From an uncultured Clostridia bacterium (GTDB taxonomy: Bacteria > Bacillota > Clostridia > Oscillospirales > Acutalibacteraceae), in the NCBI GenBank assembly GCA_947652665.1, contig CANTDZ010000015.1, forward strand, positions 1 to 33,757: a stretch of 33,757 nt of DNA. Direction: 5' to 3'. Within the stretch, counting starts at the first letter, position 1, and every line of letters begins with the position of its first letter. The translations under genes were made by a program, and so were the position numbers. Under the pieces are notes generated by a model, which was not told where the DNA came from, ran no database searches, and saw only the letters and a list, made by a program, of their open reading frames with translations. This document shows positions 1 to 33,757 of this stretch, one piece after another.

Positions 1-12
1 GACTTTTTGCCG

Positions 13-83
13 TGCACAACTTCGTCGTGAGAAATAGGCAGAATATAATTTTCTGAAAATGAAAGAATGGGCAATATGCACAA
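13..83. promoter_or_regulatory. Direct repeat upstream of glucarate operon (weak operator candidate)
   Basis: The heptamer TGCACAA occurs at 13-19 and again at 77-83, in the same orientation and 64 bp apart. The first copy lies inside the palindrome GTGCAC. Both copies sit upstream of the garR promoter, so they could be binding sites for a sugar-acid regulator encoded outside the window. A seven-base repeat can easily arise by chance, so this is only a hint. A TATAAT at 44-49 lies between the copies but has no good -35 partner. Confidence 0.2.
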
Positions 84-114
84 TCCGAGCGGTTGATTTT
101 TCGCTTTTTACCGC

Positions 115-143
115 TTGTTGACCAGATACTGCTGTGCTATACT
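115..143 (+). promoter_or_regulatory. Promoter of the glucarate operon
   Basis: TTGTTG at 115-120 and TATACT at 138-143 are separated by 17 nt, a good sigma-A type arrangement. Transcription would begin near 150, about 50 nt before the garR start codon. An alternative -35, TTGACC at 118-123, leaves only 14 nt and is less likely. Confidence 0.6.
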
Positions 144-197
144 AAAAGCATCCCCAAAAAACCAACACCACCACTTTTTGGAAAGGAATGGTACTAT

Positions 198-1085
198 ATG
201 AAAATCGGTTTTATCGGCCTTGGCATCATGGGTAAGCCCATGGCAAAGAACCTTTTGCAGAAGAGCGAAAATATTGAGCTGTGGGTGAACAACCTCCAGC
301 CCGAGCCCGTAAAAGAACTGGAAGCCCTGGGCGCCAAGGGTGCTGAGCAGGCGGAGATCGGCGAGAACTGCGACGTTGTCTTGACCATGCTGCCCAACAG
401 CCCCCAGGTGAAAGCCGTCATGCTGGGCGAGGGCGGCGTGGCCAGCCACATGAAGCCCGGCTCCGTGTTCATCGACATGAGCTCCATCAACCCCGTAGCT
501 TCTAAAGAAATCGCGGCGGAGCTTGCCAAGAACGGCGTAGAAATGCTGGACGCCCCTGTTTCCGGCGGCGAGCCCAAGGCCATTGACGGCACCTTGAGCT
601 TCATGGTCGGCGGCAAGCAGGAGGTCTTTGACAAATACAAGGGCCTGCTGGAGACCATGGGCGCCTCCGTTGTCCGCTGCGGCGAGGTAGGCGCGGGCAA
701 CACCACAAAGCTTGCCAACCAGATCATCGTGGCCTGCAACATCCAGGCGGTTTCCGAAGCCTTCACCCTGGCCCAGATGGCCGGCGTGGACCCCCAGTTG
801 GTCTTTGAGGCCATCAAGGGCGGCTTGGCCGGTTCTACGGTCATGAACGCCAAGGGCCCCATGATGATCGAGGGCAACGATAAGCCCGGCTTCAAGATCG
901 ACCTGCACATCAAAGACCTGAACAACGCCCTGGACTGCGCCCACACCGTCGGCGCGCCCGTGCCCATGACCGCTCAGGTGCAGGAGATTCTCCAGTGGAT
1001 GCACGCTCATGAGGGCGGCCAGAAGGATCACAGCGCCATCGCCCAGTATTACGAGTACCTGACCGGCATCAAGATCGGCCGCTAA
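198..1085 (+). CDS. garR: Tartronate semialdehyde reductase (2-hydroxy-3-oxopropionate reductase)
   Basis: This 295-residue cytosolic protein belongs to the beta-hydroxyacid dehydrogenase family. It should reduce tartronate semialdehyde to D-glycerate with NAD(P)H. The N-terminus carries the Rossmann motif GFIGLGIMGKPMA, followed by the substrate-binding DAPVSGGEP segment, and the family's catalytic lysine is K171 in GNTTKLANQ. The start at 198 is preceded by GAAAGG at a suitable distance. The frame stays open upstream to 93, but that extension lacks family similarity and covers the promoter. It is the first gene of an operon with a DapA-family lyase, glucarate dehydratase and glycerate kinase, which makes tartronate semialdehyde a much better substrate than the other hydroxyacids handled by this family. 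Confidence 0.9.
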   Translation: MKIGFIGLGIMGKPMAKNLLQKSENIELWVNNLQPEPVKELEALGAKGAEQAEIGENCDVVLTMLPNSPQVKAVMLGEGGVASHMKPGSVFIDMSSINPVASKEIAAELAKNGVEMLDAPVSGGEPKAIDGTLSFMVGGKQEVFDKYKGLLETMGASVVRCGEVGAGNTTKLANQIIVACNIQAVSEAFTLAQMAGVDPQLVFEAIKGGLAGSTVMNAKGPMMIEGNDKPGFKIDLHIKDLNNALDCAHTVGAPVPMTAQVQEILQWMHAHEGGQKDHSAIAQYYEYLTGIKIGR

Positions 1086-1098
1086 GAGGGGCATGGAA

Positions 1099-1998
1099 AT
1101 GAATACGGATTTTATTAAGGGCGTGGTCGTCCCCATCATCACGCCCATTGATGAGGATGAAAAAATCGACGAAGCGCGTCTGCGCCGCCAGATCGATTAT
1201 ATTATAGACGGGGGCTTGGAGGGCATTTTGCTCTTCGGCTCCAATGGCGAGTTCTACCAGGTGGAAGAGGACGAGATGGAACGAGGCCTGAAAATCGCCA
1301 TAGATCAGGCGGCAGGCCGGGTGCCGGTGTACTTTGGCATCGGGGCCATTAACACGAAGAAGTGCGTGCGCCTGGCCAAAATGGCGGCGTCCCACGGGGC
1401 AGCGGCTGTGTCCATCCTACAGCCCATGTTCTTAAAGCCCACTACGGAGGAGCTTTTCCTCCACTTTAAGACCATCGCCGAAGCCATCCCCCAGACCCCG
1501 GTGCTCATTTACAACAACCCGGGCCGGGTGGGCTACGGCCTGACCGCCGCGTTTATCTCGAAGCTGGCCCATGAGGTGGAGAACATCGTGGGCATGAAGG
1601 ACACCTCCGGCGACATGACCCTCACCGAGGAGTGCGTGCGCCTGGGCCGGGATATCGGCTTCAAGGTCTTTGGCGGCAAGGACACCCTGCTGTATGTCAG
1701 CCTGTGCGTGGGTGCCGTGGGCGGCGTCTGCACGGCGGGCAACTTTATGCCCGAGCTCATCGGCGACGTCTACCACAAATACATAAAGGGCGATATCGAT
1801 GGGTCGCGGGAGGCCCAGTTTAAGCTTAACCCCGTGCGCCTTTCCATGGACCCGGCGTCCTTCCCCGTAGCGGCCAAGGACATGGCCAACCTGCGCGGCC
1901 TGGATGCAGGCGTGCCCTATCTGCCGAACCTGCCCACACCGGAAGGCCCGGTGCTGGAAAATATCAAGAAAGCCATGGCGGATGCCGGGCTGCTTTGA
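1099..1998 (+). CDS. DapA-superfamily lyase, probable 5-keto-4-deoxyglucarate aldolase
   Basis: This is a 299-residue (beta/alpha)8 protein of the dihydrodipicolinate synthase / N-acetylneuraminate lyase superfamily. The Schiff-base lysine is K167 in GMKDTSGD and the catalytic tyrosine is Y138 in IYNNPGR. The phosphate/carboxylate-binding segment reads GSNGEF in place of the DapA GTTGE. Members of this superfamily act as 2-keto-3-deoxy sugar-acid aldolases or as the KdgD dehydratase-decarboxylase. Here the flanking genes are GarR and a glycerate kinase, and there is no ketoglutarate semialdehyde dehydrogenase. The parsimonious role is therefore retro-aldol cleavage of 5-keto-4-deoxyglucarate to pyruvate and tartronate semialdehyde, the job done by the unrelated GarL in E. 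coli. That assignment is inference from context. I prefer the ATG at 1099 over the one at 1093 because GAGGGG at 1086-1091 then has a 7 nt spacing. Confidence 0.8.
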
Positions 1999-2014
1999 TT
2001 GGAGGAGAAAAATC

Positions 2015-3352
2015 ATGTCCGTCCCTGTTATTGAAAAAATGGAAGTGTTCCCGGTTGCAGGCCATGACTGCATGGAGCTGAACCTGTCCGGCGCGCACGC
2101 TCCTTATTTTACCCGGAACATCGTTATTCTGACCGATTCCACCGGCACCGAGGGCGTAGGCGAAGTGCCCGGCGGCGAGAAAATCACCGATGCCTTGGAG
2201 CAGGTAAAAGACTTGGTCATCGGCACCCGCATTGCCGACTACAAGCAGACCCTCAACAAAGTGCGTGCCTGGCTGAACGAGAATATTAAAGATGACGTGC
2301 GCGGCCTGCAGACTTTTGACCTGCGCACCGGCGTCCACGTGGTCACCGCCATTGAGGCCCCGCTGTTGGACTTGCTGGGCAAATTCCTGGACGTTCCCGC
2401 CGCGGCTTTGATGGGCGACGGCATCCAGCGGGAGCGGGTGCAGTTCCTTTCGTACCTGTTCTACGTGGGCGACCGCAAAAAGACCGACCTGGAGTACGAA
2501 GAAGAGCCCGATTCGGACTGCGACTGGTACCGCCTGCGCCACGAAGAGGCCCTGACCCCCGAGGCCATCGTAGCCCTGGCCAAGGCCACCCATGAGAAGT
2601 ACGGCTTTGTGGACTTCAAATTAAAGGGCGGCGTGCTGGCCCCCAAGGAAGAAGTCAAGGCCGTGCAGGCCATTAAAGACGCTTTCCCCGACGCCCGCGT
2701 GGACTTAGACCCCAACGGCGCCTGGAGCTTGAAGGAAGCTTTGGAGATTGCCCCCGACCTGAAGAAGTGCCTGGCCTACTGCGAGGACCCCTGCGGCGCC
2801 GAGGACGGCTTCTCCGGCCGCGAGGTCATGGCGGAGTTCAGAAAAGCCACCATGATGCCCACGGCGACCAACATGATCAACACCGACTGGCGGCAGATGT
2901 GCCACACCATTGCCCTGCAAAGCGTGGATATCCCCCTGGCCGACCCCCATTTCTGGACCATGAACGGCTCGGTGCGCGTAGGCCAGCTGTGCAACGATTT
3001 CGGCCTGATGTGGGGCTGCCATTCCAATAACCACTTCGATATTTCTTTGGCTATGGTGGTGCAGTGCGCCGCCGCCATTCCGGGCAAGATGAACGGTATC
3101 GACACCCACTGGATTTGGCAGGAAGGCCGCGAGCGCCTGACAAAAGAGCCCATGCAGATCGTAGACGGCTGCATCGACCTGCCCAAGAAGGGCGGCCTGG
3201 GCATCGAGGTCGACCGCGACCAGGTGATGAAGGCCCACCAGCTTTACTTAGACAAGTGCGCCGGCAAGGGCGCGCGCAACGACGCCGTGGGGATGCAGTA
3301 CCTCATTCCCGGCTGGAAATTTGACAACAAGAAGCCCTGCATGGTACGATAA
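2015..3352 (+). CDS. gudD: Glucarate dehydratase
   Basis: This 445-residue enolase-superfamily enzyme dehydrates D-glucarate (and usually L-idarate) to 5-keto-4-deoxy-D-glucarate. It is nearly the same length as E. coli GudD (446). An N-terminal capping domain is followed by the barrel. The KxK catalytic pair is K202-L-K204 in FKLKGG, metal-binding residues are D232 in LDPNGAW and the glutamate of CEDPCG, and the catalytic histidine is H336 in CHSNNHFD. All sit a constant three residues before their E. coli counterparts. The start at 2015 has GGAGGAG at 2001-2007. It lies 16 nt after the lyase gene and is clearly co-transcribed with it. A hairpin terminator follows directly. Confidence 0.96.
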
Positions 3353-3357
3353 AACCC

Positions 3358-3398
3358 GAGAGGCTGGCAACAAACCCCTGCCAGCCTCTCCTATTTTT
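3358..3398 (+). terminator. Intrinsic terminator inside the glucarate operon
   Basis: A perfect 12-bp stem (3358-3369 with 3379-3390) and a 9-nt loop are followed by CTATTTTTA. It starts six bases after the gudD stop codon and ends just before the glycerate kinase ribosome binding site. No convincing separate promoter lies between them, so it probably acts as a partial terminator that lowers kinase expression relative to the first three genes. Confidence 0.75.
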
Positions 3399-3414
3399 AG
3401 GAGGGATGGATTTT

Positions 3415-4641
3415 ATGAACACGCAGTTACGCAAAGATGCAGACGCTATCATCGCGGCCAGCCTCAAGGCTGTCCTGCCGGACGAGGCCGTGGGGCGGGC
3501 CCTGGCAGGCTACGCGCCCCGGGGCGGGAAAACCCTGCTGGTAGCCGCCGGAAAAGCTGCCTGGCAGATGGCCAGCGCTGCCGTGAAGGTCCTGGGCAAG
3601 GTGGACGGCGGCGTAGTCGTGACGAAATACGACCATGTGAAAGGGGAAATCCCCGGCGTGGACTGCTATGAGGCTGGCCACCCTGTGCCGGATGAAAACA
3701 GCTTTTCCGCCACCCAGAAGGCCCTGGATTTGGTCACGGGCCTGAGCGAACAGGACACGGTTTTGTTCCTGCTTTCGGGCGGCGGCAGCGCGCTGTTTGA
3801 AAAGCCGCTGATCCCCGGCGAAGAACTGCAGGATATCACCAACCAGCTACTGGCCAGCGGCGCGGATATCGTGGAGATGAACACCCTGCGCAAGCGCTTG
3901 AGCGGCGTGAAGGGCGGAAGGTTTGCGCTGGCTTGTGCACCGGCGAAGGTGTTCAGCATTGTCTTAAGCGATATCATCGGCGACCCCTTGGACATGATTG
4001 CCAGCGGCCCCGCCTATCCCGACAGCAGTACCTGCGAAGAGGCCCTGGCCATCGTGGAGAAATACGGGCTGAAGCTGTCGGCTGAGGCTATGAACCTGCT
4101 GGCCCAGGAGACCCCCAAGTCCCTGGATAACGTGGAGACGCAGATCACCGGCAGCGTGCGCGAGCTCTGTGCCGCCGCCGCCAAAGAATGCGAAGCCCTG
4201 GGCTACACCCCCGTCACCCTTACCGACTGCCTCACCTGCGAGGCGCGTGAAGCCGGGAGCTTTTTAGCGAATATTCTCAGGAGCCACGCCGGGCAGGGGA
4301 AGCTGGCGTACATTGCAGGCGGGGAGACCGTCGTGCATCTGACAGGCAAGGGCCTGGGCGGCCGGAACCAGGAATTGGCCCTGGCGGCGGCCCCTCACAT
4401 TGCGGGCCTGGATGCGGCGGTGTTCTCCGTTGGCAGTGACGGCACCGACGGCCCCACCGACGCGGCAGGCGGCTATGTGGACGGCGGTACGGCTTCTGCT
4501 CTGAAAGACGCAGGCCTGGACGTCTTCCACGTCCTGCAGGAAAACGATGCCTACCACGCTCTGCAAAAGGTAGACGGCCTGCTCATCACCGGGCCCACAG
4601 GTACCAACGTCAACGACGTGGCGGTAGGGCTCATCCAATAA
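3415..4641 (+). CDS. Glycerate 2-kinase, MOFRL family
   Basis: This 408-residue protein matches the class of glycerate kinases with an N-terminal DUF4147 domain and a C-terminal MOFRL domain (GckA/TtuD type). The family phosphorylates D-glycerate at position 2, giving 2-phosphoglycerate for lower glycolysis. Visible features are the glycine-rich LLSGGGSAL near residue 120, the GGETVVHL and GGRNQELAL segments that open the MOFRL domain, and the terminal GTNVNDVAVGLI. It completes the pathway from glucarate. Its start is better at 3415 than at 3406, because the AGGAGGG at 3399-3405 would touch the earlier ATG. It is separated from gudD by an intrinsic terminator. Confidence 0.9.
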   Translation: MNTQLRKDADAIIAASLKAVLPDEAVGRALAGYAPRGGKTLLVAAGKAAWQMASAAVKVLGKVDGGVVVTKYDHVKGEIPGVDCYEAGHPVPDENSFSATQKALDLVTGLSEQDTVLFLLSGGGSALFEKPLIPGEELQDITNQLLASGADIVEMNTLRKRLSGVKGGRFALACAPAKVFSIVLSDIIGDPLDMIASGPAYPDSSTCEEALAIVEKYGLKLSAEAMNLLAQETPKSLDNVETQITGSVRELCAAAAKECEALGYTPVTLTDCLTCEAREAGSFLANILRSHAGQGKLAYIAGGETVVHLTGKGLGGRNQELALAAAPHIAGLDAAVFSVGSDGTDGPTDAAGGYVDGGTASALKDAGLDVFHVLQENDAYHALQKVDGLLITGPTGTNVNDVAVGLIQ

Positions 4642-4645
4642 TGGC

Positions 4646-4674
4646 TTGACATTTCTGCCGCTTTTTGCTACACT
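4646..4674 (+). promoter_or_regulatory. Strong promoter of the MFS transporter leader
   Basis: A perfect TTGACA at 4646-4651 and TACACT at 4669-4674 are separated by 17 nt. The predicted start near 4681 leaves a leader of about 120 nt before the transporter start codon. The promoter begins five bases after the glycerate kinase stop codon. Confidence 0.75.
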
Positions 4675-4703
4675 ATAGAAAAATATAAAAGGTTGATTTT
4701 GCT

Positions 4704-4724
4704 ATGATATACACTCGGATTTGA
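4704..4724 (+). CDS. Putative leader peptide MIYTRI upstream of MFS transporter
   Basis: A six-codon ORF, ATG to TGA, encodes M-I-Y-T-R-I. It is preceded by AAAAGG at 4687-4692 (11 nt spacing) and lies inside the leader transcribed from the promoter at 4646-4674. Its codons 2-6 overlap the left arm of the long hairpin at 4709-4798. A ribosome slowed or stalled on this ORF would therefore cover that arm and release the transporter's ribosome binding site. Such short ORFs are typical of ribosome-mediated attenuation of antibiotic resistance and efflux genes (erm, msrD and vmlR leaders are the known precedents). Translation of this particular ORF is inferred from position only. Confidence 0.5.
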   Translation: MIYTRI

Positions 4725-4802
4725 TAAGGATACGGAGCTCACAAGGCTTGGCGGTGCGCCAGGCCCGGTTTCGTATACCTTATCCGATCGGAGTGTATTT
4801 TT
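4709..4802 (+). promoter_or_regulatory. Attenuator hairpin that sequesters the transporter ribosome binding site
   Basis: The outer arm ATACACTC (4709-4716) pairs with GAGTGTAT (4791-4798). A second block GATAAGG (4723-4729) pairs with CCTTATC (4778-4784), then ATAC (4730-4733) with GTAT (4773-4776). The apex is a separate stem, 4745-4753 with 4757-4765. The only ribosome binding site candidate for the transporter, GGAG at 4790-4793, is buried in the right arm, and the stem runs straight into TTTTT (4798-4802). The fold can therefore act as an intrinsic terminator, a translation block, or both. Together with the overlapping hexapeptide ORF it has the layout of a translation-dependent attenuator. 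Confidence 0.7.
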
Positions 4803-5951
4803 ATGTCTAAACGCAATATTTATGCCCTTTGCGCCATTTCGCTGTTGCAAGGGTTGGTTTTTTACGGCCCCATCGCGACCCTGTACCGCAAAGCCGCCGG
4901 GGTCACAATGCTGGAGATCGCGCTGATCGAAAGCGTCTCGCTCATCCTGTCGCTGCTGCTGGAGATGCCCTGGGGCGTCATTGCCGACCGCATCGGCTAC
5001 AAGAATACCATGGTCGTGTGCTGCGGCCTGTTTTTCGTGTCGAAGATTATTTTTTGGCAGGCCGAAAGCTTCGGCGCGTTCCTTTTAGAGCGCGTCCTGC
5101 TGGCAGCCGTCATTTCCGGCCTGTCCGGGGTGGACTCGGCCCTGCTGTACCTTTCCTGTCCCCCGGAACGCCAGCAGAAAACCTTTGCTCTCTACCAGTC
5201 CCTGGGGACGGCGGGTCTGCTTTTGGCGTCCCTGCTGTACTCCCTGTGCTTTGGAGATGACTACCGCCTGTCCGCCTTCTGGACGATGGTGGCCTACGCC
5301 GCCGCCCTGTGCGCCTCCTTTTTCCTGGTAGAGCCGGAGCACGAAGCCCCTTCCCAAGAAGAAAAGGGTTCGCTGGGCCGGGTGATCCTGTCAGTGCTGA
5401 AACGTCCCCGGCTGCTGTTGCTGCTTTTGAGCTTCGGCCTTTTTCAGGAGACAAGGCAGACCGCCACCGTCTTCCTCAACCAGCTGCAATACGAGCGCGC
5501 CGGCATCCCCAGAAGCCTCTTCGGCATCCTGCTGGCCGGGATGCAGCTTTTGGGCTTTTTGGGCCTTTTCTCCCAAAGCGTGACCAGCCGCGTGGGGGAG
5601 GGGCGCTCCTTTATGCTGCTGATGGGCGCGGGGGCGCTGTCCTGCGTGCTGTTGGCGCAGACGTCCTCGCCCGTGCTGTCCGTGCTGGGGGTGGGGCTGC
5701 TGGTGCTGGCCGGGAGCCTGCTTTCACCCTTACAGTCGGTGGTGCAGAACCGCGAAGTGCGCACCGCCTACCGGGCCACCGAGCTCTCCGTTTACGCCAT
5801 GGTGCTCGACGGCATATCGGCCGGGGCCAATGTAGCCTTTGGTCGGGCGGCGGATGTGTCGCTGCCGCTGGCGTTCTGGCTGGGAGCTGGGGCCTGCGGG
5901 GCGGCGTGCGGCCTGTATTTTGGGGCGCAGCAGAGAAAAAAGGAGGACTAA
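4803..5951 (+). CDS. MFS transporter, efflux type
   Basis: This 382-residue membrane protein is a major facilitator superfamily member with about 12 predicted helices. Between helices 2 and 3 it has the motif-A-like segment GVIADRIGYKNTM. The first helix begins right after the short MSKRN start and contains LLQGLVFYGP. Family members of this size export drugs or small metabolites by proton antiport. The substrate cannot be read from sequence. The start overlaps the end of the leader hairpin, and its ribosome binding site (4790-4793) lies inside the stem, so expression is probably inducible. That arrangement is common for antibiotic-induced efflux genes, which supports but does not prove a drug-export role. 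It is a single gene with its own promoter and terminator. Confidence 0.85.
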   Translation: MSKRNIYALCAISLLQGLVFYGPIATLYRKAAGVTMLEIALIESVSLILSLLLEMPWGVIADRIGYKNTMVVCCGLFFVSKIIFWQAESFGAFLLERVLLAAVISGLSGVDSALLYLSCPPERQQKTFALYQSLGTAGLLLASLLYSLCFGDDYRLSAFWTMVAYAAALCASFFLVEPEHEAPSQEEKGSLGRVILSVLKRPRLLLLLLSFGLFQETRQTATVFLNQLQYERAGIPRSLFGILLAGMQLLGFLGLFSQSVTSRVGEGRSFMLLMGAGALSCVLLAQTSSPVLSVLGVGLLVLAGSLLSPLQSVVQNREVRTAYRATELSVYAMVLDGISAGANVAFGRAADVSLPLAFWLGAGACGAACGLYFGAQQRKKED

Positions 5952-5963
5952 TTTCCATATAGT

Positions 5964-5997
5964 GGGCCGTCAGGGGGTTGACGGCCCTTCATTTTGT
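5964..5997 (+). terminator. Intrinsic terminator after the MFS transporter
   Basis: GGGCCGTCA (5964-5972) pairs perfectly with TGACGGCCC (5979-5987) around a 6-nt loop, followed by TTCATTTT. Confidence 0.85.
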
Positions 5998-6011
5998 GTA
6001 TATTCTGAACA

Positions 6012-6077
6012 TTAACACAAAAAATACCTCTATATGTGCTAAAGTAAAGAATCAGGCTGACCTTTAACACGAAAAAA
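6012..6077. promoter_or_regulatory. Repeated TTAACAC-A-tract motif upstream of the XRE gene
   Basis: TTAACACAAAAAA (6012-6024) and TTAACACGAAAAAA (6064-6077) are near-identical direct repeats 52 bp apart. Between them, GTGCTAAA at 6036-6043 is a one-mismatch inverted copy of TTTAACAC. The second copy ends at the XRE gene's ribosome binding site. This suggests operator sites for autoregulation by the adjacent XRE protein. I could not assign a confident -35/-10 pair in this stretch. Confidence 0.4.
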
Positions 6078-6090
6078 GGGGTGCAAATAC

Positions 6091-6333
6091 TTGAAGATCT
6101 ACGAGTATAAAGGCCGGAAGAACCTGTGCGGGCAGCGGGTAAAGGAAGCCCGCGTGCGGCAGAACGTCACCCAGGCCGAGCTTGCCGCCCGGCTGCAGGT
6201 GGCGGGGGTCACTCTGGAGCGGGACAGCGTGAGCCGTATTGAAATGGGGACGCGGTTCGTAACGGATTACGAGCTGACTGTGCTGGCAAAGGTGCTGGAC
6301 GTGTCTATGGAGTGGCTGACCGAGCAGCTGTGA
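6091..6333 (+). CDS. Small XRE-family helix-turn-helix regulator
   Basis: This 80-residue protein is essentially one Cro/C1-type HTH domain. The helix-turn-helix spans roughly residues 28-57 (TQAELAARLQ ... DSVSRIEMGTRFVTD), followed by the usual VLAKVLDVSMEWL helix. It starts with TTG at 6091, supported by AAAAAGGGG just upstream at a proper distance. There is no ligand-binding domain. It lies 26 nt before an MBOAT acyltransferase gene with no terminator between, so the two may share a transcript and the regulator may control that operon and itself through the TTAACAC repeats. The target is inference. Confidence 0.8.
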   Translation: MKIYEYKGRKNLCGQRVKEARVRQNVTQAELAARLQVAGVTLERDSVSRIEMGTRFVTDYELTVLAKVLDVSMEWLTEQL

Positions 6334-6359
6334 GAATCAAGGAGTAAGGATGGGGTAAA

Positions 6360-7721
6360 ATGGTATTTTCAAGTCTACAGTTTTTGTGCGGGTTCCTGCC
6401 GATTTTTTTCCTGTGCTATTATGCCGTGGCAAAAGGGGCCAGGAACTTCGTACTGCTGCTGGGCAGTGTGGTGTTCTACGCCATCGGCACGGTGGACAGG
6501 CCCCAGCACCTGGCGCTGCTGTTCGGGGCGGTGGTCATCGATTACTACGCGGCCCGGGGCATGGACAAGTTTAGGGGGATGCGCACGCCGATCTTCCTTT
6601 TGAGCCTTCTGTACCATTTGGTCTGGCTGGGCTACTACAAGTACACGGCCTCCTTCAACACGCCCATCGACTTCGTCCTGCCGGCCGGCATCAGCTTTTA
6701 CACCTTCCAGGGCATCTCCTACCTGGCAGACGTGTACAAGCGCCAATACCCAGCTGAGCCCCTCCTTTTGAACGTGGCCTGCTATATCATGATGTTCCCC
6801 CAGCTCATTGCGGGGCCCATTGTGGTGTTCCCCCAGGTGCAGAAGGAAATGCATGAGCGCGAGATCAAAAAAGGCCAGATCGAGCTGGGCGCGGCCATCT
6901 TCATCTTCGGCCTGGGCATGAAGGTCCTGCTGGCTAACCAGCTGGCCGGGCTCTGGCGGGACGCCCAGTCCATTGGCTTCCCCAGCATCTCCACGCCCCT
7001 TGCGTGGATGGCCATCTTTGCCTTCAGCTTCCAGCTCTATTTTGACTTCTTCGGCTATTCCCTCATGGCCATCGGCCTGGGCAAGATGCTGGGCTTTGAG
7101 TTCCCCCAGAACTTCAACCACCCCTACATGAGCGTCACCATGACCGAATTCTGGCGGCGCTGGCACATGACCTTGGGCAGCTGGTTCCGGGAATACGTCT
7201 ACATACCCATGGGCGGCAGCCGCGTGGGGGCCCTGCGCACCATCTTTAATATGCTGGTGGTGTGGACGCTGACGGGCATCTGGCACGGGGCCGGGTACAA
7301 CTTCATCCTGTGGGGCCTGGGGCTTTTCGTGGTGCTGGTGCTGGAGAAGAACATCTACGGCAAGTTTATGGACCGCCACCGGGTCATTGGGCACATGTAT
7401 ATGCTCTTGCTCATCCCTTTGAGCTGGGTGCTGTTCTCCGTGGAATCCCTGCCGGACATCGGCGTGTTTTTCTCGCGGCTGTTTGCCCTGCCGCCCACGG
7501 GATTCTTTGGGGCATTCGCTACGGATTACCAGAAATACCTGGGCATCTACGGGAAATTCCTGGCCATTGGCTTCCTGTTTTCCACGCCGCTGCCTTACCG
7601 GATTCTCCAGAGGGTCAAAAGCAAGTTCGTCATCGGCATCCTGTCCGGGGTGATCCTGGTGGCGTCCATGTACTGTATGTGGATGGGCATGGACGACCCG
7701 TTCCTGTACTTCCGGTTCTGA
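6360..7721 (+). CDS. MBOAT-family membrane-bound O-acyltransferase (AlgI/DltB-like)
   Basis: This 453-residue polytopic membrane protein resembles AlgI and PatA/DltB. It should transfer acyl (usually acetyl) groups across the membrane to an extracellular polymer. The signature histidine is H309 in TGIWHGAGYNF, at the end of the conserved MBOAT core. Upstream are the family segments PAGISFYTFQGISYL, FPQLIAGPIV and FWRRWHMTLGSWFREYVYIP. The start at 6360 is preceded by AAGGAG around 6339-6344. A rival GGGG lies closer to the ATG. The next gene, 16 nt downstream, encodes an SGNH esterase, the usual partner that completes polysaccharide O-acetylation. The polymer (exopolysaccharide, teichoic acid or cell-wall glycan) is unknown. 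Confidence 0.9.
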   Translation: MVFSSLQFLCGFLPIFFLCYYAVAKGARNFVLLLGSVVFYAIGTVDRPQHLALLFGAVVIDYYAARGMDKFRGMRTPIFLLSLLYHLVWLGYYKYTASFNTPIDFVLPAGISFYTFQGISYLADVYKRQYPAEPLLLNVACYIMMFPQLIAGPIVVFPQVQKEMHEREIKKGQIELGAAIFIFGLGMKVLLANQLAGLWRDAQSIGFPSISTPLAWMAIFAFSFQLYFDFFGYSLMAIGLGKMLGFEFPQNFNHPYMSVTMTEFWRRWHMTLGSWFREYVYIPMGGSRVGALRTIFNMLVVWTLTGIWHGAGYNFILWGLGLFVVLVLEKNIYGKFMDRHRVIGHMYMLLLIPLSWVLFSVESLPDIGVFFSRLFALPPTGFFGAFATDYQKYLGIYGKFLAIGFLFSTPLPYRILQRVKSKFVIGILSGVILVASMYCMWMGMDDPFLYFRF

Positions 7722-7737
7722 GAAGGGGGAGGAAAAA

Positions 7738-8619
7738 ATGAAACGCACAGAATCCAACGGATTTATTATATTGGTCATGGTGGTGGCGCTGGTGGTAACC
7801 TTCGTGGCAAAAGTCGTGGGCGATTTCCTGGAGCCCCCCAAGCAGACGCCGCCGCCCTCCGTCCAAACCCAGTCCCAGGCCCCCACTCCGGCTCCGGGCG
7901 ACACCACCTCCTCTCAGCTGGACTCGGCCCCTGTAATCCCTATAGCCGCCTTTGCCGCGGCAGGCCGGACAGGCGTAGGAGTGGCCTCTGCCTCGCCGGA
8001 AGCCTCCAGCACGCCCCCGCCCCTGGATGCCGTCCCCGCCACCATGGAGGACACCCTCTTTATCGGTGATTCCCGTACCGTGGGCCTTTCGGAATACGGC
8101 GGCCTGGACGGAGCCGACTTCTTCTGCACCACCGGCATGAACGTCTTCACCGCCCGTACCGACGGCGCGGACGTTTACAACGTGGGCTGGGTGACCCTCA
8201 GCGGCCTGCTCTCCAGCAAGACCTACAATAAAGTGTACGTGATGCTGGGCATCAACGAAATCGGCTACCCCTTCGAGTCCATCCTGGGCGAATACAAGGC
8301 CCTGCTGGAGGACATCCAAACGGCCCAGCCCAACGCCCTGATCTTTGTGCAGGCCAACCTTCATGTGACCGCCTCGCGGTCGTACACGGACGACGTGGTC
8401 AATAACCCGGCCATTGATTCCTATAACGCTCTGTTGGCCGAGTTTGCCGACAACAAGCGCATTTTCTATATCGATGCCAACGAAATTTTCGACGACGCCA
8501 ACGGCGCCCTGGACGAAAACAAGGCTGGCGACAGCGCCCACCCCTTAGGTGCCAACTACCAGGAGTGGGGCCAGTGGATCGCCCAAAAGACCGGGCAGAT
8601 TTTGGCAGGCGGACAATAA
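7738..8619 (+). CDS. Membrane-anchored SGNH/GDSL hydrolase-acetyltransferase
   Basis: This 293-residue protein has a single N-terminal membrane anchor (about residues 9-28), a proline/threonine-rich linker to about residue 95, and an extracellular SGNH domain. Catalytic residues are visible: D111-S112 in IGDSRT (block I), N173 in LGINEIG (block III), and D265/H268 in GDSAHP (block V). Proteins of this layout next to an MBOAT gene receive the acyl group and transfer it to the polysaccharide (the AlgJ/AlgX, PatB and DltD principle). A GGGGGAGG ribosome binding site precedes the start. No glycan synthesis genes lie nearby, so the acceptor is made from another locus. Confidence 0.88.
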   Translation: MKRTESNGFIILVMVVALVVTFVAKVVGDFLEPPKQTPPPSVQTQSQAPTPAPGDTTSSQLDSAPVIPIAAFAAAGRTGVGVASASPEASSTPPPLDAVPATMEDTLFIGDSRTVGLSEYGGLDGADFFCTTGMNVFTARTDGADVYNVGWVTLSGLLSSKTYNKVYVMLGINEIGYPFESILGEYKALLEDIQTAQPNALIFVQANLHVTASRSYTDDVVNNPAIDSYNALLAEFADNKRIFYIDANEIFDDANGALDENKAGDSAHPLGANYQEWGQWIAQKTGQILAGGQ

Positions 8620-8623
8620 AAAC

Positions 8624-8660
8624 GGGCCGGAAGCAGGCAGTTGCTTCCGGCCCTGTTTTT
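8624..8660. terminator. Bidirectional terminator between convergent genes
   Basis: A perfect 12-bp stem (8624-8635 with 8642-8653) has a 6-nt loop, a T tract on the plus strand (8655-8659) and A-rich sequence on the other side (8618-8622). It serves the SGNH gene on plus and the ABC permease gene on minus. Confidence 0.88.
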
Positions 8661-8662
8661 CT

Positions 8663-10507
8663 TTATTTGTACTCCTTTTCCAGTAACGCGTAGGTAGATG
8701 TCATTTCGGGGGTGACGGCGAAAACCGTGTCCCACGGTTGCGCATACTGGTGCGCAAGGGGCAGTACCCGCCCTTTGGCCGGGATGGTGCGGTAGGCAGG
8801 ATACTGTTCCACCAGGATGCCGCCTTTGGCCAAAATCGTGGCCGTGGAGTCATAATGCAAAAGGTAGGGGTCCTCGTAGCCCGCCTTTGGGAAGCGCCCC
8901 GCCCGGAAGTCCTCCCGCATGGCGTCCTCCAGCTTCTCCAGGAAGCCGGCCGGGAACTCTTCCAGCTCCTTGGCGTCCACCGCTTCCTCCGGATTCTGCT
9001 GCTGGATGACCGTATGAGGCGGCATATCGCCCTTTCCGATTTTTTCCAGGGCATCCAAGGCGTTCAGGGGGAAGGCGCTCTCCACGGCCTCCTCACAGCT
9101 GGCAAGCTCCAGCAGCATGGCGTTGTACTCGTCTAAAAGGCGCTGGGCCTCGGGGGTCTTTTTGCTTAAAAATGAATAATAGTAGATACGGATGTAGGCG
9201 CCTAGCTCATGATAGGTAAAGCCTGTATAGTCCCCCGAATCATACCCGTTACGCCCCGGCAAATAGGGGTATTGGGCGGCGCGCTCGGCTTCGATCCATT
9301 TGGCCTGCAGCTGCAGCGCCTTTTCCATGTTTTCCGGGCTCATGACCCCGGGGTACAGCTGGGCCCCGTCGGTGTGCGTATTTACGCTGATGGTGTAATC
9401 CCCCAGGCTTCCTATGGGGAAGGACACCCCCGCCAGGCTCTCCAGGTCCGGGAGTTTCGTATCCACCCCCAGTCCGGTAGAGATAGCCCCAATGGCCCCA
9501 GCCGTCACCGCAAAGGACAGGGCAAGCGGCAACAGGTGCCGGTGCAGCTTTTTCAGGGAGTGGAAGTAGTACACCTCCGTGACCACCCACGCGCCCAGGA
9601 GCGCCGCCGCCATAGCGCCCAGGTTCTTGGGGATGCCTGCGTCGCCGTCCGGGAAATAACGCTGGCGGTCGCACAGGCCGGCACTGGCCCACATGGCGGC
9701 GGTGACGGCCAGCTGTACCCGCAGGTAGAGCCGCATCCCTTTGTTGTGGCGGGATATGCCGGACTTTTCACTGCCCCGGCGGCAGTACACAAACCAGCTT
9801 AATGCCAGCAGCGGGGGGATCAGCACGGCCTTGCAGGGCAGCTGGTGGGCCATATCCCAGTTTCGCCAGCCGCGCATATGGCTGAGGAACATGGCCATGG
9901 GCGGCGACCCGGCGCGCACGAAATAATCTTCGGGCCAATACTGGTACTGGCCGCCAGGTATGGTGATATAAATGATGGAAAAGAGATAATACATCATGAT
10001 CCACCATCCAAAGGTGAGCAGCACCGCCGTAAGCGTGTACTCAAAGTACGTGCCGCTGGCCACGGCCGCCAGGGTAAAGAACGCCAACACGCAGGCCCCC
10101 ATCAGCGCCATAATGAGCGCAGACTGCAAAAAGGGCCGGTTGTAGTCCACGGGGCCGTACAGCCAATCCCGCAGGCCCAGAATGGGGATGGGCGCCCACA
10201 AGGTCAGCAGCCCCACGCCCATGCTGGACACAAAAAACGTGCTGCGGTTTACGGGCAGGGCGTGGATGAAATCGGCCTGCTTCCGGCTGAAGCAGTCGCC
10301 CAGCAGCCACGCGGGCAAAAGAAAGCTATAGCCAATGGCCAGGAAGTTGCAGACGACCAGGTGCTCGGGGCGCATGGTGTAGCTGTTCCACAGGCAGACC
10401 AGCAGGAACCCCGCCCAATACACCGCCGCCAGGGGCAGCATCCGCCGCAGCTGCCAGGAAAAGGCCGCGAAGGCTTTCTGTTTCTCAAAGGATGTTTTCC
10501 ATGTCAT
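8663..10507 (-). CDS. ABC transporter permease with large extracytoplasmic domain (YtrC/D-like)
   Basis: This 614-residue protein has roughly the first 350 residues as membrane helices (for example LPLAAVYWAGFLLVCLW and ALIMALMGACVLAFFTL). A soluble, presumably extracytoplasmic C-terminal domain of about 260 residues follows, rich in charged residues and tyrosines. The architecture resembles permeases linked to YtrA-type regulators, where the C-terminal part is the uncharacterised DUF6449 region. It overlaps the ATPase gene by 23 nt, so it is translationally coupled and is the membrane half of the same transporter. In Bacillus, Ytr-type systems respond to cell-wall-active antibiotics or affect cell-wall thickness. 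That role here is inference from the family. Confidence 0.8.
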   Translation of the reverse strand: MTWKTSFEKQKAFAAFSWQLRRMLPLAAVYWAGFLLVCLWNSYTMRPEHLVVCNFLAIGYSFLLPAWLLGDCFSRKQADFIHALPVNRSTFFVSSMGVGLLTLWAPIPILGLRDWLYGPVDYNRPFLQSALIMALMGACVLAFFTLAAVASGTYFEYTLTAVLLTFGWWIMMYYLFSIIYITIPGGQYQYWPEDYFVRAGSPPMAMFLSHMRGWRNWDMAHQLPCKAVLIPPLLALSWFVYCRRGSEKSGISRHNKGMRLYLRVQLAVTAAMWASAGLCDRQRYFPDGDAGIPKNLGAMAAALLGAWVVTEVYYFHSLKKLHRHLLPLALSFAVTAGAIGAISTGLGVDTKLPDLESLAGVSFPIGSLGDYTISVNTHTDGAQLYPGVMSPENMEKALQLQAKWIEAERAAQYPYLPGRNGYDSGDYTGFTYHELGAYIRIYYYSFLSKKTPEAQRLLDEYNAMLLELASCEEAVESAFPLNALDALEKIGKGDMPPHTVIQQQNPEEAVDAKELEEFPAGFLEKLEDAMREDFRAGRFPKAGYEDPYLLHYDSTATILAKGGILVEQYPAYRTIPAKGRVLPLAHQYAQPWDTVFAVTPEMTSTYALLEKEYK

Positions 10508-11384
10508 AACCGCACGCCTCCATTTCGCTGATAAATACTTCTTCCAGAGAAAGCGGCAGGGCTTCCCGGAAGGTGGGGGAGAAGCCGTCCAGGGCGGCTA
10601 AAATCTCCTCTTCGCTGCCCCGGGCCACGAAGCTCAGCAGCGAGCCGGTCTGCTCCCAGCTGGTGATGCAGATGGCCTGCTTGAGCGCCCCTATCTCCGG
10701 CATCTCCCGGAACACCGCCTGCACCCGGTGCAGATGCAGGTGCATCTCGTCGAGCTCCCTCTCCAGCACCACGCCGCCCTTGTGCAGCAGCGCCAGGGTG
10801 TCGCAGAAATCCTCCATCTCCCGCAGGTTGTGGGACGCCAGCACCACGGTCATCTGCCGGTCGGCGACCTCCTCGGCCAGCAGCTTCTTCAGGAGCCTGC
10901 GCACCACCGGGTCCAGCCCGTCAAACACCTCGTCCAGCAGCAGGAAATCCGGCCGGGAGGCCAGCGCCAAGATGAGCGCCGCCTGCTTGCGGTTGCCCTT
11001 GCTCAAGGCGTTGTACTTGGCTTTCTCATCCACGGGGAACGCCTGGCAGAGGTGCTCGAAATAGCCGGCATCCCAGCTGGGGTAGAACTGGGCCATCACC
11101 TTGCCCATCTGCCGGACCGAGTACGTGTAGGGGAACCACAGCTCGTCCGGAATCAAGCGCAGCCGGGCCCGGAGCCCTGCGTCCTCCCACGGGGAGCTCC
11201 CCTCCAAAAGGGCTTCGCCTGCGTCCGGCTGGTAGACCCCGGCCAGGATGCGCAGCAGGGTCGATTTCCCCGCCCCGTTGGACCCCACCAGCCCGAAAAT
11301 ACTGCCAGTCTGCACGGTGAGCGTGGCTTCATCCAGGGCGGTGGTTTCCCCAAAGCGCTTCACCAAAGCTTTTGTTTCGATCAT
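10485..11384 (-). CDS. ABC transporter ATP-binding protein (YtrB-like)
   Basis: This 299-residue cytosolic ATPase energises the permease encoded next to it. The Walker A motif is GSNGAGKST (residues 34-42). The signature reads LSKGNRKQ instead of the canonical LSGGQ, as is common in the YtrB/CcmA-like group. Walker B is FLLLDEVFDGLDP, and the switch histidine is in LASHNL. A C-terminal regulatory extension of about 90 residues follows. The start codon overlaps the GntR stop codon as ATGA, and the 3' end overlaps the permease start, which shows tight translational coupling of all three genes. Confidence 0.92.
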   Translation of the reverse strand: MIETKALVKRFGETTALDEATLTVQTGSIFGLVGSNGAGKSTLLRILAGVYQPDAGEALLEGSSPWEDAGLRARLRLIPDELWFPYTYSVRQMGKVMAQFYPSWDAGYFEHLCQAFPVDEKAKYNALSKGNRKQAALILALASRPDFLLLDEVFDGLDPVVRRLLKKLLAEEVADRQMTVVLASHNLREMEDFCDTLALLHKGGVVLERELDEMHLHLHRVQAVFREMPEIGALKQAICITSWEQTGSLLSFVARGSEEEILAALDGFSPTFREALPLSLEEVFISEMEACGYDMENIL

Positions 11385-11749
11385 GCCTTTCCCTCCTCAT
11401 CCAAAATCTTCTGAATCTCCTCTTGCCCCACGCCGGCACCCAGCGCTTCCCGGACCGCTTCCCGCAGCCGCAGGAGGGCTTCGGCCCGGCGTTTTTCCAG
11501 CACGGCCTCGGGCTGGGCCAAAAACGATCCCTTCCCCGGCAGCGAGGCGATCACCCCGTCGCGCTCCAGCATGGCGTAGGCTTTCTGTACGGTGTTGGGG
11601 TTGACGCCCAGCTCCTTGGCCACCGCCCGTACCGAGGGCAGCTGGCCCTTCTCCCCGAAGGCCCCCGCAGCGCCCAGCTTAATGACGCTGCGGTAGATCT
11701 GCTCGAAGATGGGCAGCCCGCTTTTGTAATCAATGGTGAACAGATGCAA
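11381..11749 (-). CDS. GntR-family transcriptional regulator, YtrA subfamily
   Basis: This regulator of about 122 residues has an N-terminal winged helix (PSVRAVAKELGVNPNTVQKAY) and only a short helical dimerisation tail, the YtrA layout. It most likely represses its own operon through the perfect inverted repeat at 11758-11784. The start codon is uncertain. No ATG exists. The GGAGG at 11752-11756 would sit 2 nt from the TTG at 11749, overlap a GTG at 11752, or lie 8 nt from a CTG at 11743. The CTG would give the family-typical N-terminus FTIDYKSGLPIFEQI. I list the TTG but regard a CTG start as a real possibility. Confidence 0.85.
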   Translation of the reverse strand: MHLFTIDYKSGLPIFEQIYRSVIKLGAAGAFGEKGQLPSVRAVAKELGVNPNTVQKAYAMLERDGVIASLPGKGSFLAQPEAVLEKRRAEALLRLREAVREALGAGVGQEEIQKILDEEGKA

Positions 11750-11757
11750 CACCTCCA

Positions 11758-11784
11758 AACTGTACTAATACAACTAGTACAGTT
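11758..11784. promoter_or_regulatory. Operator for the GntR/YtrA-type repressor
   Basis: AACTGTACTA (11758-11767) and TAGTACAGTT (11775-11784) form a perfect inverted repeat with 10-bp arms and a 7-bp spacer. It lies directly downstream of the -10 box, over the expected start of transcription, and just before the GntR ribosome binding site. This is an ideal position for autorepression. Confidence 0.8.
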
Positions 11785-11786
11785 AA

Positions 11787-11815
11787 AGCATACACCATTC
11801 CCCCTGTTTTGTCAA
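11787..11815 (-). promoter_or_regulatory. Promoter of the GntR-ABC transporter operon
   Basis: On the minus strand TTGACA (11810-11815) and TATGCT (11787-11792) are spaced by exactly 17 nt. The operator begins 2 bp after the -10 box. Confidence 0.8.
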
Positions 11816-11840
11816 GGGCCTTTTTTCGCCAGGCATAATA

Positions 11841-11880
11841 GAAAAAGAGCCCGTGGATTGCCACAGGCCCTTCTTTCTTT
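11841..11880 (-). terminator. Terminator of the sigma factor/DUF4179 operon
   Basis: GTGG (11853-11856) pairs with CCAC (11861-11864) around a 4-nt loop. The stem extends outward through GCC/GGC and AG/CT with two mismatches. On the minus strand the stem is followed by TTTTT (11842-11846). Confidence 0.65.
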
Positions 11881-11893
11881 AATGCGGTGCGCG

Positions 11894-13507
11894 TTACCAA
11901 TTTTCCATGTGCATGGTAATGGTTTTTTCTACAAGCACTTCCCCTGTGCTGGCGTCTGTCACCTTTACGTCTACCGGCACGCCGGGGTCGAGCTTAGCCC
12001 AGAAGTGCCCGTTATACACGGAGTAAGAGCCGTCCGGGTTCACGACACGGCCGGAGTTGGAGGCTTCCGATTCCCCTTCGGCCACCAAAACGCCGTCGTG
12101 ATAGGCTTCCATTTTCAGCGGGCGGTAATCCTCCGCCGGGCCGAATACCTGCCAGTAGCCTGCGCCGGATTCGACGGTGAAGCTGCCCAGGTACATTTCC
12201 CCGGTGTAGTCCCCGCCGAACAGGTCGTGGGCGGTCTCATCCATGTCATACCAGGCATAGTTGGGCTGGTCCGGGACATCTTCGGGGCTCGCCAGTTCAA
12301 TCGTCCCCGCGTTGAAGTCCATTAAGAACACGGCTTCCATCTGCTGGCTCCCGTTCTTATCAAAGAAGGTTGCGAAGACCTGGCGGTCTTCCCCTTCGCG
12401 CAGGCCGCCGCACACGAAGACATCGTGTATACGGCCGTTGCCCAGGTCTTGGGGCAGGCATTCTCCCTGGTAGCCCAAGGAGTAGCCGTCGGAAAAACAG
12501 GCTCCGTTGGCCGGGTTGTCGTAAGAAGCGTCATAGTCCATGACGAACAGCGTAGCCGCCGGGGTAGCAATAGCCGAGACCATCTCGACCCCGCCCATGC
12601 TGATGCCGCCGCAATCGATTTGCTTTATGGGCGCGTCGTTGCGCTGTGCGGTAAAGTTCAGGGAAAAATCCGTAGAATTAGCCGTTACATACTCAGGGAG
12701 TTCCCCGCTGCGGTCGCCCGCTATAAAGCCTTTATACTGTAGTTCCACATCCAGGCTGTCCTTGTTCCAATGCTGTTCAGGCAGCAGGCAGGCCCTTTGG
12801 TAAATATATTCACGGCCGCTTACCCGCGTCCATTCGCCCCGGTCCAGGCTGGCAAAGCCGGGAGTGTCCATGCCGCGGCCTCCCTTTTCGTTCCAGCCGT
12901 AGCAGCCCTCGCCGTCTATGACCGTATCATAACCCGGCACTTGCTTGTCGTAGAACGCCGTATACGATTCCGGGTAGGCTTCGTCCAATTCCAAGCGCAG
13001 CCCTGCGTAGAGGAAATAGCCGTCATAATAAGCCTCTTCCACGGTGATATGCACAGCCTGCTCGCCCTCTTGGTTCGGGGCCACATCCTGGGTGAGCACC
13101 GGCTCCGCCTTGAGGGTTTCCGTTACCTCTTCGGGGGCGCTTTCTACCGGCTCAGCACCCGGTGTGGCGGCTGGCGTGGCCAAGGGCTGGGCATAGTTCT
13201 GGATGTTCTCCTGGGTGTCGTGCAGGTTGCCGGCGCCATAGTGGTTCACCTGGCGGAAGATGCCCCCCAAAACCGGCAGGCTCTCCGCAAAGGCCGGGAA
13301 CAGCGCGTTGACCCCCACCATAATGGCGAAAGCAGCGGCCAAAGCCCCCGTAGAGAAAGCGGCGCGGCGCAGGCCCTTGTGCTTCTTTTTTGCTGCCGGC
13401 TGACCGGCCCACTGATCCTCGCGCATCAGGCGCAGGGTATCGTTCAGGAGGGCGGGGCTGGGAGCGTTGCGGTTTACGATCTGCTGGGCAGTTTTCTGTA
13501 AATCCAT
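11894..13507 (-). CDS. DUF4179 membrane protein, probable anti-sigma factor
   Basis: This 537-residue protein has a short cytoplasmic N-terminal part (about 1-45), one membrane helix (about 48-70, AAFSTGALAAAFAIMVGVNAL) and a long extracytoplasmic region. Such DUF4179 proteins are typically encoded next to ECF sigma factors and are thought to hold them at the membrane. It starts 11 nt after the sigma factor gene with an AGGAGG site, so the pair is co-transcribed. After the helix there is a Pro/Ala/Thr/Glu-rich linker (about 108-150), then beta-rich sequence with many acidic and aromatic residues, consistent with a sensor domain. I do not see a zinc-binding HxxxCxxC motif at the N-terminus. 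The signal sensed is unknown. Confidence 0.75.
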   Translation of the reverse strand: MDLQKTAQQIVNRNAPSPALLNDTLRLMREDQWAGQPAAKKKHKGLRRAAFSTGALAAAFAIMVGVNALFPAFAESLPVLGGIFRQVNHYGAGNLHDTQENIQNYAQPLATPAATPGAEPVESAPEEVTETLKAEPVLTQDVAPNQEGEQAVHITVEEAYYDGYFLYAGLRLELDEAYPESYTAFYDKQVPGYDTVIDGEGCYGWNEKGGRGMDTPGFASLDRGEWTRVSGREYIYQRACLLPEQHWNKDSLDVELQYKGFIAGDRSGELPEYVTANSTDFSLNFTAQRNDAPIKQIDCGGISMGGVEMVSAIATPAATLFVMDYDASYDNPANGACFSDGYSLGYQGECLPQDLGNGRIHDVFVCGGLREGEDRQVFATFFDKNGSQQMEAVFLMDFNAGTIELASPEDVPDQPNYAWYDMDETAHDLFGGDYTGEMYLGSFTVESGAGYWQVFGPAEDYRPLKMEAYHDGVLVAEGESEASNSGRVVNPDGSYSVYNGHFWAKLDPGVPVDVKVTDASTGEVLVEKTITMHMENW

Positions 13508-13518
13508 AGGTTCCTCCT

Positions 13519-14034
13519 TTAAGCTTGCAGCCGCTCTTCCAGTGCCGCACGGGCGCGGCTCAAGCGGATGCGCACGGCGTTGGGCGAGCAGCCCAGCACC
13601 TTGGCGGCTTCCCCGGCGGAAAGCCCGCCGAAGTACGTAAGTTCCAGCACCTCCCGGTGCTTTTTCGGTAAATTCTGCAGTTCCCAGAGCAGCTCGCGCT
13701 CCTCAGCGTTTTCGAAAGCAATGCCTTCGGCAGCCTCCAGGGTTACGGTTTCATGGCGCTTGCGGGTGCGCCAGAACATTTTGCAGCAGTAGACAGTGGC
13801 CTTGGAAAACCACACCTTCCCCTGGCGCTCGTCGTGAAAGACGGGCTTCTTGCGCACATAGCTTAAAAAGACCTCCTGAAACACATCCTCGGCATCTTCC
13901 CGGCTATGGAGCTTTGCCAGGGCAATGGCGTACACGCTTTTTGCATACGTGGCCACGACCTGTTCCATAGTGGCGGGGGCCTCCTGGGGCTTTTCCCACT
14001 GGGCTGGCTGAATGGCCATTCGCCCTATATCCAT
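13519..14034 (-). CDS. ECF-type RNA polymerase sigma factor
   Basis: This 171-residue sigma-70 family protein has only regions 2 and 4. Region 2 is seen around HSREDAEDVFQEVFLSYVRK (about residues 43-62). Region 4 is seen in LPKKHREVLELTYFGGLS followed by the helix-turn-helix AGEAAKVLGCSPNAVRIRLSRAR near the C-terminus. It would direct RNA polymerase to envelope- or stress-related promoters and is probably held by the DUF4179 protein encoded immediately downstream. The start at 14034 has GGGAGAGG five bases upstream. Its own promoter is not clear: TATTAT lies upstream on the minus strand, but no -35 is well spaced. Confidence 0.9.
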   Translation of the reverse strand: MDIGRMAIQPAQWEKPQEAPATMEQVVATYAKSVYAIALAKLHSREDAEDVFQEVFLSYVRKKPVFHDERQGKVWFSKATVYCCKMFWRTRKRHETVTLEAAEGIAFENAEERELLWELQNLPKKHREVLELTYFGGLSAGEAAKVLGCSPNAVRIRLSRARAALEERLQA

Positions 14035-14145
14035 ATGGACCTCTCCCTTCTTATCAGGCTTCCAAATCGAACCCGCGCGGTTTCGACGGACACCTATAAT
14101 ACTGCCACAAACCGCCCGATTATTTCAAGTTTTTTTGTTCCCCCC

Positions 14146-14174
14146 TTGCACCCGCTCCCAAACCGCGCTATACT
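14146..14174 (+). promoter_or_regulatory. Promoter of the GH120 xylosidase gene
   Basis: TTGCAC (14146-14151) and TATACT (14169-14174) are 17 nt apart. Transcription would begin near 14181, where the AGAAAGGAG ribosome binding site also lies, so the untranslated leader is very short. Confidence 0.65.
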
Positions 14175-14199
14175 TAACTTAAGAAAGGAGCTGTTATCC

Positions 14200-16203
14200 A
14201 TGGAAATTTATGTGCGTGCAGATGCCGCAAGGCAGGGCGACGGTTCGAAAGCCGCCCCCTTCCAGACCATCACCCAGGCGGCGAAAATCGCCAAGGCCGG
14301 GGACACGGTGCTGGTAGCCCCCGGCGTATACAGGGAGCGGGTCGACCCCCAGAACGGGGGAGAGGAGGGGGCGCCCATCGTGTACCGCTCTATAGAGCCG
14401 GGCGCGGCCGTCATCACCGGGGCCGAGCCGGTAAAATGCTGGCAGCCTTACCAGGGGAACGTCTGGGCGGCGCGGCTGCATAACGGCATTTTTGGCGATT
14501 ACAATCCCTACACCACGCTGGTAAAGGGCGACTGGTACTTCTCCACCAAGCCGTACCATACCGGCGAGGTCTATCTGAACGGCCGCTCGATGTACGAGGC
14601 CGAGAGCTTGGAGGGTGTCCTGAACCCCGTTGTTTTCCGCTGCTCGTGGGAACCGGAGTTCACCACCTACCGCTGGTACACCTGCCAGGAGGACGGGCAG
14701 ACGGTGATTTACGCCAACTTCCAGGGGGCCGACCCCAACCAGGAAAACGTGGAGATCAACGTGCGCCGCAACTGCTTCTACCCCTCCAAAACCGGGGTCA
14801 ACTACATCACGCTGTCTGGCTTTACGGTCAAACAGGCGGCCACCCAGTGGGCCCCGCCCACCGCCTATCAAGAGGGCATGATCGGTCCCCGCTGGTCCAA
14901 GGGCTGGATCATTGAGGACTGCGAGGTCTCCGATTCCAAGTGCTCCGGCATTTCCCTGGGAAAATATCTGCAGCCCAACAACGAAAATAAATGGACCACC
15001 AAATGGACAAAGGACGGCACCCAGACCGAGCGCGATGCCATCTGCCAGGCCCAGCTAGAGGGATGGACAAAAGAGAACATCGGCCACCACATTGTGCGCC
15101 GGTGCAACATCCACCACTGCGGCCAGACCGGTATCGTGGGGCATTTGGGCGGCGTGTTCTCTATTATCGAGGACAACCACATCCACCACATCAACAATAA
15201 GCAGGATCTGGGCGGGGCGGAGATTGGCGGCATCAAAATGCACGCCGCCATCGACGTCGTTTACCGGCGCAACCACATCCACCACTGCACCCGGGGCTTG
15301 TGGCTGGACTGGCAGGCCCAGGGCACCCGGGTCACCCAGAACCTGTTCCACGACAACGTGCCCCCCATGAACACCGAGATCGACAACGGCCTGGCCATCG
15401 GCGAGGACATTTTCATCGAGGTCTCCCATGGGCCCACGCTCATTGACAACAACCTCTTGCTCTCGCCTTGCTCCTGCCGCATCAGTACTCAGGGCATTGC
15501 GCTGGTGCACAACTTTATTGCCGGGTCGTTTACCTGGGTGGGCAAGGGTACGGACAACGGTGGCATCAACCTGCCCACGCCCCGCTACACTCCTTACCAT
15601 GTGCCCCACCGCACAGAGGTGGCCGGCTTTATGACCATTTTGCACGGGGACGCCCGGTTCTATAACAACATCTTCGTGCAGCAGCCGCCCCGGCAGGACT
15701 TGGTGCGGGAAGCCGAGAAAATGTCCGTGGACACCCTGGATATGCTCAACCTGACCTGCGGCACCCTGCCCTACGACGGCTATCCCACCGCCGAACAGTA
15801 TTTCAGCCGCTTCACCGCCGAGAACGTCCACGACCGCACCGACAAGTACTACGACCATCTGCCCGTGTACACCGGGGGCAACGCCTACTTTAACGGCGCC
15901 CAGCCCTGCGACAGCGAGGTGAATTTCGTCACGGATTCCGAGCACGCCATCACCTGGGCCCTGGAGGAGCAGGACGGCAAAACCACGTTTGCCACCAACG
16001 TCTACGAGTTCCTGCCGTGCTTTAGCACGCCCATGGTCTCTACCGAGCTTATGGGCCTGGCCTTCGAGCCCGAGCAGCCCTTCGAGAACCCCGACGGCAC
16101 GCCCCTGCTGTTAGACCAGGACTACTTTGGCGCCCACCGCGCCCTGACGCCCCTGCCCGGCCCCTTTGAGGCAGGCGCTTCTAACCAGGCCGTCTTCGGT
16201 TAA
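14200..16203 (+). CDS. Glycoside hydrolase family 120 beta-xylosidase
   Basis: This 667-residue right-handed parallel beta-helix protein matches my recollection of GH120, typified by XylC of Thermoanaerobacterium saccharolyticum. Shared segments include GDYNPY, IYANFQGADPN, the EINVRR-CFYP stretch, WSKGWIIED, GHLGGVFS and HAAIDVV. By that comparison the nucleophile is D370 in GLWLDWQAQGTRV and the acid/base is E407 in FIEVSHGP. There is no signal peptide, so it should act in the cytosol on imported xylobiose or short xylo-oligosaccharides. The start at 14200 follows AGAAAGGAG. The frame is open upstream to 13906 but only through the promoter and the sigma gene's antisense. About 14 extra residues lie between the two catalytic positions. 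It is monocistronic. Confidence 0.88.
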   Translation: MEIYVRADAARQGDGSKAAPFQTITQAAKIAKAGDTVLVAPGVYRERVDPQNGGEEGAPIVYRSIEPGAAVITGAEPVKCWQPYQGNVWAARLHNGIFGDYNPYTTLVKGDWYFSTKPYHTGEVYLNGRSMYEAESLEGVLNPVVFRCSWEPEFTTYRWYTCQEDGQTVIYANFQGADPNQENVEINVRRNCFYPSKTGVNYITLSGFTVKQAATQWAPPTAYQEGMIGPRWSKGWIIEDCEVSDSKCSGISLGKYLQPNNENKWTTKWTKDGTQTERDAICQAQLEGWTKENIGHHIVRRCNIHHCGQTGIVGHLGGVFSIIEDNHIHHINNKQDLGGAEIGGIKMHAAIDVVYRRNHIHHCTRGLWLDWQAQGTRVTQNLFHDNVPPMNTEIDNGLAIGEDIFIEVSHGPTLIDNNLLLSPCSCRISTQGIALVHNFIAGSFTWVGKGTDNGGINLPTPRYTPYHVPHRTEVAGFMTILHGDARFYNNIFVQQPPRQDLVREAEKMSVDTLDMLNLTCGTLPYDGYPTAEQYFSRFTAENVHDRTDKYYDHLPVYTGGNAYFNGAQPCDSEVNFVTDSEHAITWALEEQDGKTTFATNVYEFLPCFSTPMVSTELMGLAFEPEQPFENPDGTPLLLDQDYFGAHRALTPLPGPFEAGASNQAVFG

Positions 16204-16218
16204 ATTCCTATAAAGCAG

Positions 16219-16260
16219 GAAAGCCCGGATTCCCACGCAGGGAGCCCGGGCCTTTCTTTT
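16219..16260. terminator. Bidirectional terminator between GH120 gene and polA
   Basis: An imperfect stem (16219-16234 with 16240-16256, loop ACGCA) is followed on plus by CTTTT. On minus it follows the polA stop codon and runs into A/T-rich sequence. It separates two convergent genes. Confidence 0.75.
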
Positions 16261-18829
16261 ATCCTTTTGCGTCGTACCAGGTGCGGCCTGCGTGGGCGTC
16301 GGCGACCATGGGCACGGAGAGGTTCACGGCCTGCTCCATTTCCTCGGCCAGCAGGGCTTTCACTTGCTCCTGTTCGCTTTCCGGGCACTCGACAATGAGC
16401 TCGTCGTGCACCTGGAGGATCATCCGGGCCTGCAAACCCTCGGCCTCCAGGCGCTGGCTGACCCGGATCATGGCGATCTTGATGATATCCGCCGCTGCGC
16501 CCTGGATGGGCATATTCCGGGCCACGCGTTCCCCAAAAGCGCGCATATTGAAGTTGGAGCTCTTGAGCTCCGGCAGGTAGCGCCGCCGGCCGAACATGGT
16601 CTCCACATAGCCCTGCTCCTTGGCTTCCTCGGCGACGCGCTTCATGTAGGCGTCTACTCCGGCGTAGTTGCGCAGGTACTCGCGGATGTAGTCGTCGGCC
16701 TCCTGGCGGCTGACGCCGATGTCCTTGGACAGCGAGAACGCCCCAATGCCGTACACGATGCCGAAGTTGACAGCCTTGGCCTTGCTGCGCATTTCGCCGG
16801 TGACCAGCTCCGGCGGCATATTGAACACGCGGGCGGCGGTGGACGTGTGGATGTCCCGGCCCTCCTTGAAGTCTTCCTGCATGGCGGGGTCGTTGGCCAC
16901 GTGGGCCAGGACGCGCAGTTCGATCTGGCTGTAGTCGGCGTCCACCAGCACGCCCTGTTCGGCGGCGAAGAATTTCCGCAGCTCCCGGCCGATGGGGGTG
17001 CGCACGGGGATGTTCTGCAGGTTGGGCTCGGTGCTGGAGATGCGGCCGGTGCGGGTCTCGGTCTGGTTGAAGTTGGAGTGGATGCGCCCGTCCGGCCCGA
17101 TGACCTTTAGGAGGCCGTCGCAGTACGTAGACTTGAGCTTGGCCACCGTGCGGTAGCGCAGGATTTCGTCTACGACTGGAGCCTGCCAGCGCAGGTCGTT
17201 TAAGACATCGGCGTTAGTGGACCACCCGCTTTTCGTCTTCTTGCCGTGGGGCAGGCCCAGCTTGCCGAACAGCGCTTCGCCCAGCTGCTTGGGGGAGTTG
17301 ATGTTGAAGTCGTAGCCCACCTGCTCGATGATGGAATCATGGAGGGCCTGCACCTGCTGTTCCATTTCCTTGCCGTAGGCTTCAATAGAATCCCGGTCCA
17401 CATAAAACCCAATGTGCTCCATCTGGGCCAGCACGAAGCTGAGGGGGATTTCGATGTTTTCCAGCAGTTCCCGCTGGCCGTTCTCATCGATCTGCTTGCC
17501 CAGGGCCTTGCACAATTCCGGCATGGCCCCGGCGGCGGAGAGCAGCGGCGTCTCGGCGTCCAGAAGGGGGACGTGATATTCCGCACACAGCCGGGCCACA
17601 TCGTAGCCGCTGGCCGAGGGGTTCAAGAGATATCCTGCCAGCGCCGTGTCCAGCTTGACCCCGGCCATCTTGCACCCCATGCGCAGGGCCAGGCGGTGCA
17701 GGGGCTTTACGTCATGGGTGTATTTGCCGATGCGTTCATTTGTGAAGAACGCCCGTAAAAAGGCCTCGTCCGGCGACACCTGCCACAGGGCCCCTTTGTG
17801 GCAGAAGGCTAGGTTTTCCAGCTCGTCTCCGGCCCACTGGCACAAGAACCACGCCGCGCCTTCATCCTCCAAACGGGGCAGCATGGGCGCGCCGTCGGGG
17901 AGGACGTTCACGGGCAGGGCCTCCCCGGCGGGAGCGTCGGGCTGGATTTCCGCAGCAGAGCCGTCCAGCCCAAACTTTTCCAGGAGGGAGAACAGCTCCA
18001 GCTTGACCATGGTCTGTGCAGCCTTTTGAGGGTCGCCGGGGCCTTTTTGGTAGTGGGCCAGCTCCACGTCGATGGGGGCGTTGCGGCGGATGGTGCCCAG
18101 ATCGTAGCTTAAAAAGGCGTTGTCCCGGGAGGCCTCTAGCTTTTTCCGGGCGGCCGGCTTGATGGCCGGGTCGTCCAGGCTGTCATAGATGTTCTGGAGC
18201 GTCCCGAAGCGCTGCACCAGCTCGCCGGCTCCCTTGGGCCCGATTCCCGCCACACCGGGGATGCAGTCGGAGGAATCCCCCTGGATGGCCTTCAGATCGA
18301 TCATCTGCGGGGGCGTCACGCCGTATTCCTCCATAATCTTGGCCTCGTCGTACAGAGTGACCTGGGGCTGGCCGAACTTTGTGGTAGCCAGCCGCACGCT
18401 GGTGCTGGCCGATACCAGCTGCAGGCTGTCCCGGTCGCCGGTGGCGATGAGGCACTGGTGGCTTTCCTTCTCGCAGGTGGCGGCCAGGGTGCCCAAAATG
18501 TCGTCGGCCTCCCAGCCCTCGCAGGTGACCACAGTGTAGCCCAAGTCCCGCAAAAGCTCCTGCAGAACCGGCAGCTGCTGGGCCAGCTCTTCGGGCATCC
18601 CTTTTCGGTTGGCCTTGTACCCCGCGTACTGCTTGTGCCGGAACGTGGGCGCGCGCATATCAAAGGCCACGGCGACCCCGTCCGGCTCGGTCTCCTCCAG
18701 GAGCTTGCGCAGCATGGTCAAAAAACCGTAGATGCCGTTGGTAAAATCGCCGGACTTGGTGGTCAGCAGCTTGATGCCGTAAAAGGCCCGGTTCAAGATG
18801 CTGTTGCCGTCTAACACTAAAAGCTTCAT
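16259..18829 (-). CDS. polA: DNA polymerase I
   Basis: This 856-residue family A polymerase fills gaps and removes RNA primers in replication and repair. The N-terminal 5'-3' exonuclease domain (about 1-290) starts with LLVLDGNSILNRAFYG. The C-terminal polymerase domain has motif A DYSQIELR (D632), motif B around KAKAVNFGIVYG, and motif C VHDELI (H808, D809). The middle 3'-5' exonuclease domain lacks the DxE motif at its start, so proofreading is probably lost, as in several Gram-positive Pol I enzymes. I place the start at 18829, with GAGGAGGAG upstream and an ATGA overlap with the dihydrouridine synthase gene. It is the last gene of a three-gene operon. Confidence 0.97.
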   Translation of the reverse strand: MKLLVLDGNSILNRAFYGIKLLTTKSGDFTNGIYGFLTMLRKLLEETEPDGVAVAFDMRAPTFRHKQYAGYKANRKGMPEELAQQLPVLQELLRDLGYTVVTCEGWEADDILGTLAATCEKESHQCLIATGDRDSLQLVSASTSVRLATTKFGQPQVTLYDEAKIMEEYGVTPPQMIDLKAIQGDSSDCIPGVAGIGPKGAGELVQRFGTLQNIYDSLDDPAIKPAARKKLEASRDNAFLSYDLGTIRRNAPIDVELAHYQKGPGDPQKAAQTMVKLELFSLLEKFGLDGSAAEIQPDAPAGEALPVNVLPDGAPMLPRLEDEGAAWFLCQWAGDELENLAFCHKGALWQVSPDEAFLRAFFTNERIGKYTHDVKPLHRLALRMGCKMAGVKLDTALAGYLLNPSASGYDVARLCAEYHVPLLDAETPLLSAAGAMPELCKALGKQIDENGQRELLENIEIPLSFVLAQMEHIGFYVDRDSIEAYGKEMEQQVQALHDSIIEQVGYDFNINSPKQLGEALFGKLGLPHGKKTKSGWSTNADVLNDLRWQAPVVDEILRYRTVAKLKSTYCDGLLKVIGPDGRIHSNFNQTETRTGRISSTEPNLQNIPVRTPIGRELRKFFAAEQGVLVDADYSQIELRVLAHVANDPAMQEDFKEGRDIHTSTAARVFNMPPELVTGEMRSKAKAVNFGIVYGIGAFSLSKDIGVSRQEADDYIREYLRNYAGVDAYMKRVAEEAKEQGYVETMFGRRRYLPELKSSNFNMRAFGERVARNMPIQGAAADIIKIAMIRVSQRLEAEGLQARMILQVHDELIVECPESEQEQVKALLAEEMEQAVNLSVPMVADAHAGRTWYDAKG

Positions 18830-19809
18830 AGGCTCTCCTCCTCGCAATTTGCCTGGTATACGTCTGCAATGAGCTTGTCCAAATCGTCTAAGGTGCACAG
18901 CTGTCCGGCCCGGCGGCGGAACTCAGCCGCACCCCGCAGGCCATGGAGGTACCACCCCGCGTGCTTGCGGGCCTCGCGCATGGCACGGCTTTCCCCCTTG
19001 AGCTCGGCCATGCGGCCCAGATGGCGGCGCATGGTTACCAGCCGTTCATTTATCCCCGGCGGCGGGATGATGGTGCAGGAGTCGGTGAGATAGGCGTTGA
19101 TTTCCCGGAACACCCAGGGGTTCCCCAAGGCCCCCCGGCCTACCATGACCATATCGCAGCCGGTCTCCATCAGCATATTCCGGGCCGACTGCGCCCCCAC
19201 CACGTCGCCATTGCCGATGACCGGCACCTTCACCGCCTCTTTTACCTGGCGGATGATGTCCCAGTCGGCATGGCCCCGGTACATTTCCTCCCGGGTACGG
19301 CCGTGCACGCAGATGGCGTCGGCCCCGGCCTGCTCGCAGAGCTTGGCCACTTCCACCGCGTTTTTATGGGAGCTGTCCCACCCGGCGCGCATTTTCACGG
19401 TGACCGGCACGCTTACGGCCTCCTTTACCGCCCGCACGATTTGGGCGCATTTCTCCGGCTCCTTCATGAGGGCGCTGCCGGCGCCGTTCCCGGCCACCTT
19501 GGGAACTGGGCACCCCATGTTCAGGTCGAACCCCGCCGGGCCCAGCTCCTCCAATTTCCGTGCCGCCAACGCCATGCAAGCCGCATCATCCCCAAAGATT
19601 TGGATGAACACAGGGCCCAAATCATGCTCGACAGAGGCCAAGGCCAGGGTCTTCTTGTCGCCGAACTCCATGGCCCGGGCGCTTATCATTTCCGTAACCG
19701 TATACGCCGCGCCAAAACGCTGGCACACCCGGCGGGTGGCGGCGTCGGTGACACCGGCCATAGGGGCCAGGGCCGCGCGGCCCGTTATCTCTATTGTACC
19801 AATTTTCAT
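18826..19809 (-). CDS. dusB: tRNA-dihydrouridine synthase (DusB-type)
   Basis: This 327-residue FMN-dependent TIM-barrel enzyme reduces specific uridines in the tRNA D-loop to dihydrouridine. The N-terminal LAPMAGVTDAATRRV and the active-site NMGCPVPKVAGNGAGSALM with catalytic C100 are diagnostic. VKMRAGWD and CVHGRTREEMYRGHADW follow in the expected order. FMN phosphate is bound by the GNGDV and MVGRGALGNPW segments. The gene is joined by 4-nt ATGA overlaps to both the HD nucleotidase gene upstream and polA downstream. DusB is the usual Dus type in Firmicutes. I assign the B subtype from general similarity only. Confidence 0.92.
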   Translation of the reverse strand: MKIGTIEITGRAALAPMAGVTDAATRRVCQRFGAAYTVTEMISARAMEFGDKKTLALASVEHDLGPVFIQIFGDDAACMALAARKLEELGPAGFDLNMGCPVPKVAGNGAGSALMKEPEKCAQIVRAVKEAVSVPVTVKMRAGWDSSHKNAVEVAKLCEQAGADAICVHGRTREEMYRGHADWDIIRQVKEAVKVPVIGNGDVVGAQSARNMLMETGCDMVMVGRGALGNPWVFREINAYLTDSCTIIPPPGINERLVTMRRHLGRMAELKGESRAMREARKHAGWYLHGLRGAAEFRRRAGQLCTLDDLDKLIADVYQANCEEESL

Positions 19810-20456
19810 TTGCGCACCACCTGGGAAAACACCATCTGGGAAGATTTTGAGAACCGTAGCCCCGATTCCCGCGTGTAATCCTGCTCCTCAATAGTCAGGC
19901 CGTAGGAGGGCAGGAACTCGTCCAAAAAGCAGTCGGCTTCGGGGATGTGCATATCCCGCACCGATTTTAGTATGGACTGTTCGGCCTTGTGAAAATCCTG
20001 GTTGCCGCTGCGGCGCTCCTCAATGCACTTGATGGCAGCGGAGATGCGGTCGGCGGCCTTGACCAGAGCGTGCAGCTCCTGGTCGCCGGGAGCGCCCATG
20101 GTCATCAGCTCCCGGTAGCAGGGGCGCAGGTCCTCCGGCAGCATGGAGACCAGGTGCTCCACGGCCATCTCCTCCACTTCGCCGTAAGCCTTGCGTATTT
20201 CCTCCGAGTGGTATTTCACCGGGGTGGGCAGGTCGCCGGTGATGATCTCCGAAGCGTCGTGGAGGATAGCCAGGGTAGCGGCGCGCTCGGCGTTATAGGT
20301 TTTGCCAAAGCGGCGGTTGCCCAGGGTGGCCAGGGCGTGGGCAACCAGGGCGACCTCCAGGCTGTGTTCGCAGATATTTTCATTGCGGGTGTTGCGCATG
20401 AGGCCCCAGCGGTTGATATACTTCATGCGCGAAAGCATAGCGAAAAAATGGTACAT
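19806..20456 (-). CDS. YfbR-like HD-domain 5'-deoxynucleotidase
   Basis: This 216-residue HD-superfamily phosphohydrolase resembles E. coli YfbR, which removes phosphate from deoxynucleoside 5'-monophosphates. Metal ligands are visible in CEHSLEVALVAHAL (first histidine) and in ILHDASEIITGDLPTPVKY (H66-D67), with a later D in KAADRISA. It is the first gene of the operon with dusB and polA. A deoxynucleotide salvage or pool-control role would fit next to a DNA polymerase, although this is inference. Its promoter overlaps the promoter of the divergent epimerase gene. Confidence 0.85.
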   Translation of the reverse strand: MYHFFAMLSRMKYINRWGLMRNTRNENICEHSLEVALVAHALATLGNRRFGKTYNAERAATLAILHDASEIITGDLPTPVKYHSEEIRKAYGEVEEMAVEHLVSMLPEDLRPCYRELMTMGAPGDQELHALVKAADRISAAIKCIEERRSGNQDFHKAEQSILKSVRDMHIPEADCFLDEFLPSYGLTIEEQDYTRESGLRFSKSSQMVFSQVVRK

Positions 20457-20485
20457 CTTACTCTCCCCTTTATTTTGATGCCTCC

Positions 20486-20514
20486 ATTATACCACACCCG
20501 GGGCTCATTGACAA
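20486..20514 (-). promoter_or_regulatory. Promoter of the yfbR-dusB-polA operon
   Basis: On the minus strand TTGTCA (20509-20514) and a perfect TATAAT (20486-20491) are spaced 17 nt. The -10 is preceded by TGG, an extended -10. The -35 shares five base pairs with the -35 of the divergent promoter at 20508-20536. Confidence 0.82.
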
Positions 20515-20536
20515 ATAGGGAAAAGAGTGGTATATT
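20508..20536 (+). promoter_or_regulatory. Promoter of the TIM-barrel epimerase gene, overlapping the divergent promoter
   Basis: A perfect TTGACA (20508-20513) and TATATT (20531-20536) are spaced 17 nt. The -10 is preceded by TGG. Its -35 lies on top of the -35 of the minus-strand promoter (20509-20514), so polymerase cannot bind both at once. Confidence 0.82.
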
Positions 20537-20572
20537 ATATACAGAATTTTTTGGTTTTAGGAGGATCGTATT

Positions 20573-21457
20573 ATGAAAGTCAACATCGGCACGTATTCCT
20601 TTGGCGGCATCGCCAGCTACTTAGGGCTTGGGCCCACGCTCCTGGAGAAGTTCCAGACCATCAAGTCCCTGGGCTTTGACGGTGTGGAGCTGCTCCCTGT
20701 AGATCTGGACAACGACGTGGAGGACATCAAGAAGTGGGCGGAGGAAACCGGCCTGGAGATCGTGTCCGTGCACGCCAAGCCCACCGAGGAGATCGTCAAG
20801 AAGATGGCGGCTCTGGGCGGCAAAGCCGTTATTTGGGCCAGCACTGATTTCTGCAACAAAGAGGAAGCCATCGCCGTAGCCAAGGAGCTGGACGCCATGG
20901 CCGAAATGGCCGAGCCCTACGGCATCAAGGTAGGCTACCACAACCACGAGAAGGAGTTCTACGTAGACGAAGGCCTGACCCTTATCGAGCACATGGCCAA
21001 CAACTCCAGCAAGTTCTTCTTCCAGCTGGACTGCGGCTGGGCTACCGTAGGCGGCTTCTATCCCCCCAGCGTCATCCGCCGCTTTAAGAACCGCATCGTG
21101 GCCATCCACGTCAAAGAGAACGAGAAGATTCTGGGGCCTGGCCCCCAGCCCAAGTCGGCTAAGGAAGCCCCTGCGGACAGCCCCTTCGCCAAGGCCGCCG
21201 AGATGAGCCTGGAAGAGCGCCAGAAGATGCTGGATGAGTTTAACGCCCGCAGCGCCGACCCCGCCTTCAGCGAGCGCTTCTCCATCCAGTGCAAGATGGG
21301 CGCCCCCGAGTCCAACATGAACTGGCAGGCCATCAAGGACGCTCTGGACGAGCAGGACTTCGAGGCCTTCTGGGTCATCGAGCGCGAAGGCTTCTATGAC
21401 GACCACGACAAGTGCATCGCCGACGACTGCGCTTGGATTAAAGCCAACATTAAGTAA
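20573..21457 (+). CDS. Sugar phosphate isomerase/epimerase family protein (TIM barrel)
   Basis: This 294-residue protein belongs to the AP-endonuclease-2/xylose-isomerase-like TIM-barrel family. Likely metal ligands are in GVELLPVD, GYHNHEKEF, FQLDCGW, IHVKENE and FWVIERE. Family members interconvert ketoses or inositol-type sugars, and the exact substrate cannot be told. Codon choice is strongly biased to AAG, GAG, AAC and GCC, and the promoter has a perfect -35, which together suggest high expression. The start has AGGAGG upstream. A 45-residue stretch rich in Ala, Pro, Lys and Glu (about 190-235) lies between barrel elements and may be a lid or flexible insertion. It is monocistronic. Confidence 0.85.
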   Translation: MKVNIGTYSFGGIASYLGLGPTLLEKFQTIKSLGFDGVELLPVDLDNDVEDIKKWAEETGLEIVSVHAKPTEEIVKKMAALGGKAVIWASTDFCNKEEAIAVAKELDAMAEMAEPYGIKVGYHNHEKEFYVDEGLTLIEHMANNSSKFFFQLDCGWATVGGFYPPSVIRRFKNRIVAIHVKENEKILGPGPQPKSAKEAPADSPFAKAAEMSLEERQKMLDEFNARSADPAFSERFSIQCKMGAPESNMNWQAIKDALDEQDFEAFWVIEREGFYDDHDKCIADDCAWIKANIK

Positions 21458-21461
21458 GGCC

Positions 21462-21508
21462 GTGGGACTCTGTCCCACACCCTGCAATCCCTTTTGAAAA
21501 AGGGATTG
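21462..21508. repeat. Twin-hairpin intergenic element, possibly a dispersed repeat
   Basis: Two perfect short hairpins stand in tandem: GTGGGAC/GTCCCAC (21462-21468 with 21472-21478) and CAATCCCTTT/AAAGGGATTG (21485-21494 with 21499-21508, loop TGAA). Neither has a T tract, so they do not look like terminators. From memory, similar GGGACTCTGTCCC-type elements occur between genes in related clostridial genomes, which would make this a REP-like repeat. Only one copy is seen in this window. Confidence 0.45.
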
Positions 21509-21522
21509 ACCCTAAAACTGAG

Positions 21523-21560
21523 AACCGGCCCAGGCGTTTTGCCCGAGCCGGTTTTCTTAC
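21523..21560. terminator. Terminator between the epimerase gene and the small ORF
   Basis: AACCGGC (21523-21529) pairs with GCCGGTT (21547-21553), with an inner GGC/GCC pair, followed by TTCTT on plus. On the minus strand it follows the stop codon of the 43-residue ORF by a few bases, so it may also end the vor operon. Confidence 0.75.
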
Positions 21561-21563
21561 TCT

Positions 21564-21695
21564 TTACTTTTTCGGCTTAGGTTTGTACTGCTCCTCGCCG
21601 CTTTCCACGTACTTAATCAGGTCGATGATTTCTTCTGCCGTCCAACCGGCGCTTTGCAGGGCTTCGATAAGCCTATAATTTTCCTGCATGTTCAC
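21564..21695 (-). CDS. 43-residue small protein at the end of the vor operon
   Basis: A GTG-started ORF of 43 codons has an excellent AGGAGG ribosome binding site (21703-21708, 7 nt spacing) and begins 22 nt after the Vor gamma subunit gene. The protein has an acidic, helix-prone core (residues 3-31, including LIEALQSAGWTAEEIIDLIKYV) and a basic lysine/proline tail ending KPKPKK. I do not recognise it. The strong ribosome binding site, operon position and terminator right after it argue that it is a real gene. It may be an accessory of the oxidoreductase or simply a co-transcribed small protein. An alternative ATG at 21689 would be too far from the binding site. Confidence 0.7.
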   Translation of the reverse strand: MNMQENYRLIEALQSAGWTAEEIIDLIKYVESGEEQYKPKPKK

Positions 21696-21717
21696 GTTTT
21701 CACCTCCTGTCTGGGGG

Positions 21718-22266
21718 TTACGCATCTGCCCCGATATTTACCGCCTTGCGGTTAAAGTCCAGCATATTGGCCTTGCGCGCCGGGATGCACTTCTGGATAG
21801 CCTGATCCAAGGTGTCACCCGTGCAGAAATCGTAGTCGCTGCCTGCAATAGCCTTAAAGAGCTTGCCCACCAGAATCATGTTGCTAAGCCCCTTAAGCCC
21901 GTTTTCCTCCGCCAGCGAGGAGGAAGGCACGTAGTACACATTTACATCTGTGCGCTCCACCTTCTTGTCAATCAGCGAGCTGTCAATAATAACCGTCCCG
22001 CCCGGCTCCACAGTGTCAATGAACTTGTCAAGCGACGGCAGGTTCATGACCACCAGAACGTTGGGGTTTGTTACCAGCGGCGAGCCAATGGGCTGGTCGC
22101 TGATGCATACGCTGCAGTTGGCGGTACCGCCGCGCATTTCGGGGCCGTAGGAGGGCAGCCAGGAAATCTCCTTGTTCTCAATGAGCCCCGCATAAGCCGC
22201 AACCTTTCCGGCAAACAGCACGCCCTGCCCGCCGAACCCGGCAAACAGCATATTCAAGTCTTTCAT
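21718..22266 (-). CDS. 2-oxoacid:ferredoxin oxidoreductase, gamma subunit
   Basis: This 182-residue protein is the gamma-type subunit of a four-subunit pyruvate/2-oxoacid:ferredoxin oxidoreductase. Its N-terminal GFGGQGVLFAGKVAAYAG and SYGPEMRGGTANC motifs are typical of the domain that helps bind coenzyme A. It forms a complex with the alpha, beta and ferredoxin subunits encoded upstream in the same operon and acts in the cytosol. The start overlaps the beta subunit stop as ATGA. The complex oxidatively decarboxylates a 2-oxoacid to acyl-CoA, passing electrons to ferredoxin, or runs in reverse. Confidence 0.92.
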   Translation of the reverse strand: MKDLNMLFAGFGGQGVLFAGKVAAYAGLIENKEISWLPSYGPEMRGGTANCSVCISDQPIGSPLVTNPNVLVVMNLPSLDKFIDTVEPGGTVIIDSSLIDKKVERTDVNVYYVPSSSLAEENGLKGLSNMILVGKLFKAIAGSDYDFCTGDTLDQAIQKCIPARKANMLDFNRKAVNIGADA

Positions 22267-23015
22267 TTCTTGACGCCCCCTTCCACATCTTTATACACGC
22301 CCAAGGGGTAGTAGGGGAGCATATTCTCCTCCAGCCAGCCCAAAGCCTCAATGGGGGAGAGGCCCCAGTTGGTGGGGCAGGTGGAAAGCACCTCGACGAT
22401 GGAGTAGCCCTTGCCGTCGATCTGGTTCTGGAACGCTTTCTTAATAGCCTTACGGGCAATGTTCACGTTCTTCACGTTGTTGACCGTCACCCGCTGGGCC
22501 AGCGCCACGCCGTCCAGGGTAGACAGCATCTCGCAGACCTTCACCGGGTATCCGGCGGTGTTGGTGTCGCGGCCGTAGGGGGTCGTCTGGGTGATCTGCC
22601 CCGGCAGGGACGTGGGAGCCATCTGGCCGCCGGTCATGCCGTAAATGGCGTTGTTAATGAAAATAACGGTGATGTTCTCACCCCGGGTCGCCGCGTGAAC
22701 CGTCTCGGCGGTGCCGATAGCCGCCAAATCGCCGTCACCCTGGTAGGTGAAGATGATGTTCTCAGGCTTAGCACGTTTAAGCCCCGTGGCCACCGCCTGG
22801 GCGCGCCCATGGGGGGCCTGCACCATATCGCAGGAAAAATAATCGTAGCACATAACCGAGCAGCCCACCGAGGCCACGCCCACGGCCTTGCCCTCCACGC
22901 CCAGCTCCTCCAGAGCCTGGGCCACCAGCCGATGCACGATGCCATGAGTGCAGCCGGGGCAGTAATGCATGGGGGCGTCCGTCAGGGTAGACGGCTTTTG
23001 GAATACAGTTTGCAT
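22263..23015 (-). CDS. 2-oxoacid:ferredoxin oxidoreductase, TPP-binding beta subunit
   Basis: This 250-residue protein binds thiamine pyrophosphate, shown by GDGDLAAIG followed by NNAIYGMTGGQ. The N-terminal HYCPGCTHGIVHRL is also typical of the family. It is the catalytic subunit that attacks the 2-oxoacid. I prefer the ATG at 23015 because AAAGGG at 23026-23031 is 10 nt upstream. An in-frame TTG at 23024 would almost touch that site. The pairing with a VorB-like alpha subunit points to branched-chain 2-oxoacids, although 2-oxoglutarate cannot be excluded from sequence alone. Confidence 0.92.
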   Translation of the reverse strand: MQTVFQKPSTLTDAPMHYCPGCTHGIVHRLVAQALEELGVEGKAVGVASVGCSVMCYDYFSCDMVQAPHGRAQAVATGLKRAKPENIIFTYQGDGDLAAIGTAETVHAATRGENITVIFINNAIYGMTGGQMAPTSLPGQITQTTPYGRDTNTAGYPVKVCEMLSTLDGVALAQRVTVNNVKNVNIARKAIKKAFQNQIDGKGYSIVEVLSTCPTNWGLSPIEALGWLEENMLPYYPLGVYKDVEGGVKK

Positions 23016-23042
23016 ATATTTCAATCCCTTTCTTTTTCTATT

Positions 23043-24089
23043 TTAACACAGCGCCTTGATCTGCTCCAGCACCTCGGCCGGGGTGGGGATCATGCCGCCG
23101 GTGCGCCCATAGAAGTGCACGGGCTTCTGGCAGTTGATAGCCAGCTTCACATCGTCGACCATCTGGCCCATGCTCATTTCCACCACCAGCAGATTCTTGG
23201 CGTGGGACGCCGCACGGTTCAGCGCGTCCGTGGGGAAGGGCCACAGGGTGATGGGCCGTACCAGCCCCGCCTTCAAGCCCATTTCACGGGCCTTGTTCAC
23301 AGCACCCCGGGCCACGCGGGAGGACGCACCGTAGGCTACTACCACCACGTCGGCGTCGTCGGTAAGGTATTCCTCGGCGCGCTGTTCCTTCTGCTTGATG
23401 GTTTCATATCGCTTAAAGCGCACCTTGACCAGATCCTCCAGCTTGTCGGGGGTCAGATAAAGGGAGTTTACAATGTTGTGGGCGCGCTTGCCCCCGTGGC
23501 CGCTGGCCGCCCAGTCCTTTTGGGCCGGGGCCTTTTCGCCCTCCTCGGGCAGGGACACGGGCTCCATCATCTGGCCCAGCATGCCGTCCGCCAGGATCAT
23601 GGCCGGCATACGATACTGGTCGGCCAAGTCAAAGGCGTCGGAGACCAGGTCCACCATCTCCTGCACCGTGGACGGCGCGAAGACCAAAATCTGGAAATCC
23701 CCGTGGCCGGTAGCTTTCGTAGCCTGCCAGTAGTCCGCCTGGGAGGGCTGGATGCCGCCCAAGCCTGGGCCGCCTCTCTGCACGTTGATGATAAGCGCGG
23801 GCAGGTCGGAACCCGCCATGTAAGAGATGCCCTCGCCCTTGAGGCTCACCCCGGGGGACGAGGAGGAGGTCATGGCGCGCACGCCTGCGGCCGATGCCCC
23901 CAGCACCATGTTCACGGCGGCAATCTCCGATTCCGCCTGCAGATATGTACCGCCGATCTTCGGCATACGCTTGGACATATACGCCGCCAATTCCGTCTGG
24001 GGCGTGATGGGGTACCCAAAGAAATGGTGGCACCCTGCCCGGATAGCCGCCTCGGCCAGCGCTTCGTTGCCCTTCATCAAAATCTTCAT
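23043..24089 (-). CDS. vorB: 2-oxoacid:ferredoxin oxidoreductase, alpha subunit (VorB-type)
   Basis: This 348-residue protein is the alpha subunit, carrying the pyrimidine-binding part of the TPP site (FGYPITPQTELAAYMSKRMP, LQAESEIAAVNMVLGAS and TSSSSPGVSLKGEGISYM) and the C-terminal transketolase-like domain. It matches proteins annotated as 3-methyl-2-oxobutanoate dehydrogenase subunit VorB. Substrates would then be the 2-oxoacids of valine, leucine and isoleucine, giving branched acyl-CoAs for energy or fatty-acid primers. AAGGAAG precedes the start. The substrate is inferred from the family, not from visible specificity residues. Confidence 0.92.
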   Translation of the reverse strand: MKILMKGNEALAEAAIRAGCHHFFGYPITPQTELAAYMSKRMPKIGGTYLQAESEIAAVNMVLGASAAGVRAMTSSSSPGVSLKGEGISYMAGSDLPALIINVQRGGPGLGGIQPSQADYWQATKATGHGDFQILVFAPSTVQEMVDLVSDAFDLADQYRMPAMILADGMLGQMMEPVSLPEEGEKAPAQKDWAASGHGGKRAHNIVNSLYLTPDKLEDLVKVRFKRYETIKQKEQRAEEYLTDDADVVVVAYGASSRVARGAVNKAREMGLKAGLVRPITLWPFPTDALNRAASHAKNLLVVEMSMGQMVDDVKLAINCQKPVHFYGRTGGMIPTPAEVLEQIKALC

Positions 24090-24128
24090 ACACGTTTCTT
24101 CCTTTCCTATTGAAGTTTTTCCATTGCC

Positions 24129-24335
24129 TTATTTTTCTACGGTAATCGCCGTGTCCGGGCACATGGTGGCGCAGGCGGCGCAGCCTACGCATTTTTCGGG
24201 CTCCATCAGCCGGGCGGGGTGGTAGCCCTTGCTGTTGAGCACGTCCTTGCACAGGGCAATGATCTTCAGCGGGCAGGCGTGCACGCACATGGAACACCCC
24301 TTGCACACCTTTTCGTCTACGATAATTCGTGCCAT
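24129..24335 (-). CDS. Two-[4Fe-4S] ferredoxin-type delta subunit of the oxidoreductase
   Basis: This 68-residue protein has two CxxCxxCxxxCP clusters (CKGCSMCVHACP and CVGCAACATMCP), enough for two [4Fe-4S] centres. It passes electrons from the TPP subunit to free ferredoxin. A GGAGGGA site precedes the start. It sits between the P-loop gene and the alpha subunit gene, the common order for Vor/Kor operons. Confidence 0.94.
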   Translation of the reverse strand: MARIIVDEKVCKGCSMCVHACPLKIIALCKDVLNSKGYHPARLMEPEKCVGCAACATMCPDTAITVEK

Positions 24336-24368
24336 AAAATTCCCTCCTTAAACGTTATTCTGTCGGGT

Positions 24369-25040
24369 TCAGTCCTTTTCCCAACTGAACGTAACAAGCC
24401 TTTTAATAGCCCGGAACCCCTCGGGTGCCTGGCCCTCCAGGGCGAAGTCCGGGATGGTGGAATAGAGGAGCGGCAGGCCGGTGAGCTCCGCCGTTTTGTT
24501 GGCAAAGCGCAAAGCTTCCTGTACGTCCAAAAGCTCCGTCTCCACGCCTAAATGGGAGTTGTTGACAATGCCTGTAGCCTTGAGGCGGCTGGCCTGCTCA
24601 ATTTCCGTGAGCAGCGCGGCGGCCTCCTCGGGCAGCTGCGAGAGCACCCGGTAGCGGTTGATGACATAAAGCATATCGTACCCGGAGCCTATTAAGCGGT
24701 CATGCAGGCCTCCCAGGGCTGTGACGCCCGCATCGTCGCCGCCGGCGTCAATAAGCACTTGGCCGGCGCCCTCGTCGAAAATGGAAAAAATTTCCGGCGG
24801 CAGGGTGGGCGTGTCCAGCGTCGTCCCCGCAAAGACCGGGGCGATAAGCCGCACGCCTTTTTCTTCCAGCAGCGTCCTGTACTCAGAGGAGCGGAAATAC
24901 GGGTTGACGATGTCCAGGTCCACTACCGTAACTTTTTCTCCCGCCCCGGCTAATTCCAGGGCCAGATTCAGGGTAAGGTTCGTTTTGCCACAGCCGTAAT
25001 GGCCGCATATGATCGTGATTCGATGCGGTTGCTTATCCAT
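24369..25040 (-). CDS. ParA/MinD-like P-loop ATPase, first gene of the vor operon
   Basis: This 223-residue protein has a P-loop GHYGCGKTNLT (residues 13-23), then VVDLDIVNPYFRSSEYR and the VLIDAGGDDAG Walker-B-like segment. It belongs to the broad SIMIBI/MinD-like ATPases, but its specific role is not known to me. It is the first gene downstream of the promoter at 25065-25093 and lies 33 nt before the ferredoxin subunit gene, so a function in assembling or activating the oxidoreductase, for example iron-sulfur or cofactor insertion, is a reasonable hypothesis. I chose the ATG at 25040, with AAAGGGG upstream. A longer frame to 25085 runs through the promoter. Confidence 0.78.
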   Translation of the reverse strand: MDKQPHRITIICGHYGCGKTNLTLNLALELAGAGEKVTVVDLDIVNPYFRSSEYRTLLEEKGVRLIAPVFAGTTLDTPTLPPEIFSIFDEGAGQVLIDAGGDDAGVTALGGLHDRLIGSGYDMLYVINRYRVLSQLPEEAAALLTEIEQASRLKATGIVNNSHLGVETELLDVQEALRFANKTAELTGLPLLYSTIPDFALEGQAPEGFRAIKRLVTFSWEKD

Positions 25041-25064
25041 AATATTGTCCCCTTTCCGTTTTAA

Positions 25065-25093
25065 ATGATAGCATAAAACACGCAATGATTCAA
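25065..25093 (-). promoter_or_regulatory. Promoter of the P-loop/vor operon
   Basis: On the minus strand TTGAAT (25088-25093) and TATCAT (25065-25070) are spaced by 17 nt, about 25 nt before the P-loop gene start codon. No other good promoter is seen within the six-gene operon. Confidence 0.65.
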
Positions 25094-25233
25094 CAGAAAA
25101 ACTCGCTTTAACCGGCTAAAAAGGCGGAAGTTTCTGGAGATTCGGCAAAGTGTATAATTCATTCAAATGCAGTTCACAATTTACTTACGAAAACTTCAAA
25201 TAAAAGCCCAGATGTTTTCATAATTATGGGGTA

Positions 25234-25445
25234 TGATATTGTCAGGTTCAAGAAAGGAAGTGATGCCCCCCGAGGATGGCAAAACGAAGGACTCTTTCGG
25301 AAACATAAAATATCACCTTATCTTCTAACTTACTGTCCCTTCTATCGGGCAAAGGCATGGCAATAGCCGGCCTGGGGCTCACGCCCGATAGATGCGGCAG
25401 ACCAAAAATTCTCGCCTCTGCATTCTGTGTGCAGGGGCGTTTTTA
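25234..25445 (+). ncRNA. Candidate structured RNA or leader upstream of spoIVB
   Basis: This stretch has no ORF I believe but is full of pairing. TGATATT (25234-25240) pairs with AATATCA (25309-25315), closing a domain that contains smaller stems such as CCGA/TCGG (25270-25273 with 25297-25300). CTATCGGGC (25342-25350) pairs with GCCCGATAG (25383-25391) and is extended by CTGTC/GGCAG on the outside (25333-25337 with 25396-25400). The 3' end is an intrinsic terminator. The size, about 210 nt, fits a riboswitch-like leader of spoIVB or an independent small RNA. I compared it from memory with the common riboswitches, SRP RNA and T-boxes and found no match. No convincing promoter is seen. A weak sigma-G-like pair (AAATA near 25198, CATAATT at 25219) is possible. 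Confidence 0.45.
25413..25444 (+). terminator. Intrinsic terminator between the RNA element and spoIVB
   Basis: A 10-bp stem with one G-T pair (25413-25422 with 25430-25439) and a 7-nt loop is followed by TTTTT (25440-25444). It lies about 70 nt before the spoIVB start and shows that a transcript enters from upstream. Confidence 0.8.
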
Positions 25446-25514
25446 ATTGCCAAAATAAAACGCTCTCTTTTGCAAAAAGTAAAACCGGGCCAAAATTTTT
25501 TGCGAGGGGAGTTG

Positions 25515-26678
25515 ATGGCAATGCAGGTTGTAAAACGGGGGATAAGGGCCTTTTGCCGGGGCGTGCGGTTCTTTTCCCTCAGTGTAGGGCTGACAGCGGT
25601 GTGTATGCTGGGTACGCTGGGGATTATGGGCCCGGGCGCGGCCCAGGCGATGGAGGCCTCGGCCTTTAACGGCGGGGCCGTGGAGCCTCAGGCAGCGCCC
25701 GTGCAGGCGTGCGACGCCAATGTGGGCGAAATGGCGGTGGTCCCCCTGGGGTCGGCCTTTGGCATCAAGCTGTTTACCGACGGGGTGATTGTGGCGTCGC
25801 TGTCGGACATCTACACAGAAAGCGGAGTGTGCTGCCCGGCGGCCGAGGCAGGCCTGCAGCCCGGGGATTACCTGGTGCAGGCCGACGGCATGGAGATCCA
25901 GAGCAACGCGGCCCTGGCCAAATATATCGGCGTAAGCGGCGGCAAGCCCATCACGTTTTTGGTGAAGCGGGGAGAGGAGCAGTTTGAGGCCGTTGTGGAG
26001 CCGGTTTATGGCGAGGGCGCTTTTAAGACGGGCATCTGGGTGCGGGACAGCGCAGCAGGCGTGGGGACGCTGACTTTTTATGACCCCCAGAGCGGCGTGT
26101 TCGCAGGGCTGGGGCACGGCATATGCGACATGGACGCGGGGGGCGTCATGGCCCTGAAAAGCGGCGAGCCCGCGCCGATCACCTTGTGCGGCGTGCAAAA
26201 GGGCCTGCCCGACAGCCCCGGCCAGCTGCGGGGGTATTTCGCGTCGGAGGACTCCATGGGGAGGCTTTTGGCGAACAACGAGACCGGCGTTTACGGCATC
26301 CTGGACCAGGTGCCGGACGGGACGCCGATTCAGGTGCTGCCCAGGGATGAGGTGCGTGAGGGCGCGGTTAAGATCATGGTGAGCATCGATGAGAACGGGC
26401 CGCGGCTTTATGAGGCGGAAATCGAGGCCATTGCCAGCCGGGAGCAGCCTACGAAGAATATGGTGCTGCGGGTCACGGACCCTAGGCTGCTGGAGAGTAC
26501 GGGGGGGATTGTGCAGGGGATGAGCGGCGCGCCCATCCTGCAAAACGGCAGCCTGGCGGGAGCCGTCACCCATGTATTTACCGAAGACCCCGCCATGGGC
26601 TACGGCATCTTTGCCCAGACCATGCTGGAGCAGGGGAGGGCCATTACCGCTGCCCAGTCAGGGCAGGACGCGGCGTAA
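25515..26678 (+). CDS. spoIVB: SpoIVB serine peptidase (sporulation signalling protease)
   Basis: This 387-residue protein is secreted by the forespore and cleaves SpoIVFA, which triggers processing of pro-sigma-K in the mother cell. A signal/anchor helix covers about residues 15-45, a PDZ domain follows (around EAGLQPGDYLVQADG), and then the S55 peptidase domain with H201 in GLGHGICD and catalytic S337 in VQGMSGAPILQNG. Its presence indicates an endospore-forming lineage. The start at 25515 follows GAGGGGAG. An in-frame TTG at 25512 and an ATG at 25521 are alternatives. The gene is not in the usual recN-spoIVB-spo0A neighbourhood, at least on the side visible here. Confidence 0.93.
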   Translation: MAMQVVKRGIRAFCRGVRFFSLSVGLTAVCMLGTLGIMGPGAAQAMEASAFNGGAVEPQAAPVQACDANVGEMAVVPLGSAFGIKLFTDGVIVASLSDIYTESGVCCPAAEAGLQPGDYLVQADGMEIQSNAALAKYIGVSGGKPITFLVKRGEEQFEAVVEPVYGEGAFKTGIWVRDSAAGVGTLTFYDPQSGVFAGLGHGICDMDAGGVMALKSGEPAPITLCGVQKGLPDSPGQLRGYFASEDSMGRLLANNETGVYGILDQVPDGTPIQVLPRDEVREGAVKIMVSIDENGPRLYEAEIEAIASREQPTKNMVLRVTDPRLLESTGGIVQGMSGAPILQNGSLAGAVTHVFTEDPAMGYGIFAQTMLEQGRAITAAQSGQDAA

Positions 26679-26683
26679 AAAAG

Positions 26684-26720
26684 AAAGCCGGACAGGAGCG
26701 CATCCTGCCCGGCTTTTCTT
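26684..26720. terminator. Terminator between spoIVB and the Rrf2 gene
   Basis: AAAGCCGG (26684-26691) pairs with CCGGCTTT (26709-26716) and CAGGA with TCCTG inside it, with one mismatch and loop GCGCA. It is followed by TCTT on plus and by A/T-rich sequence on minus. Confidence 0.8.
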
Positions 26721-26742
26721 GGCGTCGGGGACGATGAATATG

Positions 26743-27174
26743 TTAAGAACCAATTCCCGTCCATTGGCCCCCATCGCCTTTTGCCAGCGCTTCCACCGTG
26801 ATGCCCGAAAAAAATTCCCGCACAATCCCGTCGAACTGCTTCCACATGGGCAGGGTGGCGCAGGCATCAGCCCGGACGCAGGGTTCGGTGCCGCAGCGCA
26901 GGCAGGCTACGGGGGCCATGCTGTCCTCGGTGAGCTCCAGCACTTCCCACACGGTGTACTGGCCGGGCTCCCGGGTGAGCCTATACCCACCGCCCTTGCC
27001 CCGCAGCCCCTTGAGAAGCTTCTCCCGCACCAAGGTTTTTAGCACGATTTCCAGATATTTTTTAGAGATGCCCTGCCTTTGGGCGATCTCTTCCAGAGGC
27101 ACGTAACGTTCGCCGCCCTGCTGGGCCAGGTCGACCATCACGCGCAGGGCATAGCGGCCTTTCGTTGAAATCAT
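26743..27174 (-). CDS. Rrf2-family transcriptional regulator
   Basis: This 143-residue protein has an N-terminal winged helix (ISTKGRYALRVMVDLAQ ... EEIAQRQGISKKYLEIVLKTL) with the typical wing GKGGGYRLTR. A C-terminal region carries C91, C94, C99 and C105. IscR uses three cysteines and a histidine at similar positions for a [2Fe-2S] cluster, so this protein may sense iron-sulfur status, redox or nitrosative stress. No cysteine desulfurase or SUF gene is adjacent, so the regulon is unknown. An AGGAGG site lies 8 nt upstream of the start. It is divergent from the DUF2089 gene. Confidence 0.9.
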   Translation of the reverse strand: MISTKGRYALRVMVDLAQQGGERYVPLEEIAQRQGISKKYLEIVLKTLVREKLLKGLRGKGGGYRLTREPGQYTVWEVLELTEDSMAPVACLRCGTEPCVRADACATLPMWKQFDGIVREFFSGITVEALAKGDGGQWTGIGS

Positions 27175-27196
27175 GGGAACATCCTCCTTTATTCCT

Positions 27197-27226
27197 ATTA
27201 TACCACAAGGTAAGAGGATTTTTCAA
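27197..27226 (-). promoter_or_regulatory. Promoter of the Rrf2 gene
   Basis: On the minus strand TTGAAA (27221-27226) and a perfect TATAAT (27197-27202) are spaced 18 nt, with TGG just before the -10. Confidence 0.78.
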
Positions 27227-27281
27227 GCTTCCGGTTTCTTGAAAAAATTAAGCAAATCCATTAAAAAATTCAATTTATATA

Positions 27282-27310
27282 TTGACAAAATTAATTTACT
27301 GGCGTATACT
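27282..27310 (+). promoter_or_regulatory. Promoter of the DUF2089-DUF4097 operon
   Basis: A perfect TTGACA (27282-27287) and TATACT (27305-27310) are spaced 17 nt in a very AT-rich stretch. Transcription would start near 27317, some 40 nt before the DUF2089 start codon. Confidence 0.82.
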
Positions 27311-27357
27311 GTAGAAAAACAAAGAGCGCCCCACCTGGGGCAGGGAAGGAGCACAGT

Positions 27358-27768
27358 ATGAATACCGAAAAGTACCATGCACCGTCTAAGTGCCCGGTGT
27401 GTGGGCAGATGATGGAGGTCACGCGCCTGCAATGCACGCGGTGCGGCTCCGAGCTGACAGGGCGGTTTTCGCCGTGCCGGTTCTGCGCGCTGGAGGAGAA
27501 GCACCTTCAGTTTATCGAGACGTTCCTGCGCTGCAGGGGGTCCATTAAAGAGGTGGAAAAGGAGCTGGGGGTCAGCTACCCCACCGTAAAAAATATGCTG
27601 GAGGCGGCGCTTTCGGCCCTGCATCTGGACGGGGCCCGGGAGACGGAATCCCGCCGGAAAGAGGAAAAAGCCGACGTGCTCTCGCGGCTCTCCAAGGGGG
27701 AGCTCACCGTGGAGCAGGCGGTGGAGGAACTGAATCAGCTGCGGGGAGGTGCCAAGCATGAACGATGA
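27358..27768 (+). CDS. DUF2089 family protein, zinc-ribbon/HTH putative regulator
   Basis: This 136-residue protein has a zinc-ribbon-like N-terminus (C12, C15, C26, C29, then C40 and C43), followed by a helix-turn-helix-like segment FLRCRGSIKEVEKELGVSYPTVKNMLEAAL. The C-terminal tail includes SRLSKGELTVEQAVEELNQL. This matches the uncharacterised DUF2089 family, which looks like a DNA-binding regulator. It overlaps the DUF4097 gene by 11 nt and its tail resembles the N-terminus of that protein (GKISQEEALRLLEAL), so the two may interact through these short helical segments. The function is unknown, and a regulatory or envelope-stress role is inference. Confidence 0.85.
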   Translation: MNTEKYHAPSKCPVCGQMMEVTRLQCTRCGSELTGRFSPCRFCALEEKHLQFIETFLRCRGSIKEVEKELGVSYPTVKNMLEAALSALHLDGARETESRRKEEKADVLSRLSKGELTVEQAVEELNQLRGGAKHER

Positions 27769-28915
27769 GAAGCGCCAGATTTTGGAAATGGTAGGGGAGG
27801 GCAAAATCTCCCAGGAAGAGGCCCTGCGGCTTTTAGAAGCCCTGGGCGACGAGCCGGAAGCGCCCCCGGCCCCCGAGCCGCCCATCGAGCCCGAAGTCCT
27901 GCCCCGCCAGGACGATATCTGGGGCGAGGTAGAGGAAGCCGCCCGGGAGGTGGGCCAGGTGATCTCCCAAACGGCGGCGGTGGCGATGGATGCCGTCTCG
28001 GAGGGGCTAAAGGGGGCAGTGCAGAAGATCCCCGGGGTAAGCCCCTGGTGGGACAGCGCTCCGGGTGCCGAGGAGCCCATGCCTTACACCTGCCAGGACG
28101 GGCCCCTGCCGGTTGACAAGCTGGACGTGGAGTGGGTCAACGGGCCGGTGGAGATCGAGCCGTGGGAAGGCAACTATGTCAACGTCACCGAGTATTCCCA
28201 GCGCGCCCTGGACGAGGGGCAGCGTCTGGAGCTCATCGTCACCGACGGCGGCACCATGCGCATCCGCTGGACCCGCGATAAGGGGTTCTGGAAGGGGCTG
28301 CGCCTCTCTAAATTCCTGCTGATACAGGTACCGGCCGGGCTCAGTTTGGAGAAGGTGAAGGTCTCCAACGTGTCGGGCGGCATCAAGGCCCAGGGGTTGG
28401 CTGGCGGAAAGTGGGATTTGAACACCACCTCCGGCCGTATCGAAGCGGCGGGCATCCGTGCGGAAAAGCTCAAGCTGGTATCCGTTTCGGGGGCTGTACA
28501 CGCGGAGAACATCCAGGCGGAGGATCTGCGTTTGAGTACCACCTCGGGGCGCATCGAGGCTCTGGGCTTTGGCGCGGGGAACGCAAAGATTAATTCGGTT
28601 TCCGGCACAGTAGAGGCCTACGGGAACGGCGAAAGCCTCAAAATAAAAACGGTCTCCGGGGCGATAGAGCTGCAAACCCAGCAGCCCCCGGCCAGCGTGC
28701 GCCTGGAAACCATGTCCGGCCGCATCACGCTGGCGCTGCCGCCGGACAGCGGCTTCACAGCGGAATATGAGTCCATGTCGGGGGCGTTCACGACCGGGTT
28801 CCCGGTTTCCGGCGACCTGGGGAACAAGTCGGGCAAGGCCATTTGCGGCGACGGGCAGATAGATATTTCTATGAACACGCTCTCGGGCAAGATGGAGATA
28901 CGCCCGGAAGAATAA
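27758..28915 (+). CDS. DUF4097 beta-strand repeat protein with N-terminal helical domain
   Basis: This 385-residue protein begins with a short helical segment (ILEMVGEGKISQEEALRLLEAL, residues 7-28). A Pro/Glu-rich linker follows, then from about residue 120 a DUF4097/LiaG-like repeat of beta strands. The repeat unit includes SGxIEAxG or SGxIxA, seen at least seven times (for example TTSGRIEAAGI, TTSGRIEALGF, TVSGAIELQ, TMSGRITLAL). This predicts an adhesin-like beta-solenoid. There is no signal peptide or transmembrane helix, so it is probably cytosolic. The start at 27758 follows GGAGG, 8 nt away, and overlaps the DUF2089 gene. The family is associated with envelope-stress operons, but the function is unproven. 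Confidence 0.82.
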   Translation: MNDEKRQILEMVGEGKISQEEALRLLEALGDEPEAPPAPEPPIEPEVLPRQDDIWGEVEEAAREVGQVISQTAAVAMDAVSEGLKGAVQKIPGVSPWWDSAPGAEEPMPYTCQDGPLPVDKLDVEWVNGPVEIEPWEGNYVNVTEYSQRALDEGQRLELIVTDGGTMRIRWTRDKGFWKGLRLSKFLLIQVPAGLSLEKVKVSNVSGGIKAQGLAGGKWDLNTTSGRIEAAGIRAEKLKLVSVSGAVHAENIQAEDLRLSTTSGRIEALGFGAGNAKINSVSGTVEAYGNGESLKIKTVSGAIELQTQQPPASVRLETMSGRITLALPPDSGFTAEYESMSGAFTTGFPVSGDLGNKSGKAICGDGQIDISMNTLSGKMEIRPEE

Positions 28916-28920
28916 AAAGA

Positions 28921-28954
28921 AACAGCGGTCTGGGGGCACCCAAACCGCTGTTTT
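28921..28954. terminator. Bidirectional terminator between the DUF4097 and GH3 genes
   Basis: AACAGCGGT (28921-28929) pairs with ACCGCTGTT (28944-28952), with an inner GGG/CCC stem, followed by TT on plus and preceded by AAAAAGA, which reads as T-rich on minus. It separates convergent genes. Confidence 0.8.
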
Positions 28955-28956
28955 GC

Positions 28957-30048
28957 TTAAAAAAGCCCTTTATCCCGCTTCCATTTTAAAATGCGCCGCA
29001 CGGATTCCTCCACGCGCTCCACAGGCACCGAGCCCTCCTGTACCGCCGCCAGAATTGCGTCAAAATCATCTTTCCCGTCACGGGTCAGCAGCAGGTCGTT
29101 GCCGGCCAGCAGGGCCGCCACCGCCGGGGACTGTCCGCCCGTGTACACTTTGATGGCATCCATGGAGAGGTCGTCGGTCATGACGACGCCGGTAAAGCCC
29201 AGCTCGTCCCGCAAAACTTCATGCACCCGGGGCGACAGCGAAGCCGGCCGCTCGCCGTCCATGGAGACGATGATGTTGTGGGACACCAGCACGCTGGACG
29301 CCCCCGCGTCGATGCCCGCCTGAAACGGCAGGAAATCCTCCCGCTGGAACTGCTCATAAGGCCGCTCGTCGATGGAAATGCCCGTGTGGGTATTGAGGTT
29401 GTTCCCGTACCCTGGGAAGTGCTTGAGCGCACTGGAAAGCCCCTGGGCTTCCATGGTGCCTACCATTTCGGCAATCACCTGGGCGGTCTCCTCAGGCGGC
29501 AGGCCCAGGGTGCGGTCGTAGATGTAGTCGTTGGGATTGGTAGAAAAGTCGCACACTGGGGCCAGGTTCAGGTTGATCCCCAGCCCCAGCAGGAGCTGGG
29601 CTTTGGCCTCGGCGTCCTGCTTAATGGCCTCCATGCCGCCGTTCCGATAGACGTTTTGGGGGGAGTCAAAGGGGGCGCTGGCCAAAGCCGGGTTGGAGCT
29701 GACCCGCACTACCGACCCGCCTTCCTCGTCCACAGCAATCAGCAGGGGGATTTTCGCTGCTGCCTGGCAGTCCGCGATGCTGCCATAGACCTCCTCCCAG
29801 CTTTTGCCGGAGAAGTCATAGGCGAACAAAACGTACCCGGCTGGCTGGTAGAGCTGCGTCCAGTCCGGCAGGCTGTAGCCGCCGCTAAGGGGCATAAAGA
29901 GCTGGCCCACTTTTTCTTCTAAAGACATGGCGCTGATTTTTTCCTCTATCACTGCGGCTTCCGTCAAGGCCCCCGGGTCGACCTTTACGACCGTCTGGAG
30001 CCCAGTGCCTAAAATGAGCGCCAACAAAAGAGCAATCACTCGATTCAT
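28957..30048 (-). CDS. Secreted GH3 beta-N-acetylglucosaminidase-like protein (NagZ-type)
   Basis: This 363-residue protein has an N-terminal signal sequence (about 1-19) and a glycoside hydrolase family 3 TIM barrel. DEEGG (107-111) and the nucleophile region MTDDLSM (D292 or D293) are present. The family's KHFPGHGD...DSH loop reads KHFPGYGNNLNTHTG at 209-223, so the histidine of the HGD triplet is tyrosine and the aspartate of the catalytic Asp-His pair appears to be asparagine (N219), with H221 kept. It should trim GlcNAc residues from peptidoglycan fragments outside the cell, but activity may be altered. It has its own promoter and an AGGAGG site. Confidence 0.87.
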   Translation of the reverse strand: MNRVIALLLALILGTGLQTVVKVDPGALTEAAVIEEKISAMSLEEKVGQLFMPLSGGYSLPDWTQLYQPAGYVLFAYDFSGKSWEEVYGSIADCQAAAKIPLLIAVDEEGGSVVRVSSNPALASAPFDSPQNVYRNGGMEAIKQDAEAKAQLLLGLGINLNLAPVCDFSTNPNDYIYDRTLGLPPEETAQVIAEMVGTMEAQGLSSALKHFPGYGNNLNTHTGISIDERPYEQFQREDFLPFQAGIDAGASSVLVSHNIIVSMDGERPASLSPRVHEVLRDELGFTGVVMTDDLSMDAIKVYTGGQSPAVAALLAGNDLLLTRDGKDDFDAILAAVQEGSVPVERVEESVRRILKWKRDKGLF

Positions 30049-30071
30049 AACAAAACCTCCTCATAGTACTA

Positions 30072-30101
30072 AGTATACCACAAGGAGGTGTAAATAAGCA
30101 A
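30072..30101 (-). promoter_or_regulatory. Promoter of the GH3 gene
   Basis: On the minus strand TATACT (30072-30077), preceded by TGG, has a weak TTGCTT -35 (30096-30101) at 18 nt. The extended -10 probably compensates. Confidence 0.5.
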
Positions 30102-30110
30102 GGATATTTG

Positions 30111-32039
30111 TTAAAGCTGTTCAGCCTCTTCCAGCCATAGGGTGGAGCAGGCGTCGCTGGGCATTCGGAAGTCGCCCCGGGGCGACAGCGTCACCGAGCC
30201 CACCTTGGGCCCGTCCGGCAGGCAGGAACGCTTGAACTGCTGGGTAAAGAACCGCCGGTAAAAGGACACCAGCCACTTTTTGACCACCTCGGGCCCGTAC
30301 GCGCCCTGGAACGTCCGGCAGGCCATAGCGTAAATCTTCCTTGGCCGGAACCCAAACCGCAGCACATAATACAGGAAGAAATCGTGGAGCTCATAGGGTC
30401 CCACCAGCTCCTCCGTCTTCTGGGCGATCTCGCCGTCCTTAGGCGGCAGCAGCTCCGGGCTGACCGGCGTGTCCAGCACGTCCAGCAGTGCCTGCTGCAG
30501 GCGCTGGCCGCTTTTCGTGTCCGGGCAGTGCTCGGCCTCGTGGCGGACCAAATGGCGCACCAGCGTCTTGGGGATAGAACCGTTGACGCCGTACATAGAC
30601 ATATGGTCGCCGTTATAAGTAGCCCAGCCCAGTGCCAGCTCCGACAGGTCGCCGGTGCCAATGACCAGCGCGCCCCGCTGGTTCGCCAAGTCCATGAGCA
30701 CCTGGGTGCGTTCCCGGGCTTGGGCGTTTTCAAAGGTCACGTCCAGCTTCTGGGGGTCTTGGCCGATGTCGGCAAAATGCTGGCTCACAGCCTTCTCAAT
30801 GGAGATTTCCCGGAAGTCTACGCCCAGCTCCTCGGCAATGCGCTGGGCGTTGCTCTTGGTGCGCCCGGTGGTGCCAAAGCACGGCATGGACACCGCCAGG
30901 ATGCCCTTCCGGTCAAGCCCCAGATGGTCAAACGCCCGCACGCTCACCAGCAGGGCCAGCGTGGAATCCAGCCCGCCCGAGAGCCCCACCACCACGTTCT
31001 TCCCGTGGATGTGGGAAAGCCGGGTAGCCAGCCCCTGGCTCTGCATGGTGAGGATGAGTTTGCAGCGGTCGGAGAGCCCCACTTTGTCCTCGGGCACAAA
31101 CGGGAACCGGGAGAACGAGCGCTCCGGCTCAAATTTTTCCAGGGTTTCCGGCAGATAGTCAAAGGGCACGCGCACGATTTCCTTATCGTGGCGGGGCTGC
31201 CAGGTATTCATGCGCAGGCGCTCCTGGGTGAGCCGCTCTAAGTCGATTTCCGCCACAGTCAGCCCATTGGTAAACAGCTGGCTTTCTGCTAGCACCGAGC
31301 CGTTTTCCGCTACGATATCGTGCCCTGCAAAGACCATATCCGTGGTAGACTCTCCAGGCCCGGCATCTGCATAGACGTAAGCCCCCAGCAGGTGGCCCGA
31401 CCACATCTTCACAAGCCCCCGCCGGTACTCGGCCTTGCCAATGGTCTCGTCGCTGCAGGATAGGTTCAGGAGGACCGTCGCGCCATTCTGCGCCAGTTCT
31501 GCGCTGGGAGGCACGGCCCCCCACAAATCTTCGCAGATTTCCCCGGCCACGCAAAGCCCCTCCACGTTCCCGCAGGGGAACAGAAGCCCTTTGCCCAGGA
31601 CGGTCTTCTGGCCGCAGTAAGTAAACTCCCGGGCCTCCGGGGCGGGGGTAAAATACCGCATCTCATAAAACTCGCTGTAATTGGGAATGCTCTCCTTTGC
31701 AATCAGCCCCAATAGTCTCCCGCGATGGAACACGGCCCCGCAGTTATACAAGGCCCCATCGCAGGCTACGGGCACGCCTACGGCGCAGAGGATGTCCAGT
31801 TCTTTCGTATCGTCCATCAGCTTTCGGAGCCCCTGCTCGGCGGCGGCAATCAGCGTGCGCTCCTTAAAGAGGTCGCCGCAGGTGTACCCGGTAACGCTCA
31901 GCTCCGGGAAGCACGCCAGCCCGCAGCCGGCTCCATAGGCTTGGCGGATCAAATCCAAAATAGCCTTTATATTGTGGCCGACATCGGCGACCTTTATCGG
32001 CGGGGTGGCCGCAGCCACCCGGAAAAATCCATCCTGCAT
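30111..32039 (-). CDS. nadE: Glutamine-dependent NAD(+) synthetase
   Basis: This 642-residue two-domain enzyme makes NAD from nicotinate adenine dinucleotide, ATP and glutamine. The N-terminal nitrilase-type glutaminase domain has the triad E46 (FPELSVTG), K115 (IAKESIPNYSEF) and C169 (GEICEDLWG). The synthetase domain has the ATP-binding SGGLDS (354-359). The length fits the long bacterial NadE. I chose the ATG at 32039, because the AAAGGAG at 32049-32055 would abut the ATG at 32048. The gene follows the VanW gene by 14 nt and is probably co-transcribed with it. No terminator is evident after it. Confidence 0.95.
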   Translation of the reverse strand: MQDGFFRVAAATPPIKVADVGHNIKAILDLIRQAYGAGCGLACFPELSVTGYTCGDLFKERTLIAAAEQGLRKLMDDTKELDILCAVGVPVACDGALYNCGAVFHRGRLLGLIAKESIPNYSEFYEMRYFTPAPEAREFTYCGQKTVLGKGLLFPCGNVEGLCVAGEICEDLWGAVPPSAELAQNGATVLLNLSCSDETIGKAEYRRGLVKMWSGHLLGAYVYADAGPGESTTDMVFAGHDIVAENGSVLAESQLFTNGLTVAEIDLERLTQERLRMNTWQPRHDKEIVRVPFDYLPETLEKFEPERSFSRFPFVPEDKVGLSDRCKLILTMQSQGLATRLSHIHGKNVVVGLSGGLDSTLALLVSVRAFDHLGLDRKGILAVSMPCFGTTGRTKSNAQRIAEELGVDFREISIEKAVSQHFADIGQDPQKLDVTFENAQARERTQVLMDLANQRGALVIGTGDLSELALGWATYNGDHMSMYGVNGSIPKTLVRHLVRHEAEHCPDTKSGQRLQQALLDVLDTPVSPELLPPKDGEIAQKTEELVGPYELHDFFLYYVLRFGFRPRKIYAMACRTFQGAYGPEVVKKWLVSFYRRFFTQQFKRSCLPDGPKVGSVTLSPRGDFRMPSDACSTLWLEEAEQL

Positions 32040-32053
32040 AGTCAACATCTCCT

Positions 32054-33640
32054 TTATTCGCTGGGCTGCCCGTCATCGACCGGGTCGGAGACGGGAGGCT
32101 CGGTGGGCTCCGGCGGCACGGGGTCGAAGCTGGGCACGGGCTCGGGGGTCACTACCGGGGGAGGCGTGACGACCGGGGGCGGGGTTGCGGGGTTCGGGTC
32201 CGTGCTGGGGCTGGGAGAAGGCGTAGGCTCCTCCGACGGCGTGGGGGAGGGGCTGGGCGAAGGCTCGGTGTTGCCCTCGTCCTTGCTGGTGTCAATCTTC
32301 CCGACTTCCGTCCCGGCACCGATGGCGAACACCTTGCCGGTAGGACGGTAGTACGAATCGGGAAGCTCTTCGGTGCGGATCTCCGTCTCGCCCTTGCGGA
32401 AGGTGCGCCAAGCCCGGGCGGAATAGCCGTTGTTGCCCGAGGTCTTCAGGCGGTACTGGCCTTTGGCCAAAGTGGCGTCCACCACAAAGCTGGATTCGGA
32501 CAGGGGCCCCGAGAACCCGGTCTGCTCCGAGCCCAGGGTGATGTTGTCCCACTCCTCGGGCACGATGCCGAAGAAGCTCACGTGCAGCTCCACGTCCTCC
32601 ATCCAAGCGGCGATATACACCGGGGCCTCCAGGGAGTTCTTAAACTTAAAATCGATGTTGCCATAGTCCACCGTGGCGTCCAGCCCGATGGGGCAGTAGG
32701 AGGACGGCATGCTGTGGCAGTCGCGTTCGGTGATGGTCATGCCGGCCATGAGCGCGGCATTATATAAGGTGGTAGAACCTTGGCAGATGCCGCCGCCGTA
32801 CACCTGTACCAGCACCCCGCCGCTGATGCCCCCCGCCGCCAGCCATCCGGCCGAGGGGTCGGTGCTGTCGCCGATGGCGGAGTTGTAGGAGAACTCCTGG
32901 TCCGGCTGGAGGATGGTGCCGTTGACATGGGAGAGCGCCAGCCGCATATTGCTGTTGCCGTTCTCGGTGTTGGTGGAAGTGGTGGAGTACGTGGAAATCT
33001 GCTTAAAATTCTCGCTGAGGTATTTCTGGGTAAGCTTGGGCTTGGTCTCCAGGAAAGCTGCCTGGATGTCGCCGTCGTGCTTTTGGGAAAGCAGCTGGCG
33101 GATGCTTTTTAAGGTAGCGGCCATGTCCACCCGGGACCCGGGCTGCTCCTGGGTAAAGGTGAAGGTGCCGCCCTGATAGCTTTCAATGGTGGAATCCTTT
33201 GGCTGCACATAGCAGGCCTTGGCCGCTTCCTCCAGCTTGCTCTTGCCGGCGGGCGAGAGGTCGGCCACATAAGGCAGCTCGTACTCCTGGGGCGCGCGGT
33301 TCTGCAGGAGCCGGGGCAGCTCCTGCTCCAGCACGTCCTGGATGATGAAGTCGTTTTTTTGCAGCATGATGGTATCGTCCTTGAATTTCACGCTGATTTC
33401 CAGCCCGCCCACGGCCTCTTCCAAAGCCTTCCGGGAGATATCCAGGGCTTCCTCCAGGGTCTTGCCGCCGATGTTGCGCCCGCCCATGGTCGTGCCCGTG
33501 GGGAACAGCGACGCATCGTCCACGGAAGACGACACCAGCGAAGAAGTATTTTCGGCCCCCGGCTTCGAGCAGCCATAGAGGCCCGACATCAAAAGCAGCG
33601 AAAGGGCTCCGGCCGCTGCCAAATATTTCCAATTTCTCAT
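32054..33640 (-). CDS. VanW-domain lipoprotein with proline-rich C-terminus
   Basis: This 528-residue protein starts with a lipoprotein-like signal (residues 1-23) and the lipobox LYGC with C24. A peptidoglycan-binding-like region (YoaR type) follows, then the VanW domain (about 245-370), with SYNSAIGD, YGGGICQGSTTLYNAAL and HSMPSSYCPIGLDAT. The last 85 or so residues are a low-complexity Pro/Ser/Thr/Glu stretch that could span the cell wall. The molecular function of VanW is not established. A cell-wall role is inferred. I use the ATG at 33640 just before the signal. A GTG at 33706 would add 22 residues ahead of it and spoil the signal peptide. Confidence 0.88.
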   Translation of the reverse strand: MRNWKYLAAAGALSLLLMSGLYGCSKPGAENTSSLVSSSVDDASLFPTGTTMGGRNIGGKTLEEALDISRKALEEAVGGLEISVKFKDDTIMLQKNDFIIQDVLEQELPRLLQNRAPQEYELPYVADLSPAGKSKLEEAAKACYVQPKDSTIESYQGGTFTFTQEQPGSRVDMAATLKSIRQLLSQKHDGDIQAAFLETKPKLTQKYLSENFKQISTYSTTSTNTENGNSNMRLALSHVNGTILQPDQEFSYNSAIGDSTDPSAGWLAAGGISGGVLVQVYGGGICQGSTTLYNAALMAGMTITERDCHSMPSSYCPIGLDATVDYGNIDFKFKNSLEAPVYIAAWMEDVELHVSFFGIVPEEWDNITLGSEQTGFSGPLSESSFVVDATLAKGQYRLKTSGNNGYSARAWRTFRKGETEIRTEELPDSYYRPTGKVFAIGAGTEVGKIDTSKDEGNTEPSPSPSPTPSEEPTPSPSPSTDPNPATPPPVVTPPPVVTPEPVPSFDPVPPEPTEPPVSDPVDDGQPSE

Positions 33641-33733
33641 GATTTGACCATCCTCTCCCTCCGCGCCCACACCGCGCAGAGCATTTTCCCTTATTCTTAT
33701 TCTCACCGTCCTGCGGGGTGAGATTCCGATTAA

Positions 33734-33739
33734 ATTTTA
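33734..33739 (-). promoter_or_regulatory. Possible -10 box of the VanW-nadE operon
   Basis: TAAAAT on the minus strand lies about 95 nt before the VanW start codon. A -35 at 17 nt spacing would begin at 33757, the last base of the window, so it cannot be checked. Confidence 0.3.
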
Positions 33740-33757
33740 GCAAAACGGGTGTACATA

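Follow-up and report, generated by a model that had tools for sequence, protein, structure and literature searches.

A putative ribosome-controlled attenuator with a short leader ORF ahead of an MFS transporter gene of Clostridia

We analyzed a 33,757-nt stretch of DNA from an uncultured Clostridia bacterium of the Acutalibacteraceae (the window) and found that the gene for an uncharacterised MFS transporter is preceded by a putative ribosome-controlled attenuator. A ribosome held at the end of the short leader ORF would very probably break a predicted hairpin between this ORF and the ribosome-binding site (RBS) of the transporter gene and turn on synthesis of the transporter. The features reported by the original prediction (the promoter, the ORF, the hairpin enclosing a GGAG, and the U5 tract) were confirmed as real. 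The leader ORF is complementary to the buried Shine-Dalgarno (SD) sequence, and both the ORF and the pairing are conserved in relatives of the gene. The locus shows the properties of an attenuator, that is, a conserved short ORF, an SD sequestered with covariation, and, in silico only, an SD freed by the ribosome.

The features of the locus are listed in Table 1. A glycerate 2-kinase-like gene (3406-4641) lies upstream, and the −35 hexamer of the transporter promoter begins 5 nt behind it; with 10 of 12 consensus matches and a TG ahead of the −10 box, this is the strong promoter that had been predicted at this place. The transcription start, placed near 4681 from the −10 box, gives a leader of about 122 nt, in agreement with the predicted length of ~120 nt. 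A promoter-like site was found in 39 of the 66 leaders that have at least 95 nt before the ORF, compared to 13.4 expected from shuffles. The transcription unit is probably monocistronic, because a terminator-like hairpin follows the gene. Behind this hairpin lies a gene for a small HTH_3 protein (6091-6333, TTG start), with promoter-like sites nearby at 5978-6006 and 6064-6091. On the other side, the genes at 93-4641 read like a sugar-acid pathway ending in the glycerate 2-kinase, with the MFS unit right behind; we take their translations to be tartronate-semialdehyde-reductase-like, DapA-like, and enolase-superfamily-like proteins.

Table 1. Features of the transporter locus in the window
Feature	Position	Strand	Basis
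MFS-gene promoter, sigma-70-type	4646..4674	+	TTGACA 4646-4651, 17-nt spacer, TACACT 4669-4674
SD-like AAAAGG of leader ORF	4687..4692	+	by eye; modest; 11 nt before ATG
Leader ORF MIYTRI-stop	4704..4724	+	ATG ATA TAC ACT CGG ATT TGA, read directly
Left hairpin arm: ORF codons with the stop codon and the next 15 nt	4709..4739	+	fold, swap test
Apical GC-rich hairpin	4745..4765	+	predicted fold
Right hairpin arm, holding the MFS SD	4767..4798	+	predicted fold
MFS SD GGAG, inside the stem	4790..4793	+	read directly, predicted fold
U5 right behind the stem, before the start codon; possible terminator tract	4798..4802	+	read directly
MFS transporter gene, 382 aa, uncharacterised family	4803..5951	+	MFS_1 96 bits, predicted structure
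Intrinsic-terminator-like hairpin behind the MFS gene	5964..5987	+	terminator scan

The predicted six-codon ORF was read directly from the sequence, and the start of the transporter gene reads GGAG (4790-4793), TGTA, T5 (4798-4802), and ATG (4803). The leader region 4676-4830 has a minimum free energy of −59.9 kcal/mol compared to a mean of −34.9 kcal/mol for its shuffles (sd 3.8, n = 200; z −6.6), none of the 200 shuffles folding as well. In the predicted fold, ORF codons pair with the SD and its spacer (4709-4716/4791-4798, ATACACTC/GAGTGTAT), followed by the stems 4718-4721/4786-4789, 4723-4729/4778-4784, and 4730-4739/4767-4776 and the apical stem 4745-4753/4757-4765; the start region of the leader ORF (4703-4707) is paired with the start of the MFS gene (4801-4805). 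The GGAG in the right arm and the TTTTT into which this arm leads, both part of the original prediction, are seen in sequence and fold. The claim that the ORF codons form the left arm stands in that the ORF pairs within the stem, although the arm continues for 15 nt past the stop codon.

Genome contigs (35 loci), genome samples, and a plasmid collection served as sources of related MFS genes. Of the 83 loci entered, 78 had a placed MFS start (L039, L053, L054, L055, and L091 did not); the addition of 18 loci, one of which lacked a match (L115), gave 95, and removal of four duplicates left 91 distinct loci, including one cut off before its leader (L032). A short ORF ending in x-Pro-(Ile/Thr/Ser/His/Val)-stop (P-x-stop) was found ahead of the MFS gene in 70 of these 91 loci; a further match, in L062, was spurious, the true leader there being MNHVLH-stop. 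In the first set, 61 of the 78 loci had a P-x-stop ORF, with the matches in L002 and L062 being spurious. Among 77 of these 78 loci (L032 was too short), the exact pattern MxxPx-stop occurred in 47 upstream regions vs 0.46 expected from shuffles, and any ORF of 4-9 residues running from ATG to P-x-stop in 53 vs 2.1 expected.

Most of the 70 leader peptides have five residues (56/70), for example MNRPI, MYRPI, MRSPI, MKSPT, MNCPS, MHRPI, and MRNPT. The last residue is Ile in 46, Thr in 15, Ser in four, His in three, and Val in two leaders. All four Pro codons are in use (CCA 27, CCG 25, CCC 13, CCT 5), as are all three stop codons (TGA 33, TAA 31, TAG 6). The ending is kept in longer ORFs of 8 to 13 codons (...SNLNNPT-stop, ...NPYNPT-stop, ...FSNPI-stop). 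The leaders of L112, L113, L104, and L108 are extended at the front to 10-13 codons with the ending kept, and some lengthened leaders have aromatic runs (e.g., MMYLFIFSNPI-stop); these four front-lengthened leaders may differ in their inducer.

The P-x-stop ORF is absent in 21 of the 91 loci, including the cut-off L032 and L062 with its spurious match. A leader is in place with no penultimate Pro in L060, L062, L063, L066, L076, and L097 and, less clearly, in L098, L099, L100, and L065; by reading, L064, L071, L072, L081, L116, and L117 showed no clear leader. In a quick tree of 86 proteins (five truncated proteins were left out), the window (MIYTRI-stop), L002 (MNTRI-stop), and L021 (MSVLR-stop) form one clade (SH-aLRT 95), whose nesting among P-bearing lineages marks the lack of Pro as derived in these three loci. 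At least nine changes between Pro and no-Pro were counted on the tree, with leaderless loci scored as no-Pro. The leader in the window is a Pro-lacking derivative, ending in Arg-Ile-stop, of a widespread leader class. The expectation of a conserved MIYTRI-type ORF was borne out as to a short ORF with a recurring ending in the same place, but MIYTRI itself is not conserved.

Pairing between the ORF and the ribosome-binding arm was assessed in 67 of the 78 loci, which also served for the accessibility, opening-cost, and inner-hairpin analyses. The leader ORF in each was picked by hand from ORF lists. Loci with no assigned leader ORF (L032, L057, L064, L065, L071, L072, L081, L098, L099, and L100) and a duplicate of L046 (L049) were left out, whereas the identical L036 and L037 were both counted, here and in the analysis of Pro-codon pairing. 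RNAalifold on a mixed MAFFT alignment of 19 leaders predicted no pair and hence no general consensus structure, which we read as a register shift between clades; a swap test and a helix count within one clade were then used.

In the swap test, the ORF region of each leader was paired with its own and with every other RBS region. Own pairs had a mean energy of −18.6 kcal/mol and swapped pairs of −9.9 kcal/mol, with none of 20,000 permutations as low; the own partner ranked first in 28 of the 67 leaders and among the top five in 47, and it ranked low in some leaders, such as L080 (55th), L023 (32nd), L047 (30th), L076 (27th), and L029 (25th). For the window, the own pair (−32.8 kcal/mol) ranked 1 of 67 in both directions. 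The difference persisted in 50 leaders with dissimilar RBS arms (−20.1 vs −10.5 kcal/mol; 0/20,000 permutations) and within the window's clade, where own pairs had −32.8, −24.2, and −29.2 kcal/mol and the six swaps −6.4 to −15.6 kcal/mol.

A second group supplied the rows for the helix count, which were 16 helix pieces set by hand; 14 of them differed from one another, and most came from the family of G339. From this count L061, L089, L092, and L118 (letters the same as in L085), L094 (gap in the helix), and L064, L065, L081, L100, L116, and L117 (no alignable helix, by reading) were left out. In this group 94.3% of the cells pair, and two-sided changes were found in five of ten pairs (11 cells; 0/500 shuffles), while sliding by 1-3 columns cut the pairing to 25-53%. 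The helix includes the leader stop codon, with TAA, TGA, and TAG matching the letters of the RBS spacer (one TGA through a G-U pair). The compensatory stem changes that the original prediction had called for were thus found by both approaches, and neither the ORF nor the stem lacks conservation in homologous leaders, either of which would have spoken against it.

To model the stalled ribosome, the mRNA was blocked as it would be by a ribosome whose P site holds the last sense codon. Under this block opening the RBS became cheaper in 66 of the 67 leaders, the mean cost dropping from 15.4 to 7.0 kcal/mol and that of the window from 20.7 to 5.2 kcal/mol; in silico, the predicted opening of the hairpin by a stalled ribosome is reproduced. 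On average, a ribosome that is just initiating on the ORF has almost the same effect on the RBS (mean 7.95 kcal/mol), and the model therefore needs a long ribosome occupancy. The size of the effect is uncertain, since stalling raised the mean unpaired probability of the SD by little, from 0.30 to 0.44, with a rise in 50 of the 67 leaders and none in 17. Under stalling, the window leader still folds into a weak hairpin around its SD.

Several other explanations of the leader were weighed. In 42 of 58 Pro leaders, the probability that the CC of the Pro codon is paired with the RBS region is 0.5 or higher, as would be expected if the hairpin worked without the ORF (as a thermosensor, through an RNA-binding protein, or by simple silencing) and the ORF were incidental to a CC opposite the SD. 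This is very unlikely, given that the frame, the Pro codon, and the stop keep their register with each of the four bases occurring at the third codon position, and that the ending is kept in the longer ORFs and where the pairing has left the Pro codon. In the 16 Pro leaders whose CC pairs with a probability under or about 0.5 (under 0.2 in eight), the stop codon pairs at p ≥ 0.98 in 14, so that pairing on its own does not account for the Pro. The retention of Pro in most leaders of the second group, where its codon is often weakly paired with the RBS region, argues for selection on the peptide or on decoding beyond the stem. Pro and Ile codons recurring at fixed places could also point to a sensor for a shortage of Pro, Ile, or Arg, like biosynthetic attenuators, but the usual leader has a single Pro codon followed by a variable one, the window's clade has lost Pro, and the gene encodes a transporter, with NorA as the nearest solved sequence, and no biosynthetic enzyme, all of which makes such sensing most improbable. 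Hardly credible is a role of the hairpin as a mere terminator of the upstream glycerate 2-kinase gene: its stem begins 68 nt past the end of that gene and has a T5 behind it, but a promoter lies between the two, and three relatives have other neighbours (L056 lies behind an LCP-family gene and L038 and L048 behind tRNA genes).

A weightier alternative, although still an unlikely one, is that the main output is transcription, with the hairpin and U5 acting as an intrinsic terminator that is prevented by the stalled ribosome and with SD masking as a secondary effect. The T5 directly after the stem in the window, the T7 in L002, and the 36 of 67 leaders (2.65 expected) that have a terminator-like hairpin separating the ORF from the SD are in its favor, as is cplR, for which the consulted part of the source reports control of both transcription and translation shown by mutation (PMC10201436). 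However, the terminator scan gave no terminator-like site at the window leader, where its 8-nt loop limit could miss the long stem; the window has no inner terminator-like hairpin between ORF and SD; and at least four consecutive T are present in the 14 nt before the MFS start in only 29 of 91 loci. Transcriptional control is compatible with ribosome-controlled unmasking of the SD and does not exclude it. Part of the leader family probably has such a transcriptional layer; the sole candidate element for it in the window is the U5 behind the outer stem.

Ribosome-controlled unmasking of the SD places the leader close to several known systems. In the consulted part of PMC10201436, cplR has the uORF MRI and an SD inside a terminator stem that ends at the start codon; the window leader shares with cplR, vmlR (MIN), vmlR2, and lsaA a very short uORF and a stem holding the SD of the gene, and MRI ends in Arg-Ile as does MIYTRI. 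The same part of this source gives cplR-type leaders a poly-U and termination at the start codon; in the window, the SD lies in the stem and a T5 is present, and the consensus scan called no terminator there. cplR is drawn there with separate uORF and terminator hairpins, whereas here the ORF and the SD are the two arms of one hairpin. Unlike these leaders, which precede ABC-F genes, the present one would control an MFS transporter, and its family ends in x-Pro-(Ile/Thr)-stop. Because the gene is an MFS transporter (MFS_1, with an MFS fold in the model), the leader would work like an ABC-F leader but is none, and a cplR/vmlR-type ABC-F leader was ruled out. The msrDL peptide (MYLIFM) is unlike that of the window, and msrD is an ABC-F gene whose regulation was shown as transcriptional. 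The ermC gene encodes an rRNA methyltransferase behind a leader (ermCL, 19 codons) longer than the short MFS leader here, and Mef(A) is an MFS pump. MefAL (MTASMRLR) has the +x+ macrolide motif; by reading, no Arg/Lys-x-Arg/Lys was seen in MIYTRI or in the P-x-stop peptides of the relatives, and a +x+ macrolide leader (MefAL, ErmDL) was rejected. In the consulted parts of the respective sources, stalling on ermCL exposes the RBS of the resistance gene ermC, as proposed here (PMC13410324), and mefAL-mefA has leader-peptide attenuation ahead of an efflux gene, like the present locus (PMC10314930).

A search of the window and 39 relative loci with Rfam at the gathering score gave seven matches (tRNAs and one azaaromatic riboswitch), none of them at a leader. 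The azaaromatic (yjdF) riboswitch (L072:2440-2540, minus strand, 88.8 bits) precedes a related MFS gene by ~1 kb, and this gene has no P-x-stop leader of its own. No occurrence of XPX or XPW was seen in the inverse-toeprinting paper PMC6238534, and the words MFS, transporter, and efflux have 0 occurrences in the uORF4u paper PMC10219788. Among papers on attenuation by leaders or uORFs at MFS or efflux genes, judged by titles and abstract starts, none was recognised as a description of this leader, and the peptides MYRPI, MNRPI, MKSPT, MHRPI, MIYTRI, and MRNPT had only unrelated occurrences, judged by title. No counterpart of the leader class was found in Rfam or in the literature searched by titles and abstract starts.

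The best NCBIfam model for the window protein, Cmx/CmrA (NF033135), scored 39.7 bits compared to the 400 needed, and identity as a Cmx/CmrA chloramphenicol exporter was rejected; the eight NCBIfam matches include no Mef model. The match to NorA has an E value of 5e-8. The structure model (pLDDT 89) has an MFS fold, and its fold neighbours are MFS proteins of many functions (NorA, YajR, and LmrP; sugar, vitamin, and organic-anion carriers), so that the fold search does not tell the substrate. A drug-exporter role is plausible.

In an occurrence survey with a 25-sequence alignment (E ≤ 1e-40), the MFS gene was present in 10 of 391 genomes of the window's class and 17 of 398 of its family (its own genome included in both) and in 4/22, 26/146, and 15/397 genomes of three other families, each picked because one member had the gene. 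The sole close copy among 28 other species of the window's genus is that of G006 (69% identity). With these counts and one close copy in the genus, the gene is sporadic and accessory. A stringent leader pattern matched in six of the 146 genomes, in all six at an MFS leader; its sensitivity is low, as 26 of the 146 have the gene. Relatives with organism names are mostly from Lachnospiraceae, Gemmiger, and other Clostridia; their presence also in a Collinsella isolate (L026, leader MNHPI-stop) and a Treponema MAG (L034, MVRCPI-stop) suggests horizontal spread. A protein search scored 7,998 candidates, 944 of which were relatives at E ≤ 1e-20, and among 120 listed relatives two are named (MFS transporter; MFS family permease). 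Matching MFS genes were found in four plasmid records and, as a partial match, in one phage record; a scan of viral contigs with the MFS alignment gave 281 pattern stretches with no relative among them. The Roseburia plasmid copy (L056) has the leader MNRPI-stop. In a distant plasmid-borne copy from Paraclostridium (L057, 28% identity) the leader (L057:1900-1998) looks different, with MHLQD-stop ahead of a hairpin that has its 3' arm GGGGGC just before the start codon; this is possibly an independent attenuator.

In the proposed switch, the leader ORF would be translated and, without an inducer, the ribosome would depart quickly, the hairpin would reform, and the SD would stay buried. An inducer, likely a ribosome-targeting antibiotic, would stall the ribosome at or near the stop codon, presumably at the recurring residues x-Pro-(Ile/Thr)-stop, here Arg-Ile-stop, and so free the GGAG. 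An extra transcriptional block may be added by the U tract here and by the terminator-like hairpin in the leaders of many relatives. The transporter would then export the inducing compound; induction by an antibiotic is what we infer from the logic of the device. With somewhat less than even confidence, we further propose that x-Pro-(Ile/Thr)-stop represents a novel class of arrest sequence that is read during translation termination. In this reading, the leader family has spread within Clostridia and to other groups, its stop codon belongs to the switch helix, and a specific ribosome inhibitor that prevents the final step of translating the five-codon ORF would turn on a dedicated MFS exporter; the sensor of the window's clade would have been retuned to Arg-Ile-stop.

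Leader ORFs are natural readouts of ribosome-inhibitor action in a given codon context, and this family points to an arrest context at or beside the stop codon. Because XPX is named as an erythromycin arrest motif in the consulted part of PMC13410324, erythromycin is a concrete first inducer to try. The Arg-Ile-stop clade offers a built-in natural variant for comparing sensor specificity. Mostly five-codon leaders with a shared ending before an uncharacterised transporter predict an inducible resistance that may be silently carried by commensals.
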